In this document: in pieces, positions 1 through 64,000 of the stretch
Layout of the letters: every line of letters begins with the position of its first letter
How positions within the stretch are numbered: position 1 is the stretch's first letter
NCBI RefSeq assembly: GCF_013488205.1
Contig: NZ_CP040908.1
Location: forward strand, 62,001-126,000
From: Empedobacter falsenii
GTDB taxonomy: Bacteria; Bacteroidota; Bacteroidia; Flavobacteriales; Weeksellaceae
Direction of reading: 5' to 3'
DNA length: 64,000 nt
Made by a program: the position numbers and the translations under genes
Notes under the pieces: model-generated
Seen by the model: the letters and a program-made list of their open reading frames with translations, nothing else
Database searches by the model: none
What the model was told of the DNA's origin: nothing

Positions 1-601
1 ATTTCTTAGTTAAATAACCATCGTTTGTAAACAATAAAACTCCTGTTGTCTGTCTGTCCAAGCGACCTACTGGGAAAATTCTCGCTGTAGTTGCTGTAGA
101 CATTAAGTCCATTACAGTTTTACGTCCTTTTTCGTCATTTGATGTTGAAATAAACCCTTTTGGTTTGTTCAACACAAAATATACATTTTTCTCTGAAGAG
201 ATTTTACGACCATCGAAACGCACTTCATCATCGGGTTGTACTTTATAACCCATTTCAGTAATCACTTGACCATTCACTGTAACGATTCCAGTTTTGATCA
301 ACTCGTCGGCCTCTCTTCTGGATGCAATCCCTGCATTCGCTACATATTTATTTAAACGAATAGTCCCGTCATCAACTGGAGCTTTTTTCAGTCTTTTAAC
401 AAATGGTTTTTCACCTGGTTTGTTAAACGGTTTCTTTGGTCCAAAACTTTTCTTTCCTTCTTCTGATGGTTTTCCACCAAAAGTTGGTTTTCCTTTCCCT
501 GAAGATGGTTTAGAAGAAGAATTTCCTCTTGCTCCACCTTTTCCACGATTGTTCCCGCCTTGGGAATTTCTGTCGTTGGATTGATTTCGTCTGTTATTCA
601 T
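1..601 (-). CDS. rRNA pseudouridine synthase, RsuA/RluB family (3' end cut off by window)
   Basis: Read on the minus strand from the ATG at 601. About 200 codons are present and the frame stays open to base 1, so the C-terminus is missing. Residues 1-75 are a Gly/Lys/Ser/Asn-rich basic tail typical of Bacteroidota members. Then comes an S4-like RNA-binding segment (LNKYVANAGIASRREADELI) and the start of the catalytic domain with the family motif GRLDRQTTGVLL, whose Asp is the catalytic residue. The family isomerises uridine in 23S or 16S rRNA; RluB-type specificity is likely but not provable from a fragment. It lies 10 bp upstream of the UbiA gene on the same strand, so it may be read through from it. 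Confidence 0.9.
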   Translation of the reverse strand, partial: MNNRRNQSNDRNSQGGNNRGKGGARGNSSSKPSSGKGKPTFGGKPSEEGKKSFGPKKPFNKPGEKPFVKRLKKAPVDDGTIRLNKYVANAGIASRREADELIKTGIVTVNGQVITEMGYKVQPDDEVRFDGRKISSEKNVYFVLNKPKGFISTSNDEKGRKTVMDLMSTATTARIFPVGRLDRQTTGVLLFTNDGYLTKK

Positions 602-611
602 CTGAATTTGA

Positions 612-1535
612 TTAATTTATGCGCTGATTAAAATTTTGCGCAATAGTTTGCAAAGTTAAGGGATTTATTTCGATTAATACGATACTAAATACACCAGCAA
701 CAATCATTCCCTTAAAAAAATAGTGTAAAATCTTATATGCTTGTGACGATTTTATTCTCCAAATGATAAATAAAATCACTGTAAAAGCGATATTCGAAGC
801 AATAAAAAAGTATTTCATTGCGCCAACATCATTTTTCATAATGATAATAATTCCAATGATTAATTCTGTAATAATTAAACATGAAATCAAAACTTTTGTA
901 AAATCGATTCCATATTTAATTGGAATTGAATCATAATTATAAATCAAATCTGCTTTTTGAGAACTCAAATCTTTTACAATATCAGTAATCAATAATAAAA
1001 TGGTCAAGAAAGTAGCGTGCAAAGCCAAATTGAACGTGAAATGATCAAAATAAACCAATAAGGCGAAAAATGGCATCACACGAATGACAACCAAATAAAA
1101 GTTTTTGATCAATGCAAATCGATTGATTTTGTGACTATAAAACCAAACTAAAAATTGATAAACCAAAAAGAAAACGAAAACTTTCCACGAAATTAAAGCC
1201 GCAATAATCAATGCTAAAGCATTTAGAACAATGTAAACAGTTAGTTTGAAACCTTGTGAAACTTGTTTTTGAAGATAAACTTGTAAAGGACGTTTGAGTT
1301 CGTCTTTTTCTAAATCGTAAAAATTATTGATGATATATCCTGCGGCCACACAAAGTATCGAACAAAGGATAAGCCCGTCTAACTTTGGATTTGTCAACAA
1401 TTGACGATGACCAACTTCTGGCGCAAAAATAAAAAGCGCAGCAAGATATTGTGCTAAAATAAGCACAATTAAATTATAGCCACGAACAACAGAAAATAAT
1501 GCAAAAACCTTTAAGATTATTTTCTGAACGTTCAT
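612..1535 (-). CDS. UbiA-family prenyltransferase, geranylgeranylglycerol-phosphate geranylgeranyltransferase-like
   Basis: A 307-residue integral membrane protein with about eight hydrophobic helices. It carries both Asp-rich UbiA motifs: NxxxDxxxD at residues 70-78 (N70, D74, D78) and a second acidic motif with D185, D189 and D196. The family transfers a polyprenyl group from its diphosphate to an acceptor. Bacteroidota members next to mevalonate-pathway genes are usually named geranylgeranylglycerol-phosphate geranylgeranyltransferase, but the real acceptor here is not known. It follows the GHMP kinase by 26 bp on the same strand, so the two are probably co-transcribed, which fits a role downstream of isoprenoid supply. 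Confidence 0.85.
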   Translation of the reverse strand: MNVQKIILKVFALFSVVRGYNLIVLILAQYLAALFIFAPEVGHRQLLTNPKLDGLILCSILCVAAGYIINNFYDLEKDELKRPLQVYLQKQVSQGFKLTVYIVLNALALIIAALISWKVFVFFLVYQFLVWFYSHKINRFALIKNFYLVVIRVMPFFALLVYFDHFTFNLALHATFLTILLLITDIVKDLSSQKADLIYNYDSIPIKYGIDFTKVLISCLIITELIIGIIIIMKNDVGAMKYFFIASNIAFTVILFIIWRIKSSQAYKILHYFFKGMIVAGVFSIVLIEINPLTLQTIAQNFNQRIN

Positions 1536-1561
1536 TGATTATATTTTTATAAATTATTTTT

Positions 1562-2479
1562 TTAGAATTTGTAAATAACTTCGGTCTGAAAGTCTTTTAG
1601 GTAGCTTTTCGCCTTGTCATAATCTTGTGTAAAACCAAGAACATAACCGCCTCCGCCAGAACCACAAAGTTTTAGGTAATACGTATCTGTATCAATTCCA
1701 GTTTTCCATGCATTCACCAATTTTTGAGGAATCATAGGTCTGAAATGTTCATAACCCCAAGCTGACAATTTCTGAAGATTTGCAAAAAGTGGATTGTATT
1801 CACCTTTCACAAAGTTTTCGATACATGCATTGTTGTATTTAATAAACTCTTCTTTCAATGTTTTACGGAAACCTTCTTTTTTCATTTTTTCAAAGAAAAT
1901 ATGAATCATTGGTGCCGTTTCTCCTGGTGTACCAGAATTGATTAAGAAAACAGCTCCTTTTCCGTCAGTATTTGCAGAAGGTAAACCAATTGTCGAGATA
2001 TCATCTTTTGATTGAATTAACAAAGGAATATTCATATAACAAATCAAAGGATCAATTCCAGAACTTTTCCCATGAAAATGAGATTCTAAATTACCGAAAA
2101 GAGCTTTTAATTCGCTGATTTTTTCTTTGTTCAGATTTTGGTTGATATCAATTTTATTCAACGCATATTTGTCATAAATAGCAGCAACCAAAGCGCCTGA
2201 ACTACCTACACCATATCCTTGAGGAATGTTAGAATCGAAGTACATTCCGTTTGCAACATCTTCCGAAAAAGATTTTGTGTCAAAAGTATCAGCAAAATTT
2301 TCTTCTAAAAATTTTGCATAATTTTTCAAGTGAGCATTTGATGATTCTGCAATTTCAGAAGGCTCAAATTTTAATGCACCTTGGTAAAAATTATAAGGAA
2401 TTGTTAATCCTTTCGAGTTCTCAATAATTCCATATTCGCCAAAAAGTAAGATTTTGGCATAAAATAATGGGTTCTTCAT
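1562..2479 (-). CDS. GHMP kinase, mevalonate kinase-like
   Basis: 305 residues. The GHMP ATP-binding motif is at about residues 86-98 (P-Q-G-Y-G-V-G-S-S-G-A), and a glycine-rich C-terminal motif (LCGSGGGGYVLG) sits near residue 280. The family phosphorylates small alcohols such as mevalonate, phosphomevalonate, homoserine or galactose. The neighbouring prenyltransferase, and the use of the mevalonate route by Flavobacteriia, favour a mevalonate-pathway kinase. The start at 2479 is preceded on the minus strand by a perfect TAnnTTTG box (2501-2508). Substrate assignment is inference. Confidence 0.85.
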   Translation of the reverse strand: MKNPLFYAKILLFGEYGIIENSKGLTIPYNFYQGALKFEPSEIAESSNAHLKNYAKFLEENFADTFDTKSFSEDVANGMYFDSNIPQGYGVGSSGALVAAIYDKYALNKIDINQNLNKEKISELKALFGNLESHFHGKSSGIDPLICYMNIPLLIQSKDDISTIGLPSANTDGKGAVFLINSGTPGETAPMIHIFFEKMKKEGFRKTLKEEFIKYNNACIENFVKGEYNPLFANLQKLSAWGYEHFRPMIPQKLVNAWKTGIDTDTYYLKLCGSGGGGYVLGFTQDYDKAKSYLKDFQTEVIYKF

Positions 2480-2500
2480 TCAATGCTAAAATTGGTACCG

Positions 2501-2508
2501 CAAATGTA
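2501..2508 (-). promoter_or_regulatory. -7 promoter element for the GHMP kinase gene
   Basis: On the minus strand this reads TACATTTG, a perfect match to the Bacteroidota -7 consensus TAnnTTTG, 21 bp before the start codon. No clear -33 TTG is seen at the standard distance. Confidence 0.5.
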
Positions 2509-2710
2509 CAAAATTTAAGCCATTCTTTTTTGAATCTGAGGAAGAGTTTTGTTTTAAAAAATTGTAAATCACATTATTTTTTGATTATTAGTAGATTTTG
2601 GAATATATTTTGACTAAATAATTTAGAATAAATTGGTTAAATTTCAATTAATAATCAATGATTTTAACCGAATTAGCATTAAAAATAGAGAATTAATGTA
2701 TTAAAATATA

Positions 2711-2718
2711 TAAATTTG
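2711..2718 (+). promoter_or_regulatory. -7 promoter element, predicted leaderless start for the CBS gene
   Basis: TAAATTTG matches TAnnTTTG and ends only 4 nt before the ATG at 2723. Since transcription normally starts a few bases past this box, the mRNA probably begins at or next to the start codon, with no ribosome-binding site. The same 4-nt spacing recurs at 13658, 30488 and 50715. Confidence 0.55.
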
Positions 2719-2722
2719 TGCC

Positions 2723-3379
2723 ATGTATATCACCGAATATCTATCGAATGAGATAAAACCAGGGAAAGTTAATTCTTCTCCAAGTCAGCTTTTAGAAGTT
2801 GTGCAAGAGAATAAATTGACGCATTTACCTTTGTTTAAAGGGTTGGATTTTGTTGGAAATATCTCGGAAGAAGATTTGATTGAATTATCAATTGATGATA
2901 AAAAAGTAGATTATACTTCGTATTTGGAGAGTTTTTATCTTTCTGAATCGAGTACGCTTTTAGATGCAATTCAGATGATGTACACGAATCAGGCGAATAT
3001 CTTACCAATTATTAACGAACAATCGCGCTATGTTGGTTTTATTACGGAAACGGATATTATCTACACATTTGCAAATTTTCCTTTTGTCGCTGCGCTAGGT
3101 GTTTCGATGCTAGTTTCGATTGCGGAAAAAGATTTGTCGATGACTGCGATTTCTAATATTATTGAAGTGAATAACGGAAAAATTTTGGGAATGATGATTG
3201 TTGGGAATAAGGAGGATAGCGTTTATGTTTTGCTGAAATTTAGTTCATCGAACTTGTTGACAATTGGTGAAACATTTGAGCGTTATGGATATCAAGTGAT
3301 TCAAAAATTTTATAACGACGAAAAACAAGAACTTCTGCAAAGTCGTTATGCACAATTGTTAAAATACATGAATACCTAA
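2723..3379 (+). CDS. CBS-domain protein
   Basis: 218 residues. The N-terminal 120 residues look like two CBS modules: a segment ending LTHLPLFKGLDFVGNISEEDL, then a second with ANILPIINEQSRYVGFITETDI. The remaining hundred residues (from about 125) resemble an ACT-like fold but are not firmly assigned. CBS pairs usually bind adenosyl nucleotides and sense energy state. The stop codon overlaps the nadK start by one base (TAATG), so the pair is translationally coupled and the protein may tune NAD(P) metabolism; that link is inference from context. Transcription probably starts right at the ATG. Confidence 0.85.
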   Translation: MYITEYLSNEIKPGKVNSSPSQLLEVVQENKLTHLPLFKGLDFVGNISEEDLIELSIDDKKVDYTSYLESFYLSESSTLLDAIQMMYTNQANILPIINEQSRYVGFITETDIIYTFANFPFVAALGVSMLVSIAEKDLSMTAISNIIEVNNGKILGMMIVGNKEDSVYVLLKFSSSNLLTIGETFERYGYQVIQKFYNDEKQELLQSRYAQLLKYMNT

Positions 3380-4263
3380 TGATAAAAGTTGCACTTTTTG
3401 GACAAAAAACAAGTACGTCTTTAACGGATATTATTCCACCATTTATTAATTATTTAGTTCAGAACGAAATTGCTTTTTGTGTTGAGCAAAATTTTCTTCA
3501 AATCTTAAAAGAAACAACTGATTTTGATACTGATAATGTAGAAACCTATACTTCTCATGATGATTTAGACAAATCGGTCAAGTTTTTATTCAGTTTTGGT
3601 GGAGACGGAACAATCTTATCAGCAACTACAATTGTTAGGGATTCTAATATTCCAATTATTGGAGTAAATACTGGACGTTTAGGCTTTTTAGCAACAATCA
3701 ATAAAAGTGTATTGTTGGAGCAAATGGATAGTTTTTTCAATGATGATTATAACATTATTCCACGAACTTTATTAACAGTGAAAAGAAGTGATGGTGTAGA
3801 AATTGAAAATAATTTTGCGATAAACGAAGTAACTGTAGTTCGCCGTGAAACAACTAGTATGATTACAGTTGATGCTTATTTGAACAATGAATTTCTAAAT
3901 TCTTTTTGGTCTGATGGATTGATTATTTCTACGCCAACAGGTTCTACAGGATATTCGTTGAGTTGTGGAGGACCAATTGTTCATCCGTCCAATCAAAATT
4001 TTGTGATTACACCTGTTGCGCCACATAATCTAAATGTACGTCCATTAATTGTGTCAGAAAACGAAAAAATTGACTTAAAAATACGTAGTAGAGCTAATGA
4101 ATACTTCCTTTCGTTGGATTCTCGTAACTTTCCTTTAACAACTGACGTCGAATTGACGATACAAAAAGCTGACTTCAAAATCTTAATCGTTGAAGCTATT
4201 GACGCGACTTATTTCACAACTTTGAGAGAAAAAATGCTTTGGGGTTCAGATAAAAGGAATTAA
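3379..4263 (+). CDS. nadK: NAD kinase
   Basis: 294 residues, the usual length for bacterial ATP-NAD kinase (PpnK), which makes NADP from NAD. The phosphate-binding motif GGDGT is at 74-78 and the second family signature (STPTGSTGYSLSCGGP) lies near residues 180-195. It is soluble and cytoplasmic, and begins on the last base of the CBS gene stop codon. The next gene is 118 bp away with its own promoter, so nadK closes a two-gene operon. Confidence 0.96.
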   Translation: MIKVALFGQKTSTSLTDIIPPFINYLVQNEIAFCVEQNFLQILKETTDFDTDNVETYTSHDDLDKSVKFLFSFGGDGTILSATTIVRDSNIPIIGVNTGRLGFLATINKSVLLEQMDSFFNDDYNIIPRTLLTVKRSDGVEIENNFAINEVTVVRRETTSMITVDAYLNNEFLNSFWSDGLIISTPTGSTGYSLSCGGPIVHPSNQNFVITPVAPHNLNVRPLIVSENEKIDLKIRSRANEYFLSLDSRNFPLTTDVELTIQKADFKILIVEAIDATYFTTLREKMLWGSDKRN

Positions 4264-4322
4264 AATTTACAATAAATCTTCTTAATTTTTGTTAAATCAG
4301 TTACGTTGAATTGACTTTTGTT

Positions 4323-4330
4323 TATATTTG
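4323..4330 (+). promoter_or_regulatory. -7 promoter element for the porG-uppS-bamA cluster
   Basis: TATATTTG, a perfect TAnnTTTG match, 51 bp before the PorG-like start. TTG triplets lie upstream at 4306 and 4289, neither at the ideal 19-nt spacing, so the -33 box is uncertain. Confidence 0.5.
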
Positions 4331-4381
4331 TTCGAATTTAAAAGAAGATAAAAAGCAAAAGCCGAAAAAATAACACAACTT

Positions 4382-5155
4382 ATGAGGAGAGTATTTTTGT
4401 TTGTTTTTATACTATGTTTTTCGCAATTAACTTTTGCGCAAAGACATGAACTCGGAATTTTTGCTGGTGGAGCAAATGTGATTGGAGATATTGGTAAAGC
4501 CAATTACATCAATCCGTTTCCTACGAAAACAGAGCCAGGTGGGAAAATTTATTTACCAATTTCCATAGGAGGATTGTATCGTTTTAATATAAATCCGCAA
4601 ATGGGTTTTAGAGCAAATATCTCTTATTCAAAAGTTGGAGCAAGTGACCACCGCTCGAAAGAGTATTACAAATTAGAAAGAAATAAAAATTTTCGAAATA
4701 ATATTGTAGAAGGATCATTGATGTTTGAGTATAATTTCTTTAATATCAATGATGATCAAGAAAAAGCGCAATCGCCTTATATTTTTGTAGGAGTTGGAGC
4801 TTTTTCGGCAAAAGGAAAAGAATATGATTACGATGGGACAAACAACGTAATTATCGAAAAAACAAAATATAATACCGATTTAACGATTCCTTTTGGGGTT
4901 GGATATAAAGTAAGATTCAATTACAATTGGATTTTATCTTTTGAGACAGGTGTTCGTTATACAAGTGTTGATTATATAGATTACAACAAAGGAAAATTTA
5001 CTCAAAATTTTACTGATGCTGTAGCTGATGGAGTTATACCTTCGGATGAATATAGTAAAAGAGTATACGGAAACACATCAAACAAAGATTGGTACGTATT
5101 ATCAGGAATTACCTTAACGTACAGTTTTGGTCGACCTGCTTGTTATTGTGATTAA
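4382..5155 (+). CDS. porG: PorG-like outer-membrane protein (DUF6089), putative T9SS component
   Basis: 257 residues with a signal peptide ending near FAQ at residue 20, then a small Gly/aromatic-rich beta-barrel (GIFAGGANVIGDIG, YIFVGVGAFSAKG) ending in TLTYSFGRPACYCD. In Porphyromonas gingivalis the type IX secretion gene porG sits directly before uppS, the BamA/Omp85 gene and two ompH genes, and exactly that order follows here. Domain family and synteny support the call; function in this strain is inferred. The two Cys near the C-terminus could form a disulfide or bind a partner. Confidence 0.8.
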   Translation: MRRVFLFVFILCFSQLTFAQRHELGIFAGGANVIGDIGKANYINPFPTKTEPGGKIYLPISIGGLYRFNINPQMGFRANISYSKVGASDHRSKEYYKLERNKNFRNNIVEGSLMFEYNFFNINDDQEKAQSPYIFVGVGAFSAKGKEYDYDGTNNVIIEKTKYNTDLTIPFGVGYKVRFNYNWILSFETGVRYTSVDYIDYNKGKFTQNFTDAVADGVIPSDEYSKRVYGNTSNKDWYVLSGITLTYSFGRPACYCD

Positions 5156-5160
5156 AAAGA

Positions 5161-5910
5161 ATGGAAATTAGTTTAGTAGAACAAATAGATAAAAATAATA
5201 TACCTAATCACGTTGCAATCATTATGGATGGTAACGGAAGATGGGCTAAGAAGAACGGTAAAGAAAGAACTTTTGGACACAAAAGTGCTTTGGGAGCTGT
5301 ACGATCTTCAATCGAAACTTGTCGAAAATTAGGTATAAAACATCTTACACTTTACGCATTTTCTACTGAAAATTGGAACCGTCCAAAATTAGAAGTCAAT
5401 GTTTTAATGACTTTATTAAGTTCTGCAATTAAGGACGAAATAAATGAATTACACAAAAATGGAGTTCGCTTGAATGTGATTGGAGATTTATCAAAATTAC
5501 CAAAAAAAGCATTCAAAGATTTGACTCAAGCAATGGAAAAAACAAAAGACAACACAGATTGTGTTTTGACATTAGCATTAAGTTATGGTTCGAAAGAAGA
5601 ACTATTACACGCGATGAAATCTATTGCCCAAAAATACAAAGACGGAGAAATATCCGACAATGATTTTAATGAAGAATTAGTTCATCAAAACTTATATACA
5701 CACGATTTACCTATGGTAGATCTTATGATTAGAACAAGTGGCGAAACCAGAATTAGTAATTTCTTGTTGTGGCAAATTGCTTACGCAGAATTATATTTTA
5801 CAGAGGTTTTGTGGCCTGATTTTAACGAGGAAGAATTTTATAAAGCAATTTTAAATTACCAAAATCGAGAACGTAGATTTGGTAAGATAAGCGAGCAACT
5901 AACGAACTAA
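5161..5910 (+). CDS. uppS: Isoprenyl transferase (undecaprenyl diphosphate synthase)
   Basis: 249 residues, typical for cis-prenyltransferases that build the C55 carrier lipid for peptidoglycan and O-antigen from farnesyl-PP and isopentenyl-PP. The catalytic Asp is D23 in IIMDGNGRWA. The substrate-binding signatures TLYAFSTENWNRP and, near the C-terminus, RTSGETRISNFLLWQ and ELYFTEVLWPDF are intact. It starts 5 bp after the porG stop and lies 20 bp before bamA, so the three genes look like one operon. Confidence 0.96.
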   Translation: MEISLVEQIDKNNIPNHVAIIMDGNGRWAKKNGKERTFGHKSALGAVRSSIETCRKLGIKHLTLYAFSTENWNRPKLEVNVLMTLLSSAIKDEINELHKNGVRLNVIGDLSKLPKKAFKDLTQAMEKTKDNTDCVLTLALSYGSKEELLHAMKSIAQKYKDGEISDNDFNEELVHQNLYTHDLPMVDLMIRTSGETRISNFLLWQIAYAELYFTEVLWPDFNEEEFYKAILNYQNRERRFGKISEQLTN

Positions 5911-5930
5911 TCGAACTGAAATAGAGGATT

Positions 5931-8453
5931 ATGAAGAAAATTTTTTGGACAATGTGTATGCTTGGTGCTTACATGGCACAGGCGCAAGTCGTAGACTCTA
6001 CGAAAACCATTGATTCAACACAACAAGATAATTTTGTCTTAGATTATACCAATGCACGAACTTTCAAACTGAAAGATATCGTTGTAACAGGTGACTCTAA
6101 ATATTCTAAGAATCAAATTATCCGTTATGCAGGTTTTGCTATCGGTGAAGAGATAGAATTACCAGGTACGAAGGTAAATAATGCTGTAAAAAAATTATGG
6201 AGATCTAATATTTTCTCTGACATCGACTTGTATGTAGATAAAATAGAAGGTAACGAAGTAACATTAGAGCTTGCCTTGGTTTCAGTTCCTAGTTTAGGAG
6301 AAATTAAGATTAACGGCGTGAAAAAATCGCAACGCGAAGATTTAATCAAACAAAATAAATTAAATCCAGGTGTTAAGATTACACAAAGTTTGATCAATAC
6401 GACAAATAATAAAATCAAAGATTATTATACTGGAAAAGGTTATCCTAACACAACAATTAATGTAGAACGTCAACCAATTGCTGGTAAAGAAGATGAAGAA
6501 AATATTACATTGAATGTGAATCGTGGAGAGCGTGTAAAGATTAAGAAAATCATTTTCGAAGGAAATGACAACTTAACAGCTGCTCGTTTACGTAAAAAAG
6601 GGATGAAAAATACCAAACAGAAATCGATCAATATCTTCAAATCATCTAAAATGATTCCTGAAAAATTCCAGGAAGATTTAAAAACTTTGGTTGATGAGTA
6701 CAAATCTGTTGGTTTTAGAGATGCTAAAGTTGAGTCATACAACATCGAAAAAGTTGATGACAAAAACTTATTAGTTAAAATTAAAGTTAACGAAGGAAAA
6801 CCATATTTCTTAGGAGATGTAACGTTTTCTGGAAACTCAATTTATACTTCTGAACAATTACAACGAATTTTTGGTTACAAAACAGGAGATCGTTATGATG
6901 CAGTAGGTATCAACAAAAAGATTTCTGGATCAGAAAAAGACGATGATATTTCTACATTATACATGGATAGAGGGTATTTGTTTGCTCGTGCTATTCCTGT
7001 AGAAAAAAGTGTGAAAAATGATACAATCGATCTTGAAATTAAAGTTTTCGAAGGTACTCAAGCTACACTTAACAAAGTAACGATTAACGGTAATACAGAA
7101 GCTCATGATCATATTTTATACCGTGAGTTAAGAACTAAACCAGGAGATTTATTCTCTAAATCGGACATTAAACGTACGATGATGGAGTTAGCTTCTTTAG
7201 GATATTTAGAGCCAACGCAAATTGTTCCAGATATTCAACCAAATCAAGATAATAATACAGTTGATGTAGAGTGGAAAGTTGCGCCAAAATCATCTTCTCA
7301 AGTAGAATTACAAGGAGGATATGGTGCAGGGACTTTCATTGGTACATTAGGATTAACTTTCGGGAATTTCTCATTGAAGAATTTTTTCAATAAAAAAGCT
7401 TGGAAACCAATTCCAATGGGAGATGGACAACAATTATCATTAAGAGCACAAGCTGGTAACGGATATAAAAATTATAGTTTATCGTTTGTTGAACCTTGGA
7501 TTGGAGGAAAACGCCCTACAGCTTTATCAACGTCTTTTTATTATTCACAATATGATTACCGCGATAATTATGGAGAAAAAGCGAAATTGGATATCTTAGG
7601 AGCTTCAGTTGGTTTAACTAAGTTGTTAACTTGGCCAGATGATTATTTCCGTTTATCAAACTCAATTTCTTATCAGTTATATAACTTCGATAATTATGCG
7701 ATGTCTGTTGGTAATATGCAATATGAAAATGGTTCGTCAAACAACTTAAACTATACATTAGGTTTAACACGTAATTCAGCTGGACCAGACCCTATTTTCC
7801 CTCAATCAGGATCAGAAATTAGTTTATCGTTTACGACAACATTTCCTTATTCAGTTTTTAATAACAAAGACTATACAAACATGTCTGACGTAGAAAAATT
7901 CAAATGGTTAGAATATTATAAATTCAAAGCTAAAGCATATTTCTACAAAGAATTAACAGGTAAATTAGTTTTAAAAGCTGGTGGAGAATTTGGAGTTTTA
8001 GGAACATATAACCGTAAAATTGGAACAATTCCTTTCGAGCGTTTCTACTTAGGAGGAACAGGTCTTACACAAAATCGTTTCGATGGACGTGAGATCATTT
8101 CATTAAGAGGTTACGAAGATGCAACAAACTCTGGTGGACAAACAGGAGATATTACGCCAGAAGGAGGTGGAACAATCTATAATAAATATTCGTTAGAATT
8201 ACGTTATCCAATCACAATGAGCCAAACAGCCAAAATTTATGCATTAACTTTTGCAGAAGGAGGTAACGTTTGGAACAATACAAGTGAATTTAAACCGTTT
8301 GAATTAAAACGTTCTGCAGGAGCAGGTGTTCGTATTTATATGCCAGCATTTGGTTTGTTAGGATTTGATTTTGGATACGGATTTGATAAAGGATTTGGAC
8401 AAACAGAACGCTCTGGATGGCAAACTCACTTTATTATTGGACAACAATTCTAA
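5931..8453 (+). CDS. bamA: Outer-membrane protein assembly factor BamA
   Basis: 840 residues. A signal peptide (to about residue 18, ending AQA) precedes a periplasmic region that fits five POTRA repeats (about residues 45-440) and a C-terminal 16-strand Omp85 barrel. The conserved lid-loop motif appears as LRGYED near residue 725, and the protein ends in an aromatic barrel signature (FIIGQQF). BamA folds and inserts outer-membrane barrels. Its place between uppS and two Skp-type chaperones matches the Bacteroidota arrangement. Confidence 0.96.
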   Translation: MKKIFWTMCMLGAYMAQAQVVDSTKTIDSTQQDNFVLDYTNARTFKLKDIVVTGDSKYSKNQIIRYAGFAIGEEIELPGTKVNNAVKKLWRSNIFSDIDLYVDKIEGNEVTLELALVSVPSLGEIKINGVKKSQREDLIKQNKLNPGVKITQSLINTTNNKIKDYYTGKGYPNTTINVERQPIAGKEDEENITLNVNRGERVKIKKIIFEGNDNLTAARLRKKGMKNTKQKSINIFKSSKMIPEKFQEDLKTLVDEYKSVGFRDAKVESYNIEKVDDKNLLVKIKVNEGKPYFLGDVTFSGNSIYTSEQLQRIFGYKTGDRYDAVGINKKISGSEKDDDISTLYMDRGYLFARAIPVEKSVKNDTIDLEIKVFEGTQATLNKVTINGNTEAHDHILYRELRTKPGDLFSKSDIKRTMMELASLGYLEPTQIVPDIQPNQDNNTVDVEWKVAPKSSSQVELQGGYGAGTFIGTLGLTFGNFSLKNFFNKKAWKPIPMGDGQQLSLRAQAGNGYKNYSLSFVEPWIGGKRPTALSTSFYYSQYDYRDNYGEKAKLDILGASVGLTKLLTWPDDYFRLSNSISYQLYNFDNYAMSVGNMQYENGSSNNLNYTLGLTRNSAGPDPIFPQSGSEISLSFTTTFPYSVFNNKDYTNMSDVEKFKWLEYYKFKAKAYFYKELTGKLVLKAGGEFGVLGTYNRKIGTIPFERFYLGGTGLTQNRFDGREIISLRGYEDATNSGGQTGDITPEGGGTIYNKYSLELRYPITMSQTAKIYALTFAEGGNVWNNTSEFKPFELKRSAGAGVRIYMPAFGLLGFDFGYGFDKGFGQTERSGWQTHFIIGQQF

Positions 8454-8514
8454 TAAATTGATTAAATTTGCTTAGAACGTTTTGGCATAATTTTAGAATT
8501 AACACATCACAAAT

Positions 8515-9102
8515 ATGAAAAAATGGATTAGCTTTATAGCGTTGTTCTTTGGATTAGCAAGTTTCTCTTTTGCGCAAAGATTTTGTTACGTAGACAGCCA
8601 GTATATTTTAGAAAATTTACCTGAATATACTTCGTCTCAAAGCAAATTAAAATCTCAAACAGAATCTTGGCAAAAAGAAATTGAGCAAAAACAAGAAAAT
8701 TTAGCTAAATTACAAGCCGAATTCGAAGCCGAAAAGATTTTATTAACGGCAGAACAGGTGAAAGAGCAAGAGAAAAAGCTAGCGGATGAAGTGGCAGCTG
8801 TAAGAATTTTGCAAGACAAGCGTTATGGACCAAATGGTGATTTAGTGAATCTGAGAAGATCAATGGTAAAACCTTTACAAGATCAAATTTATAATGCGAC
8901 AAAAGAAGTTGCTGATAAAAGAGGTTATGGTTTCGTATTTGATAAAGGAAGTGATTTAATCATGATTTACACAGATCCAAAGTTTGACATAAGTAGAGAA
9001 GTATTAATGACTTTAAGACCAGAATTGAAACCAAATAATTCAAAAACATCAACTTCTGGAAATAATAAAACTAGTAATAGTAGCAATAAAACAAGAAAAT
9101 AA
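8515..9102 (+). CDS. OmpH/Skp-family periplasmic chaperone (first copy)
   Basis: 195 residues: signal peptide ending near FAQ (residue 20), then a long charged coiled-coil arm (about 45-110, rich in Lys/Glu/Gln) and the Skp body segment with FVFDKGSDLIMIYT. The last 25 residues are a low-complexity Asn/Ser/Thr/Lys tail. Skp trimers escort unfolded outer-membrane proteins to BamA, encoded 61 bp upstream. The second paralogue is 26 bp downstream. Confidence 0.92.
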   Translation: MKKWISFIALFFGLASFSFAQRFCYVDSQYILENLPEYTSSQSKLKSQTESWQKEIEQKQENLAKLQAEFEAEKILLTAEQVKEQEKKLADEVAAVRILQDKRYGPNGDLVNLRRSMVKPLQDQIYNATKEVADKRGYGFVFDKGSDLIMIYTDPKFDISREVLMTLRPELKPNNSKTSTSGNNKTSNSSNKTRK

Positions 9103-9128
9103 ATTTTAAAAAACAAATTAGACTAGAA

Positions 9129-9644
9129 ATGAAACAAATTAGATTGATAGCAGTATTTACAATGATGGTTTTCGGAAGCGTTTTATCTTTCGCTCAAGAA
9201 ATTGCACATATTGATACGCAAGCAGTAATTGAATCAATGCCAGCATACAAAAAAGCTGAAGCAGACTTAGAAGCATTAGGAAAAGGTCACCAAACTAAAA
9301 TTGAAGCTTTACAAGCAGAATATAAGGCTTTTATGGAAAAAGCACAAAAAGATTTAGCTGGTAAATCTCAAGAAGAAGCTCAAAAATTAATTGCAGCGAA
9401 CAAATACCAAGAAAAAGAGCAAGAAATGCAAAAGAAATATGAAAATTATGCAAAAGCTGCTCAAGATGAAATGCAAGCAAAAGAGAAAGCTTTAATGGAT
9501 CCAATCGAGAAAAGAGTAATGGATGCAATTAATGCTGCTGCTGCAAAAAAAGGAGTTAAATATGTTTTACCTGCAGGTGTTTTAGTTTACAAAGCTGGAG
9601 GATACGACTTATTAAACGATGTTAAAAAAGAATTAGGTTTATAA
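9129..9644 (+). CDS. OmpH/Skp-family periplasmic chaperone (second copy)
   Basis: 171 residues with a signal peptide (cleavage near FAQE, residue 23), a long Lys/Glu/Ala-rich coiled-coil arm (about 45-120) and the short Skp C-terminal core (VKYVLPAGVLVYKAGGYDL). It is more compact than its upstream neighbour and lacks the Ser/Asn tail. It closes the BamA cluster and is followed by a strong terminator. Two divergent Skp copies side by side are normal in Bacteroidota; how they divide clients is not known. Confidence 0.92.
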   Translation: MKQIRLIAVFTMMVFGSVLSFAQEIAHIDTQAVIESMPAYKKAEADLEALGKGHQTKIEALQAEYKAFMEKAQKDLAGKSQEEAQKLIAANKYQEKEQEMQKKYENYAKAAQDEMQAKEKALMDPIEKRVMDAINAAAAKKGVKYVLPAGVLVYKAGGYDLLNDVKKELGL

Positions 9645-9668
9645 TTTTAAGTATTATTAATATCTTCA

Positions 9669-9693
9669 AGCCACTATTTTAGTGGCTTTTTTT
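9669..9693 (+). terminator. Rho-independent terminator after the bamA-ompH cluster
   Basis: Stem AGCCACTA / TAGTGGCT followed by a run of seven T. It ends only 4 bp before the rmlD start codon, so the next gene must use a promoter overlapping the hairpin or depend on read-through. Confidence 0.85.
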
Positions 9694-9697
9694 ATAT

Positions 9698-10552
9698 ATG
9701 AAAAGAATTTTAGTTACCGGAGCGAATGGTCAGTTAGGTCAATCAATCTTAGAGCAATCAAAAAACTACAAGGAAATTGAATGTTTTTTTGTCACTCGAA
9801 ACGAATTAGATATTACGAACGAAGAATTAATTAATCATTATTTCGAAGATAAATCATTCGATTTTGTTATCAATTGTGCAGCTTATACAGCGGTTGATAA
9901 AGCAGAAGATGATCAAGAGAATGCTTATTTAGTAAACGCAAAAGCAACAGAATTTTTAGCAAAAATTACGAATGAGAAAGGAATTCCATTTATTCATGTT
10001 TCGACAGATTATGTGTTTGATGGAACTGAAGCTCAACCTCGTTTAGAAACTGATCAAACAAATCCGATTGGTGTCTATGGTCAAACAAAGTTAGACGGAG
10101 AAAATTTAGCATTAGAAAACAATCCTAAAACGATTATTTTACGCACAGCTTGGGTTTATTCTCGATTTGGAAATAACTTCGTTAAAACGATGCTTAGATT
10201 GTTTAATGACAAAGATTCAATCTCTGTTGTGGCAGATCAAATTGGTTCTCCAACAAATGCGATTGATTTGGCTGACGCAATCTTAACGATTATTTCGAAA
10301 AATGATTTAACGTATGGAATTTTTAATTATTCGAATGAAGGAGAATGTTCTTGGTTTGAATTTGCTCAAAAAATTAAAGAATTTTCTAATTCAACAATCG
10401 AAATTAATCCTGTTCCAACTTCAGCTTATCCAACAAAAGCGAAGCGTCCTGCGTACAGTTTATTGGATAAATCAAAAATAAAAGAAGTGTATCAACTTGA
10501 TATTCCGACTTGGGAAGATAGTTTGAAAGAAGAATTGAAGTATTTGATTTAG
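9698..10552 (+). CDS. rfbD: dTDP-4-dehydrorhamnose reductase (RmlD)
   Basis: 284 residues of the extended SDR superfamily. The NAD(P)-binding glycine motif is at the N-terminus (TGANGQLGQS), and the catalytic Tyr-Lys pair is in VYGQTKLDGE near residue 128. The sequence HVSTDYVFDG is a family hallmark. The enzyme makes dTDP-L-rhamnose, the last step of the rml pathway feeding cell-surface polysaccharide. None of rmlA, rmlB or rmlC is adjacent, so the gene is an orphan here. The start lies immediately past a terminator. Confidence 0.93.
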   Translation: MKRILVTGANGQLGQSILEQSKNYKEIECFFVTRNELDITNEELINHYFEDKSFDFVINCAAYTAVDKAEDDQENAYLVNAKATEFLAKITNEKGIPFIHVSTDYVFDGTEAQPRLETDQTNPIGVYGQTKLDGENLALENNPKTIILRTAWVYSRFGNNFVKTMLRLFNDKDSISVVADQIGSPTNAIDLADAILTIISKNDLTYGIFNYSNEGECSWFEFAQKIKEFSNSTIEINPVPTSAYPTKAKRPAYSLLDKSKIKEVYQLDIPTWEDSLKEELKYLI

Positions 10553-10570
10553 TTTCAATTTTAATAACAT

Positions 10571-10600
10571 AAAAAAGCTCGAGAATTTCTCGAGCTTTTT
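10571..10600. terminator. Bidirectional terminator between rfbD and serS
   Basis: A perfect stem AAAAAGCTCGAGA / TCTCGAGCTTTTT with a 3-nt loop and A/T runs on both sides. It serves converging genes. It shares the GCTCGA core with hairpins at 33621 and 46422. Confidence 0.9.
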
Positions 10601-10621
10601 ATTTATCTGAAAGGTTATTAA

Positions 10622-11890
10622 TTAATCTAAAATCTCAAAACGAGTATAAGGTTGCAATGCTTTCGGAATTTTTACTGTTCCATCAGCCTGTTGGTGATTC
10701 TCTAGAATTGACGCTAAAATACGTGGTAAAGCTAAAGCAGAACCATTTAAACTATGCGCTAATTGAGTTCCATTTTCATCTTTGTAACGTAATTTCAAAC
10801 GATTTGCTTGGAAAGTCTCAAAATTAGAAACAGAAGAAACTTCTAACCATTTTTCTTGCGCTTCAGAGAAAACTTCGAAATCGTATGTAATTGCAGATGT
10901 AAAACCTGTATCACCACCACATAGTCTTAAAATACGGTATGGTAATTCTAAATCTTCTAAAATTCCTTTTACGTGCTCAATCATTCCGTCTAAAGCAGCA
11001 TAAGAATTTTCTGGTTTTTCAATACGCACAATCTCAACTTTCTCAAATTGGTGCAAACGGTTCAAACCTCTTACATCTTTTCCATAAGAACCCGCTTCAC
11101 GACGGAAACATGGCGAATATGCAGTCAACGTAATTGGTAAATCTTCTGCTCTTACAATCGTATCACGGTAAATATTTGTCACAGGAACTTCCGCAGTCGG
11201 AATCAAGTACAAATCATCTTCTCCAATATAATACATTTGCCCTTCTTTGTCTGGTAACTGTCCTGTTCCATAACCAGAAGCCTCATTCACAACGAAAGGA
11301 GGAACGATTTCTGTATAACCAGCATCAGAATTTTTATCTAAGAAAAATTGCGTTAAAGCACGTTGCAAACGAGCACCTTTTCCTTTGTAAACAGGGAAAC
11401 CAGCTCCAGTAATTTTAACACCTAATTCAAAATCAATGATGTCAAATTTCTTAGCAACTTCCCAGTGTGGCAAATTGTTTGGTTTTGCAGTTGCATCTCC
11501 GTGTTCAAAAACGATTTCGTTATCATCAGCATCTTTTCCTGCCATTACGATTTCGTTCGGAATATTCGGGATTTGATACAAAATATCTTTAACGGATGTT
11601 TCGTAAGACGATAATAAATCTTGTAACTCTTTTGATTGAGTTTTTAAATCAACCGTTTTGTTTTTTAATTCATTAGCCTCTTCCGATCTTCCATCTTTAA
11701 ACAAATTACCAATTTCTTTTGCTAATTTGTTGGATTCAGCTAATACATTATCTAATTCAAATTGTGTTTTACGACGAAGTTCATCCACATTTAAAACTTC
11801 ATCAACAAGATCTAATTGTTTGAAGTTACGTTTTTTAAGTCCTTCAATTACACGATCTTTGTTTTCTTGAATGTAAGAAACTACTAGCAT
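10622..11890 (-). CDS. serS: Seryl-tRNA synthetase
   Basis: 422 residues from the ATG at 11890. An upstream in-frame TTG exists, but it sits in the -7 box, and family members begin like MLVVSYIQENKDRV. The N-terminal 110 residues form the tRNA-binding antiparallel coiled coil, followed by a class II catalytic core with motif 2 (TAYSPCFRREAGSYGKDVRGLNR, residues near 270) and motif 3 (LNGSALALPRILASILEN). It charges tRNA-Ser and also supplies tRNA-Sec in species that use it. Single gene between a terminator and its own promoter. Confidence 0.97.
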   Translation of the reverse strand: MLVVSYIQENKDRVIEGLKKRNFKQLDLVDEVLNVDELRRKTQFELDNVLAESNKLAKEIGNLFKDGRSEEANELKNKTVDLKTQSKELQDLLSSYETSVKDILYQIPNIPNEIVMAGKDADDNEIVFEHGDATAKPNNLPHWEVAKKFDIIDFELGVKITGAGFPVYKGKGARLQRALTQFFLDKNSDAGYTEIVPPFVVNEASGYGTGQLPDKEGQMYYIGEDDLYLIPTAEVPVTNIYRDTIVRAEDLPITLTAYSPCFRREAGSYGKDVRGLNRLHQFEKVEIVRIEKPENSYAALDGMIEHVKGILEDLELPYRILRLCGGDTGFTSAITYDFEVFSEAQEKWLEVSSVSNFETFQANRLKLRYKDENGTQLAHSLNGSALALPRILASILENHQQADGTVKIPKALQPYTRFEILD

Positions 11891-11908
11891 ACTTTTATTA
11901 AATTTATA

Positions 11909-11916
11909 CAAATGTA
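11909..11916 (-). promoter_or_regulatory. -7 promoter element for serS
   Basis: TACATTTG on the minus strand, a perfect TAnnTTTG, 18 bp before the serS ATG. This supports the shorter start chosen for the protein. Confidence 0.55.
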
Positions 11917-12221
11917 TAAATAATTAATTTTTTAGAATAAAGATTAAATGATTTAGTATCAAAAATTAATCAAAATCTACTTATTTTTAGATTTTACTGT
12001 CTTTATTAGATAAATAATTGACATAATGTTTTTTACAAATAATATTCAAAAATTGTAAAATATTTTATAATTAATTGATAATTAATGCATTAAACTTTAT
12101 TTATTGAGAATTTATTAATACAACTATATTACATTGATTTTACATGCTGTTGTTTGCATTTCGAAATACATTTGTCAAAGAAAATTAATCGAAAATTATT
12201 AATAATTAAAACAATAAAACA
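11917..12221. other. AT-rich intergenic region upstream of the heptad lipoprotein
   Basis: About 300 bp with very low GC between divergent serS and the small lipoprotein gene. Apart from a -7 box (TACATTTG at 12167-12174, 48 bp before the lipoprotein ATG), I see no conserved gene, strong hairpin or RNA. The 48-bp leader begins an A-rich stretch common before highly expressed Bacteroidota genes. Confidence 0.5.
12167..12174 (+). promoter_or_regulatory. -7 promoter element for the heptad-repeat lipoprotein
   Basis: TACATTTG, perfect match to TAnnTTTG, 47 bp upstream of the ATG. Candidate -33 TTG triplets (12150, 12154) are closer than the usual 19 nt. Confidence 0.5.
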
Positions 12222-12473
12222 ATGAAAAAATTTTTCGCAGTAGTTGCAGTAGCAGCTTTATCTTTAGGAGCAGTATCTTGTGGTGAGAAAAAAGCAGAAG
12301 AAGCACCAGCTAACGTTGATTCAGCAGCAGTAACAGTTGATTCAGCAGCAGCAGTAGTTGATTCAGCAGCAGCAGTAGTTGACTCAGCAGCAGCTAAAGT
12401 TGATTCAGCAGCAACTAAAGTTGAAGGTGCAGCTAAAGAAGTAGCTCCAGCTACTGAAGCTCCAGCAAAATAA
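12222..12473 (+). CDS. Small lipoprotein with VDSAAAV 7-residue repeats
   Basis: 83 residues, no known domain recognised. A signal peptide ends at a lipobox-like AVSC with Cys20 as the likely lipidation site. Residues 32-66 are five consecutive 7-residue units (VDSAAVT, VDSAAAV twice, VDSAAAK, VDSAATK) encoded by near-identical 21-bp DNA repeats, followed by VEGAAKE. Val and Ala recur every seven residues, as in an alanine-zipper coiled coil. The protein ends in Lys83. Size, lipid anchor, heptads and terminal lysine recall Braun's lipoprotein, but there is no sequence identity to prove it. A paralogue with the same signal peptide is at 59273. Confidence 0.85.
   Translation: MKKFFAVVAVAALSLGAVSCGEKKAEEAPANVDSAAVTVDSAAAVVDSAAAVVDSAAAKVDSAATKVEGAAKEVAPATEAPAK
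12325..12429 (+). repeat. In-gene tandem 21-bp repeats
   Basis: Five head-to-tail 21-bp units of the pattern GTTGATTCAGCAGCA plus six variable bases, inside the lipoprotein gene. Unit length is a whole number of codons, so copy-number change would keep the frame and shorten or lengthen the rod by seven residues. Confidence 0.8.
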
Positions 12474-12501
12474 TTTGAAATAACATTCAGATCATATAAA
12501 G

Positions 12502-12530
12502 AAACCACTTATTAGATAAGTGGTTTTTTT
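12502..12530. terminator. Terminator between the heptad lipoprotein and holB
   Basis: Stem AACCACTTAT / ATAAGTGGTT with a short loop and a T run on the plus strand. It overlaps the holB stop codon region, so it serves the lipoprotein gene and possibly both converging genes. Confidence 0.8.
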
Positions 12531-13653
12531 ATGCTGTTTTGCGATGTAAATATCTCGTTAGCTTGATTGATAAATCTAAAAGAATAATTTTAGAATTACC
12601 ATTTCGCTCGATATGATATGACGCTTCATTAATTTCATTTAAAATATCTTCGATATTTGCTCCATGTATAAAAGGCGCAAAACCTTGCCATTTAAAGCCT
12701 TCTGCATTGATTTGCAAGAAAACTAAATCATCAGATTGATACGTTTTTAACAAAGCTTGACGAAAAATCTCGGAACAATAGTTCAAAAAATCTTTTTGCT
12801 CACTTCTCGACCAACTTGCAATTTGATTTGACCAATCAATCAAATCCTTTAAAACGGTTGGAGTTTTGGCTGCCATAAACGCTTTTCGAACCCAAGTCAC
12901 AAAATATTTATCGAATAAATGCTCGTCATCATTCAATTGATGCAAGGCTTCTCGTACATTTCCTTGCGATAGAAAAGCAATATGTTGCGCTTTTTCTGGA
13001 TTAATATTTTTCTTCTCAACCAAATAGTTCTTTACATCCGATTGCGATAAACGTGGGATTTTGACTAATTGACAACGAGAAGTAATGGTTTGTAAAATTA
13101 AATCCTCGCGCTCTGTTACCAATAAAAACAGTGTTTTTTGAGGTGGTTCTTCAATTATTTTCAACAATTTATTGGCTGCAGCAGTTGTCATTTCCTCTGC
13201 TTGCCAAATAATCATGATTTTGTAACCGCCTTCGTAACTGTTTAGCGCTAATGTTTTAACAATTTCATCTGCTTCATCAACAGGGATAACGCCTTGTTTT
13301 TTTTCAATTCCGAGATGGGACATCCAATCGGTTAGATTTCCATAGACATTTTCGTCTACAAAAGTTCGCCAATCGTTTAATAAATACTTAGCAAGTGGCT
13401 TTTTTACACTTTCTGTTGCTGAATAAGGAAAAGAAAAATGTAAATCGGGATGTTGTAATTTATCAACTTTCAGATTGCATTGTTCGTTATTCAAACCACA
13501 CAAAACCTCACGTGCATAAGCAATAGCCAAAGCCAAAGTTCCCGAACCTTCTGGACCAGAAAATAGCTGCGCATGACTTATACGACCATCTTTTATAGAT
13601 TGTTGAAGTTTGTTTTTAATCTCCTGTTGTCCAATTACATTTTCCCAAAGCAT
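12529..13653 (-). CDS. holB: DNA polymerase III subunit delta' (clamp-loader ATPase-like)
   Basis: 374 residues with the AAA+ clamp-loader fold. The Walker A region reads GPEGSGTLALA, so the usual Lys is replaced by Thr and ATP binding is unlikely, as in known delta' subunits. A pair of Cys lies near residue 52-59 (CGLNNEQC), only part of the zinc module of E. coli delta'. The downstream motif KLLKIIEEPPQKTLFLLVTE and sensor region TITSRCQLVKI are typical. With delta and gamma/tau it opens the sliding clamp. The start codon lies 4 nt after a -7 box. Confidence 0.9.
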   Translation of the reverse strand: MLWENVIGQQEIKNKLQQSIKDGRISHAQLFSGPEGSGTLALAIAYAREVLCGLNNEQCNLKVDKLQHPDLHFSFPYSATESVKKPLAKYLLNDWRTFVDENVYGNLTDWMSHLGIEKKQGVIPVDEADEIVKTLALNSYEGGYKIMIIWQAEEMTTAAANKLLKIIEEPPQKTLFLLVTEREDLILQTITSRCQLVKIPRLSQSDVKNYLVEKKNINPEKAQHIAFLSQGNVREALHQLNDDEHLFDKYFVTWVRKAFMAAKTPTVLKDLIDWSNQIASWSRSEQKDFLNYCSEIFRQALLKTYQSDDLVFLQINAEGFKWQGFAPFIHGANIEDILNEINEASYHIERNGNSKIILLDLSIKLTRYLHRKTA

Positions 13654-13657
13654 AGTC

Positions 13658-13665
13658 CAAAGTTA
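13658..13665 (-). promoter_or_regulatory. -7 promoter element, predicted leaderless start for holB
   Basis: On the minus strand TAACTTTG is followed by GACT and then the holB ATG, a spacing of exactly 4 nt. This predicts an mRNA starting at or beside the start codon. Confidence 0.55.
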
Positions 13666-13671
13666 CTATTT

Positions 13672-14349
13672 TTATTTTTCAGAATTTATCAAACTTTTTA
13701 ATCGATTGATTTCTTCTAAATTAGCAATTCCAGAATCGTCAATCATTGCTGAAGAATGAAAATAAGTTGCATTTGCATATGAATCAATTTCTTCAATATT
13801 TGTTGAGCGCAAACCACCTCCAGGCATAATTGTAATTTGATTTTCTGCTTTTTTAACCAGATTTTTTAATTCACGTTTTCCATAATCTACATTGCTATCC
13901 AAGCCAGAAGTTAAGATTGTTTTGAATCCTAAATCAATCACTGTTTGAAGTGAGTCCTCGGCATCAGAAGTTCTGTCAAATGCACGATGAAACGTACATG
14001 GAAAAGGTTTTGAAAGTTCAACTAATTCTTGATTTCGTTCAAAATCAATTTCGTTATCTTCATTCAAAATTCCAAAAACAAAACCATCAATTCTAAAATT
14101 TTTAATCATGATGATTTCAGATTTCATTTGTTCAAATTCTTCATCAGAATAACAAAAATCTCCACCACGAGGGCGAATCATCACCATAATTTCTTTGTCT
14201 GTTTCTTTTCGCAATGTTTTGATATCTTCAAAATCTGGTGTAACTCCACCTGTTGAAGCATTGGCGCATAACTCAATTCGATCTGCATTTGATTTTGCAG
14301 CAATTAAAGCTGATTCTAAGTTGAAACAAGCGATTTCTAATTTTTTCAT
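13672..14349 (-). CDS. cutC: CutC-family TIM-barrel protein
   Basis: 225 residues, slightly shorter than E. coli CutC (about 248). Family signatures include the N-terminal EIACFNLESALIAAKSNADRIELC, the VMIRPRGGDF motif, and MPGGGLRSTNI near the C-terminus. CutC was first named for copper tolerance, but its barrel fold looks enzymatic and the true reaction is unsettled. Its start overlaps the glycosylasparaginase stop by 4 bp (ATGA), so the two are translated as a coupled pair. That context suggests a part in N-glycan or amino-sugar catabolism rather than copper (inference). Confidence 0.9.
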   Translation of the reverse strand: MKKLEIACFNLESALIAAKSNADRIELCANASTGGVTPDFEDIKTLRKETDKEIMVMIRPRGGDFCYSDEEFEQMKSEIIMIKNFRIDGFVFGILNEDNEIDFERNQELVELSKPFPCTFHRAFDRTSDAEDSLQTVIDLGFKTILTSGLDSNVDYGKRELKNLVKKAENQITIMPGGGLRSTNIEEIDSYANATYFHSSAMIDDSGIANLEEINRLKSLINSEK

Positions 14350-15347
14350 TTTGTAATAGATTTTCCGTCAATCAAACGATTTCCAGTTTCGTCATAAACC
14401 GCAAAGTTAAAGCCTGGATGGATACAATACGAACCATATTCACCTTGTTTATTAATCGCAATAAAACCAACTTGAATAGCCGATAAATCTTTTTTGCGCG
14501 ATTTTGTTAACTTAATAATTCGATGTACAGCCTCCTTACACGCATTTTCTGGCGAATAACCTTGACGCATCAATTCCACAACCAAATGACTTCCCGCAAT
14601 ACGAATTACTTCTTCACCGTGTCCAGTTGCTGTCGCTGCACCAATTTCGTTATCAACATACAAACCTGCGCCGATAATTGGTGAATCTCCAACACGTCCG
14701 TGCATTTTGTATGCCATGCCACTTGTCGTACAAGCTCCAGAAAGATTTCCGTGCGCATCTAATGCAATCATTCCAATTGTATCATGATTTTCGATATTGA
14801 TTGGCATTTGATAGTTGGTGTCTTTCAACCATTCTTTCCATTCTTGTTCGGAAACATCAGTCAATAAATTCTCTTTTCTGAAGCCTTTTTCCAACGCAAA
14901 TTGAAGTGCACCATTTCCAACTAACATAACATGCGGCGTATCTTCCATCACTTTTCGCGCAACAGAAATAGGATGTTTGATATATTCTAAACCTGCAACA
15001 GAACCGATATTCGCTTGATCGTCCATAATACAGGCGTCCAACGTTACTTTTCCATCACGATCAGGACGTCCACCGTAACCAACACTTCGTTCATTTGGAT
15101 CTGCTTCTACCAATTTTACACCTTGTTCTACTGCGTTTAAAGCAGTTCCATTTTTTCCTAAAATTTTCCAAGCTTCAGCGTTGGCTTCAAGCCCAAAACG
15201 CCATGTAGAAAGAACAATTGGCTTATTGATTTTTGTTGAAGTAGCTGATTTTGTAGATTTAGTTTGCGCACTAAGATCAAGTTTCGTTGTACCTAAAAGC
15301 AAGCCTAGTGCACCTAAATTTTTTATAAAATTTCTTCTATTATTCAT
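14346..15347 (-). CDS. N4-(beta-N-acetylglucosaminyl)-L-asparaginase (glycosylasparaginase)
   Basis: 333 residues of the Ntn-hydrolase superfamily. The N-terminus NNRRNFIKNLGALGLLLG looks like a twin-arginine-type signal, suggesting periplasmic export. The nucleophile Thr190 lies in HDTIGM, where self-cleavage between Asp189 and Thr190 makes alpha and beta chains. Substrate-site motifs HGRVGDSPIIGAG and ATGHGEE follow. The enzyme splits the GlcNAc-Asn bond, the last step in N-glycoprotein breakdown; the best studied bacterial example is from the relative Elizabethkingia meningoseptica. It is upstream partner of cutC and divergent from the mannosidase gene. Confidence 0.95.
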   Translation of the reverse strand: MNNRRNFIKNLGALGLLLGTTKLDLSAQTKSTKSATSTKINKPIVLSTWRFGLEANAEAWKILGKNGTALNAVEQGVKLVEADPNERSVGYGGRPDRDGKVTLDACIMDDQANIGSVAGLEYIKHPISVARKVMEDTPHVMLVGNGALQFALEKGFRKENLLTDVSEQEWKEWLKDTNYQMPINIENHDTIGMIALDAHGNLSGACTTSGMAYKMHGRVGDSPIIGAGLYVDNEIGAATATGHGEEVIRIAGSHLVVELMRQGYSPENACKEAVHRIIKLTKSRKKDLSAIQVGFIAINKQGEYGSYCIHPGFNFAVYDETGNRLIDGKSITK

Positions 15348-15377
15348 GTGTTAATCGATTTCAAATTATGAATCTAA

Positions 15378-15385
15378 CAAATATA
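15378..15385 (-). promoter_or_regulatory. -7 promoter element for the glycosylasparaginase-cutC pair
   Basis: TATATTTG on the minus strand, perfect TAnnTTTG, 30 bp before the start codon, within the 89-bp gap shared with the divergent mannosidase gene. Confidence 0.5.
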
Positions 15386-15436
15386 ATTCATATAATTGTA
15401 TAACAGTTTATCTGATACTCAAAACACTAAAAACTT

Positions 15437-18235
15437 ATGAGAACAATTTTACTATCTGTTTTATGGATAATGATTTCCAGTATTTTATTTGCTCAAAAAA
15501 ATGATTATACACAATATGTAAATCCTTTTATCGGGACTGGCGGTCACGGGCATACTTTTCCTGGCGCGACTTTACCTTATGGAATGGTTCAACTTTCACC
15601 AGATACGCGTGTTGATGGAAGTTGGGATGGTTGCAGCGGATATCATTATTCTGATGATTTTATTTATGGTTTTTCGCATACGCATCTTAATGGAACAGGA
15701 GTTTCTGATTATGGCGATATTATGTTGATGCCAACGCTTAATCAGAATGGATTTAATCAAACGGATTATGGCTCTAAATTTTCGCATAAAAACGAAAAAG
15801 CAACTGCGGGATATTATCAAGTTTTGTTGGATAAATACAATATCAATGTTAGATTAACAACAACAACTCGCGTTGGTTTGCATGAATATACTTTTAATAA
15901 AGCTGGTGATGCAAATATCATTTTAGACCTTAACCATCGTGATAAATTAGTAGAAGGAGAAGTGAAAATTGTAGACGCTAAAACAGTTTATGTCTACAGA
16001 AATTCGGAAGAGTGGGCGAAGAATCAAAAGATTTTTGCCAAAATAGAATTTAATGTTCCGTTAAAATTAACATCTTCAAAAGACGGAAATATTACATCTA
16101 AAACATTCAAAGGAAATGAAATTGCCTTGGCTTTTGGGAAAAAAGTAAAGAAAGGTGAGAAGATTTTGGTAAAAGTAACCTTGTCTACAACTGGATATAA
16201 TGGAACGGATGTTAACAGTAAAGAGTTAACAACATTCGATTTTACTAAAACGAAAGCCGCTGCTGAAAAGGCTTGGAATAAAGAATTATCAAAGATTGAA
16301 GTAAAATCTTCAGACAAAAATAAGCTAACAATTTTTTATACAGCGATGTATCACACGATGATGCAACCAAATATTTCGCAAGATTTGAATGGAAATTACC
16401 GTGGAATGGACGATCAAATTCATTTGGCAAATAATTTCGATTATTATTCAGTTTTCTCGCTTTGGGATACTTTTCGTGCTGCGCATCCTTTGTATACGTT
16501 GATTGAGAAGAGAAGAACGATCGATTTTATTAACACATTTATCAAGCATTACGAACAAGGCGGACGTTTGCCTGTTTGGGAATTAGCGAGCAATGAAACG
16601 GATTGTATGATTGGTTATCACTCGGTGTCTGTGATTGCAGATGCGATGGTCAAAGGTTTCAAAGGCTTTGATTATGAGAAAGCTTATGAAGCAGCAAAGC
16701 ATTCGGCAATGTTAGATCATTTGGGATTGAAAGCTTACAAACAGAATGGATTTATTTCGATTGATGATGAACACGAGTCAGTTTCAAAAACGTTAGAATA
16801 TGCGTACGATGATTGGTGTATTGCGCAAATGGCATTGATTTTAAATAAACAAGACGATTATAATTACTTCATTGAGCGTGCGCAATATTGGAAAAATTTA
16901 TTCAATCATGAGACAAAATTTATTCAGCCAAAGAAAAATGGAGGTTGGTTAAAGCCTTTTGATCCGCGTGAAGTAAACAATAATTACACAGAAGCGAATG
17001 GTTGGCAATACACATTTTTCGCTCCGCAAGATATCAATGGAATGATTGATATTTATGGCGGAAAAGATGGTTTTGAGGCAAAATTGGATGAATTATTTAA
17101 TGCACCATCAGAAACAACAGGTCGAGAACAAGTGGATGTTACGGGACTTATTGGACAATATGCGCAAGGAAATGAGCCGAGTCATCACGTAGCGTTTTTG
17201 TACAATTACATTGATAAACCTGAAAAAACGAAAGAATTAGTCCATAAAATTTTGGACGAACATTATAAAAATTCGCCTGATGGATTAATTGGTAATGAAG
17301 ATTGTGGACAGATGAGTGCGTGGTATGTTTTGGCTTCGATGGGAATTTACAGTGTTACGCCAGGTTCTGGAATGTGGACGACAGTTGAGCCGTATTTTGA
17401 TGAAATCACTATTAATTTAGAAGATGGAACGAAGCGTGTAATTACGAAAAATAATTATAAAGACAATCAATTTTTAGGATTTGAATTCTTGAAAGATAGA
17501 GAGATTAAACCTATTTCTGAAAGTGAAAAAATTGTAACGGTTCCAGTTTTGGTTGCTGAAGACAGATCATTTCAAAATAAAATGAATGTTGAAGTAAAAT
17601 CTTCTGAACCCAATGCAAAAATTTATGTTTCGGTGAATGGTAAAAAAGCTGAAATTTATAAAAAGCCTATTTCAATAAAAGAAACAACTATAATTTCTTC
17701 TTTCATAGAAGTGAATGGCAAGAAAAGTAAAACGATTTCTGGAACGTTTACTAAGAAACCAAATGATTATACAATTCAGCTTAATTCTACGTATACACCA
17801 CAATATCATGCAGGTGGTCCACAAGGTTTATTGGACGGTATTATTGGTGATAGCAATTGGAAAAAAGGCGATTGGCAGGGATATTATGACCAAAACTTTG
17901 AAGCAATAGTTGACATGAAAAAAGCGAAATCAGTTTCTTCTGTTGTCATGAATTTCTTGCAAGATTCTCGTTCTTGGATTGTGTTACCGACAAAATTAGA
18001 AGTCTATATTTCTAAGGATAGTCAGAATTTTAAATTGGTTGGAATGTTAGAAAAACAAGTTGATGCATTTGATAATAATGTGTTTTCTGATCAATGGAAA
18101 GTTCAGTTCAAAGCAGAGAAAGCACGTTATATCAAAGTAAAAGCGACAAATTATGGTGCATTTCCAAAAGGTCATTTAGCAGAACCTTTTCAAGGGAAAT
18201 CCTATATTTTCGTTGATGAGATTATGATTAAATAA
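15437..18235 (+). CDS. GH92-family alpha-mannosidase with C-terminal carbohydrate-binding-like domain
   Basis: 932 residues: signal peptide (ends near LFAQ, residue 20), then the GH92 module (about 25-700) with hallmark GTGGHGHTFPGATLPYGMVQ, the WDTFRA and WELASNETDCMIGYHS motifs and the late acid/base region GNEDCGQMSAWYVL. Next comes a chitobiase/hexosaminidase C-terminal-like beta domain (about 705-775) and a final F5/8 type C (discoidin)-like domain. GH92 enzymes are calcium-dependent exo-alpha-mannosidases, mostly alpha-1,2, that trim high-mannose N-glycans. Divergence from glycosylasparaginase makes an N-glycan locus likely. The stop overlaps the next gene by one base. Confidence 0.95.
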   Translation: MRTILLSVLWIMISSILFAQKNDYTQYVNPFIGTGGHGHTFPGATLPYGMVQLSPDTRVDGSWDGCSGYHYSDDFIYGFSHTHLNGTGVSDYGDIMLMPTLNQNGFNQTDYGSKFSHKNEKATAGYYQVLLDKYNINVRLTTTTRVGLHEYTFNKAGDANIILDLNHRDKLVEGEVKIVDAKTVYVYRNSEEWAKNQKIFAKIEFNVPLKLTSSKDGNITSKTFKGNEIALAFGKKVKKGEKILVKVTLSTTGYNGTDVNSKELTTFDFTKTKAAAEKAWNKELSKIEVKSSDKNKLTIFYTAMYHTMMQPNISQDLNGNYRGMDDQIHLANNFDYYSVFSLWDTFRAAHPLYTLIEKRRTIDFINTFIKHYEQGGRLPVWELASNETDCMIGYHSVSVIADAMVKGFKGFDYEKAYEAAKHSAMLDHLGLKAYKQNGFISIDDEHESVSKTLEYAYDDWCIAQMALILNKQDDYNYFIERAQYWKNLFNHETKFIQPKKNGGWLKPFDPREVNNNYTEANGWQYTFFAPQDINGMIDIYGGKDGFEAKLDELFNAPSETTGREQVDVTGLIGQYAQGNEPSHHVAFLYNYIDKPEKTKELVHKILDEHYKNSPDGLIGNEDCGQMSAWYVLASMGIYSVTPGSGMWTTVEPYFDEITINLEDGTKRVITKNNYKDNQFLGFEFLKDREIKPISESEKIVTVPVLVAEDRSFQNKMNVEVKSSEPNAKIYVSVNGKKAEIYKKPISIKETTIISSFIEVNGKKSKTISGTFTKKPNDYTIQLNSTYTPQYHAGGPQGLLDGIIGDSNWKKGDWQGYYDQNFEAIVDMKKAKSVSSVVMNFLQDSRSWIVLPTKLEVYISKDSQNFKLVGMLEKQVDAFDNNVFSDQWKVQFKAEKARYIKVKATNYGAFPKGHLAEPFQGKSYIFVDEIMIK

Positions 18236-18828
18236 TGAAAAATAAATTAATAGCGTTTAATATAATTGCTATTGGATTAATATTATTGTATCCAATACTA
18301 GAATTTTATTGTATTTATTATCCTTTGAAATTTAAATTTTCAGAAATTTTCAATCAAATTGAGTATCAGAATACTATTTTTATTCTTGTTGGTATTTTTA
18401 TTTTTTCAAGCTTAATAAGTTTATTCAGAATAGACAAATTACTTAAATTTAATCTTGGCCTAAATTTTCTTTTAATAATATTATTTTTTAGCTCATTAAT
18501 TAATCAACTAATTGATCTAAAAAAAGAAGAAAAAGAATATATAGAACGAGCTCTTGACGACATTAAAAAAGATAAAATTGTTTTCCTTTATTCAGGAGGA
18601 TTTCCTTTACCAGAATTTAGTTCTGAAACCTATGCTAAAATTGACAGTATTCACAATAAATATGGAGTAGATTATATAAATATTGGAGTTTTAGATTTTA
18701 AACATGATAAATTAGAACTAAAATATGAAGAAACTGTAAAGCCTTATCTTGAAAAACGTAATGGTAAAGATTGGAAGAAACGAATGCAAAAAGAATTAGA
18801 TGCAATAAAAAGGGAAAAACTTTATTAA
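18235..18828 (+). CDS. Membrane protein of unknown function
   Basis: 197 residues, not recognised. Three hydrophobic helices are visible (about residues 5-30, 45-62 and 73-92), followed by a charged C-terminal half with YSGGFPLPEF and many Lys/Glu. It is very AT-rich, with more Asn/Lys/Ile than its neighbours. It begins on the last base of the mannosidase stop codon, so it is translationally coupled, but nothing in the sequence links it to glycan use. The 3' end runs into a 19-bp palindrome at 18825. Confidence 0.7.
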   Translation: MKNKLIAFNIIAIGLILLYPILEFYCIYYPLKFKFSEIFNQIEYQNTIFILVGIFIFSSLISLFRIDKLLKFNLGLNFLLIILFFSSLINQLIDLKKEEKEYIERALDDIKKDKIVFLYSGGFPLPEFSSETYAKIDSIHNKYGVDYINIGVLDFKHDKLELKYEETVKPYLEKRNGKDWKKRMQKELDAIKREKLY

Positions 18829-18843
18829 CTAAACTTTAGTTAA
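18825..18843. promoter_or_regulatory. 19-bp perfect palindrome before the Fur-family gene
   Basis: TTAACTAAA-C-TTTAGTTAA, a perfect 9-1-9 inverted repeat that includes the preceding stop codon and is followed by CTTTTTC. It lies 34 bp before the Fur-family start. Symmetry and place fit an autoregulatory operator; a weak terminator for the upstream gene is the alternative. Confidence 0.5.
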
Positions 18844-18877
18844 CTTTTTCGTAACTTTATATTCGAAATCGAAGAAA

Positions 18878-19294
18878 ATGCAAACAGAAATTTTAAACAA
18901 AACATTACAAAATCGTTCTATCAATCCGACTGCGATGAGATTGTTGGTCTTGGATAAACTGATGAATGCAGAAGTTGCGTTGAGTTTGGCTGATCTAGAA
19001 ATTGAGATGGATCAAGCAGATCGAGTAACAATTTATAGAACATTGAAAACTTTCGAAGAAAATAAATTAATTCATTCAATCGAGGACGGAACGGGGTCTA
19101 TAAAATATGCGCTTTGCGAATCGAGTTGCAAATGTACGCCCGAGTTTACGCATGCTCATTTTCATTGTAACAATTGTAATCAGACGTTTTGTTTGAGAAA
19201 TATTCATTTGCCAGAAATCAATTTACCCAAAAATTTCGAAGTCGAACAATCTTCTTTTATCTTAAAAGGAATTTGCGATCAATGTAAGTCCTAA
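18878..19294 (+). CDS. Fur-family metal-responsive transcriptional regulator
   Basis: 138 residues: an N-terminal winged helix (residues 15-75, with ADRVTIYRTLKTFEENKLIHSIE as recognition region) and a C-terminal dimer/metal domain with FTHAHFHCNNCNQTFC and a terminal CDQC. Two CxxC pairs form the structural zinc site of Fur/Zur/PerR proteins. Which metal it senses cannot be read from sequence. It sits 58 bp before a Zn/Cd-type P-ATPase, and palindromes lie before both genes, so it probably controls this pair. Confidence 0.9.
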   Translation: MQTEILNKTLQNRSINPTAMRLLVLDKLMNAEVALSLADLEIEMDQADRVTIYRTLKTFEENKLIHSIEDGTGSIKYALCESSCKCTPEFTHAHFHCNNCNQTFCLRNIHLPEINLPKNFEVEQSSFILKGICDQCKS

Positions 19295-19298
19295 ACTT

Positions 19299-19333
19299 TG
19301 CAACCAGATTGCAGCAATAACTTTATAATTTTG
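19299..19333 (+). promoter_or_regulatory. Promoter and candidate operator of the metal P-ATPase gene
   Basis: A perfect inverted repeat TGCAA-CCAGA-TTGCA (19299-19313) lies just before a -7 box TAATTTTG (19326-19333), with the ATG at 19353. The repeat overlaps where a -33 box would sit, so a protein bound there would block transcription. The stretch ATAACTTTATA around 19316 also recurs before the Fur-family gene (near 18851). Confidence 0.5.
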
Positions 19334-19352
19334 AAATATAAATTTTTGAATT

Positions 19353-21287
19353 ATGTCTAAAGCTTGTTGTAGTACGTCAAATGACGAACATAAAGATACT
19401 CATGATCACAATCACGAAGGTCATGACCACGAACACAATAATAGTAAAATTTTATTAGGTGCCAGTTTAGCTATTTTCTTTGCCGGAATTTTTGTTCAAT
19501 ATGTTTTAAAACCAACTTGGTTTGTTGATAATCAAATTATTCGTTTGATATGGTTTGGCATTTCTTATATTTTAGTAGCATTTCCTGTTTGGGGAGAAGC
19601 CTTTAAATTAGCTAAAAAGCTAGATTTCTTCAATGAATTTTCGTTGATGGGAATTGCGACTTTAGGTGCTTTCATTATTGGCGAATATCCAGAAGGTGTA
19701 GCGGTAATGTTGTTTTATACAATTGGCGAAATGTTTCAGGAAGCGGCGGTTAATAAGGCAAAAGGAAATATTAAAGCCTTATTAGATGTTCGTCCAGACA
19801 CAGCGCATGTTTTACGAAATGGTAATTTCGAAACAATAAAACCACAAGATGTGGCAATTGGAGAAACAATTCAAGTAAAAGTTGGGGAAAAAGTTCCGTT
19901 AGACGGAATTATGATTTCAGATAAAGGGAGCTTTAATACTGCGGCTTTGACGGGAGAAAGTAAACCTTCAACGTATAAAATAGGAGAAACTGTTTTGGCA
20001 GGAATGTTAAATCTCGAAAATGTAATTGAAATTCAAACGACAAAAAAATTTGAAGATAGTTCGATTGCAAAAATTTTACAAATGGTTCAAGATGCAGCTT
20101 CTCGCAAAGCTCCAACTGAATTATTTATCCGAAAATTTGCAAAAATATATACGCCAATTGTTTTCTTTTTAGCGGCTGCTTTGGTGATTATTCCTTACTT
20201 TTTTGTTGACAATTATGATTTTCATGATTGGTTGTATAGAGGTTTAGTTTTCTTGGTTGTTTCTTGTCCTTGTGCGTTGGTTATTTCGGTTCCGTTGGGT
20301 TATTTTGGTGGAATTGGAGCGGCTTCACGTAACGGAATTTTAGTAAAAGGTTCTAACTTTTTAGATTTAATGGCGAAAGTAAACACGGTTGTGATGGATA
20401 AAACTGGAACAATGACAGAAGGTGTTTTTGAAGTGCAAAAAATTGAAACGAATCTCCCTGAAAATGATTTTTTAAATCTTGTTTCGGCTTTAGAAAAGCA
20501 ATCTACACATCCAATTGCGAAAGCGATTGTGGCAAGTCATCCATCAGAATTGAAAGCAATAGAGGTGGAAGAAATTTCTGGAAAAGGTTTGAAAGGAAAA
20601 GTTGATGGAAAAATAGTTTTAGCTGGAAATACTAAATTATTAGATTATTTCTCGATTCAATATCCACAAGAAATTCATGATATTGTAGAAAGCATTGTGG
20701 TGGTTGCAGTTGATGAAAAATATGCTGGATATATTACAATTGCTGATAAAATCAAGGAAGATGCGCAACAAGCAATTCAGAAAATGAAAGCTTTAGGTGT
20801 TTCGAAAACGATTATGTTGAGTGGAGATAAAAATACCATTACGCAAAAAGTTGCAAAAGAAGTTGGTGTTGATGAAGCTTTTGGTGGATTGTTACCAGAA
20901 GGAAAAGTAGAGAAAGTTGAAGCATTGAAAAAAGATCAAAATCAAGTGGTGGCTTTCGTAGGTGATGGAATCAATGATGCGCCTGTTCTAGCGCTTTCTG
21001 ATGTCGGAATTGCGATGGGTGGACTTGGAAGCGATGCTGCGATAGAAACTGCAGATGTTGTAATCCAAACCGATCAACCTTCTAAAATTGCAACGGCGAT
21101 AAAAATTGGTCGTGAAACAAAAAAGATTGTGATTCAGAATATCATTTTAGCAATGGGCGTTAAAATTATCGTGCTTTTCCTTGGAGCAGAAGGAATTGCC
21201 AATATGTGGGAAGCTGTTTTTGCAGATGTAGGTGTTGCTTTATTAGCAATTTTGAATGCTGTTCGAATTCAACGAATGAAATTTTAG
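19353..21287 (+). CDS. Heavy-metal P1B-type ATPase (Zn/Cd/Pb exporter-like)
   Basis: 644 residues. There is no ferredoxin-like HMA domain; instead residues 4-30 hold a Cys pair and a His/Asp-rich stretch (HDHNHEGHDHEH), a likely zinc ligand tail. Core motifs are intact: TGES near 200, the membrane CPC metal site at 305-307, phosphorylated D349 in DKTGT, HP in STHPIAKA, and GDGINDAP. CPC with this tail fits divalent zinc/cadmium/lead export by the ZntA/CadA group; copper is less likely. Preceded by a Fur-family gene and followed by a bidirectional terminator. Confidence 0.93.
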   Translation: MSKACCSTSNDEHKDTHDHNHEGHDHEHNNSKILLGASLAIFFAGIFVQYVLKPTWFVDNQIIRLIWFGISYILVAFPVWGEAFKLAKKLDFFNEFSLMGIATLGAFIIGEYPEGVAVMLFYTIGEMFQEAAVNKAKGNIKALLDVRPDTAHVLRNGNFETIKPQDVAIGETIQVKVGEKVPLDGIMISDKGSFNTAALTGESKPSTYKIGETVLAGMLNLENVIEIQTTKKFEDSSIAKILQMVQDAASRKAPTELFIRKFAKIYTPIVFFLAAALVIIPYFFVDNYDFHDWLYRGLVFLVVSCPCALVISVPLGYFGGIGAASRNGILVKGSNFLDLMAKVNTVVMDKTGTMTEGVFEVQKIETNLPENDFLNLVSALEKQSTHPIAKAIVASHPSELKAIEVEEISGKGLKGKVDGKIVLAGNTKLLDYFSIQYPQEIHDIVESIVVVAVDEKYAGYITIADKIKEDAQQAIQKMKALGVSKTIMLSGDKNTITQKVAKEVGVDEAFGGLLPEGKVEKVEALKKDQNQVVAFVGDGINDAPVLALSDVGIAMGGLGSDAAIETADVVIQTDQPSKIATAIKIGRETKKIVIQNIILAMGVKIIVLFLGAEGIANMWEAVFADVGVALLAILNAVRIQRMKF

Positions 21288-21297
21288 ATAAAAAATA

Positions 21298-21325
21298 AAG
21301 CGATCAATTGATCGCTTATTTTTTT
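21298..21325. terminator. Bidirectional terminator after the P-ATPase gene
   Basis: AAGCGATCAATTGATCGCTT is fully palindromic and is flanked by A-rich and T-rich runs. The phosphatase stop codon on the other strand lies inside it. Confidence 0.85.
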
Positions 21326-22071
21326 ATGTATAAATCTTTCATCAAATCTAAATCAACCTTTAAAATATCAGTTAAATAATTTTCGACTGAACCAAAATTC
21401 TTATTAATCGCTTCATAAGAGCTTTCCAAATATTCAGGTAAAACATCAATTAGATATTTATAATTCGGATCGATCTTTAAGATGTGTGCATATTTTTGTT
21501 CCAAAAAGATATTAGAAGCCAAGTAATCATCCATAATTGTATCTAAATCGACTTTCAAAGCAGATAAAATCATTGCTGTTGCAAATCCAGTTCGATCTTT
21601 TCCTGCAGTACAATGAAATAAAATTGGCGTTCTATTTTTATGTTGAATAATATCAAAAAAGCTTTTGTATTGCGTTTGACACGTCTTATCTAAAACAAAA
21701 TCCTCGTAGATTTTACACATAAATTCTTTTGGATTTGAAATTCCAGCTTTGAATTGTTTCACTAAATTTTCGAAATGTCCAGAAGAAATATCCAAATGAA
21801 CTTCGTGATTACAACTATTTGGAATGCGATCTTGATTTTTTAAACGTTCGTAAGTCGTGCGTAAATCAATAATTGTTCGAATTGGAAAATCGTTTAAAAT
21901 CTCCAAATCATCATCTGTCAAATTTGCTAAATCATCAGATCGAATTAACAATCCTTTTCTAATGACTTCATTTTTTGTGTTAATTATTCCACCTAAATCT
22001 CTGCAATTAAATCCGCCTTCAAGTGGAAGAGTTCTTTGTTCGAGCGAGATTTCGCAAAAAGTATTTTCCAT
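21316..22071 (-). CDS. Tyrosine/lipid phosphatase of the PtpB-like family (Y_phosphatase3)
   Basis: 251 residues. The catalytic P-loop is HCTAGKDRTG with nucleophile Cys154 and Arg160, the variant seen in Mycobacterium PtpB and Listeria LipA. The N-terminal part has the family motif LEGGFNCRDLGG, and IRTIIDLRTTYER precedes the core. Such enzymes remove phosphate from phosphotyrosine, and often from phosphoinositides too. No signal peptide, so it is cytoplasmic unless secreted in an unusual way. No obvious functional partner nearby. Confidence 0.9.
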   Translation of the reverse strand: MENTFCEISLEQRTLPLEGGFNCRDLGGIINTKNEVIRKGLLIRSDDLANLTDDDLEILNDFPIRTIIDLRTTYERLKNQDRIPNSCNHEVHLDISSGHFENLVKQFKAGISNPKEFMCKIYEDFVLDKTCQTQYKSFFDIIQHKNRTPILFHCTAGKDRTGFATAMILSALKVDLDTIMDDYLASNIFLEQKYAHILKIDPNYKYLIDVLPEYLESSYEAINKNFGSVENYLTDILKVDLDLMKDLYIKK

Positions 22072-22248
22072 TTTCTGTTCGTTTTTTAGGTTATTTTTTA
22101 ATATGTAAAAGTTAAGGTTAATTATTTAGTTATCATATTAAAATCGTATTAAAAAAAGTATAACTTTTTACTTTAACATTTTATTATTTTTATTCAATCT
22201 AAATTTATTTTATATTCGCATAGAATTAGAATAAATCTAAATAATCTG

Positions 22249-23091
22249 ATGGGAGATAAAGTGAAAATTGCGAAGGAGAAGTTCATCTTAAAAAAGAAAG
22301 AATTTGTGACACCACATCTTATTCGCGTTCATTTGGAGAATGATGATGTTTCTTTTTTTAAGGATACAACGTTGGGCGGAACATGTAAATTACTTTTTCC
22401 ACCGCTTGGAATCCGTGATATTCACTACGCTGAGTATGATGAAGAAAATCAAAAATGGATTTCGCCATCAGAAAAATTTAAACCAGTTTCTCGTACCTAT
22501 ACGTTGCGTGATATTGATGCAAAAAACAATGTGATTGTGATTGATATTGCAAATCATGGATTGAACGGTCCAGGATCGCGTTGGGCAAATGAGGCGAAAG
22601 TTGGAGATATGATTGGGGTTTCGATGAAGTCGAAAAAGAAAGACTTGGCTCCAAAAACAGATTTCATTTTCTTAGCTGCAGATTTAACAGGTTTGCCTGT
22701 AATTTCGGCAATTATAGAGTCTCTTCCTGCTAAAACAAACGGAATTGTTTGTGTGGAAGTGCCAACAGAAGATGATATTCACCAAATTGAAACAAAAGCA
22801 AATTTAGAATTTAAATGGATTGTGAATCAAAATGTAGGAAGTGGAACAGCTTTATATAGTTTGACGAAAAATCAGCAATTTCCGAAACGCAAAGATGGAA
22901 AACGTTTTGCTTATGTTGCGGGAGAATCTAAATCTGTAAAGGAAATAAAATCATTTTTTAAAGATGATTTAGAATGGAAAAAAGACGAATTTTATTGTAC
23001 ATCGCATTGGAAAGCAGGAAAAGCAGAGAAAAATGCATTAGAAAATTGTCACGATAAAATAGAACAAGAATTGTTGGTAAGAGTTTTCTAA
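22249..23091 (+). CDS. Siderophore-interacting protein (ferric-siderophore reductase)
   Basis: 280 residues. The N-terminal ferredoxin-reductase-like FAD domain carries the flavin motif SRTYTLRDI near residue 83 and a following HGLNGPGSRWA loop. The C-terminal SIP domain ends with EFYCTSHWKAGKAE. ViuB/YqjH relatives reduce iron from ferric siderophores in the cytoplasm using NAD(P)H. A -7-like TATATTCG lies before the gene. No siderophore receptor is adjacent, though a large outer-membrane barrel protein is encoded just downstream on the opposite strand. Confidence 0.92.
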   Translation: MGDKVKIAKEKFILKKKEFVTPHLIRVHLENDDVSFFKDTTLGGTCKLLFPPLGIRDIHYAEYDEENQKWISPSEKFKPVSRTYTLRDIDAKNNVIVIDIANHGLNGPGSRWANEAKVGDMIGVSMKSKKKDLAPKTDFIFLAADLTGLPVISAIIESLPAKTNGIVCVEVPTEDDIHQIETKANLEFKWIVNQNVGSGTALYSLTKNQQFPKRKDGKRFAYVAGESKSVKEIKSFFKDDLEWKKDEFYCTSHWKAGKAEKNALENCHDKIEQELLVRVF

Positions 23092-23110
23092 AAACAAGAG
23101 GGATATTTAA

Positions 23111-23148
23111 TCAAAAAGCTTTATCAGAAATGGTGAAGCTTTTTTTGA
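23111..23148 (+). terminator. Terminator after the siderophore-interacting protein gene
   Basis: Stem TCAAAAAGCTT / AAGCTTTTTTTGA with a 14-nt loop and a T run. Confidence 0.7.
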
Positions 23149-23162
23149 TTATATAAGAATTG

Positions 23163-23193
23163 AAAAAACGGCTCAATTTTGAGCCGTTTTTTT
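23163..23193. terminator. Strong bidirectional terminator
   Basis: Stem AAAACGGCTCA / TGAGCCGTTTT, 4-nt loop, A run before and T run after. It ends the outer-membrane barrel gene on the minus strand and backs up the previous hairpin. Confidence 0.85.
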
Positions 23194-23211
23194 GTTATTT
23201 TACTACTGCAT

Positions 23212-25953
23212 TTACATTCTTCGCATTCCACCGCTTTCTCTTGGTCGGTCTCCATCTTCACCTTTTGTAGATTTTCCACCAAACTGATTTAAGTTGAATG
23301 TTAACGAGAACATCACAAAACGAGTCAGAATATTATTGCGTTGATCGATTGTTGATTCTGCTGTAATTGTACGCGTATAACTGTTATTTTGATTCAATAA
23401 ATCGTAAACTTTAACACCAGCTTCCAATTTATCATCGAAGAAACGATACATCAAACTTGTATTCCACAAAAAGAAATCACGCTTGAAACCTGCTGCCATT
23501 CTCGAGTTATAATTGTAACTGAAATCATTTGTCCAAGTCAAATTTTTAGGAAAAGTAGAAATCGTTTTAATTCCAAAATTGTGCGTAATATTATTTTGAT
23601 TGTCAATTGAGTAATTTACATATTTAGAATTTGTGAAGTTCAAACGATAAGAAGGTGAAATTGTTAAATAATCACCATAATCCCAATTTAATCTCAATGT
23701 AGGTGATAAAGTTGTATTGTATTGCTCATATTTCACCGCATCTCTAAAACCTTGCGTTAAAGCATAACTCGCAGACATTCCTACATTTACTCTAAATTTA
23801 TTGATCCCTTTTTGATATTGTTTATTAAAGAAAAAGTTACCATTCAGACGATAATTTCCTTTTACATTTTCATACGTTGTAGTTCGTTTATAAATCGAAT
23901 AATCCATTTCTGTATAATTCACAATATTCGATTCGTTGTACGTATAACCTAAGTTAGCGTTAAATCCTTGACGCGTTTTACGATCAAAATTGCTGAACAT
24001 CAAATTGATTTGATGCGCTTTATTTGGATCAAGATCTGGGTTACCTTTGAAAACATCTAACGGATCAGTTTCATCTAAAATCGGTAAAACTTGTGATGTC
24101 GAAGCCAAACTTGTCTGATAATTATACATTAAAGACAGCGAGTTGTTTCCGCTTTGATAACGAATATTTCCCGAAATATCTGGCAAGGTTTTGTTTTGAG
24201 TTGAGCTGTAATCATCTGCTTTAAACGTTCCAAAATTTTGTTGATTATAGATATTTGCACCAAAACGTACAGTTGCCGAAATTTTATTTTTGTTCAGTAA
24301 TAATTGTGCATATGGATTAAATTCATTCAATTTAGTTGAATAAAAACGCGTCAAATCATTGTTCAAATTGTCATATTCTCCCGTTACATCATTATAATTC
24401 CACGTTCTATTATTGGTTTCAGAATCGGTTAAATTATAAGCAGAACCAACAGCAATTTTCAAAGAATCTGTAATAGGATACGTATATTTTACATCAAAAT
24501 TGTATTGATTATTCTTCGAAATATTTTTCTCATTGATGTTTCGATAAACATCCGCTATCGTATCATTTGTATATAATGTTGTTGAATTGATGAACGAATT
24601 TCGATCTGTTTTACCAATCGATATACTTGAATTAAAATCTAGATATGATTTATTTTTGAATTTCTGATTAAGTGATAATAATGTTTTAAATGTATTCGAA
24701 TTTGATTTTCCATTCGATGTTTGATTCATTTGGTTTCTCAAGTCACCCAAATCTGAATATGTTTTACTATCCGAAATCGATGAATTTGTAGATGATGAAT
24801 TACTAAATGATGGATAAAAATAAATTTTTGTGTTGTTTTTCGTCCATTCTAAATTTGTTCCAAAATTATGTCCATACGTTTCGTTTTTTGTTTTAGAATT
24901 TGCATCAGAAGTATAAATATTTTTAGGCGCAAAATTTTCGATGTGTTTGTATTGATCATTTTTTGAAAACGAATGATTCAAACGATAATCAGCTCCAATT
25001 TTCAAATTATCATTTAATTGATCGCTATAATTCAATCCAATCGAAGTATTTGTCGTTACTCCATCAGAACCTCTTCGTCCCATTCCGCCACGACCACGCG
25101 AACCTTCACCGCTTGTCATTCCAGAAGCCGCAATATCCGTTGAAGAACCAATTAAACTAATTTTCTTTTTACCTTTAAAATAATTTGCCATCAAATTGCC
25201 TTCGTAATGATTATCCGTTCCGTAACCCGCCGTGGCTTTGAGCATATAACCTTTCTTTTTATCTTCTTTCAAGGTAATGTTTAGCGAAGATTTATCCGAT
25301 TTCGAACGTTCTCCAGAGAATTTTTCGTTCTTTGTTTTATAATCCGAAACCTGAATTTTTTTGATAATATCCGCAGGTAAATTTTCTAACGCAACTTTTC
25401 CATCTGTTCCAAAAAATGGTTCACCATCAATCAAAATCTCATTAACATCTTTTCCATTTACCGTAATATTTCCGCTATCATCCATTTCAAAACCTGGTAA
25501 TTCTCTCAATAAAGCTTCCAAATTTGCATTCGGTTTTACTTTGTAAGAATCAGCATTATATTCGATTGTATCTTGTTTTACAACCATAGGTTCCACATTT
25601 GTCACCACAACTTCATCCAAATCATAAATCATCGGATTAATGATAATTGTTCCAAGATCAATATTGTTTTTGATCGATTCGAAACTTTGTTTGAAAACGC
25701 CTTCTAAAGGATCATCAATAATTAAATAAACAGGTTTATCTTGTAGATTAATTTCAATTTTGAACGTACCATCATCATTTGTAGATGTAGTAGAAATTTG
25801 TGTAGAATCGGCTTTATTGCCTAAAATAACTTCAGAATCAGTTAAAGGAAAATTAAGTACATCCGTTACTTTTCCAGTGACGGTAATCTTTTCTTGTCCA
25901 AAAGAAAAAATCGTAATCAAACTAAAAAGAAATGATAGAATATATTTTGTCAT
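23212..25953 (-). CDS. Outer-membrane beta-barrel protein, TonB-receptor-like (OMP_b-brl_3 type)
   Basis: 913 residues: signal peptide (to about 19, ending SFGQ), a carboxypeptidase-regulatory-like beta domain (about 22-110), a plug-like domain with VKPNANLEALLRELPGFEMD and EILIDGEPFFG, then a large barrel. A Gly/Arg-rich loop (SRGRGGMGRRGSDG) lies near 290 and the protein ends in a polar tail GGMRRM. This family is widespread in Bacteroidota and resembles TonB-dependent receptors, but a classic TonB box is not obvious and the ligand is unknown. Transcribed alone. Confidence 0.88.
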   Translation of the reverse strand: MTKYILSFLFSLITIFSFGQEKITVTGKVTDVLNFPLTDSEVILGNKADSTQISTTSTNDDGTFKIEINLQDKPVYLIIDDPLEGVFKQSFESIKNNIDLGTIIINPMIYDLDEVVVTNVEPMVVKQDTIEYNADSYKVKPNANLEALLRELPGFEMDDSGNITVNGKDVNEILIDGEPFFGTDGKVALENLPADIIKKIQVSDYKTKNEKFSGERSKSDKSSLNITLKEDKKKGYMLKATAGYGTDNHYEGNLMANYFKGKKKISLIGSSTDIAASGMTSGEGSRGRGGMGRRGSDGVTTNTSIGLNYSDQLNDNLKIGADYRLNHSFSKNDQYKHIENFAPKNIYTSDANSKTKNETYGHNFGTNLEWTKNNTKIYFYPSFSNSSSTNSSISDSKTYSDLGDLRNQMNQTSNGKSNSNTFKTLLSLNQKFKNKSYLDFNSSISIGKTDRNSFINSTTLYTNDTIADVYRNINEKNISKNNQYNFDVKYTYPITDSLKIAVGSAYNLTDSETNNRTWNYNDVTGEYDNLNNDLTRFYSTKLNEFNPYAQLLLNKNKISATVRFGANIYNQQNFGTFKADDYSSTQNKTLPDISGNIRYQSGNNSLSLMYNYQTSLASTSQVLPILDETDPLDVFKGNPDLDPNKAHQINLMFSNFDRKTRQGFNANLGYTYNESNIVNYTEMDYSIYKRTTTYENVKGNYRLNGNFFFNKQYQKGINKFRVNVGMSASYALTQGFRDAVKYEQYNTTLSPTLRLNWDYGDYLTISPSYRLNFTNSKYVNYSIDNQNNITHNFGIKTISTFPKNLTWTNDFSYNYNSRMAAGFKRDFFLWNTSLMYRFFDDKLEAGVKVYDLLNQNNSYTRTITAESTIDQRNNILTRFVMFSLTFNLNQFGGKSTKGEDGDRPRESGGMRRM

Positions 25954-26012
25954 GAGATGAATTGGTTACTTCATCTGTTAGACATCAAATTTTGGGCAAA
26001 GTTTAATTTTGA

Positions 26013-26522
26013 TTAAAGTTTTTTCCAACTTTTATCCGAAATTTTATTTAGATCAATTTCAGAAGTTGTTATAAAAAGTGGTGTAATCTCTACAATTCGC
26101 TTTACTTGAGTTGTTTTTAGGTTAGATTCTGGACAAAATGTTTCGATTAAAACAATTTTTTCTGAATCAGAAGAATTGGATTTATAAAGCGTTTTTTGAA
26201 TTTTTTTATCAATTTTCCAATTTGTACAACTTCCAATACTATAATATTCGAAGGTTAAAAGTGGAAGAAATCCGAAGATAATTCCAAAGATAAATTTCAT
26301 CACATTCATAAAACTCCATCCGTCTTTCTTTTTGATCGAAAGTAGAAAAAGCACATAAATACTAACTGCCGCAGCAAAAGTTAAAAGCTTTGGAAATAGT
26401 TTTGCAAAGTCATGATTCGCGAATTCTAAACTGATAAAATCTCCAATCAGAAAGTATCCAATAAACCATATAATAAAAATTGTACAGATGATTAAGATAA
26501 TATTTCGAAGAGTTTTATTCAT
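26013..26522 (-). CDS. Membrane protein of unknown function
   Basis: 169 residues, not recognised. Three hydrophobic helices (about 6-28, 42-62 and 75-95) are followed by an extramembrane C-terminal half with three Cys residues (C100, C104 region and C131) and a Ser/Lys-rich stretch. It lies 59 bp upstream of the outer-membrane barrel gene on the same strand, so the two could share a transcript; no function follows from that. Confidence 0.7.
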   Translation of the reverse strand: MNKTLRNIILIICTIFIIWFIGYFLIGDFISLEFANHDFAKLFPKLLTFAAAVSIYVLFLLSIKKKDGWSFMNVMKFIFGIIFGFLPLLTFEYYSIGSCTNWKIDKKIQKTLYKSNSSDSEKIVLIETFCPESNLKTTQVKRIVEITPLFITTSEIDLNKISDKSWKKL

Positions 26523-26558
26523 TTCGCTTTAAGGTTTGTGTGGTATAAATATAAAAAT

Positions 26559-26581
26559 ATTCCTGTCAATAGACAGGAATA
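26559..26581 (-). terminator. Terminator after the methylmalonyl-CoA mutase gene
   Basis: Stem ATTCCTGTC / GACAGGAAT with a 4-nt loop; on the minus strand it is followed by ATTTTTATATTT. Confidence 0.65.
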
Positions 26582-26598
26582 CTCATACTAAAATAGAT

Positions 26599-28731
26599 TT
26601 ATTTATAAGATTTCAATAAATTCTCTAAAATTTCGCAGGCACATTCAGCTAAGTTTGTACCTGGGCCAAAGATTGCATCTGCACCATTTTGATAAAGATA
26701 ATCATAATCTTGACGCGGAATAACACCTCCGACTACGATATAAACATCATCTCTACCTAATTCTTTCAATTGCTTTACAACTTCCGGAACCAATGTTTTG
26801 TGACCTGCAGCCAAAGAAGAAATTCCTAAAATATGAACATCATTCTCTACAGCTTGCTTTGCAACTTCTGCTGGCGTTTGGAACAATGGGGAAATATCCA
26901 CATCAAATCCCATATCCGCAAAAGAGGTTGCAACGACTTTTGCACCACGATCGTGACCGTCTTGTCCCATTTTTGCTACCATAATACGAGGGCGACGTCC
27001 GTCTTCTTCTGCAAACTCGTCAGCTAAATTACGAGCTTCCTCAAATTTATTCATTTTACCTGCTTCCATAGCATAAACTCCTTGAATTCCTCTTGTAATT
27101 GCTTTATGACGTCCAAAAACAGCTTCTAATGCATCAGAAATTTCACCTAACGTAACACGACGACGAGCCGCTTCGATAGATAATTCTAATAAATTTCCTT
27201 CGCCTGTTTCAGCAGCTTTTGTTAATTGCGCTAAAATATCTTGAACAGCTTCGCTATTACGCTCGGCCTTAATTTGATTTAATCGATCAATTTGTTTTTG
27301 ACGAACTGCTGTGTTGTCAACTTCTAAAATTTCGAACTCTTGTTGTTCTAATTTCGAGCGATAAGCATTAACACCAACAATCGCAACTTCACCAGAATCA
27401 ATTTTGGCTTGTTTTTTTGCAGCAGCTTCTTCAATACGCATTTTTGGAATTCCAGCTTCTATGGCTTGCGTCATTCCACCTAATTCACGAACTTCTTGAA
27501 TATATTCCCACGCTTGATTTGCCATTTCATTTGTCAAAGATTCAATCATAAAACTTCCTCCAAAAGGATCAGCTGTTCTACAAATTTGAGTTTCTTCTTG
27601 TAAAATGATTTGTGTATTACGTGCAATACGCGCCGAGAAATCTGTTGGTAAAGCAATTGCTTCGTCCAATGCATTGGTATGCAAAGATTGTGTTCCACCT
27701 AATGCAGCAGCTAAGGCTTCGATTGCTGTACGACCAATATTGTTATAAGGTTCTTGCTCTGTTAAACTCCAACCAGAAGTCTGACAGTGCGTTCTCAACA
27801 TTAATGATTTTTTATTTTGAGGCTCAAATTCTTGCATCAATTTTGCCCATAACATACGAGCAGCTCTCATTTTTGCAATTTCTTGAGGAAAATTCATTCC
27901 AATCGCCCAGAAAAATGATAAACGAGGAGCGAAGTCATCAACTTTCAATCCTGCTTCCAAACCAGTTTTTACATATTCGTAACCATCTGCAAGCGTATAA
28001 GCCATTTCCAAAACAGGTGTAGCTCCAGCTTCTTGCATGTGATAACCCGAAATAGAAATCGAATTGAAACGAGGTATTTTTTGAGAAGTATATTCGAAAA
28101 TATCTGCAATAATTTTCATCGAAGGAGTTGGCGGATAAATGTATGTATTACGCACCATAAACTCTTTCAAAATATCATTCTGAATGGTCCCAGAAAGTTG
28201 ATCTTGCGAAACGCCTTGTTCTTCAGCCGCTACAATGTAGAAAGCTAAAATAGGAAGAACAGCTCCGTTCATTGTCATCGAAACCGAAATTTTATCCAAA
28301 GGAATTTCATTGAACAAAATCTTCATATCTTCTACAGAATCTATTGCAACGCCAGCTTTACCTACATCTCCTACAACGCGCTCGTGATCTGAGTCGTATC
28401 CTCGGTGAGTAGCCAAATCAAAAGCAACTGAAAGTCCTTTTTGACCAGCAGCTAAATTTCTTTTGTAAAAAGCATTTGATTCTTCAGCAGTAGAAAAACC
28501 TGCATATTGGCGAATTGTCCAAGGTTGACGAACATACATAGTCGTATAAGGACCACGTAAATATGGTGCAACTCCGGGTAGAAAGTTAATCTGTTTCAGA
28601 TCTTTTACATCATCGTAATTGTAATCACTTTTGACTTGTAAACTATCTAATTCAAATGACTCTATATGTGATGGATTAGAATTTAGATTTCGTTTAAATC
28701 TTAAATTCGAAAAATCTGTTTTGTGATTCAT
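26599..28731 (-). CDS. Methylmalonyl-CoA mutase, catalytic large subunit
   Basis: 710 residues. The TIM-barrel substrate domain (about 1-550) has [14 protein letters not shown]-type sequence (here [20 protein letters not shown]) and the acyl-CoA binding [14 protein letters not shown]. The C-terminal B12 domain (about 575-710) has the cobalamin lower-ligand motif DGHDRGAK. It interconverts succinyl-CoA and (R)-methylmalonyl-CoA. Length equals full E. coli Sbm or heterodimer alpha chains. No small-subunit gene lies next to it, and the chaperone MeaB is 12.5 kb away. The region upstream holds a striking inverted repeat. Confidence 0.95.
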
Positions 28732-28790
28732 CTTGCTAAGATAAATAATTATCCATTAGATTTTATAAAATCACCAATTTTTGAAACTGC

Positions 28791-28825
28791 TTTTTTCAAC
28801 TTTTTGTCAACAAAAGTTGAAAAAA
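28791..28825. promoter_or_regulatory. Perfect 14-bp inverted repeat upstream of the mutase gene
   Basis: Arms TTTTTTCAACTTTT and AAAAGTTGAAAAAA with a 7-nt spacer, 60-94 bp before the mutase ATG and about 80 bp before the divergent gene. No transcript should end here, since both genes point away, so an operator or structural role is more plausible than a terminator. Confidence 0.5.
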
Positions 28826-28905
28826 CATTTTAATCGAGTTTTTTGGTAAAATTATTGATTGAATTTGATTATCAATAAATTAAAAACGCACAAAAAATAA
28901 TTATT

Positions 28906-29949
28906 ATGAAGTTAGATTTTAACAATAAAAGCATTCCAGAAATTTTAAGTGAATTTCAGGATAAAAATACCTTTCAATGGCAAAATGATATTTTTGATTT
29001 GATGAAAAAGATCGATTCAAAAGAAGAAAAAGTTAATTTCCATTATTCGAGAGAAGATAATGTTTATATATCAAATTTTGATCCTCGATTTGTGAATGAA
29101 ACATTTCATTCGTTAAATAATTTTTTAGGATTGAAAAAAGGAGATTCTACACTTTTAAGTTCATCGGTTTTAGAAAATGAAGGAGAAATTTTATTGGTTC
29201 AAGCCATAGAAGGAGGTTTTGATTTGTATTGTCATGAAGATTCGGATAAAGTGAAGATTCCATTAACAGACGAAAGTCAAGACGAAATAGGATACGCATT
29301 AAATTATGCTTATTTGACAAAGAAACAGATTGAAAACTCTTTTGAAGATTTAGCAAGAATCGAAAAAATTGCAATCGAAAGTGATGATTTGTCAGATGAT
29401 TTGAAAAGTAAATTGAATGATCAAACGAAAACAACTTTTTATCAAGTTTTTACCGCGAATGGGTTTCCGATTGCAGTAAAAAAAATAGATGAAACAGATT
29501 ATACTGTTTTAGATAAAATAGAACTTTCGGAAGATGAAAAAGGTAATTTAGTCTTGAATTCGCCTTACGAAAAAGAATCACTAAATTTATATAGACAGGC
29601 TGTTGTTTCGGATGATCAGAAAAAGTTTAGATGGATTTCTAGAAATGAGTGTAAGTTGAATGGGAAAGATGTGGTGAATTTAGAATTGATCGAAGAGAAA
29701 TTAAAACCATATATAGATTATAATTTTATTGTGATTGCTTTTCCGAAAAAAGGATCTACAGAAGATGTAATTTCTTTGGTAATAGAAAGTCGATTTGCAG
29801 AACATGTTGATATTCCAAAAAGTGAATTAGAATCTTATGAAGTTCCGCAACAAACATTTTTTATCGGAGATTTCCCGAAAAGTAATGATAAAGCAGCTAT
29901 TAGAGCAGAATTAATTAGATTGTTGAAAGAATCTAACGAAAATAATTAA
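28906..29949 (+). CDS. Protein of unknown function, acidic, cytoplasmic
   Basis: 347 residues, family not recognised. No signal peptide or membrane helix. It is rich in Asp/Glu/Ser/Lys, with predicted mixed alpha/beta structure. Recognisable stretches include LNNFLGLKKGDSTLL (about 75) and FYQVFTANGFPIAVKKID (about 175). The C-terminal third has FIVIAFPKKGSTEDVISL and a Phe/Pro-rich IGDFPKSN. It is a single gene ended by a strong bidirectional terminator, and is divergent from the mutase gene across a 174-bp gap containing the inverted repeat. Confidence 0.75.
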   Translation: MKLDFNNKSIPEILSEFQDKNTFQWQNDIFDLMKKIDSKEEKVNFHYSREDNVYISNFDPRFVNETFHSLNNFLGLKKGDSTLLSSSVLENEGEILLVQAIEGGFDLYCHEDSDKVKIPLTDESQDEIGYALNYAYLTKKQIENSFEDLARIEKIAIESDDLSDDLKSKLNDQTKTTFYQVFTANGFPIAVKKIDETDYTVLDKIELSEDEKGNLVLNSPYEKESLNLYRQAVVSDDQKKFRWISRNECKLNGKDVVNLELIEEKLKPYIDYNFIVIAFPKKGSTEDVISLVIESRFAEHVDIPKSELESYEVPQQTFFIGDFPKSNDKAAIRAELIRLLKESNENN

Positions 29950-29950
29950 T

Positions 29951-29988
29951 TAAAAAAGGGATACGATGTCATCGTATCCCTTTTTTAA
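29951..29988. terminator. Strong bidirectional terminator
   Basis: Stem AAAAAAGGGATACGAT / ATCGTATCCCTTTTTT, a 16-bp stem with a tight loop between converging genes. Confidence 0.92.
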
Positions 29989-30007
29989 TTTAAGCAATAA
30001 ACAATTT

Positions 30008-30277
30008 TTAGTATTGAATATCAATTAAAGATTTTAACGGAATCAAAACTCCATTCTTAATTTGTAAAAATTTATCCGTAACAGACCAAACAGTCGTCTC
30101 AATTTTCTTAGGACCTTGATCTGTCTGAAATGTAATATATGCTTTCGATTTGAATTCGTTTCCTAATCTTACTGCACCATTCAATTTGTTTGCCTCTACC
30201 GTTACTTCGTCTTTTGGCGCGTCTAAAAATTTATAGTTTCTTACTTCTTCTTTTTCGATAAGTTCTGCTTTCATCAT
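30008..30277 (-). CDS. Small protein of unknown function
   Basis: 89 residues (88 if the second ATG is used), not recognised. No signal peptide. It alternates hydrophobic and charged residues in a pattern suggesting an all-beta fold, with FQTDQGPKKIETTVWSVTDKF in the middle and a hydrophobic end (LIPLKSLIDIQY). It is divergent from era across 222 bp of AT-rich sequence with no other feature I can support. Confidence 0.65.
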   Translation of the reverse strand: MMKAELIEKEEVRNYKFLDAPKDEVTVEANKLNGAVRLGNEFKSKAYITFQTDQGPKKIETTVWSVTDKFLQIKNGVLIPLKSLIDIQY

Positions 30278-30487
30278 TTTTTTAAATTTTGGTTAATTTA
30301 ATCTTCCATAACACATGTATGAAATTAATCATATTTTTCAATAAACCATAATTTTCGTCATATTTTTTTGAACTTAATTAGAATTATTCAAAATACAGAC
30401 CAAAATCAATTTTATGAAATTAAAATTTCATTAGAATATTAATCTTTTCTTCAACATATTAATCTGAAATAATATTATAGAAATCAC

Positions 30488-30495
30488 TAAATTTG
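30488..30495 (+). promoter_or_regulatory. -7 promoter element, predicted leaderless start for era
   Basis: TAAATTTG followed by CAGA and then the era ATG, again a 4-nt spacer, so the mRNA probably has no 5' leader. Confidence 0.55.
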
Positions 30496-30499
30496 CAGA

Positions 30500-31387
30500 A
30501 TGTCAGACGAAAAGAAATTTAAATCCGGTTTTGTAAACATCATAGGAAATCCAAATGTTGGAAAATCTACTTTGATGAATATGTTGATGAAAGAGCGTTT
30601 GGTTATCGCAACACACAAAGCGCAAACTACGCGTCATCGTATCAAAGGTATTTTGACAGGAGAAGATTATCAGATTGTATTTTCGGATACGCCTGGTGTT
30701 TTGGATCCTGCTTATGAGCTGCAAACAAAAATGATGGATGCAGTTAATGAATCGTTGGTGGATGCTGATGTGATTCTTTATGTTGTAGAAATTGGAGAAA
30801 AACGATTGAAAAATGAACAAGTTTTCGAACGTCTGCAAAAAACATCTACACCAATTATTTTATTGTTGAATAAAATTGATACAGCTACGCCGGATCGATT
30901 GAATGAAGCGGTAGAATATTGGCACGAATTATTGCCAAAAGCAGAGATTTTACCTATTTCGGCAAAAGAAAACGTGAATGTAGATTTGTTGATTAATAAG
31001 ATCAAAGCAATTATTCCAGAAGGGCCACAATATTATCCAGAAGATCAATTAACAGACCGTTCGGAGCGTTTTATTGTAAACGAAGTAATTCGTGAAAAGA
31101 TTTTATTAAACTATCAAAAAGAGATTCCATATTCTGTTGAGGTAGTAACAGAGCGTTTCAAAGAAGATTTGAATTTAATTTCTATCGAAGCTGAAATTTT
31201 TGTAGAACGCGATTCTCAGAAAGGAATTATTATTGGACATAAAGGAGAGTCTTTATCGAAAGTAGGAAAAGAAGCAAGAGAAGAGTTAGAAAAATTCTTT
31301 GATAAAAAAGTATTCTTGAAACTTTTCGTGAAAGTGCGAAAAGATTGGAGAAGCAAAGAGAATGATTTGCGTCGTTTTGGTTATTAA
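30500..31387 (+). CDS. era: GTPase Era
   Basis: 295 residues. G1 motif GNPNVGKST at 14-22, switch/G2 region TTRHRIKGI, G3 DTPGV, G4 NKID and G5 SAKE are all present. The C-terminal KH domain has IIIGHKGESLSKVGKEARE, which binds the 3' end of 16S rRNA. Era is needed for 30S subunit maturation. Single gene with a leaderless-type promoter and a following terminator. Confidence 0.97.
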   Translation: MSDEKKFKSGFVNIIGNPNVGKSTLMNMLMKERLVIATHKAQTTRHRIKGILTGEDYQIVFSDTPGVLDPAYELQTKMMDAVNESLVDADVILYVVEIGEKRLKNEQVFERLQKTSTPIILLLNKIDTATPDRLNEAVEYWHELLPKAEILPISAKENVNVDLLINKIKAIIPEGPQYYPEDQLTDRSERFIVNEVIREKILLNYQKEIPYSVEVVTERFKEDLNLISIEAEIFVERDSQKGIIIGHKGESLSKVGKEAREELEKFFDKKVFLKLFVKVRKDWRSKENDLRRFGY

Positions 31388-31406
31388 AAACGGTTAAAAA
31401 ATAGAT

Positions 31407-31433
31407 AAGTCTTGAGAAATCAAGACTTTTTTT
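31407..31433 (+). terminator. Terminator after era
   Basis: Stem AAGTCTTGA / TCAAGACTT, 4-nt loop, followed by a T run. Confidence 0.85.
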
Positions 31434-31497
31434 GTGGCTTTACCTAAATTTTAGTTGTAAATTTATAGAACAAAATCTATTCTAGAATTTAATTATT

Positions 31498-32286
31498 ATG
31501 GCTAAAATATTATTTCCAACCGATTTTTCGGAAACAGCAAACAATGCTTTTTTGTATGCGTTAAACCTTGCAAAAGTTCTTAAAACAGATATTAAGTTAG
31601 TTTCTGTACAATCAAATCTTAAAAATTATCTTGAAGTTACAGAAGAAAACTTCGAAAATTATATCAATAAACTTAAAAATATTGCAAAAGAAAATAACCT
31701 TGAACATGTAAAAATAGAGAGTTCTTTGGTTGTTGGCGATTTGTTGTTGATGATTTTGGATATTATCAACAAAGATGATATACAATATGTGGTGATGGGA
31801 ACGAATGGACAAAATAGTTTAGGCAAAAAGTTTTTTGGCTCTAATACCGTAAATGTCATTAACAATTCGCCTGCGCCTGTGTTGGTTGTTCCAAATAATG
31901 TAAAATTTAAAGAAGAAAGAAATTTTGCTTATGCTACATTGTTTAATCAAAAAGAGACAAAAGCTTTGGCGCAAATGGAAGAAGTGACAAAACGTTACGA
32001 TAAATTGTTAAACATTGTACATGTTGATGATAAATCGATTACTCCACAAATGTTAAGCGTTAAAAAAGAATGGGAAGAAGAATATCCTGAAGCGATAATT
32101 ACAATTGAACCGAGCAAAGATGTAGAAGGTGGTTTAATCAATTATTGTACGAAAAATAACATTGATGTATTAGGTGTTGTTCACCGTGAATTATCATCTT
32201 TCGAAAGATTATTTACAATCAATCATAGCCAACGATTATTGTCGAGTGCAAATGTAGCGTTATTGGTTTTTCAGGAAAGTAAATAA
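31498..32286 (+). CDS. Universal stress protein, two UspA domains (copy 1)
   Basis: 262 residues made of two UspA folds in tandem. Domain 1 (about 1-140) starts KILFPTDFSETANNAFLYAL and has the ATP-type motif VMGTNGQNSLGKKFFGSNTVNVI; domain 2 (about 145-262) is diverged. The first domain matches those of the two UspA genes at 48888 and 49821 almost word for word at its N-terminus, but the rest is more distant. UspA proteins bind nucleotides and support stress survival. Flanked by terminators, so a single unit. Confidence 0.9.
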   Translation: MAKILFPTDFSETANNAFLYALNLAKVLKTDIKLVSVQSNLKNYLEVTEENFENYINKLKNIAKENNLEHVKIESSLVVGDLLLMILDIINKDDIQYVVMGTNGQNSLGKKFFGSNTVNVINNSPAPVLVVPNNVKFKEERNFAYATLFNQKETKALAQMEEVTKRYDKLLNIVHVDDKSITPQMLSVKKEWEEEYPEAIITIEPSKDVEGGLINYCTKNNIDVLGVVHRELSSFERLFTINHSQRLLSSANVALLVFQESK

Positions 32287-32306
32287 ATTAAAAACATAAA
32301 ACTTAG

Positions 32307-32329
32307 AGCGGAGAATTCTCCGCTTTTTT
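32307..32329 (+). terminator. Terminator after the first UspA gene
   Basis: AGCGGAGAATTCTCCGCT, a perfect palindromic stem followed by a T run. An in-frame TTG for the DUF445 gene lies right after it. Confidence 0.85.
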
Positions 32330-32370
32330 GATTGGCTAAATTTTTGCAACAAATTTCTCAAAACACTTTT

Positions 32371-33615
32371 ATGACGGAACTTCAGAAAATACAAAACCTC
32401 AAAAAACATAAAGCTATTGCGACAGGATTATTCATTTTGATGGCTTTTATTTACTTTTTGATGGTTTATCTAAGTCAACATTCACCTGCGAAATGGATTG
32501 GATATGTGGAAGCATTTGCCGAAGCAGCAATGGTTGGTGCACTTGCCGATTGGTTTGCGGTTACGGCTTTGTTCAAATATCCGCTTGGACTTAAAATTCC
32601 GCATACAAATTTGATCGAAAATAGTAAAAATTCGATTGGAGATAATTTGGGACAGTTTGTAACTGAGAATTTTTTGACACCATCTACAATTCGTCCATAT
32701 ATCGAGAAATTAGAAGTTGTAAAATACGCAGCAGATTGGTTGAATAAACCTACGAATCAAGAAATGTTGCAAGAAGAATTGATTAATTTCTCCAAGAAAA
32801 TTGTCAAAGATTTAGATGATAAAGATGTCGTTGATTTTATAACCTTGAAAGGTGATGAAATTTTGAAACAATTTGATTTACCTGAATTAGTATCATCAAG
32901 TTTAGAGTATATTTTAGAAAAGGAAAAACACGACGAAATTTTAGAAGCAATCATTCCAAAAGCGAAAGAGTATATTTTAGAAAGTGATTTGATTATTAAA
33001 GATAAATTAAATGAAAAACATCCTGTCATTTCATTTTTTGCTGGTAAAAAAATATCGAAAGGAGTAGTGGAAGGCGTGGTTAGTTTTTTGGATGAGGTTG
33101 AAGCGGACAAAGAGCATCCAATTCGTCATAATATCGAACGAATTATCCGAGAAAATATTCAGAATATAAAAGAATCTCCCGATTGGAAATTTAGGTTAGA
33201 ATCGCTTCGAGATGATTTTATCACAAAAGAACGATTGAATGATTATGCTTTGGATTTGTGGTTGGCGATTAAACAAAATTTGACCGAAAGTTTTGATGAT
33301 GAAAATTCTGCGATGCAAGTTTACATTAAGAAAAACATTAAAAAGTTGACCGAAAATTTGAACGATAACCAAGAAATGATAGATAAGATTAATGGTTGGG
33401 TGCGTCATTTTATTTACCGTATGATTTTACGAAATGTCAAAGAGGTTGAAAGTTTGATTAGTAATACAGTTGATAAATGGGAAGGAAAAGAGTTGAGCGA
33501 AAAGCTAGAATTGGAAGTTGGGAAAGACTTGCAATTTATTCGGATTAACGGAACGTTGGTTGGAGGACTTGTTGGTTTAGTTATTTACACGATTACGCAA
33601 TTGGTATTTCATTAA
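32371..33615 (+). CDS. DUF445 family membrane-anchored protein
   Basis: 414 residues from the ATG at 32371; the frame extends upstream to a TTG at 32332, but that abuts a terminator, so the ATG is preferred. An N-terminal hydrophobic helix (about 18-36) and a DUF445 signature (FAEAAMVGALADWFAVTALFKYPLGLKIPHTNLIENSK) are followed by a long helical soluble region and a C-terminal hydrophobic segment (LVGGLVGLVIYTITQLVF). The family is common and of unknown role, perhaps at the membrane surface. Confidence 0.88.
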   Translation: MTELQKIQNLKKHKAIATGLFILMAFIYFLMVYLSQHSPAKWIGYVEAFAEAAMVGALADWFAVTALFKYPLGLKIPHTNLIENSKNSIGDNLGQFVTENFLTPSTIRPYIEKLEVVKYAADWLNKPTNQEMLQEELINFSKKIVKDLDDKDVVDFITLKGDEILKQFDLPELVSSSLEYILEKEKHDEILEAIIPKAKEYILESDLIIKDKLNEKHPVISFFAGKKISKGVVEGVVSFLDEVEADKEHPIRHNIERIIRENIQNIKESPDWKFRLESLRDDFITKERLNDYALDLWLAIKQNLTESFDDENSAMQVYIKKNIKKLTENLNDNQEMIDKINGWVRHFIYRMILRNVKEVESLISNTVDKWEGKELSEKLELEVGKDLQFIRINGTLVGGLVGLVIYTITQLVFH

Positions 33616-33620
33616 GATAT

Positions 33621-33648
33621 AAAAGCTCGAGAATCTCTCGAGCTTTTT
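33621..33648. terminator. Bidirectional terminator between DUF445 and ecotin genes
   Basis: Stem AAAGCTCGAGA / TCTCGAGCTTT with a 3-nt loop, between converging genes; close relative of the hairpin at 10571. Confidence 0.88.
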
Positions 33649-33667
33649 CAATTAACAACTATAAATA

Positions 33668-34138
33668 TTACTTAACTAAATTAAGTTTTTCATCTGCTTT
33701 CCAAATTCTATATTCTAAAGTATAGCCTTTTGGTACGTAAACTACGATTGGTAATTTGCTATTGTAACGCGTTTGAATAGATTGTGCGTGTACAATTTTT
33801 TCGACAGATTTATTGTCAAAACATCCCATTAAAGTTCCTCCAACGTTACCGTTTGATTCGAAATTGAAATAATCATAACCCCAACCATCAACAGTTTTTT
33901 GTTCGAAGGCTCCTGCTAAGAAAAAATGATTACAAGAATCAACCAATGTTTTTTTACCTGCGAAAATTTCTACACTATAATTATCTTCGTTAGGTAAAGT
34001 TTTCAACGTGATAATTTTTTGTTCATATCCATCTTTTGCTTTTGGATACATTGAATAATCTATTTTCATATTTTTTTGCGCGAATGTTACCATAACCATT
34101 AATAATGCTAAAACGCTAAATACTTTTCTAAGTTTCAT
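33668..34138 (-). CDS. eco: Ecotin-type serine protease inhibitor
   Basis: 156 residues with a signal peptide ending FAQ (residue 21), hence periplasmic or surface. Alignment to E. coli ecotin by eye is clear: YPKAKDGYEQKIITL, GWGYDYFNF, RYNSKLPIVVYVPKGYTLEYRIWKADEKL. The disulfide pair is Cys69 and Cys106, 37 apart as in ecotin. The reactive loop reads GTLMGC, so the P1 position (three before the second Cys) is Leu103 where E. coli has Met. Ecotin dimers block trypsin, chymotrypsin and elastase types of host proteases. Single gene. Confidence 0.93.
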   Translation of the reverse strand: MKLRKVFSVLALLMVMVTFAQKNMKIDYSMYPKAKDGYEQKIITLKTLPNEDNYSVEIFAGKKTLVDSCNHFFLAGAFEQKTVDGWGYDYFNFESNGNVGGTLMGCFDNKSVEKIVHAQSIQTRYNSKLPIVVYVPKGYTLEYRIWKADEKLNLVK

Positions 34139-34226
34139 ACTAATTTGATTTTATTTTATTTGTTTTCTATTAGTAAGATGCAAAAGTTAGGTGAATGGTT
34201 GTGTGAGGGAATGTTAAATTTTTGTG

Positions 34227-34262
34227 AAATAAAAAAAGACAATCAAATTGATTGTCTTTTTT
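34227..34262 (-). terminator. Terminator of the minus-strand tRNA-Asn
   Basis: Stem GACAATCAA / TTGATTGTC with an A/T run on each side; identical to the one after the tRNA at 41109. Confidence 0.88.
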
Positions 34263-34263
34263 G

Positions 34264-34337
34264 CTCCTCCTCTTGGGCTCGAACCAAGGACCCTCTGATT
34301 AACAGTCAGATGCTCTAACCAACTGAGCTAAGGAGGA
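34264..34337 (-). tRNA. tRNA-Asn (GTT), minus-strand copy
   Basis: 74 nt, full cloverleaf: acceptor TCCTCCT / AGGAGGA, anticodon loop CTGTTAA (anticodon GTT), T arm CTTGG-TTCGAGC-CCAAG, discriminator G. No encoded CCA. Identical in sequence to the two copies at 40977 and 41109. Confidence 0.97.
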
Positions 34338-34360
34338 GTATCGTTATCGATATTGTGTTG

Positions 34361-34390
34361 CAAATATAGAGCAAATTTTATTACTTCCAA
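34361..34390 (-). promoter_or_regulatory. Promoter of the minus-strand tRNA-Asn
   Basis: On the minus strand TTG (34388-34390), 19 nt, then TATATTTG (34361-34368). This matches both boxes and the ideal spacing of Bacteroidota housekeeping promoters, 23 bp before the tRNA. Confidence 0.8.
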
Positions 34391-34472
34391 ATCTTAAAAG
34401 TATTTTTTTTCGTTCTACAAGTCGCATTAATAGGCAACTCTTTGAAAATGAATCAGAAATAATTCAAAAAAA

Positions 34473-35147
34473 TTATTCATAATGACGAAAAATTCCTTGT
34501 TGTGTTGCCGTCCACAATGGTGCTTCTTTATTTGCTGCTTTTAGCGCGCTTGCTGCCCACGTATTACACGTAAAAAATAAGCTATAACTTCCTTTTGCTT
34601 CGTAAAACGAATCACTATCTCCATAAACAGCATCCGTTTTTATTAATTCGACTTTGTTATTTTTATCTAAATCAAATGATTGCTTGATGTAAACAATTAA
34701 TTTTTGATATTCCTCTAAGCTCATGTTTACTTTTTTACAATCTTCTCCCAACGTCATTTTATCATAAAAAGTAGTATGCATCGCCGAATCTCCCAACCAA
34801 AATGCAGCGTTGAAAGCAGTAGAAAATTTCAAATCTTTCCATTCTGGTGTATCCAAATAGAAACCTTTATCACCCCAACCAAAGGCAATATATTTGTATT
34901 CTTTTTTCGATTTCGTATCCGAAAAAGGCACAAAAGTCGACCAATCAATCGCTTCAGATTTTACTGGAACCACAATATCTGTATGTACGCCATTTGTCAA
35001 AATATAAGCTGTAATTTGATCATTAGGCTTTTCTTTTTGCTTATTTACTGGAATTAATGGCAGCAAAACTACTGCAAGTAAATACACCACAATTAGTAAA
35101 ACTAAAGCTCCTAAAGTTTTGAGTAGAATTCGGAAGATTTTTTTCAT
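34473..35147 (-). CDS. DUF2459 / TIGR02117 family protein
   Basis: 224 residues. One N-terminal membrane helix (about 8-31) then a soluble domain exported to the periplasm. Family markers are ILTNGVHTDIVVPV, FGWGDKGFYLDTP and FTCNTWAASALKAA, which hold a His, an Asp and a Cys-Asn pair that could make an NlpC/P60-like catalytic site; that is speculation. Function is not established. It lies 57 bp before the RNase G terminator, in its own unit. Confidence 0.85.
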   Translation of the reverse strand: MKKIFRILLKTLGALVLLIVVYLLAVVLLPLIPVNKQKEKPNDQITAYILTNGVHTDIVVPVKSEAIDWSTFVPFSDTKSKKEYKYIAFGWGDKGFYLDTPEWKDLKFSTAFNAAFWLGDSAMHTTFYDKMTLGEDCKKVNMSLEEYQKLIVYIKQSFDLDKNNKVELIKTDAVYGDSDSFYEAKGSYSLFFTCNTWAASALKAANKEAPLWTATQQGIFRHYE

Positions 35148-35172
35148 AGTATTTTGTTGTGTAACGAATATA

Positions 35173-35198
35173 AAACAAAAAACCTCGCAATTGCGAGG
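35173..35198 (-). terminator. Terminator after RNase G
   Basis: Stem CCTCGCAA / TTGCGAGG; on the minus strand it is followed by TTTTTTGTTTT. Confidence 0.8.
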
Positions 35199-35204
35199 CT
35201 TTTC

Positions 35205-36776
35205 TTAATTTGATTCGTTGTAAAGTGTATTATGATCTTTGTCCAAGAAATTAAATTGTAAGTATTTGTACGCATCTCTTGGTACAATCTTAATCCACTT
35301 TTTATGCTTAAAAAACCATTTCATCTGAATGCTTGGCAATCCATGTTGTAAATAAGCAGCTACGAAAGGATGCACGTGCAACGACATTTTTCGTAAATCC
35401 TTATCTTTTCTATCAAGGATATTCAAGAGCACTTGTTCAATTTTATCAATTGTAACGATAGGTGCTTCAACTTCATTCGATTCTTGGTTAGGATTTTCTT
35501 CAGTTGTCACGAAATTCACTTCTGGGCGAACACGTTGTCTTGTAATCTGAATCAATCCAAATTTACTTGGTGGCAAAATCTTATGTTTTGCTTTATCTTT
35601 CGCCATTTCAGCTCTCAGATGTTCGAACAATTCTTTCTTATGTTCTACATCCGTCATGTCAATAAAATCGACCACAACAATTCCTCCCATATCACGTAAT
35701 CGCAACTGACGTGCAATTTCAGAAGCAGCAATTTTGTTTACGGCAAAAGCTGAATCTTCTTGATTTTTAGAATTACGAGAAATATTTCCTGAATTCACAT
35801 CAATTACATGTAACGCTTCTGTATGTTCAATCACAAGATATGCACCTTTAGATTGTGGAATAGTTACCGTTTTACCAAAAGCTTGTTTAATTTGTCTTTC
35901 GACATTAAACTTCTCAAAAATTGGAACAAATGGATCGTCGTATTCTTTTACCAAATTAATTTTATCTGGTGCAATAACTTCCAAATATTCGCGCATCTCG
36001 TCAGCTAATTCGTCATCATCAACAGAAATTTTAATAAAATCATCATTAAAATTATCTCTCAAAATAGAAGAAGCTCTGTCCATTTCGCTGAGAATTTTAG
36101 CTGGCGCTTTCTTTTTTTGAAGATTTTTGAAGATTTGAGTCCATTTGTTTAACAAATATGCCAAATCTGCTTGCAATTCTTCTGCGTTCTTCTCTTCGGC
36201 AACTGTTCTGATAATAACTCCGAAGCCTTCTGGTGTTAAACCTTCTAAAATTTTGATTAAACGATCGCGTTCTGGTTTTTGTTTGATTTTTTGCGAAATC
36301 GAAACACGTTCCGAAAATGGAACTAAAACTAAATATCGACCAGCAATTGAAATTTCAGAAGTAATTCTTGGTCCTTTCGTATGGATTGGTTCTTTTGTAA
36401 TTTGAACCAAAACGGAATCACCTGGAGCAAAGATTTCTGTAATTTGTCCATCTTTGTCAATCGGCTCTTCCATACGGAAGTTCTTCAATTTTTCGGTTTT
36501 GTACGTGCCATTTGCTACAATTTTGTTGTAAGCATTTGACGAGCGTATTTGTGGACCTAAGTCATGGTAATGTAAAAATGCATCTTTCGAATAACCAATG
36601 TCAACAAAGGTTGCATTTAAACTGGGAGCTAATTTTTTGATTTTACCCAAGTAAATGTCGCCAACTGCAAAGCCATCATTTGCAGTATCTTGATGAAATT
36701 CCATCAAGCGACCTTCATCTAAAACTGCGATGCGTACTTGATCAGCTAAGGCTGAAATCACTAATTCTTTACTCAT
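35205..36776 (-). CDS. rng: Ribonuclease E/G family protein
   Basis: 523 residues from the ATG at 36776; an adjacent upstream TTG is a poorer start. An S1-like RNA-binding region (residues about 35-125, with GDIYLGKIKKLAPSLNATFVDIGY) is followed by the catalytic core with VIEHTEALHVIDVNSG and DMGGIVVVDFIDM, which hold the metal-binding Asp residues. The protein lacks the long scaffold tail of RNase E, so it is RNase G-like. It processes 16S rRNA and starts mRNA decay. It follows the HU and bS22-like genes but a terminator separates them. Confidence 0.95.
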   Translation of the reverse strand: MSKELVISALADQVRIAVLDEGRLMEFHQDTANDGFAVGDIYLGKIKKLAPSLNATFVDIGYSKDAFLHYHDLGPQIRSSNAYNKIVANGTYKTEKLKNFRMEEPIDKDGQITEIFAPGDSVLVQITKEPIHTKGPRITSEISIAGRYLVLVPFSERVSISQKIKQKPERDRLIKILEGLTPEGFGVIIRTVAEEKNAEELQADLAYLLNKWTQIFKNLQKKKAPAKILSEMDRASSILRDNFNDDFIKISVDDDELADEMREYLEVIAPDKINLVKEYDDPFVPIFEKFNVERQIKQAFGKTVTIPQSKGAYLVIEHTEALHVIDVNSGNISRNSKNQEDSAFAVNKIAASEIARQLRLRDMGGIVVVDFIDMTDVEHKKELFEHLRAEMAKDKAKHKILPPSKFGLIQITRQRVRPEVNFVTTEENPNQESNEVEAPIVTIDKIEQVLLNILDRKDKDLRKMSLHVHPFVAAYLQHGLPSIQMKWFFKHKKWIKIVPRDAYKYLQFNFLDKDHNTLYNESN

Positions 36777-36799
36777 CAAAAAATTATGTTTTTAAAAAT

Positions 36800-36837
36800 G
36801 ATAAAAGCACTTTCCAAAATTTCCATTGAAAAGTGCT
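36800..36837 (-). terminator. Terminator between the bS22-like gene and rng
   Basis: Stem AGCACTTT / AAAGTGCT with a 16-nt loop; on the minus strand it leads into TTTTATCATTTTT. Confidence 0.6.
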
Positions 36838-36878
36838 ATCTTGTAAAAAGACTAAATTATTAATAGCTTAGCTACTAA

Positions 36879-36971
36879 TTATTTTTTCTTTTTGTGTCTG
36901 TTAAGACGACGACGTTTTTTGCGTTTGTGCGTCGCTACCTTATGTCTTTTACGTTTTTTTCCGCTTGGCAT
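36879..36971 (-). CDS. Very small basic ribosome-associated protein (AURKAIP1/COX24 domain, bS22/mS38-like)
   Basis: A 30-residue reading frame starting MPSGKKRKRHKVATHKRKKR, with 19 Lys/Arg and no acidic residue. This is the short Bacteroidota protein annotated by its AURKAIP1/COX24 domain; related peptides are ribosomal protein bS22 in mycobacteria and mS38 in mitochondria, which sit near the decoding centre. It follows the HU gene by 18 bp on the same strand, so they are probably co-transcribed. The link to the ribosome is established for relatives and inferred here. Confidence 0.8.
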   Translation of the reverse strand: MPSGKKRKRHKVATHKRKKRRRLNRHKKKK

Positions 36972-36989
36972 GATACAATTATTTTATTG

Positions 36990-37286
36990 TTATTTGATTA
37001 CGTTTGCTTCGCTAGTCTTTACATCTTCGATGAAAGTCTTCGCTGGTTTAAATGTAGGAACGTTGTGTGCTGGGATAATGATAGAAGTACCTTTTGTAAT
37101 GTTTCTACCTGTTTTTTCAGCTCTAGTTTTAATAGTAAAAGAACCAAATCCTCTTAAGTATACATTTTCTCCTTCTACTAATGATTTAATCACCTCCTCC
37201 ATAAACGATTCTACCACTCTTTGAGTATCGCTCTTTTCAAGTCCTAATTTACCTGAAATGTTATTTACTATTTCTGCCTTTGTCAT
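36990..37286 (-). CDS. HU-family DNA-binding protein
   Basis: 98 residues from the ATG at 37286 (an upstream in-frame TTG lies in the promoter). Typical HU/IHF sequence: MTKAEIVNNISGKLGLEKSDTQ, GFGSFTIKTRAEKTGRNITKG (the DNA-binding beta arm) and VPTFKPAKTF. It bends and packages DNA. HU and IHF-like members are not separable here. Likely the first gene of a two-gene unit with the bS22-like protein. Confidence 0.95.
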   Translation of the reverse strand: MTKAEIVNNISGKLGLEKSDTQRVVESFMEEVIKSLVEGENVYLRGFGSFTIKTRAEKTGRNITKGTSIIIPAHNVPTFKPAKTFIEDVKTSEANVIK

Positions 37287-37322
37287 AATTCCTCTTATTA
37301 TTCTTAAATTTGAAAGCGGGTG

Positions 37323-37330
37323 CAAATATA
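37323..37330 (-). promoter_or_regulatory. -7 promoter element for the HU gene
   Basis: TATATTTG on the minus strand, 36 bp before the ATG; TTTTG lies about 15 nt upstream, shorter than the ideal spacing. Confidence 0.55.
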
Positions 37331-37369
37331 ACGATAGTATCCCAACAAAAAAAGATTTTTTCAGTTTTT

Positions 37370-38410
37370 ATGAACTTCAACTATCTGATTTTGTCATATT
37401 TTGACAAAAATAAACGAGATTTACCTTGGCGTCATACAAAAGACCCATTTCACATTTGGTTGTCGGAAATTATTCTCCAACAAACAAGGGTTGACCAAGG
37501 TATGAAATTTTACAATAATTTCATACAAGAATTTGAGACTATTTTCGATTTGGCAAATGCCGACGAACAAAAAGTCCTAAAATTCTGGCAAGGACTGGGT
37601 TATTATTCCCGTGCCAGAAATTTGCACTTCACGGCAAAGACGATTGCTGATGAATTAAATGGACAATTTCCGAATAATTTCAAAGATTTAAAAAAGCTAA
37701 AAGGCGTAGGAGATTACACTGCTGCTGCAATTGCATCTATTGTATATGATGAATCTGTGCCTGCTGTAGACGGAAATATGTTTCGAGTTTTTGCGCGATA
37801 TTTTAATATTACAGATGATATAAGTTCGCCAAAAACAAAGAAGATTTTCTGGGATTTGGGCTTAGAAATCATTGATAAAAAACGTCCAGGTGATTTTAAT
37901 CAGGCGGTGATGGATTTGGGTGCAACGATTTGTACACCAAAACAACCAAAATGTGAAATTTGTCCACTTAATGAGTCTTGTGAAGCGCTTCGATTAAATA
38001 AAGTAAACGAATTGCCTATCAAATTGAAAAAGACAAAAGTATCAAATCGTTTTTTACATTTTATTTTCATCGAAAATGAAGATAAAATTGCGTTGTCTAA
38101 ACGAATTGGAAATGATGTTTGGAAAAATTTATTCACTTTTCCAAAAATCGAAACTGAAACTGATTTGTTGGATAAAGGTTGGATTTTAGATAAAAATCTT
38201 GAAAATAATTTAACTTTTATCGAAGAAGAGAAACACATTTTGTCACATCAAAATTTATTTATAAAATATTGGAAATTAAATGTATCTTTAAAAGATATAA
38301 CAAATTTGCAAGCCGAAAATGATTTTGAAATGATTGCTTTAAACGATCTCGAACATTATCCGCTTCCAAAACCAATAGAAAAATTTATAAATAAACATTA
38401 TTTGGATTAA
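37370..38410 (+). CDS. mutY: A/G-specific adenine glycosylase MutY
   Basis: 346 residues from the ATG at 37370 (the frame runs up to a TTG that overlaps the HU promoter). Helix-hairpin-helix GVGDYTAAAIASI and the catalytic Asp in VDGNMFRV are present. The iron-sulfur ligands are C-x6-C-x2-C-x5-C (CTPKQPKCEICPLNESC) near residue 200. A C-terminal NUDIX-like 8-oxoG-sensing domain follows. It removes A paired with 8-oxoguanine. Next to ssb and gldD, as in many Flavobacteriia. Confidence 0.95.
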   Translation: MNFNYLILSYFDKNKRDLPWRHTKDPFHIWLSEIILQQTRVDQGMKFYNNFIQEFETIFDLANADEQKVLKFWQGLGYYSRARNLHFTAKTIADELNGQFPNNFKDLKKLKGVGDYTAAAIASIVYDESVPAVDGNMFRVFARYFNITDDISSPKTKKIFWDLGLEIIDKKRPGDFNQAVMDLGATICTPKQPKCEICPLNESCEALRLNKVNELPIKLKKTKVSNRFLHFIFIENEDKIALSKRIGNDVWKNLFTFPKIETETDLLDKGWILDKNLENNLTFIEEEKHILSHQNLFIKYWKLNVSLKDITNLQAENDFEMIALNDLEHYPLPKPIEKFINKHYLD

Positions 38411-38415
38411 CTTTG
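38408..38415 (+). promoter_or_regulatory. -7 promoter element for ssb-gldD
   Basis: TAACTTTG, perfect TAnnTTTG, overlapping the mutY stop codon and 33 bp before the ssb start. Confidence 0.5.
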
Positions 38416-38448
38416 TAAGTAACAAGCCACTAAAAACCTATTACAACT

Positions 38449-38901
38449 ATGAATGGAACAACGAATAAAGTACTTTTGATCGGAAATTTGGGCGATGATG
38501 TAAAATTGCATCATTTTGACGAACAAAATTGTATTGGACGATTTCCTATTGCAACGACAGAATCATATATCTCTAGAACGGGAGAGCGAATTACAGAAAC
38601 AGAATGGCACAATATTGTGACACGCAATAAATTGGCAGAATTATGTGATCGTTATCTAAAAAAAGGAGATAAAGTTTTTGTTGAAGGACGTATCAAAACG
38701 CGCAAATGGGACGATAACGGACAAACGCGTTATACAACAGAAATCGTAGCAAATTCAATCGAGTTTTTGACACCCAAAATTGACAATGAACAACGTCAAG
38801 CCATGCAAAATGATCAGAACAAAGTTCAGCAAAGTCAACAAAACACAACAGTTGTCGAGCCGCCTTTTATAGATGAAGGAGAAGACGATTTACCTTTTTA
38901 G
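38449..38901 (+). CDS. ssb: Single-stranded DNA-binding protein
   Basis: 150 residues: an OB-fold (1-105, with NKVLLIGNLGDD, TEWHNIVTRNKLAE and GDKVFVEGRIKTRKWD), a Gln/Asn-rich linker, and the acidic C-terminal tip EGEDDLPF that recruits partner proteins. Coats single-stranded DNA in replication, repair and recombination. Between mutY and gldD. Confidence 0.96.
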   Translation: MNGTTNKVLLIGNLGDDVKLHHFDEQNCIGRFPIATTESYISRTGERITETEWHNIVTRNKLAELCDRYLKKGDKVFVEGRIKTRKWDDNGQTRYTTEIVANSIEFLTPKIDNEQRQAMQNDQNKVQQSQQNTTVVEPPFIDEGEDDLPF

Positions 38902-38952
38902 AAATTAAAAAATTAAATGAATTTTACAAAACTTAACGTTTTACGTTATACA

Positions 38953-39525
38953 ATGAATTTTAAAACTATAATAGCATTATGTAGTAGTGCTATTTTTTTT
39001 GTGTCGTGCAATAAAAACGAGGAAGTTGCCAAACCTTTAGGGCAAGTTCGTCTCGAATATCCGCAACAAACTTATCTATCATTCAAAGAAAATGTGCCTT
39101 ATACTTTTCAGTATTCAAACTTTGGGAAGGTGATTGCAGGGAAAAAACCAAACTCTTTCAATATTGTTTATCCACGAATGAAAGCAACAATTTACCTGAC
39201 GTATTTTCCAGTTCAGTCACCACAAGATTTAATCGTTCAAATAAAAGAAAGTGAAAGTTTTGTGCAAGAACAGACGGTTAAAGCCAGTTTTATCTCGCCA
39301 CAGGAATTTTCTTTTCCAGAAAAAAAGGTTTTTGGTACTATGTATGAATTAGGAGGAGAATCAGCGATTAATATTCAATTTCATGCGACGGATAGTGTAA
39401 AGAATTTTTTAGCAGGTTCGGTTTATTTCAAAACTCAACCAAAACCCGATTCTTTAGCTCCAGCAGTTGATTATATCAAAAAAGATGTAAAAAAATTGTT
39501 AGAAACCTTAGAATGGAAAAAATAA
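38953..39525 (+). CDS. gldD: Gliding-motility lipoprotein GldD
   Basis: 190 residues from the inner ATG at 38953, which gives a clean lipoprotein signal with lipidated Cys19 (FFVSC); the frame could start 12 codons earlier at 38917. Family segments GQVRLEYPQQTYLSF, CPYTFQY-type VPYTFQYSNFG and YPRMKATIYLTY match GldD. In Flavobacterium johnsoniae GldD is needed for gliding and is linked to type IX secretion. Here it follows ssb, but gldE, its usual partner, is not next; the following gene is rseP. Confidence 0.9.
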   Translation: MNFKTIIALCSSAIFFVSCNKNEEVAKPLGQVRLEYPQQTYLSFKENVPYTFQYSNFGKVIAGKKPNSFNIVYPRMKATIYLTYFPVQSPQDLIVQIKESESFVQEQTVKASFISPQEFSFPEKKVFGTMYELGGESAINIQFHATDSVKNFLAGSVYFKTQPKPDSLAPAVDYIKKDVKKLLETLEWKK

Positions 39526-39549
39526 ACCGCTTTGATAAATAAATTCGAT

Positions 39550-39557
39550 TAATTTTG
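39550..39557 (+). promoter_or_regulatory. -7 promoter element for rseP
   Basis: TAATTTTG, perfect TAnnTTTG, 43 bp before the start. TTTG at 39531 is 15 nt upstream. Confidence 0.45.
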
Positions 39558-39600
39558 TAATCGTTTAATAAAATTAGAACATAAATAAATTTAAAACAAT

Positions 39601-40911
39601 ATGTTAATACAGATAGCTACCTTAATGCTTAGTTTGATGCTTTTAGTAATGTTGCACGAACTAGGACATTATGTAACAGCGCGATGGTTTGGCGTTCGTG
39701 TCGAACGTTTCTTTTGTTTTTTCGATGTGAAATTTGCCATTTGGAAAAAGAAAATTGGTGATACTGTTTACGGTATCGGTTGGTTGCCTCTTGGAGGATA
39801 CGTAAAACTTTCGGGAATGATTGACGAAAGCATGGATTTGGAACAAATGAAACAAGAGCCAAAACCGTGGGAATTCCGTGTAAAACCAGCTTGGCAACGA
39901 TTAATTATTATGTTAGGTGGTATTATTGTAAATATCATTTTAGCGATGATTATTTATACTATTTTATTTATTTCTCAAGGAAAAAGCTTTGTTGATGTAA
40001 ACAAAATGCAATATGGAATCGAAGCGAATGCAACGCAAACTAAATTCGGCTTGCAAAAAGGTGATATTCCAGTTGGTGTAAATGGTGTTAAATATCAAGC
40101 ATTAAATGAAATAGGAAAAGAAGCCTTGTTGGGTGGTGAAACTTTAGATGTAAAACGTCAAAGAAAAGAAGTTTCTTTACCAATTACAGAAGATTTCAGA
40201 ACTGAAATTTTAAACGCTAAAGGCGCTTTCTTTATTCCTCAAATGCCAACCGTTGTGGATTCTGTTGTTGAGAATAGTGCAGCACAAAAAGCAGGTTTAT
40301 TAAAAGATGATAAAGTAATTGCTATTGATGGTTTCACAACACCTCTATTTTCAGATTTAACAAATAAATTAAAAGAATACAAAGGAAAAACAGTTTCTTT
40401 AAGTGTTGAAAGAAAAGGCGAGCCTGTAGAGTTGATGGTAAATGTAGATAAAGATGGAAGCATTGGATTCCTAAGATCAACAGCATATTTAGATTCATTA
40501 ATTTCTAAGGAAGATTATACAATTGGTGAAGGAATCGCAAAAGGAATTGTAGAGCCATTTGAAGCGATTGCAACGCAAGTTCGTGGAATTGGGACATTGT
40601 TCCAAGTAAAAGACGGTCGTAAGCAAGTTGCTGGACCAATTGGAATGGTAAAACAAATGCCAAAAGAATGGAACTGGTTATTTTTCTGGTCATTTACGGC
40701 AATGATTTCTGCTTGGTTAGCATTTATTAACTTATTACCAATTCCAGGTTTGGACGGTGGACATGCTGTTTTTGCTATCTATGAAATGGTGACAGGTAAA
40801 AAACCAAGTGAAAAAGTTTTAGAAAAAGCACAAATGGTTGGAGTTGTAATTATCTTAGGATTAATGGTATTCATCTTTGGGAACGATATTGTGAATATGA
40901 TTTTTAAATAA
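39601..40911 (+). CDS. rseP: Site-2 intramembrane zinc metalloprotease RseP
   Basis: 436 residues, multi-pass. Zinc motif HELGH at residues 19-23 in the first helix, second motif LLPIPGLDGGHAVF near residue 380, and two PDZ-like stretches between (one with QKAGLLKDDKVIAIDGF). Site-2 proteases clip anti-sigma factors or signal-peptide remnants within the membrane. The target here is unknown. Followed at once by a tRNA promoter. Confidence 0.95.
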   Translation: MLIQIATLMLSLMLLVMLHELGHYVTARWFGVRVERFFCFFDVKFAIWKKKIGDTVYGIGWLPLGGYVKLSGMIDESMDLEQMKQEPKPWEFRVKPAWQRLIIMLGGIIVNIILAMIIYTILFISQGKSFVDVNKMQYGIEANATQTKFGLQKGDIPVGVNGVKYQALNEIGKEALLGGETLDVKRQRKEVSLPITEDFRTEILNAKGAFFIPQMPTVVDSVVENSAAQKAGLLKDDKVIAIDGFTTPLFSDLTNKLKEYKGKTVSLSVERKGEPVELMVNVDKDGSIGFLRSTAYLDSLISKEDYTIGEGIAKGIVEPFEAIATQVRGIGTLFQVKDGRKQVAGPIGMVKQMPKEWNWLFFWSFTAMISAWLAFINLLPIPGLDGGHAVFAIYEMVTGKKPSEKVLEKAQMVGVVIILGLMVFIFGNDIVNMIFK

Positions 40912-40926
40912 ATTTTAAAATATTTT

Positions 40927-40956
40927 TTGTGGGTGTAAAAAATACTTCTATATTTG
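40927..40956 (+). promoter_or_regulatory. Promoter of the tandem tRNA-Asn genes
   Basis: TTG (40927-40929), 19 nt, TATATTTG (40949-40956): both boxes perfect at ideal spacing, 20 bp before the first tRNA. The same layout precedes the minus-strand copy. Confidence 0.82.
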
Positions 40957-40976
40957 CACCCACAATTAAGCAACAA

Positions 40977-41050
40977 TCCTCCTTAGCTCAGTTGGTTAGA
41001 GCATCTGACTGTTAATCAGAGGGTCCTTGGTTCGAGCCCAAGAGGAGGAG
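40977..41050 (+). tRNA. tRNA-Asn (GTT), first tandem copy
   Basis: 74-nt cloverleaf, identical to the copies at 34264 and 41109: acceptor TCCTCCT / AGGAGGA, anticodon GTT, TTCGAGC T loop, discriminator G. CCA is not encoded. 58 nt separate it from the next copy. Confidence 0.97.
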
Positions 41051-41108
41051 CTTTTTTAGTGAAATGTCAAACAAAGACATAAAAATAAAATTTTAAAATA
41101 TCGGATTT

Positions 41109-41182
41109 TCCTCCTTAGCTCAGTTGGTTAGAGCATCTGACTGTTAATCAGAGGGTCCTTGGTTCGAGCCCAAGAGGAGGAG
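41109..41182 (+). tRNA. tRNA-Asn (GTT), second tandem copy
   Basis: Identical 74-nt sequence. No separate TAnnTTTG box is evident in the 58-nt spacer, so it is probably cut from a shared precursor. Followed by a terminator identical to that of the minus-strand copy. Confidence 0.97.
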
Positions 41183-41219
41183 CAAAAAAGACAATCAATT
41201 TGATTGTCTTTTTTTATTT
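41183..41219. terminator. Terminator after tRNA-Asn, shared with meaB
   Basis: Stem GACAATCAA / TTGATTGTC flanked by A and T runs, so it works in both directions; the meaB stop codon on the other strand lies in its edge. Confidence 0.88.
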
Positions 41220-42182
41220 TATATCAATTTCAGTATGGTTATTCAACCAGTCTTTTGCCATTTCGAATGCAGATAAATTTTTGCTCAATTCTAGTGGTTT
41301 CTCCTTAAGTAATTTTAAAAATTGTTGATTGACTAAATCAATTGTGTAGCGTTCTGCTTGATTTAGCTGTTGTTTTTCTCGGTTTGAAGCGTAATAATTA
41401 TTTTTATTAATAAAATTGAAATAATCATTGACCAATTCCCAAAGTTCAGGAATTCCTTTTCCGATTAATCCAGAACCGATAATTGATTTTCTTTTCCATT
41501 GAGAAGATTTGGTTGGTAAAAATTGCAATGAACGAACAATGTCTAATTTTGCATCTTTCACTAATTTTTCTTGAAATGAATCTGATTTATTAACGAAAAT
41601 CAAATCAGCCATTTCCATAATTCCGCGTTTTATTCCTTGTAAATCATCTCCAGAACCCGGAAGTTGAAGAAATAGGAAGAGATCTGAAATTTCATTTACT
41701 AAGGTCTCAGATTGTCCAACACCAACAGTTTCAATCAAAATATTTTCAAATCCTGCTGCTTCACATAATAAAATTGCTTCATATGTACGTGACGTAACAC
41801 CGCCTAAAGAGCCGTTAGAGGCGCTTGGACGTATATAAGCATTCTCTTCTCGAGATAAGTCTTCCATGCGTGTTTTGTCGCCTAAAATACTTCCTTTGGA
41901 AAGTGAACTACTAGGGTCAATAGCTAAAATTGCTACTTTTTCATCTTTACTCAGAATATATTTCCCCAGAGATTCGATAAAAGTACTTTTACCAACACCA
42001 GGAATTCCAGTAATGGCAATTCTTTTTGACGTTATGGAAACAGGTAATAAACTAATGATATGTTGCGCTAATTTTAAATCGTCTAAACGATTGCTTTCGG
42101 CAAGTGTAATAGCTCTTGATAAGGCAAAACGATCACCTTCTTTTATTTTTTGAGCAAGTATTTCGGGGTCAATTTTTCGCAT
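41214..42182 (-). CDS. meaB: Methylmalonyl-CoA mutase-associated GTPase MeaB
   Basis: 322 residues from the ATG at 42182. G3E-type P-loop GTPase: Walker A GIPGVGKST at 59-67, DPSSSLSKGSILGDKTRM, ETVGVGQSE and NKSD. MeaB protects and reloads the mutase with its B12 cofactor. The mutase gene lies at 26599, so the partners are encoded apart but on the same strand. Confidence 0.95.
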   Translation of the reverse strand: MRKIDPEILAQKIKEGDRFALSRAITLAESNRLDDLKLAQHIISLLPVSITSKRIAITGIPGVGKSTFIESLGKYILSKDEKVAILAIDPSSSLSKGSILGDKTRMEDLSREENAYIRPSASNGSLGGVTSRTYEAILLCEAAGFENILIETVGVGQSETLVNEISDLFLFLQLPGSGDDLQGIKRGIMEMADLIFVNKSDSFQEKLVKDAKLDIVRSLQFLPTKSSQWKRKSIIGSGLIGKGIPELWELVNDYFNFINKNNYYASNREKQQLNQAERYTIDLVNQQFLKLLKEKPLELSKNLSAFEMAKDWLNNHTEIDIK

Positions 42183-42351
42183 AAGACACAATCTTAGATT
42201 AAAGATAAAGTCTTAATTAAGAATAAAAAAATACAATCGAGATTTGTGAAATTATTTTATATAGCTCTTGTATTAATTGGTGTAAAAAATAAAATGAATA
42301 TAAATGAATATCTATTTAAAATTCAGTTGTATAAACTTTATTAATTCGTGA

Positions 42352-42966
42352 TTATGAATTTTTTTGTTCCGCTTTAATTCTTTTTATAAAAGCAGAAGGA
42401 GATTCGTTCATTATTTGAGTAAAAGTTGTCGTAAAAGTACTGTGAGAAGCAAATCCGCAATCGCTTGCTAAATAGCTTACTTTCGTATTAATGTATTTCG
42501 GCTCATTTTGAAGTCGATTTACAATGTAATTTACTCTCAACTCATTCAAATAAGAATTAAATTGTTTTTGACGATGAGTTTTAATGATTTCGGAAAGGTA
42601 TTTTGTATTCGTTTCAAATTGTTTTGATAATGAAGCAAGATTAATATCTTTCTTAGTAAAGCCTTTATTCTTCTCAAATAATTCTAATTTTCGAAGTAAA
42701 TCATTTTCGGTTTTAGATGAAATGCTAAGATTATTCATTGGTTTTTCCTCAATGATAACCTCTGTTGGCGGAGTTGGAGGAATTATTTTATTTGTAACCT
42801 CTTGTTTGATTGGTTCAGAAGGAATTTCTTTAATTTCTTTTACAGAATTAATTTCTTCAGTAGAAATTTCAGTTGATTGTTTAGTTTTTTTGGAAACAAA
42901 GTAAATAATTAATCCTAAGATAATTATAGCTAAAACTATTAATGAAATGATTAACCAAGTTTCCAT
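42352..42966 (-). CDS. Membrane-tethered AraC-type DNA-binding protein
   Basis: 204 residues: one N-terminal membrane helix (about 4-24), a Thr/Glu/Pro-rich linker (25-75), and a C-terminal AraC helix-turn-helix pair (about 95-200, with ASDCGFASHSTFTTTFTQIMNESPSAFIKR). No periplasmic sensor or response-regulator domain is present. Bacteroidota have many such proteins with larger tetratricopeptide sensors; this one is pared down to anchor plus DNA-binding domain. Neighbouring Feo genes lie downstream on the same strand order, but control of them is only a guess. Confidence 0.82.
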   Translation of the reverse strand: METWLIISLIVLAIIILGLIIYFVSKKTKQSTEISTEEINSVKEIKEIPSEPIKQEVTNKIIPPTPPTEVIIEEKPMNNLSISSKTENDLLRKLELFEKNKGFTKKDINLASLSKQFETNTKYLSEIIKTHRQKQFNSYLNELRVNYIVNRLQNEPKYINTKVSYLASDCGFASHSTFTTTFTQIMNESPSAFIKRIKAEQKNS

Positions 42967-43076
42967 TTTTGTAAAATTTATATTCCGAATTAATAAAATA
43001 AAACCAATTGATAATCATTAAAATACTTGTTTTTTTCTGATTATACTATTGTAAAAATACTCCGAAATTTTGAAAT

Positions 43077-43111
43077 AAAAAAGGCTAACTTTTAAGAGTT
43101 AGCCTTTTTTT
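43077..43111 (-). terminator. Terminator of the feo operon
   Basis: Stem GGCTAACT / AGTTAGCC, overlapping the last codons of the Cys-rich gene, followed on the minus strand by a T run. Confidence 0.82.
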
Positions 43112-43262
43112 GAAATTCATCTTTGCTTGGAGAACAACCACAGCCTTTTGAGCATCCGCCTCCTTTTGAGCTAAATGAGCTTCTAATTAATTTTACAACA
43201 TACCAAACTGCAAATCCAAAAAGGAAAGCGATAAAGATATATTGTATCCAAATATTGTCCAT
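43092..43262 (-). CDS. FeoB-associated Cys-rich membrane protein
   Basis: A 56-residue frame: one membrane helix (about 7-25) then a short tail with GGGCSKGCGCSPSKDEF, i.e. three close Cys residues. This is the FeoB_associated family, found just after feoB in Bacteroidota and Firmicutes; it may pass iron to or regulate the channel. It starts 4 bp after the feoB stop codon, so it is the third gene of the operon. Confidence 0.9.
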   Translation of the reverse strand: MDNIWIQYIFIAFLFGFAVWYVVKLIRSSFSSKGGGCSKGCGCSPSKDEFQKKANS

Positions 43263-43266
43263 ACTA

Positions 43267-45366
43267 TTATTTTAAAAAATGATATGCAATGAATGCAACT
43301 ACATATGCTAAACCTGTCATAAACCCTGTCTGAATCAATGTCCATTTCCAAGAATTTGTTTCTCGTTTTACGATCGCAATTGTACTCATACATTGCATTG
43401 CGAATGCATAAAATAACAACAACGAAACTCCTGTAGCAAGGTTGTATGCTGGTTCTCCTGTGTTTTGATTAATCTCATTTTTCATACGAAGAAGTAAACG
43501 ATCTTTTTGACCATTGTCCTCAACATCAACCTCTCCTAAACTATAAACTGTTGACATCGTTCCGACAAAAACTTCACGCGCTGCGAATGATGAAATTAAA
43601 CCAATTCCCATCTTCCAATCGTATCCTAAAGGCTCTACAACTGGTTCTATAACTGATCCTAATCTCCCTAAATATGAATGTTCTAATTTGTAAGAAGCAA
43701 TTTCATTTGCCAAATCTTCTTCATTCATTTTCGGATGATGAGCAGTTACAATTTCTTCTGCATTTTTGAATTGTTCTCCAGGTCCGAAAGTTCCTAAAAC
43801 CCAAAGAATAATCGAAATTGCAAATATGATTTTACCCGCATCAACTAAAAATCCTAATGTTTTTTCCCAAACATTAATTCCAACATTTTTCCAATCAGGA
43901 AGTTTGTATGTTGGCATTTCTAAAATTAGGTAACTTTTATGTTTCGCTTTAATGATTAAATTTAATAAAATAGCACTTCCTAGTGCGCCTAAAACACCTA
44001 AAATGTACATCACAAATAACGCCAAAGCTTGGTAACTTAATCCGAAAATATGTTCGTCGGGAATAACCAAAGCAATTAAAACGATGTAAATTGGTAAACG
44101 AGCCGAACACGTCATAAAAGGCGTTACAAGTATCGTTAATAGACGTTCTTTATCATTTTCGATATTACGCGCAGACATGATTGCAGGAACGGCACAGGCA
44201 ACACCAGAAATTAATGGAACGACACTTTTTCCACTTAAACCGAATGGTTTTAACCATCTGTCCATTAAATAAACCACGCGACTCATGTAGCCCGTTTCTT
44301 CCATTATTGAAATGAATAAAAACAAAATGGCAATTTGCGGAACGAAAACGGCAATCCCTTCTATACCTGGAATTATTGCACCTCCAATAATTTCGTTGAT
44401 AGGTCCTTCGGGAATTAAGCTAATTGCTTTTTCGTCGATCCAACCAAATAAATCTTCGACCATTGTCATTAATGGTGCAGACCACGTATAAACAGCTTGA
44501 AAGATTAATAATAAAATTCCTAAAAAGATGATGTATCCAAAAATCGGATGAATTAATGTTTTATCAATTTTATCGGTTAAGGTTTCATTTCCGTCAAAAT
44601 TATACGAAATAATATCGTTTAATTTATCCTCTAAAATTTTATTTCGATCTAATGCTTCTTTAACTTGTAATCGTTTCGAAACAATAGAATTTTCTTTCTT
44701 AATTGTATCTAATTTACTTAGATTTTCTTTCGATTCGAACGGAACTTCTTTCTGAGAAAGATATTGCCAAGCTAAATAATCAGATTTAAGATTAAATTCA
44801 TTCTTGATTTTTTCTAGAATAGAAAGATGCTCTTTCGGAATTTCGTAATGACGATTATATGGAGTTGCTTCTTTTGTAAAAGCTTCTACCAATTCATCAA
44901 TTCCTTCGCTTGTACGCGCGTTTGTTAAGTATATTTTTGTTTGAAGAAAATCTTCTAACTTTTTCAAATCAATATTTAGTCCCTTGCTTTTGATTTCATC
45001 TTTCATATTGATGACAAAAATCGCAGGAACTTCTAAATCTCTAACTTGTTGATACAACAAAATCGATCGTTTTAGATTAGATGGTTCACCAACAACAACC
45101 GCCAAATTTGGGTAATGGTTATTGGTTTTGTCTCCTAAAGTTTTGAAAACAATTTCTTCATCCAAAGAGCTTGGATAAATTGTATACGTTCCGGGAAAAT
45201 CTGTAATTTGGAATTTATTTCCATTTCGTTCTATTTTACCTTCGCGTTTTTCTACCGTCACACCAGGGTAATTCCCAACTTTTTGACGAAGATTTGTTAA
45301 TTTATTAAATAACGAAGTTTTACCAACATTTGGGTTACCAATTAAGGCAATTTTATAATGATTCAT
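43267..45366 (-). CDS. feoB: Ferrous iron transporter FeoB
   Basis: 699 residues. N-terminal GTPase: G1 GNPNVGKT (10-17), G3 DFPGTY, G4 NMKD; then a helical GDI-like region and a polytopic membrane part (from about 280) with two Gate regions, including CAVPAIMSARN and CSARLPIYIVLI. Imports Fe2+ across the inner membrane. Its start overlaps the feoA stop by one base. Confidence 0.97.
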   Translation of the reverse strand: MNHYKIALIGNPNVGKTSLFNKLTNLRQKVGNYPGVTVEKREGKIERNGNKFQITDFPGTYTIYPSSLDEEIVFKTLGDKTNNHYPNLAVVVGEPSNLKRSILLYQQVRDLEVPAIFVINMKDEIKSKGLNIDLKKLEDFLQTKIYLTNARTSEGIDELVEAFTKEATPYNRHYEIPKEHLSILEKIKNEFNLKSDYLAWQYLSQKEVPFESKENLSKLDTIKKENSIVSKRLQVKEALDRNKILEDKLNDIISYNFDGNETLTDKIDKTLIHPIFGYIIFLGILLLIFQAVYTWSAPLMTMVEDLFGWIDEKAISLIPEGPINEIIGGAIIPGIEGIAVFVPQIAILFLFISIMEETGYMSRVVYLMDRWLKPFGLSGKSVVPLISGVACAVPAIMSARNIENDKERLLTILVTPFMTCSARLPIYIVLIALVIPDEHIFGLSYQALALFVMYILGVLGALGSAILLNLIIKAKHKSYLILEMPTYKLPDWKNVGINVWEKTLGFLVDAGKIIFAISIILWVLGTFGPGEQFKNAEEIVTAHHPKMNEEDLANEIASYKLEHSYLGRLGSVIEPVVEPLGYDWKMGIGLISSFAAREVFVGTMSTVYSLGEVDVEDNGQKDRLLLRMKNEINQNTGEPAYNLATGVSLLLFYAFAMQCMSTIAIVKRETNSWKWTLIQTGFMTGLAYVVAFIAYHFLK

Positions 45367-45605
45367 TATTTTTTTGTTATCAAAATTTTATCGGCTTCGT
45401 TTCTTCTTAAAGCTAAAACAGACTTGTTAGAGATGATACTAATGCAAATAGGACCACCAAACGGAGCCTTATTTTTTACCAATAAACTTGTTCCCGGAAT
45501 AAAGCCCATTTCGTAAAACTTAGCAGGTATGTCTTCTGTACTAAATCCAGTTACAACTGCTTGTTCACCAATTTTTAAATCTTTTAAAGAATAATTTTCA
45601 ACCAT
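45366..45605 (-). CDS. feoA: Ferrous iron transport accessory protein FeoA
   Basis: 79 residues from the ATG at 45605. SH3-like fold: LKIGEQAVVTGF, YEMGFIPGTSLLVKNKAPFGGPICISI. Acts on FeoB. First gene of feoA-feoB-Cys-rich operon; a -7 box lies 32 bp upstream. Confidence 0.95.
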   Translation of the reverse strand: MVENYSLKDLKIGEQAVVTGFSTEDIPAKFYEMGFIPGTSLLVKNKAPFGGPICISIISNKSVLALRRNEADKILITKK

Positions 45606-45637
45606 TTCTACCAATCTATCTATGATTTTACTATATG

Positions 45638-45645
45638 CAAAGATA
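45638..45645 (-). promoter_or_regulatory. -7 promoter element of the feo operon
   Basis: TATCTTTG on the minus strand, perfect TAnnTTTG. No obvious Fur-type palindrome is seen around it. Confidence 0.5.
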
Positions 45646-45743
45646 TTTATTTTTAATTAATCCAAATAGAAGATATGTCATAGTTTTTTTATCTTTCTAA
45701 TTAAATTTCAATGAATTCAAGTGTCTAAATTCAAAAATTTGAT

Positions 45744-45751
45744 TATCTTTG
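45744..45751 (+). promoter_or_regulatory. -7 promoter element of rplU-rpmA
   Basis: TATCTTTG, perfect match, 30 bp before the L21 start. Confidence 0.55.
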
Positions 45752-45781
45752 CACTCAATTTTCATTTATAAACATTAATTT

Positions 45782-46087
45782 ATGTACGCAATTGTAGAGA
45801 TAGCAGGGCTTCAATACAAAGTTGAAAAAGACCAACAATTGTTTGTAAACCGTTTAGCTGGTGAAGCAGGTGACGAAGTAAAATTCGACCGTGTTTTATT
45901 AACAGATAACGGAACAATCACTGTCGGCGCCCCAGTTATAGACGGAGTTACCGTAGTAGCTAAAATCGTTGAACACGTGAAAGGAGACAAAGTAATCGTT
46001 TTCAAAAAGAAAAGAAGAAAAGGTTACCAAAAGTCTAACGGTCATCGTCAACAATTCACTAAAATTGAAGTAGCTTCAATCGGTTAA
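45782..46087 (+). CDS. rplU: 50S ribosomal protein L21
   Basis: 101 residues; MYAIVEIAGLQYKVEKDQ at the start and the C-terminal KKRRKGYQKSNGHRQQFTKI are standard for bL21, which contacts 23S rRNA. Followed 43 bp later by L27, the universal pair. Confidence 0.98.
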   Translation: MYAIVEIAGLQYKVEKDQQLFVNRLAGEAGDEVKFDRVLLTDNGTITVGAPVIDGVTVVAKIVEHVKGDKVIVFKKKRRKGYQKSNGHRQQFTKIEVASIG

Positions 46088-46130
46088 GATTGAGCTGAGA
46101 TTAATTATTAACTCTTAAAAACAAAACGAA

Positions 46131-46388
46131 ATGGCACATAAGAAAGGGGTCGGAAGTTCGAAAAATGGTCGTGAATCACATTCGAAACGTTTAGGTGTTA
46201 AAATTTTTGGTGGACAAGCAGCAATCGCTGGTAACATTATTGTTCGTCAAAGAGGTACTCAACATCATCCTGGTGATAATGTAGGAATCGGTAAAGATCA
46301 CACATTATTCGCTTTAATTGACGGAAAAGTAGTTTTCACTAAAAAACGTAACGATAGATCTTACGTTTCAGTTGAACCATTATCTTAA
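46131..46388 (+). CDS. rpmA: 50S ribosomal protein L27
   Basis: 85 residues; begins [16 protein letters not shown], whose N-terminal tail reaches the peptidyl-transferase centre, and has the core [24 protein letters not shown]. No Firmicute-style cleavable extension. Confidence 0.98.
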
Positions 46389-46421
46389 TTGATAATTCGA
46401 CAGCGAAAATGCTAACAATAT

Positions 46422-46455
46422 AAAAGCTCGAACTTATTGGTTCGAGCTTTTTTTG
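46422..46455. terminator. Terminator after rpmA
   Basis: Stem AAAAGCTCGAAC / GTTCGAGCTTTT with a 6-nt loop and T run; between converging genes. Confidence 0.88.
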
Positions 46456-46465
46456 TTCTTAAAAA

Positions 46466-47035
46466 CTAATCAATCCCTATAGCGTTTTCGTTATATACAT
46501 CTTTTGATTTAAGATTAATTTTTATATTTTGTTTAAGTAACATTTCTCGAAGAGATTTTCTTCTGTACATTGGATCAATAAACTGTATAACTCCTTTTTT
46601 ATCAAAAAATATTGCAAAAGTTGTTGGATTATATGAAAACATATTCTCAGAATCTAAAGTCTTTAATTCTTCTGATTTAACAGGTTTTAAAAATGAATAT
46701 TTTTTAAAATTAATGTGATTAGAGTCAATAATTATAATAGAATAACCTTTATACTCAAATTGAGAATACTCATGGGGAGGAATAATAAAAGGAAGTTTTT
46801 TCTCATAAAACATAACTTCTATACCAAAATTTGAAAAATATATTTCTTTTTCTGGATCTGTTTTAGAAAGCTTCATTAATAAAAATTTATCCATTTTGTT
46901 GTTTTTAGAATCTTTTTCGCCTAATTCAATAAATACATCTATCGTTTTTTGAAGTTGTTTGTCTTTATAAACAGAATTGAATGTTGATGAACATGAACAA
47001 AAAAATAGAATAAATGAAAGTAAAAAGTATTTCAT
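46466..47035 (-). CDS. Lipoprotein of unknown function
   Basis: 189 residues, not recognised. Short signal peptide with a lipobox-like FCSC (Cys15 the likely lipid site). The rest is soluble, rich in Lys/Phe/Asn, with IIPPHEYSQFEYKGYSIIII in the middle. Very AT-rich like the unknown at 18235. Stands alone between terminators. Confidence 0.72.
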   Translation of the reverse strand: MKYFLLSFILFFCSCSSTFNSVYKDKQLQKTIDVFIELGEKDSKNNKMDKFLLMKLSKTDPEKEIYFSNFGIEVMFYEKKLPFIIPPHEYSQFEYKGYSIIIIDSNHINFKKYSFLKPVKSEELKTLDSENMFSYNPTTFAIFFDKKGVIQFIDPMYRRKSLREMLLKQNIKINLKSKDVYNENAIGID

Positions 47036-47077
47036 AACTAGTTAATTAATAGAACTAAAATACAACTTATTTCAACC

Positions 47078-47109
47078 AAAAAAGCACTCAATTCCTTGAA
47101 TGCTTTTTT
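47078..47109 (-). terminator. Terminator after thiL
   Basis: Imperfect stem AAAAAAGCA-CTCAA / TTG-AATGCTTTTTT. On the minus strand it follows the thiL stop. Confidence 0.7.
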
Positions 47110-47152
47110 GATTTTATATTTGATGAGAAACTGAAATAAATTCAGTCTAAAA

Positions 47153-48211
47153 CTACTCTTCGTCTTCCGTTTCAACTCCCCAACCTTGTGCTGTTAATGG
47201 AACCATTTGTTCGCTTCCGCGTGTAATCAAATAGTTTTCTTCGTTTTTACCAGTTACATGACCAATCACCGTTAAATGCGGATTTCCTTTGATTTTTTCA
47301 AAATCTTTTTGATTAATTGTAAACAGCAATTCATAATCTTCTCCACCACTTAATGCACATGTTATTGGATTAATTTTGAACTCTTCGGCTGTACGAATCA
47401 CAATAGAATCTAACGGAATTTTTTCTTCGTAAATATTAATTCCAACACCACTTTCTTTCGAGAGATGAATAATTTCAGAAGATAATCCGTCCGAAATATC
47501 AATCATAGAAGTTGGTTTAACTTTCAATTCTTTCAAAAGATTGATAATATCCAAACGAGCTTCTGGTTTTAATTGACGTTCAATTAAATATGAATAGTTT
47601 TCGAAATCTGGTTGATTATTAGGGTTTACTTTTGATACTTGTGCTTCGCGTTCTAATACTTGCAAACCAAGAAAAGAAGCACCTAAATCACCAGAAAGTA
47701 CAACCAAATCATTTTCTTTTGCACCATTTCTATAAGCCAAATCTTTTTCTGGAGCAGAGCCAATCGCCGTCATGCTCAAAACAAGTCCGCTAACAGAAGA
47801 AGTTGTATCGCCGCCTACAATATCAATATTGTATTTGTCGCAAGCGTATTTCATTCCGTTGTAAATTTCGTCCACAGCTTCTATCGTAAAACGATTCGAA
47901 ATTGCCATCGAAACCAACAATTGTTTTGGAATAGCATTCATCGCCAAAATATCACTAATTGCCGTCACAACCGCTTTATAACCCAAGTGACGCAAAGGCA
48001 TGTACGACCAGCTAAAATTTACACCTTCTACCAACATGTCAGTAGAAACCACAATTTTATCTTTTTTGTAATCAAGAACAGCTGCATCGTCGCCAATTCC
48101 TTTAATAGAACTTTCTAATTTGATCGGAAAACCTTCTTTGATTTGATTAATTAAACCAAATTCTCCAATTTCGGCTAAACTTGTTTTTGAAACGTTTTTA
48201 TCTTCTAACAT
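47153..48211 (-). CDS. thiL: Thiamine-monophosphate kinase
   Basis: 352 residues of the AIRS-kinase family: GIGDDAAVLDYKKDKIVVSTDML (metal/ATP site), GGDTTSSVSGLVLSMTAIG, MIDISDGLSSEIIHLS and GGEDYELLFT. Turns thiamine phosphate into the active diphosphate with ATP. It follows the thioesterase by 4 bp, so the two are co-transcribed. Confidence 0.95.
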   Translation of the reverse strand: MLEDKNVSKTSLAEIGEFGLINQIKEGFPIKLESSIKGIGDDAAVLDYKKDKIVVSTDMLVEGVNFSWSYMPLRHLGYKAVVTAISDILAMNAIPKQLLVSMAISNRFTIEAVDEIYNGMKYACDKYNIDIVGGDTTSSVSGLVLSMTAIGSAPEKDLAYRNGAKENDLVVLSGDLGASFLGLQVLEREAQVSKVNPNNQPDFENYSYLIERQLKPEARLDIINLLKELKVKPTSMIDISDGLSSEIIHLSKESGVGINIYEEKIPLDSIVIRTAEEFKINPITCALSGGEDYELLFTINQKDFEKIKGNPHLTVIGHVTGKNEENYLITRGSEQMVPLTAQGWGVETEDEE

Positions 48212-48215
48212 GATT

Positions 48216-48722
48216 TTATTTTTGAGTAAAGATTGAAGGATCTATATTTTCTGAACGAAAAGGTAAATTGATAATATCTTGTTTCGACATTGTTTTCACG
48301 GTTTGTCCTTCAAATGATTTTTTAATATTTTCTAACATTTCTGTTGGTGGTGCTTGCATTTTTCTTTTCGACATCGAAAACCAAACACCTGTCAATTCAG
48401 AATGACAAAGATGTACACCATCTTGGTTATATAAATTATGAATAAATTGATAAATCATTCCATCTTCCGACATTCCACCAATTTCTACCGAAATATAAAT
48501 TTCTTCACCTTCCATTGCTTCCTTAAAAAAGGAAAATTGTTCGTGCAAAATAGCTGGTCCAATTCCATATTCAGCCAAATTTTTCATCGAAATGCCATAA
48601 TCTCTCAAAAAAGCAATACGTGAAAAACTTGTAAAATTCATATACGAAGCGTTCGCTAAATGGCGATTAGCATCCAAATCTGACCATCGAACAATGGTTT
48701 TTTGAAAATATTTATTATTCAT
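48216..48722 (-). CDS. Hotdog-fold acyl-CoA thioesterase
   Basis: 168 residues, 4-hydroxybenzoyl-CoA thioesterase/YbgC-like group. RWSDLDANRHLANASYMNF near the N-terminus holds the catalytic Asp (D17) and the helix start. No signal peptide. Substrate unknown. First gene before thiL. Confidence 0.85.
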   Translation of the reverse strand: MNNKYFQKTIVRWSDLDANRHLANASYMNFTSFSRIAFLRDYGISMKNLAEYGIGPAILHEQFSFFKEAMEGEEIYISVEIGGMSEDGMIYQFIHNLYNQDGVHLCHSELTGVWFSMSKRKMQAPPTEMLENIKKSFEGQTVKTMSKQDIINLPFRSENIDPSIFTQK

Positions 48723-48745
48723 GAATTGAAAAATTATTTAAGGTA

Positions 48746-48753
48746 CAAAGTTA
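48746..48753 (-). promoter_or_regulatory. -7 promoter element of the thioesterase-thiL pair
   Basis: TAACTTTG on the minus strand, 23 bp before the start codon. Confidence 0.5.
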
Positions 48754-48887
48754 CGGATTACTATTTACACGAAAATGATAATATTTTTAATCATCGTAAA
48801 TAATAAAAAACAATAAGATTTAACATCAAATTAAAATATAGATATTTAATATTTTGTATCTTTAAAAAGCTATTAAACAGACAGATT

Positions 48888-49715
48888 ATGAAAAAAATAT
48901 TATTTCCAACAGATTTTTCAGAAACAGCAAATAATGCGTTTTTGTATGCGTTAAATTTAGCCGAAAATCAGAATGCAGAATTGTATGTTTTGCACGCTTT
49001 TCAGTATCCAATGGTAAGTGGAGGAATCGATGCTGGTATTTTGCAAGATGTTTATAATACAATTGAATTAAATAATTTCGAGAATTTAAAAGATCATATT
49101 CCGTTCTTGAGAAAAATGGCTGAGGACAATGGTTTTGCAAATGTTGATTTGAAATTTTTCGTAAAAGAAGGAATGCTTTCGTTTGTGTTGCCAACATTTA
49201 TCGAAGATGAAAAAGTAGATTTTGTGGTAATGGGAACGACTGGAAATACAGGATTTGATAAAGTTCTTTTTGGTTCGAATACGATGAATGCAATCAAACA
49301 TCTTAAAATTCCGGTATTGAGCGTGCCAAATGGTTATAAATTCAAAGGAATAAATAACATCGGATTTACGACAATTTTCCAAGATAAAGACCGCAAAGCC
49401 TTAGATTATTTAACAGAAATCGCTTATCGTTACAAAGCAAAAGTGCATTGTTTACACGTTTCGAAAGATGGAAATTATGATATTCCGACGCTTAATCATT
49501 GGAAAGAATATTATAAAGACGAACCTGTAGATTTTTCTATTTATACTGCGGATGAATCTGTTGATGCAGTTTTGGAATTTATCAAAGAAGAAAAAATTGA
49601 TTTGTTGACAGTAGTCAGCCGTAACAAAGGCTTCTTCGAGAAATTATTTTCACCAAGTTTTACAAAGAAAATTTTGACGCAACACAACGTGCCTTTGTTT
49701 GTTTTCCACGAATAA
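48888..49715 (+). CDS. Universal stress protein, two UspA domains (copy 2)
   Basis: 275 residues, two UspA folds. Starts KKILFPTDFSETANNAFLYA; domain 1 ends with VMGTTGNTGFDKVLFGSNTMNAI (ATP-type loop), domain 2 has DLLTVVSRNKGFFEKLFSPSF. Very similar along its whole length to the next gene and clearly a tandem duplicate of it; more distant from copy 1 at 31498. Ends in its own terminator. Confidence 0.92.
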   Translation: MKKILFPTDFSETANNAFLYALNLAENQNAELYVLHAFQYPMVSGGIDAGILQDVYNTIELNNFENLKDHIPFLRKMAEDNGFANVDLKFFVKEGMLSFVLPTFIEDEKVDFVVMGTTGNTGFDKVLFGSNTMNAIKHLKIPVLSVPNGYKFKGINNIGFTTIFQDKDRKALDYLTEIAYRYKAKVHCLHVSKDGNYDIPTLNHWKEYYKDEPVDFSIYTADESVDAVLEFIKEEKIDLLTVVSRNKGFFEKLFSPSFTKKILTQHNVPLFVFHE

Positions 49716-49736
49716 GATAATTTATACTGAATATAC

Positions 49737-49771
49737 AAAGCTCAATCTGTAGAAATAGATTGAGCTTTTTT
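49737..49771 (+). terminator. Terminator between the tandem UspA genes
   Basis: Stem AAAGCTCAATCT / AGATTGAGCTTT followed by T run. Confidence 0.88.
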
Positions 49772-49820
49772 CGTGTTGAAATGAAATTATTCGTAACTTT
49801 TGAGTACAAAACACGAAAAG

Positions 49821-50657
49821 ATGAAAAAAATATTGTTCCCAACAGATTTCTCAGAAACTGCCAATAACGCCTTCTTATATGCACTAAATCTTGCAAAAAG
49901 TATCGATGCACAAGTTTATGTGTTGCATGTTTATGAATTGCCAATGATTACTGGAAGTTTGAGTGCTGGATTGATTCAGAATGTATATGAAACGGTAGAA
50001 TTAGGAAGTTTCGATAACTTTAAAGATAATATTCCGCAACTAAGACAAATTGCTGATGATAATGGTTTGAATGAAATTCCAATCAAATTTATTTTAGAAG
50101 AAGGAAATTTCTTATACATTCTACGCGAAATTATTGGTGAAGAAAGCGTTGATTTTGTAGTGATGGGAACGGATGGAAATTCAGGAATTGAGAAAATGCT
50201 TTTCGGTTCGAATACGATAAATGCGATTACATCGATGAAAGTTCCGATTCTTAGTGTTCCGCACGGAATGTCTTTCAAAGGATTTAAAAATATTGGTTTT
50301 ACGACTGTTTTTGATCAAAAAGATAAAGATGCGTTAAAGTATTTGATTGAAATTGCAAATCGTCATCAGGCAAAAATTCATTGTATGCACGTTTCGAAAG
50401 ATGGAAAATTTAATCAACAAGCAATGAAAGATTGGCAAGATCAGTTTGCTGGAGATCCAATTGTTTTTGAAATTTATCATGATGCAGATCCTGTAAACGC
50501 GGTGTTGGATTTTATCAAGGAAAAACAAATTGATTTGTTGACGGTTGTGAGTCGCAATAAAGGATTTTTTGATAAGATTTTTTCGCCAGGATTTACAAAG
50601 AAAATTGCAAATAAAAATATTACACCTTTGTTCGTTTTTCATGAACAAAAGTCTTAA
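49821..50657 (+). CDS. Universal stress protein, two UspA domains (copy 3)
   Basis: 278 residues from the ATG at 49821 (an in-frame TTG lies 21 bp upstream). Same layout as copy 2: KKILFPTDFSETANNAFLYA, VMGTDGNSGIEKMLFGSNTINAI, DLLTVVSRNKGFFDKIFSPGF and LFVFHEQ. Terminators on both sides make it an independent unit even though it is a tandem duplicate. Confidence 0.92.
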   Translation: MKKILFPTDFSETANNAFLYALNLAKSIDAQVYVLHVYELPMITGSLSAGLIQNVYETVELGSFDNFKDNIPQLRQIADDNGLNEIPIKFILEEGNFLYILREIIGEESVDFVVMGTDGNSGIEKMLFGSNTINAITSMKVPILSVPHGMSFKGFKNIGFTTVFDQKDKDALKYLIEIANRHQAKIHCMHVSKDGKFNQQAMKDWQDQFAGDPIVFEIYHDADPVNAVLDFIKEKQIDLLTVVSRNKGFFDKIFSPGFTKKIANKNITPLFVFHEQKS

Positions 50658-50686
50658 AAGGAAATGTGAAAACATTTCCTTTTTTT
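50656..50686 (+). terminator. Terminator after UspA copy 3
   Basis: Stem AAAAGGAAATGT / ACATTTCCTTTT, 4-nt loop, T run. Confidence 0.9.
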
Positions 50687-50714
50687 GTCAAAAATTCTGT
50701 TAAAAATAAAACTT

Positions 50715-50722
50715 TACCTTTG
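50715..50722 (+). promoter_or_regulatory. -7 promoter element, predicted leaderless GTG start
   Basis: TACCTTTG followed by CCCC and then GTG, a 4-nt spacer as in three other genes of this window. Confidence 0.55.
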
Positions 50723-50726
50723 CCCC

Positions 50727-51938
50727 GTGAAAAAAATAGCCATAGTAGGAGGTGGTGCAGCAGGATATTTTGTTGCCGCAAACCTTGGAAAAACTGTAGG
50801 ACAACAAACTATATTGTTTGAACAAGCAAATCTACCGCTTCAAAAAGTACGCATTTCGGGTGGAGGAAGATGTAATGTGACGCATGCATGTTTTGATCCG
50901 CTTGATTTGGTCGAGTTTTATCCACGCGGAAAAAAGGAATTATTAAGCGTTTTTTACACGTTTCAACCAGGTGATACAATGGCTTGGTTTGATGAGCGCG
51001 GAGTAGAATTGAAAATAGAAGACGATAACCGTATTTTTCCAGTTAGCGATTCTTCACTTTCGATTATAGAGGCTTTGACAAAAGCGGTTGATCAAAATAA
51101 AGTTCAGCTTAATTTCTCAGATGGTGTGCAAGAAATTAATAAAGTTGATGGTGGTTATGAATTGACAACAAAATCAGGAAAACATTTTTTCGAAACGGTG
51201 ATTGTGACAACAGGAAGTACGCCTAAATTTTGGAAAAGTTTGAAAAATTTAGGTTTAAAAATCATTCAGCCAGTTCCTTCTTTATTCACGTTTAATTGCA
51301 AAGATCCTCGAATTGAAGGATTGATGGGAATTTCTTTCGATAATGCTGAAGTCAAAATCAATCAACAAAAATTAGAAGAAGAAGGTCCGTTACTAATTAC
51401 GCATTGGGGATTTAGTGGACCAGCGATTTTGAGATTATCGGCTTGGGGTGCTTTAAAATTGAATGAAAGCAATTATAAATTCGAAACTGAAATCAATTTT
51501 GTAAATCAATCTAAAGACGAAATCATTTCATTTTTGAATGATAAAAAACAAGTTGATGCTAAGAAAAATGTGCATAAAAATAATCCATTCGATTTTCCGA
51601 AGCGTTTTTGGTTTAGTATTCTGAGCTATTGTAATATAGATGAAAACAAGGTTTATGCAGATTTATCGAAAAAACACATCGAAGCAATTGCAATAGAATT
51701 GACGCAAGGAAAATACCAAATTAATGGAAAAAGTACGTTCAAAGATGAGTTTGTGACGGCTGGCGGTGTCGATTTGAAAGAGATTGATTTTCATTCGATG
51801 CAAGCAAAAAAAATCCCACAATTGTTTATGGCCGGTGAGGTTTTAAATATTGATGCCATAACAGGTGGGTTCAATTTTCAGGCGTGTTGGTCTGAAGGAT
51901 ATATTATATCTGAAAAAATCAAAGAAATTTATCAATAG
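50727..51938 (+). CDS. BaiN/HI0933-family FAD-dependent oxidoreductase
   Basis: 403 residues from the GTG at 50727; an upstream TTG frame extension would swallow the -7 box. Starts with the FAD Rossmann motif AIVGGGAAGYFVAANL, then RISGGGRCNVTHACFDP, a family signature, and ends with the second FAD motif GEVLNIDAITGGFNFQACWSEGY. The family is broadly distributed; BaiN of Clostridium reduces bile-acid intermediates but most members have no known substrate. Confidence 0.9.
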   Translation: MKKIAIVGGGAAGYFVAANLGKTVGQQTILFEQANLPLQKVRISGGGRCNVTHACFDPLDLVEFYPRGKKELLSVFYTFQPGDTMAWFDERGVELKIEDDNRIFPVSDSSLSIIEALTKAVDQNKVQLNFSDGVQEINKVDGGYELTTKSGKHFFETVIVTTGSTPKFWKSLKNLGLKIIQPVPSLFTFNCKDPRIEGLMGISFDNAEVKINQQKLEEEGPLLITHWGFSGPAILRLSAWGALKLNESNYKFETEINFVNQSKDEIISFLNDKKQVDAKKNVHKNNPFDFPKRFWFSILSYCNIDENKVYADLSKKHIEAIAIELTQGKYQINGKSTFKDEFVTAGGVDLKEIDFHSMQAKKIPQLFMAGEVLNIDAITGGFNFQACWSEGYIISEKIKEIYQ

Positions 51939-52076
51939 TGTATATTTTACACAAATATTATTCTGGCTGAAAGCCTTAAGAATAAAGATTTTTTCAAGAT
52001 TTATTATGTTAACATAACATTATTATAAAATTATGTTATTTTTGTTTAAAGGAATTATTAAAAACGAACAAAAAAT

Positions 52077-53309
52077 ATGAAGAAAATTTTCTTAACCTTA
52101 GCATTAATCGGCTTATCTTCTTCTGCATTCGCAGGTGGATACCGAGTTGCTTTACAAGGAGTTCGCCAAGCGGCATTGGGAGGGACTTCTGCAACACAAA
52201 CTCACGATGCGAGTGTTGCGTTTTATAATCCTGCAGGTTTAGCTTTTGTTGATAGTAAATTGAGTATTGCTGTCGGAGGTTTTGGTGTAAAAACTGACGT
52301 AAAATGGCAAGATCCAATGACGTTACAAAAAGCAGAAACAGATAGTAAATTAGGAACACCAATGTATTTGGCAGTTAGTTACAAGCCTGTAGATGATTTA
52401 GCAATTGGATTGAGTGTTACGACGCCTTTTGGTAGTTCGGTTACGTGGCCAGAAGATTGGCAAAACAAAGCAAATATTACACATATTGACTTAAAAGCAT
52501 TCAATATTCAGCCAACGGTTGCATATCGTTTTTCTGATTGGTTTAGTTTGGGGGTAGGTTTCATTTATACACACGGAACAGCTAAATTGGAGAAAGTGCA
52601 AACAGTTGCTGGAAATGATATTAAACTTAAATTAGAGGATAAAGATGCTCATGGTTTAGGATTTAATGTTGGAGCAATGTTCAAGCCAACAGATAAATTT
52701 GGAGTTGGAATTGCGTACCGTTCTAATGTAGATGTTTCTGCAAATAAAGGTGATGTTACATGGTCTAATGTTCCTTCTGGAATTGCATCTAATGTCCCTT
52801 TCAATACAGATAAATGGAATACAACTTTACCGTTACCATCTGAGTTTACATTTGGAATGTCGTACAAAGTTTTACCACAATTAGAACTTTTTGGAGATGT
52901 AGTTTGGCAAAACTGGACACGTTACAAAAGTTTAGATATCAATTTATATAATGATGCTTCTAATACTTTTTACACATCATCTTCTACGAAAAACTGGAAA
53001 GACAATACATTATTCCGTTTTGGAGCAGAGTATACTTTCAGCGAGATGATTGTTGGACGTGTTGGTTATTATCATGATAAATCACCAGTTCCATCAGCTT
53101 ATTGGTCATCAGAAACACCAAGTTCTAACTTGAATTCAGTTTCAGCTGGATTAGGATTTAGATTTGAGTCAGGTTTTCATATTGATTTATTTGGATCATA
53201 TGTAAAAGGAGACGAAAGACATATTGATAATATTCAACAAAACTTCTCTGGAGATGTTAAAATGCGTGCTATAAACTTTGGTTTAGGCGTATCGTACAAC
53301 CTAAAATAA
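52077..53309 (+). CDS. OmpP1/FadL-type outer-membrane transporter
   Basis: 410 residues: signal peptide ending AFAG (residue 20), then the FadL signature (GVRQAALGGTSATQTHDASVAFYNPAGLAF), a 14-strand barrel, and a terminal YNLK. FadL proteins let long-chain fatty acids and other hydrophobic molecules in by lateral diffusion. It is 7 bp upstream of a lipid-type SGNH hydrolase gene, so the pair probably works on the same hydrophobic substrate. Confidence 0.93.
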   Translation: MKKIFLTLALIGLSSSAFAGGYRVALQGVRQAALGGTSATQTHDASVAFYNPAGLAFVDSKLSIAVGGFGVKTDVKWQDPMTLQKAETDSKLGTPMYLAVSYKPVDDLAIGLSVTTPFGSSVTWPEDWQNKANITHIDLKAFNIQPTVAYRFSDWFSLGVGFIYTHGTAKLEKVQTVAGNDIKLKLEDKDAHGLGFNVGAMFKPTDKFGVGIAYRSNVDVSANKGDVTWSNVPSGIASNVPFNTDKWNTTLPLPSEFTFGMSYKVLPQLELFGDVVWQNWTRYKSLDINLYNDASNTFYTSSSTKNWKDNTLFRFGAEYTFSEMIVGRVGYYHDKSPVPSAYWSSETPSSNLNSVSAGLGFRFESGFHIDLFGSYVKGDERHIDNIQQNFSGDVKMRAINFGLGVSYNLK

Positions 53310-53316
53310 GACAAAA

Positions 53317-54807
53317 ATGAAACACTTAAATAAAATAGTATTAGTTGCATTAGCTGCTACGATGTTTAACTGTAGCGAAGATTTCGAACATCCGATTGAA
53401 GATATTAAAGTATCAGCAGGTGAAGCAAACTTTTCTACATATATTGCATTAGGTAACTCGTTAACTTCTGGTTATAGAGATAATGCATTGTACAAATCTG
53501 GACAAGAAAATTCTTACCCAAACATGTTAGCTGGATTGATGAAAGCTGCTGGAGGAGGAGAATTTAAAATTCCTTATATGCCAAATGATACAGGTGGATT
53601 TACAGATTTAAAAGATAATGATGGTAACATCTTATATTATGGTAAATACATTTTAAAAGATGGCTTATCTCCTGTGCCAACAGCTCCAGGAGGGCCATTG
53701 GATAATATTTCTACAGCAGGACCTTATCAAAATATGGGAGTTCCTGGGGCAAAATCTTATCATTTATCAGCAGAAGGTTACGGTAATGCAGCAGGATTGT
53801 CTTTAGGAAAAGCAAATCCTTATTTTGTGCGTTTTGCAAGTAGTCCAACTACTTCAGTTGTAAAAGATGCAATTGCACAAAAACCTACATTTTTCTCATT
53901 ATGGATTGGTAATAATGATGTATTAGGATATGCAACTAGTGGAGGAGTTGGTACAGATCATAATGAAACTGGTAGTTTAGCTGCTGCAGATTATAAAACG
54001 AATGATATTTCTAATGTCGCAGTAGTAGCTGGTTCATTGGAAAAGATCATTGTTGACATGACAAGTTCTGAAAAAACACCAAAAGGAGTTATTGCAAATA
54101 TTCCTTCTGTAACATCTATTCCGTATTTCACTACAATACCTTACAATGCAGTTACTGGATTGACTGAACAGCAAGTGACAGCTCTTAATTCTGCATATGC
54201 ACAATATAATGGAGGATTAGGATTGGTTTTTAAAGCTGGATTAATATCAGAATCTGAGTATAATCAACGTTTAATTAAACCATTTACGGCGGGAGCTACT
54301 CAAAATGCATTGGTGATTGTAGATAAAGATTTGACTGATTTAACTAAATTCGGAGCACAATTCGCTGCACTAAAAAACTTTAGACAAGCTACGCCAAAAG
54401 ATTTAGTTACACTTACAGCTTTAGCGTATATCAAACAAGGATATGGAACGCAAGTTCAAATGCCTGATCAATTTATTTTGACAGAAAAAGAAACTGCGAA
54501 AGCAGAAGCAGCTGTAACAAAATATAATGCTGCAATTGCTGGCTTAGCTACAAAATATAATTTGGCTTTAGTTGATGCATATTCTGAAATGAAAAAATTA
54601 AGTTCAGCTTCAGGGATTAAGTATTATGGACAAACATATACAACAGCATTTATTTCTGGTGGAGCATTTTCTTTAGACGGAGTTCACTTAACAGGGACTG
54701 GATATGCAATTGTAGCAAATATGTTTGCTGATGCAATTAATCAAAAATATCATTCAACTTTAAGACACGTTTACCCAGGAAATTATCCAGGTATTGCAAT
54801 TCCTTAA
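53317..54807 (+). CDS. SGNH/GDSL-family lipoprotein hydrolase
   Basis: 496 residues with a lipoprotein signal (lipidated Cys19 in MFNCS). SGNH blocks: block I GNSLT with Ser48, block III WIGNND with Asn199-Asn200, block V DGVHLT with Asp454 and His457, so the triad is Ser48-Asp454-His457. A long insertion (about 225-440) is helical. Esterase/lipase on the cell surface or periplasm. Operon partner of the FadL gene (7 bp gap); followed by a strong terminator. Confidence 0.92.
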   Translation: MKHLNKIVLVALAATMFNCSEDFEHPIEDIKVSAGEANFSTYIALGNSLTSGYRDNALYKSGQENSYPNMLAGLMKAAGGGEFKIPYMPNDTGGFTDLKDNDGNILYYGKYILKDGLSPVPTAPGGPLDNISTAGPYQNMGVPGAKSYHLSAEGYGNAAGLSLGKANPYFVRFASSPTTSVVKDAIAQKPTFFSLWIGNNDVLGYATSGGVGTDHNETGSLAAADYKTNDISNVAVVAGSLEKIIVDMTSSEKTPKGVIANIPSVTSIPYFTTIPYNAVTGLTEQQVTALNSAYAQYNGGLGLVFKAGLISESEYNQRLIKPFTAGATQNALVIVDKDLTDLTKFGAQFAALKNFRQATPKDLVTLTALAYIKQGYGTQVQMPDQFILTEKETAKAEAAVTKYNAAIAGLATKYNLALVDAYSEMKKLSSASGIKYYGQTYTTAFISGGAFSLDGVHLTGTGYAIVANMFADAINQKYHSTLRHVYPGNYPGIAIP

Positions 54808-54821
54808 TTGAATGTTTAGAT

Positions 54822-54857
54822 AACGAAAAATCCGCTCATCGAGCGGATTTTTTCGTT
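54822..54857. terminator. Strong bidirectional terminator
   Basis: Stem AACGAAAAATCCGCTC / GAGCGGATTTTTTCGTT with a 3-nt loop between converging genes. Confidence 0.93.
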
Positions 54858-54879
54858 ATTTATATTTTTTTAGAAATGA

Positions 54880-55896
54880 TTATTTCAATTCTTCATTTCG
54901 TAAAAATTCTTCTGCTTTTTCGACCATATTTTTCGATCCGCAAAAGAAAGGAATGCGTTGGTGTAATTCTGTAGGTTCAATATCCATAATGCGTTGGAAA
55001 CCGTCAGAAGCTTTTCCTCCAGCTTGTTCAGCGATAAATGCCATTGGATTACATTCGTATAATAAACGTAATTTTCCGTTCGGATTATTTGTTCCAGAAG
55101 GATAAATATAAATTCCTCCTTTCAACATGTTTCGGTGAAAATCTGAACATAAAGAACCGATGTAACGAGAAGTGTACGGACGATCTTCTTCATCTGCCTG
55201 ACAATATTTGATGTAATTTTTAACTCCTTGAGGGAATTTCACGTAATTACCTTCGTTAACTGAATAAATATGTCCATCTTCTGGAATACACATATTTGGA
55301 TGAGATAAATAAAACGTTCCAATTCCTGGGTTTAATGTAAATCCATTTACACCATTTCCTGTTGTGTAAACCAACATTGTCGATGTACCGTAAATCACAT
55401 ATCCCGCAGCAACTTGCTTGTTACCTGGTTGTAAGAAATCTTCTTTTGTAACAGGTGTTCCAGGTTCAGAAACACGGTGGTAGATAGAGAAAATTGTTCC
55501 AACAGAAACATTTACGTCGATGTTTGATGAGCCGTCAAGTGGATCAATCAATACAACATATTTACTGTTTTTTGAATTTTTTGAAGGTTGAATCGCGATA
55601 AAATCTTCGTTTTCTTCCGAAGCAATACCACAAACAACTTCGCGTTGCGACAACGTTTCGATAAACGTATCGTTTGCGAAAACATCTAATTTTTGTTGTT
55701 TTTCTCCTTGGACATTTTCATTTCCGAATTCGCCTAAGATATTTACAAGTCCTGCTTTGTTTACTTTATAATTAACAACTTTTGTCGCTAACTTAATAGA
55801 ACTCAGCAATCTAGATAGTTCTCCGGATGAGTAAATAAAATCTGCTTGATTTTCTATGATAAACTCTCCAAGAGTTTGATGAGAATTAGTATTCAT
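54880..55896 (-). CDS. fbp: Class I fructose-1,6-bisphosphatase
   Basis: 338 residues: metal motif [21 protein letters not shown] near 120, [28 protein letters not shown] (substrate site) near 265. Key enzyme of gluconeogenesis. Single gene; an 18-bp palindrome lies 50 bp upstream in the shared gap with the aspartate kinase gene. Confidence 0.97.
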
Positions 55897-55945
55897 AATT
55901 ATGTTTTGCTGGTCAAATATCGGAATAATAACTCAATTTTATATC

Positions 55946-55963
55946 ATTTCAAACGTTTGAAAT
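55946..55963. promoter_or_regulatory. 18-bp perfect palindrome, LacI-family-operator-like
   Basis: ATTTCAAACGTTTGAAAT, symmetric around a central CG, the layout of LacI/GalR/Cra operators. It is 50 bp from the fbp start and 126 bp from the aspartate kinase start. Confidence 0.55.
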
Positions 55964-56045
55964 TAATCTAAATACGTGAAAATCATCATTCAAATTTATT
56001 TTTTATTTTAATTAAATTCGGTCAACATATAAAGTGTAGTTTGGT

Positions 56046-56053
56046 TATATTTG
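56046..56053 (+). promoter_or_regulatory. -7 promoter element for the aspartate kinase gene
   Basis: TATATTTG, 36 bp before the ATG at 56090. The overlapping TTG frame start is therefore unlikely. Confidence 0.55.
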
Positions 56054-56089
56054 CAAGTTAAATATTTACAAAAAAAAATTTTTATAGAA

Positions 56090-57331
56090 ATGAAAGTTTT
56101 CAAATTCGGTGGTGCTTCGGTGAAAGATGCAGCCGGCGTTAGAAATGTTGCGAGTTTATTGCAATCTGTTGGTTACGAAAATACATGTATCATTGTTTCT
56201 GCTATGGGCAAGACAACAAATGCATTGGAAGAGGTAGTCAAACGCTATTTTGAAGAACAAGATTTCGAAAAAACAATTAACGAAGTAAAAGAACAACACA
56301 TTGCTTTAGCGACAGAATTATTTGATAATCCAGCTGAGGTTTCGAACGAAATTTCGCAATTTTTTGATGATATTGTTTCGTTTTTAAGACGTAACAAATC
56401 ACCAAATTATAGCTATGTGTATGATCAAGTGGTTTGTTGTGGAGAGTTAATCTCGACAAAAATCATCAGTATGTATCTTAATTCGATACAAATTAATAAC
56501 GAATGGTTAGATGTTCGCGATTATATCAAAACAGATAATACATATCGTGAAGGAAAAGTAAATTGGGCATTAACAGAAGAAAGCATTAAACGTTTACCAA
56601 ACACAGGTTTGTTTATTACCCAAGGTTTCTTAGGTTCTGATCCAAACTTTTTCACAACAACTTTAGGGCGTGAAGGTTCAGATTATTCTGCGGCGATTTT
56701 TGCTTATTGTTTAAATGCGGATAGCATGACGATTTGGAAAGATGTTCCTGGAGTTTTGAATGCTGATCCACGTTATTTTGATAATGCTGAGTTGTTAAAT
56801 CATATTTCTTATGAAGAAGCAATAGAGTTGGCGTATTATGGTGCATCTGTTATTCACCCGAAAACGTTACAGCCGCTTCAACAAAAAGAAATTCCTTTCT
56901 TCGTAAAATCATTTATTAATCCTACAGAAGCAGGAACAGAGGTAGCGAAAGGTCAACCATTAGATCCAAAAGTACCTTGTTTTATCCTAAAAAGAGAGCA
57001 ACATTTGATTCGTTTATCAAGTAAAGATTTCTCTTTTATTACAGAAGATAAATTGAGCGGAATTTTCAATAAACTATATGATTATCAAATCAAAGTAAAT
57101 TTGATGCAAAATTCAGCAATTTCACTATCTTTATGTTTGGAGGATAAATATGACAACTTAGAAAAGTTTGTTGCAGATATGAACGAAGAGTATAAAGTGC
57201 AAGAAGAAAACAATGTTTTATTGTACACAATTCGCCATTTTGATGCAGATTCTGACAAAGTTGTTTCAAAAGAAAAAGAATTATTGCGACAAACAGTGCG
57301 CGAAACATTACAAATAGTTGTTAAAGCTTAA
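56090..57331 (+). CDS. lysC: Aspartate kinase (monofunctional)
   Basis: 413 residues from the ATG at 56090. Kinase N-terminus KVFKFGGASVKDAAGV, substrate region TLGREGSDYSAAIFA and two ACT-like segments in the C-terminal part. Catalyses the first step to lysine, threonine and methionine. No fused homoserine dehydrogenase. The OlsF-like gene begins on the next base after its stop codon, so the two are co-transcribed. Confidence 0.93.
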   Translation: MKVFKFGGASVKDAAGVRNVASLLQSVGYENTCIIVSAMGKTTNALEEVVKRYFEEQDFEKTINEVKEQHIALATELFDNPAEVSNEISQFFDDIVSFLRRNKSPNYSYVYDQVVCCGELISTKIISMYLNSIQINNEWLDVRDYIKTDNTYREGKVNWALTEESIKRLPNTGLFITQGFLGSDPNFFTTTLGREGSDYSAAIFAYCLNADSMTIWKDVPGVLNADPRYFDNAELLNHISYEEAIELAYYGASVIHPKTLQPLQQKEIPFFVKSFINPTEAGTEVAKGQPLDPKVPCFILKREQHLIRLSSKDFSFITEDKLSGIFNKLYDYQIKVNLMQNSAISLSLCLEDKYDNLEKFVADMNEEYKVQEENNVLLYTIRHFDADSDKVVSKEKELLRQTVRETLQIVVKA

Positions 57332-59197
57332 ATGAGTTTAATCACGACACAAGATATCTATTCAGCTTCGGGTCTTTCTAAAATTGGTGTTTTAGGAAAG
57401 CCTGTAGCTTGGGCATTGAAAAAAGTTTTCAGTATAGATCAGTTAAACGATTTGTACAATCGTGGAAAGCATTTGAAATGCGAACCTTTTTTGGATTATT
57501 TGATTGATGATTTGGGAATGGATTACGAAATCCATGAAGAAGATTTGAAACGTATTCCAAAAGAAGGACCTTTTATTATTATTTCTAATCATCCGCTTGG
57601 AGCTTTGGACGGAATTATTTTGATGCATTTTATGTCAAAAATTCGTCCTGATTTCAAGGTGATGGGTAATTTTTTATTGCAAAAAATTAAACCATTAGAA
57701 CCGATGATTATTCCAGTTAATCCTTTCGAAACACGTAAAGATGCATACAGTAGCCTTTCAGGAATGCGCGATGCGTTAAAGTTGTTGAGAGCTGGAGGTT
57801 GTTTAGGGATTTTTCCTGCGGGAGAAGTTTCTTATCGTGATGAAGATAGTAAAATTATCGACAGAGAATGGCAAGAATCAGCGATGAAGTTGATCAAAAA
57901 AGCAAAAGTTCCTGTTGTTCCAATGTTTTTTAGAGCGCGAAATAGTAATATTTTTTACCGTGTAGCGAAGATTCATCCAGATTTTCAAACGGCAATGTTG
58001 CCAGCTGAAATGATGAAGAAAAGAACACGTCCAATTCAAATTCGTATTGGAAAACCAATTTTACAAAAACAACAAGACGAGCATGTGTCTATAGAAGATT
58101 ATTCTGAGTTTTTGAGAAAGAAAACGTACATGCTTTCGTCATATTACAAACAAAAAAGAAGTTTAACTCAAGTATTGAAAAACCCTTCGAATATTGAGTT
58201 GAAAATTCCGAATTTACCAAGCTTATCTTCTTCTAACAAAAAGGTTAAGCCGATTATTTCGGAAACTGCTTTAGACTTATTAATTCAAGATATTGAAACT
58301 TTACGAAAAGATGAACAAGCATTATTATTTACTAATAATAATTACGAATGTTTCTTTTCAACAGCTCAACAAATTCCAAATATATTAAGAGAAATTGGTC
58401 GTTTGCGAGAGATAACTTTCCGTGCGATTGGTGAAGGTACAAATGATGAAATTGACCTTGATCGCTTCGATAATCATTATCACCATTTATTTTTGTGGGA
58501 TAAGGATACGAATAAAATTGTTGGAGCATATCGTATGGCAATTGGTTCTGAGGTATACGAAAAATATGGAATTAATGGATTTTATGTTCATGAATTATTC
58601 AATTTTGATCCAGAAATTCATCCTTTCTTCAAGAAATGTATTGAAATGGGACGTGCATTCGTTTCAGCTGAGTATCAACAAAAGCCGATGCCATTGTTCT
58701 TATTATGGAGAGGAATTGTGCATGTAACGTTGAGAAATCCAAATCAGAAATTTATTATTGGAGGAGTAAGTATTAGTAATCAGTTTTCTGATTTCTCAAA
58801 ATCTTTGATGATCGAATTTATGAAATCTCATTATTATGATTCTACTGTAGCGCAGTATGTGAGAGCAAAAAATGAGTTTAAAGTTAAGCTGAAAGAGGAA
58901 GATAAAGAATTTATTTTTGATGAATCTGAAGCTGATTTGAATAAGTTTGATAAATTAATCGATGAGCTTGAACCAAATATGTTGCGTTTGCCAGTTTTGA
59001 TTAAAAAATACATCAAACAAAATGCAAAAGTGATTGCTTTTAATGTGGATCCAAAGTTTAATGATGCGATTGATGGTTTAATGTATATTCGAGTTTCGGA
59101 TATTCCAGAATCTACTGTTCGTCCTGTTTTAGAGGATATTCAAGCAGAACTTGATAAAAAAATACAATCAGGAAAATTTGACGGAACAATTATTTAG
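57332..59197 (+). CDS. OlsF-like bifunctional acyltransferase (PlsC-like plus GNAT/OlsB-like)
   Basis: 621 residues. The first half (about 20-290) is a PlsC/glycerolipid acyltransferase with NHPLGALDG (catalytic His/Asp) and GIFPAGEVSY. The second half (about 310-600) resembles the OlsB/hemolysin N-acyltransferase group with REITFRAIGEGTNDEIDLDRFDNHYHHLFLWD and GRAFVSAEYQ. Fusions of this order make ornithine or glycine lipids in F. johnsoniae and Serratia (OlsF). Role in aminolipid synthesis is inferred. Co-transcribed with lysC. Confidence 0.87.
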   Translation: MSLITTQDIYSASGLSKIGVLGKPVAWALKKVFSIDQLNDLYNRGKHLKCEPFLDYLIDDLGMDYEIHEEDLKRIPKEGPFIIISNHPLGALDGIILMHFMSKIRPDFKVMGNFLLQKIKPLEPMIIPVNPFETRKDAYSSLSGMRDALKLLRAGGCLGIFPAGEVSYRDEDSKIIDREWQESAMKLIKKAKVPVVPMFFRARNSNIFYRVAKIHPDFQTAMLPAEMMKKRTRPIQIRIGKPILQKQQDEHVSIEDYSEFLRKKTYMLSSYYKQKRSLTQVLKNPSNIELKIPNLPSLSSSNKKVKPIISETALDLLIQDIETLRKDEQALLFTNNNYECFFSTAQQIPNILREIGRLREITFRAIGEGTNDEIDLDRFDNHYHHLFLWDKDTNKIVGAYRMAIGSEVYEKYGINGFYVHELFNFDPEIHPFFKKCIEMGRAFVSAEYQQKPMPLFLLWRGIVHVTLRNPNQKFIIGGVSISNQFSDFSKSLMIEFMKSHYYDSTVAQYVRAKNEFKVKLKEEDKEFIFDESEADLNKFDKLIDELEPNMLRLPVLIKKYIKQNAKVIAFNVDPKFNDAIDGLMYIRVSDIPESTVRPVLEDIQAELDKKIQSGKFDGTII

Positions 59198-59223
59198 TTT
59201 TTATCAAATTATAAAACATAAAA

Positions 59224-59252
59224 AAATGCGCTCAACCTAGTTGAGCGCATTT
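59224..59252. terminator. Bidirectional terminator
   Basis: Stem AAATGCGCTCAA / TTGAGCGCATTT, 5-nt loop, between converging genes. Confidence 0.88.
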
Positions 59253-59272
59253 ATATTTTAGCTTCGCTTTAA

Positions 59273-59491
59273 TTATTGAGCAACTGCTGTAGAATCTGCT
59301 GCTGGAGCTGCTACTGCTGCTGAATCAGCTACTGGAGCTGCTGCAGAGTCAACTACTGCTGAATCAACTACTGCTGTAGCTGAATCTGTAGCTGGAGCTT
59401 CTTCTACTGGTGCTTCTTCAGTTTTCTCTCCACAAGATACTGCTCCTAATGATAAAGCTGCTACTGCAACTACTGCGAAAAATTTTTTCAT
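59273..59491 (-). CDS. Small Ala/Asp/Ser-rich lipoprotein, paralogue of the one at 12222
   Basis: 72 residues. The first 22 residues (to SCGEK, Cys20) are identical to the gene at 12222. The rest carries VDSA/ADSA motifs but with prolines and uneven spacing, so no regular heptads, and it ends in Gln not Lys. The gene is preceded by a TAACTTTG box (59536-59543). Function unknown; probably an abundant surface or periplasmic lipoprotein. Confidence 0.8.
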   Translation of the reverse strand: MKKFFAVVAVAALSLGAVSCGEKTEEAPVEEAPATDSATAVVDSAVVDSAAAPVADSAAVAAPAADSTAVAQ

Positions 59492-59535
59492 CTTTTTAAA
59501 ATTTTAATCGATTAAACGTTTGTTATTTGATGAGT

Positions 59536-59543
59536 CAAAGTTA
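59536..59543 (-). promoter_or_regulatory. -7 promoter element of the second small lipoprotein
   Basis: TAACTTTG on the minus strand, 44 bp before the ATG, like the 47-bp leader of its paralogue. Confidence 0.5.
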
Positions 59544-59669
59544 GAATGATTTTGACCTGATATAATAAAAAATCATTGTAATTATTTTGTAAAACACTTT
59601 TTATTTTACAAAATATAGAATTACAATTATTTAAACGTTGAAATTTTCCGAAATTATAAAATTTATAAA

Positions 59670-59702
59670 ACAAAAAAATCCTCAAATTCTATAATTCGAG
59701 GA
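59670..59702 (-). terminator. Terminator after argH
   Basis: Stem TCCTCAAATT / AATTCGAGGA (one mismatch), followed on the minus strand by a T run. Confidence 0.75.
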
Positions 59703-59727
59703 TGATTTTTTGATGTATTTTAAATGA

Positions 59728-61029
59728 TTATTTTAAAACTTGTGCTTCTAATTTGAATTTTTCGATTTTATTTGAAATTAAATCCAACCTCAAATTATGA
59801 ATACTTCCGATATGCGAAGTCTGAAATTCTTTGTGTGGTACATATGTTCCATTTTCTACAGATAAACCAACTTCTCTGTAAGCATCACGGAAAGGTGTTC
59901 CATTTTTGATCGCTTCATTAATATTTTCAACTGTATAAATCGGATCATATTTTTCCTGATTCATATAGTTATCTTTAATCTGAAGTTGAGGAATTGCAAA
60001 TGTTAAGATGTCAATAATATTATCAAACTGCATCATTGGTTCGAATAATATTTCTTTCAAAATTTGATAATCGCGGTGATATCCACTTGGAAGATTATTA
60101 ATCGTCATCATAATATCATTTGGCAATGCCTGAATTCTATTGCAATGCGCACGAGTTAACTCAAAAACATCTGGATTTTTCTTGTGCGGCATAATCGACG
60201 AACCTGTTGTCATTTCGTTTGGCAACTTCACAAAAGCTAAATCTTGTGAATTATATAGAACCAAATCATACGACATTTTAGACAATGTTCCACAAATCAT
60301 TGCCAAAGCTGTTGCAACAGATTTTTCTGTTTTTCCACGAAGCATTTGCGCACCAACAGAAGAAACTAAGATTTCTGAAAAACCTAATTCTTGCGTTGTT
60401 TGTAAACGGTCAATTGGGAAACTTGTTCCGAAACCTGCACCTGAGCCCAAAGGATTTTGATCAGAAATTTTATATGCAGCCTCAAAAAAGTATAAATCTG
60501 TCAACAAACTTTCTGCATAAGCAGAAAACCACATTCCAAAACTACTTGGCATTGCCGCCTGAAAATGCGTATATCCAGGTAATTGATGATTCTTGAATTC
60601 GTCTGCTTTTTGTAGGAAAATCTCAATTAAGTTGACAATTTTCTCTGTTGTATGTTTTAAGTACTCTTTCTCAAAAAGTTGAATTGCAACCAAAACTTGA
60701 TCATTTCGAGAACGCGCAACGTGAATTTTTTTCCCGGCATCGCCAGTTTTCTCAATTAAAAAAGCCTCAATTTTTGAATGTATATCTTCGTAATTTTCGT
60801 CGACTTCGAAATTATTTTCCGCAATCAGAACCAAAACTTCATCCAAAGCAATTTGCAAATCATCATTTTCTTCATTGGTAATCAAACCTGTTTTTGCTAG
60901 CATATTTGCCTGAGCTTTCGACGCTAAAGCATCGTATTTTGCAAGATGAGCATCCAATTCTCTGTCTTTTCCAACAGTAAATTTTTCGATTTTATCATTA
61001 ATGGTAAAACCTTTGTCCCAAAGTTTCAT
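59728..61029 (-). CDS. argH: Argininosuccinate lyase
   Basis: 433 residues of the fumarase/aspartase superfamily with HVARSRNDQV, the signature GSSIMPHKKNPDVFE and GYTHFQAAMP. Releases arginine and fumarate from argininosuccinate. No other arg gene is adjacent in this window. Own promoter box at 61054. Confidence 0.96.
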   Translation of the reverse strand: MKLWDKGFTINDKIEKFTVGKDRELDAHLAKYDALASKAQANMLAKTGLITNEENDDLQIALDEVLVLIAENNFEVDENYEDIHSKIEAFLIEKTGDAGKKIHVARSRNDQVLVAIQLFEKEYLKHTTEKIVNLIEIFLQKADEFKNHQLPGYTHFQAAMPSSFGMWFSAYAESLLTDLYFFEAAYKISDQNPLGSGAGFGTSFPIDRLQTTQELGFSEILVSSVGAQMLRGKTEKSVATALAMICGTLSKMSYDLVLYNSQDLAFVKLPNEMTTGSSIMPHKKNPDVFELTRAHCNRIQALPNDIMMTINNLPSGYHRDYQILKEILFEPMMQFDNIIDILTFAIPQLQIKDNYMNQEKYDPIYTVENINEAIKNGTPFRDAYREVGLSVENGTYVPHKEFQTSHIGSIHNLRLDLISNKIEKFKLEAQVLK

Positions 61030-61053
61030 ATCTATAATAATGAATTAAGGGCG

Positions 61054-61061
61054 CAAAGTTA
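61054..61061 (-). promoter_or_regulatory. -7 promoter element for argH
   Basis: TAACTTTG on the minus strand, 24 bp before the start codon. Confidence 0.5.
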
Positions 61062-61411
61062 GTAAAAAGTTGTATAATATCTCATTAAAGTTGTATAATT
61101 ATTAATAATCATAAATATTTATTCATATTGAATATTTTTGATTGTTTTTTGAGAATGTTTAGACGATTGATAGCATTTCGAAAGATTGATTATTGAATGT
61201 TTATTAATATTTCGAAATAATTCAATTTCGTAAAAAAATGACCCAAAAATTATGGAGTTGATATTTTAAGAACCTTTTAATTTTTAACTTCTATTTATTT
61301 ACGTTTAAAACATTGTTAAAGTGAAATTTAGACCTTTTTTATAATAATTCTAAATTATTGAAATATAACTAAAATATATCATTCTTTGATGAAAAATCTT
61401 TACTATAAACG
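61062..61411. other. AT-rich spacer between argH and acnB promoters
   Basis: About 350 bp with no coding frame, known RNA or strong hairpin that I can support. It is rich in A/T runs typical of divergent promoter regions. Confidence 0.4.
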
Positions 61412-61419
61412 TAATTTTG
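61412..61419 (+). promoter_or_regulatory. -7 promoter element, likely acnB promoter
   Basis: TAATTTTG, perfect TAnnTTTG, with TTTG at 61385-61388 about 23 nt upstream. It predicts a leader of about 320 nt before acnB. Confidence 0.45.
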
Positions 61420-61424
61420 TGTAC

Positions 61425-61747
61425 CAATTTATAGCTAAACGCGTATTTGTTTAGATGATTGTTAATGTAAGTTTTAGAATAAAACTCAGACTCAAATGCT
61501 TATGTATGTTGAGTTTGTGTGAGTTAAATTATTAAAAATTACCCTCCGAAAAAATTACATACTTAGTTTGTATTCTGATAACAGTGGTTGCCTATGCCAA
61601 AAATGATTTTTGTTGAAAATAATTTTTGCATAAGATGTGACGATACAGCGAAGTGTTATTATATAATTCATTTTGATTGGATGAAATCAGGTGTAAGTAG
61701 CTTGGTTTTAAACAATCTTTAATATTAAAAAGAAAAGATAGATAATT
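61425..61747 (+). ncRNA. Structured acnB leader or small RNA (candidate)
   Basis: Two inverted repeats stand out. 61483-61525 pairs AACTCA / TGAGTT outside ACTCAA / TTGAGT. 61593-61632 folds into a long hairpin: TATGC / GCATA, one bulged C, AAAAAT / ATTTTT, a G-A mismatch, ATTTT / AAAAT and a 5-nt loop. It could be a cis-acting leader of acnB or a separate small RNA; I cannot match it to a known family. Confidence 0.4.
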
Positions 61748-64000
61748 ATGAGTCTTTACCAAGAGTATCTTAACGAGATTGAAGAAAGAAAAGGTCAAGG
61801 TTTACATCCAAAACCAATTGATGGTGCAGAATTACTAAGTGAAATCATTAATCAAATTAAAGATGTTAACAACGAATACCGCGAGGATTCTGTTAAATTC
61901 TTTATCTATAACACATTGCCAGGAACAACTTCTGCTGCAGGTGTAAAAGCAAAATTTTTAAAAGAGATTATTTTAGGAGAAGCTACAGTTGCTGAAATTA
62001 CACCAGCTTATGCTTTCGAATTGTTATCTCACATGAAAGGAGGACCATCTATCGAGGTTCTTTTAGACTTAGCTTTAGGAAACGACGAAGCAATTGCAAA
62101 ACAAGCTGCTGAAGTTCTTAAAACACAAGTTTTCTTATACGATGCAGATACAGCGCGTTTAGCTGATGCTTTTAAAGCAGGAAATGCAATCGCAAAAGAT
62201 ATTTTAGAAAGTTATGCAAAAGCAGAGTTCTTTACTGAATTACCAGCAGTTGCAGAAGAAATTAAAGTAGTTACTTACATTGCTGCTGAAGGTGATATTT
62301 CTACGGATTTATTATCTCCAGGTAACCAAGCGCACTCTCGTTCTGATAGAGAATTGCACGGCCAATGTATGATTACGCCAGCTGCTCAAGCGGAAATTAA
62401 AGCATTACAAGCGCAACATCCTGATGCTTCTGTGATGTTAATTGCTGAAAAAGGTACAATGGGAGTTGGTTCTTCTCGTATGTCAGGTGTTAACAACGTG
62501 GCTTTATGGACAGGAAAACAAGCATCGCCTTACGTTCCTTTCGTAAATATTGCGCCAATTGTTGCAGGTACAAACGGAATTTCTCCAATTTTCTTAACAA
62601 CTGTTGATGTAACAGGAGGTATCGGAATCGATTTGAAAAACTGGAAAAAACAAGTTGATGCAAACGGTGATGTAGTTCGTAACGAAGCGGGCGATCCTGT
62701 TTTAGAAGAAGTTTATTCAGTTGCTACAGGTACTGTTTTAACAATCAATACAAAAACTCAAAAATTATACAATGGAGACCAAGAGTTAATTGATATTTCA
62801 AGATCATTGACTCCTCAAAAAATGGAATTTATCAAAGCGGGTGGTTCTTACGCAATCGTTTTTGGTAAAAAAATCCAAACATTTGCTGCTCAAACTTTAG
62901 GTATCGAAGCTCCAGCAGTTTTCGCTCCTTCAAAAGAGATTTCAAATGATGGTCAAGGTTTAACTGCAGTTGAAAAAATCTTCAATAATAATGCAGTAGG
63001 ATCTACTCCAGGAAAAGTTTTACATGCTGGTTCTGACGTTCGTGTTAAAGTAAACATTGTTGGTTCTCAAGATACAACTGGTTTGATGACATCGCAAGAG
63101 TTAGAAGCAATGGCTGCTACAGTGATCGCTCCAACAGTAGATGGTGCTTATCAATCAGGATGTCACACAGCTTCAGTTTGGGATAAAAAAGCACAAGCTA
63201 ATATTCCTAAATTGATGAAATTTATGAATGATTTCGGTGTAATTACAGCGCGTGACCCTAAAGGTGAGTATCATGCAATGACTGACGTTATCCACAAAGT
63301 ATTGAATGATATTACAATCGACGAATGGGCGATTATCATTGGTGGTGACTCGCACACACGTATGTCTAAAGGTGTTGCTTTCGGTGCCGATTCAGGAACT
63401 GTAGCATTAGCTTTAGCAACTGGTGAAGCTTCTATGCCAATTCCAGAATCTGTAAAAGTAACATTCAAAGGAGAGATGAAACAACACATGGATTTCCGTG
63501 ATGTGGTTCACGCTACTCAAGCTCAAATGTTGAAACAATTTGACGGTGAGAATGTATTCCAAGGTCGTATCATCGAGGTACACATCGGTACATTATTAGC
63601 GGATCAAGCGTTTACATTTACAGACTGGACTGCAGAAATGAAAGCGAAAGCATCTATCTGTATTTCTCAAGATGATACATTAATCCAATCGTTAGAAATT
63701 GCGAAATCTCGTATCCAAATCATGATCGAGAAAGGAATGGACAACAAAAACCAAGTGTTACAAGGATTAATCGACAAAGCAAACAAACGTATCGAAGAAA
63801 TTAAATCGGGTGCTAAACCTGCTTTAACTCCAGATGCAAATGCTAAATATTACGCTGAAGTAGTAATCGACTTAGATATTATCGAAGAGCCAATGATTGC
63901 CGATCCAGACGTAAACAATGCTGATGTTTCTAAACGTTATACACACGATACAATCCGCGATTTAACTTACTATGGTGGAGATAAACACGTAGATTTAGGT
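61748..64000 (+). CDS. acnB: Aconitate hydratase B (bifunctional aconitase/2-methylisocitrate dehydratase), 3' end beyond window
   Basis: 751 codons present; the gene continues past the window. It starts SLYQEYLNEIEERKGQGLHP with the AcnB-specific HEAT-like N-terminal domain (about 1-160), then the swivel domain and the catalytic start (GGDSHTRMSKGVAFGADSGT). The remaining iron-sulfur Cys ligands lie beyond the end. Converts citrate to isocitrate in the TCA cycle. A long structured leader precedes it. Confidence 0.96.
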   Translation, partial: MSLYQEYLNEIEERKGQGLHPKPIDGAELLSEIINQIKDVNNEYREDSVKFFIYNTLPGTTSAAGVKAKFLKEIILGEATVAEITPAYAFELLSHMKGGPSIEVLLDLALGNDEAIAKQAAEVLKTQVFLYDADTARLADAFKAGNAIAKDILESYAKAEFFTELPAVAEEIKVVTYIAAEGDISTDLLSPGNQAHSRSDRELHGQCMITPAAQAEIKALQAQHPDASVMLIAEKGTMGVGSSRMSGVNNVALWTGKQASPYVPFVNIAPIVAGTNGISPIFLTTVDVTGGIGIDLKNWKKQVDANGDVVRNEAGDPVLEEVYSVATGTVLTINTKTQKLYNGDQELIDISRSLTPQKMEFIKAGGSYAIVFGKKIQTFAAQTLGIEAPAVFAPSKEISNDGQGLTAVEKIFNNNAVGSTPGKVLHAGSDVRVKVNIVGSQDTTGLMTSQELEAMAATVIAPTVDGAYQSGCHTASVWDKKAQANIPKLMKFMNDFGVITARDPKGEYHAMTDVIHKVLNDITIDEWAIIIGGDSHTRMSKGVAFGADSGTVALALATGEASMPIPESVKVTFKGEMKQHMDFRDVVHATQAQMLKQFDGENVFQGRIIEVHIGTLLADQAFTFTDWTAEMKAKASICISQDDTLIQSLEIAKSRIQIMIEKGMDNKNQVLQGLIDKANKRIEEIKSGAKPALTPDANAKYYAEVVIDLDIIEEPMIADPDVNNADVSKRYTHDTIRDLTYYGGDKHVDLG

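Follow-up and report, generated by a model that had tools for sequence, protein, structure and literature searches.

The window, meaning the whole stretch of 64,000 nucleotides of Empedobacter falsenii DNA analysed here, carries on its plus strand at 12222-12473 a genuine open reading frame, running from ATG to TAA, that encodes an 83-residue lipoprotein (MKKFFAVVAVAALSLGAVSCGEKKAEEAPANVDSAAVTVDSAAAVVDSAAAVVDSAAAKVDSAATKVEGAAKEVAPATEAPAK). The gene is flanked by serS (10622-11911, minus strand) and by a DNA polymerase III delta'-like gene (12529-13653, minus strand). Comparison of the upstream sequences of its orthologs pointed to a candidate promoter element, TACATTTG, at 12167-12174 (plus strand), which may be a Bacteroidetes -7 element (TAnnTTTG type); the element and the A-rich leader downstream of it recur in most orthologs. 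A hairpin resembling an intrinsic terminator is found at 12495-12533 (plus strand), suggesting that the lipoprotein gene forms a single-gene transcript. The codons GCC, GCG, GTC, and GTG do not occur at all in this gene or in its paralog within the window. Such a combination of an own candidate promoter, a conserved leader, a terminator, and these absent codons is consistent with high expression. An antisense reading frame (12206-12508, minus strand) was dismissed as a mechanical opposite-strand reading of the repeat described below. Elsewhere in the window, two OmpH/Skp-like genes come after a BamA-like gene (5931-9644, plus strand), together an ordinary outer-membrane assembly cluster.

The lipid anchor proposed in the preliminary description was recovered as a lipoprotein signal peptide (12222-12281, plus strand) with the lipobox LGAVSC and a predicted acylated Cys20, a residue that is invariant across both family alignments (A1 and A2). 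The five residues at positions +2 to +6 after this cysteine are GEKKA, which fit none of the published signals for surface export of lipoproteins (C-X-K-(D/E)2-X, QKDDE, SDDFE, and SDDDD; PMC5080379). Judged by its family-model score, the protein is a small lipoprotein of PG1828, an already known Bacteroidota family (NCBIfam NF050142, 55.9 bits, E 5.4e-15, curated cut-off 50). All 15 members of a multi-genus Bacteroidota alignment match the same model, 8 of them also matching the alanine-zipper model weakly, and in an even sample of 296 Bacteroidota genomes 30 match NF050142 at E <=1e-9 and 13 pass the cut-off. The protein scored 18.8 bits against the Lpp/OprI alanine-zipper model NF040598, failing its cut-off of 43; when the whole genome was searched it reached 20.9 bits, and no other protein exceeded that cut-off either. 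Pfam and PDB sequence searches with the protein returned no meaningful match, and a literature search for Bacteroidota proteins of the Lpp or alanine-zipper kind turned up nothing about the PG1828 family. Compared to that family, named after PG1828 of Porphyromonas gingivalis, the protein has the same small size and D/S/A/V-rich body, but its heptads are more regular than those of many members and it carries a Pro/Ala tail. With the OprI/alanine-zipper lipoproteins (NF040598, PF11839) it shares an Ala-rich, helical character and the sub-threshold similarity, whereas its repeat sequence differs.

The body of the mature protein is built from five in-register VDSAAxx heptads (residues 32-66; 12315-12419, plus strand), which read VDSAAVT, VDSAAAV, VDSAAAV, VDSAAAK, and VDSAATK and are followed by VEGAAKEV at residues 67-74. 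The five repeats had been called exact; five in-register VDSAA cores are indeed present, but exact VDSAAAV copies number only two. Valine recurs every 7 residues, seven times between residues 32 and 74; when the mature sequence was shuffled 200,000 times, only 2 shuffles attained this regularity. A heptad table confirmed the fixed Val/Ala positions noted earlier, with Val at position a seven times and Ala at d, and these are the small hydrophobic residues at a and d by which Lpp/OprI-type heptads are recognised. At the DNA level, TRF reported a tandem repeat with a period of 21 bp at 12302-12424, indicating that the heptad period itself arose from tandem duplication. Val, Ser, and Asp have a low propensity for helix. 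The predicted AlphaFold2 monomer is a single helix spanning residues 31-78, with the linker and the last residues non-helical, although confidence is modest (pLDDT block means of 61-82 over residues 31-70).

Exactly five in-register D-S/T units are found in 9 of 10 serS-side orthologs, and also in Flavobacterium homologs and in that of genome G023; in several genera the later units carry Lys at position g, the last of the heptad. Since both the five units and their unit-specific residues are common to several genera, the units must be old and individually recognisable. Their number has been maintained and the length of the heptad region seems constrained, which speaks for a structural role that depends on length. 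Together, the lipid anchor, the predicted V/A heptad helix, and the unit number kept across species bear out the Lpp-like architecture of the preliminary description. A small number of Flavobacterium homologs contain four or two units rather than five, and in the Faecalibacter ortholog (G012) and several argH-side paralogs the heptad register is gone and prolines have appeared. The paralog in the window (59273-59491, minus strand; 72 residues, E 4.2e-14) matches the 83-residue protein exactly in signal peptide and initial mature residues (MKKFFAVVAVAALSLGAVSCGEK), but its heptad register is broken by prolines and it ends in TAVAQ; in most congeners a paralog of this type adjoins argH. With the heptads lost from this paralog and from the Faecalibacter ortholog, a rod cannot be indispensable throughout the family. 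One congener also encodes, on the minus strand of L080, a 166-residue lipoprotein whose N-terminus is similar and leads into a long helical stretch, rich in Lys, Ala, and Glu, that is LEA-like in appearance.

The protein does end in a lysine, Lys83, as first described. The final ten residues, VAPATEAPAK (12441-12470, plus strand), include two prolines and have no resemblance to the Lpp box. Loss of the terminal Lys and of the repeat register in close relatives had been named beforehand as evidence against a Braun-lipoprotein analogue, and the terminal Lys is indeed not conserved: among the 10 serS-side orthologs, whose tails vary in length, 7 end in Lys and 3 in Asn, and the argH-side paralogs end in Gln, Lys, or His, the window paralog in Gln. 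Among 73 distinct family proteins, 46 end in K, 13 in Q, 6 in N, 5 in H, and three in other residues; the codons for K, Q, N, and H, the last residues of 70 of these proteins, are all of the form (A/C)AN.

The search for L,D-transpeptidases suggested earlier returned no match in this genome for either YkuD (PF03734) or YkuD_2 (PF13645). PF03734 was also without a match in all 13 congeners, the E. coli control being positive. PF13645 was absent from 11 of the 13 congeners and present in 2; this model matched none of the named controls, but it did match other genomes in the same search. None of the seven genomes whose ortholog ends in Lys, the window's included, has PF03734 or PF13645. One VanW-domain protein (PF04294) is encoded in this genome, in an open reading frame with no visible signal peptide; VanW is absent from five of the same seven genomes. 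We considered VanW as a linking enzyme and hold it to be doubtful, as no signal peptide is visible and the distribution is patchy. In L113 (346-2106, minus strand) the VanW domain belongs to a 586-residue protein whose long extra C-terminal region resembles a glycosyltransferase on visual inspection; of 14 genomes of the genus, 2 have such a protein. The genome further contains seven OmpA-domain matches, and proteins with this domain can, going by their domain content, supply wall binding instead of the lipoprotein.

The gene, its lipobox, its family membership, the conserved five units, and the missing YkuD are established, and covalent wall linkage in this organism is unlikely. The reading that we prefer, with about an even chance of being correct, is that this PG1828-family outer-membrane lipoprotein serves as a periplasmic spacer, or stabilises the envelope, without covalent attachment, in a manner comparable with free Lpp. 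The protein would face the periplasm from the inner leaflet of the outer membrane, an orientation favoured by the lack of a published surface-export signal at +2 to +6. Its heptad repeats would probably form a helical rod like that of Braun's lipoprotein, as the structure model suggests, and the molecules, presumably self-associating and abundant, would then act as the non-covalent spacer or stabiliser. Much less credit is due to a true Braun-lipoprotein analogue, in which an L,D-transpeptidase would attach the side chain of Lys83 to peptidoglycan. A narrow distribution, confined to E. coli and its close relatives, has been described for Lpp (PMC11784454). The window protein resembles Lpp of E. 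coli and Dickeya in its lipid anchor, heptad V/A pattern, terminal Lys, and mature length (64 versus 58 residues), its genome encodes the one VanW-domain protein, and in Dickeya one Lys at the end can be enough for attachment and the Lpp box tolerates substitutions (PMC12274547). Nonetheless, it falls below the Lpp family cut-off, its tail contains prolines and no Lpp-like box, Asn replaces Lys in three orthologs, the transpeptidase domains are missing from this genome and from most or all congeners, and the VanW protein lacks a visible signal peptide, runs into a long second region, and is absent from most Lys-ending genomes. The covalent linkage and the trimer of Lpp are only putative for the window protein. 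We therefore no longer uphold the proposal of a terminal Lys bonded to peptidoglycan, the half of the comparison that defines Lpp, and regard this explanation as very unlikely.

A more serious competitor, though still doubtful, is a low-complexity and largely disordered lipoprotein whose repeats come from slippage of the 21-bp unit and whose polar last residue plays no part at the wall, perhaps only guarding the tail from tail-specific proteases. The tandem repeat in the DNA, the proline-rich, non-heptad versions in paralogs and in one ortholog, and the shared (A/C)AN codons at the C-terminus all favour it; free slippage, however, would not preserve five units with the same unit-specific residues in orthologs and other genera, and AlphaFold2 predicts a helix. 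It is improbable that the protein instead resides at the surface or in vesicles, with stimulation of TLR2 as its chief documented effect, as reported for the Porphyromonas gingivalis protein PG1828. The family name agrees with this, and lipidation and cell activation have been reported for PG1828, but such activation is the host's reaction to the lipid anchor and not a bacterial function, and the residues at +2 to +6 carry no published export signal.

The Flavobacterium homologs (for example L103, L096, and L118-L124) belong to the same family, and most keep five VDSAAxx units; for one of them AlphaFold2 predicts a helix at residues 26-73. They differ from the window protein in their Lys-Lys ends, in tails mostly free of prolines, and in genomes rich in YkuD and YkuD_2 where tested (4-5 and 3-5 proteins each, respectively, in 7 Flavobacterium-type genomes). 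A Lys-Lys C-terminus occurs in 14 of 15 distinct Flavobacterium-type sequences, while the preceding tail varies (EEVKK, EEAAAPAKK, EEAAKEVKK, and TEAAKK). Dickeya Lpp and OutB, both wall-linked, also both end in Lys-Lys. Every Lys-Lys genome tested has YkuD; most of these genomes represent one genus, and Prevotella and Chryseotalea have YkuD yet end in Gln. The tie between Lys-Lys ends and YkuD content is therefore only suggestive, the comparison being phylogenetically non-independent. A wall tether would be expected to leave such a pattern, which makes the Flavobacterium homologs better candidates for an Lpp-type tether than the window protein. An independent Braun-type tether in Flavobacteriales, with fixed-heptad, Lys-Lys PG1828 lipoproteins bonded by YkuD enzymes in Flavobacterium and relatives and an Empedobacter lineage that lost the bond (YkuD gone, Pro/Ala tail) and kept the rod, has in our estimate a small but real chance of being correct. 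The Empedobacter protein may be a descendant that lost its wall bond. If the Flavobacterium homologs are wall-linked, an abundant envelope tether would have evolved twice, and PG1828, so far mainly known as an immune stimulant, would gain a physiological role. For the window protein itself the outcome is mainly a correction, namely a member of a known family that is helical by prediction and probably not wall-linked. Lys-Lys persists despite changes in the length and sequence of the tail in homologs L103, L105, L096, L098, L118-L125, and L135. Two others, L129 and L097 (the latter with no intact signal-peptide frame in the stretch examined), end in Lys-Asn-Asn, as if a single base had slipped within the A-run of a Lys-Lys-stop sequence.
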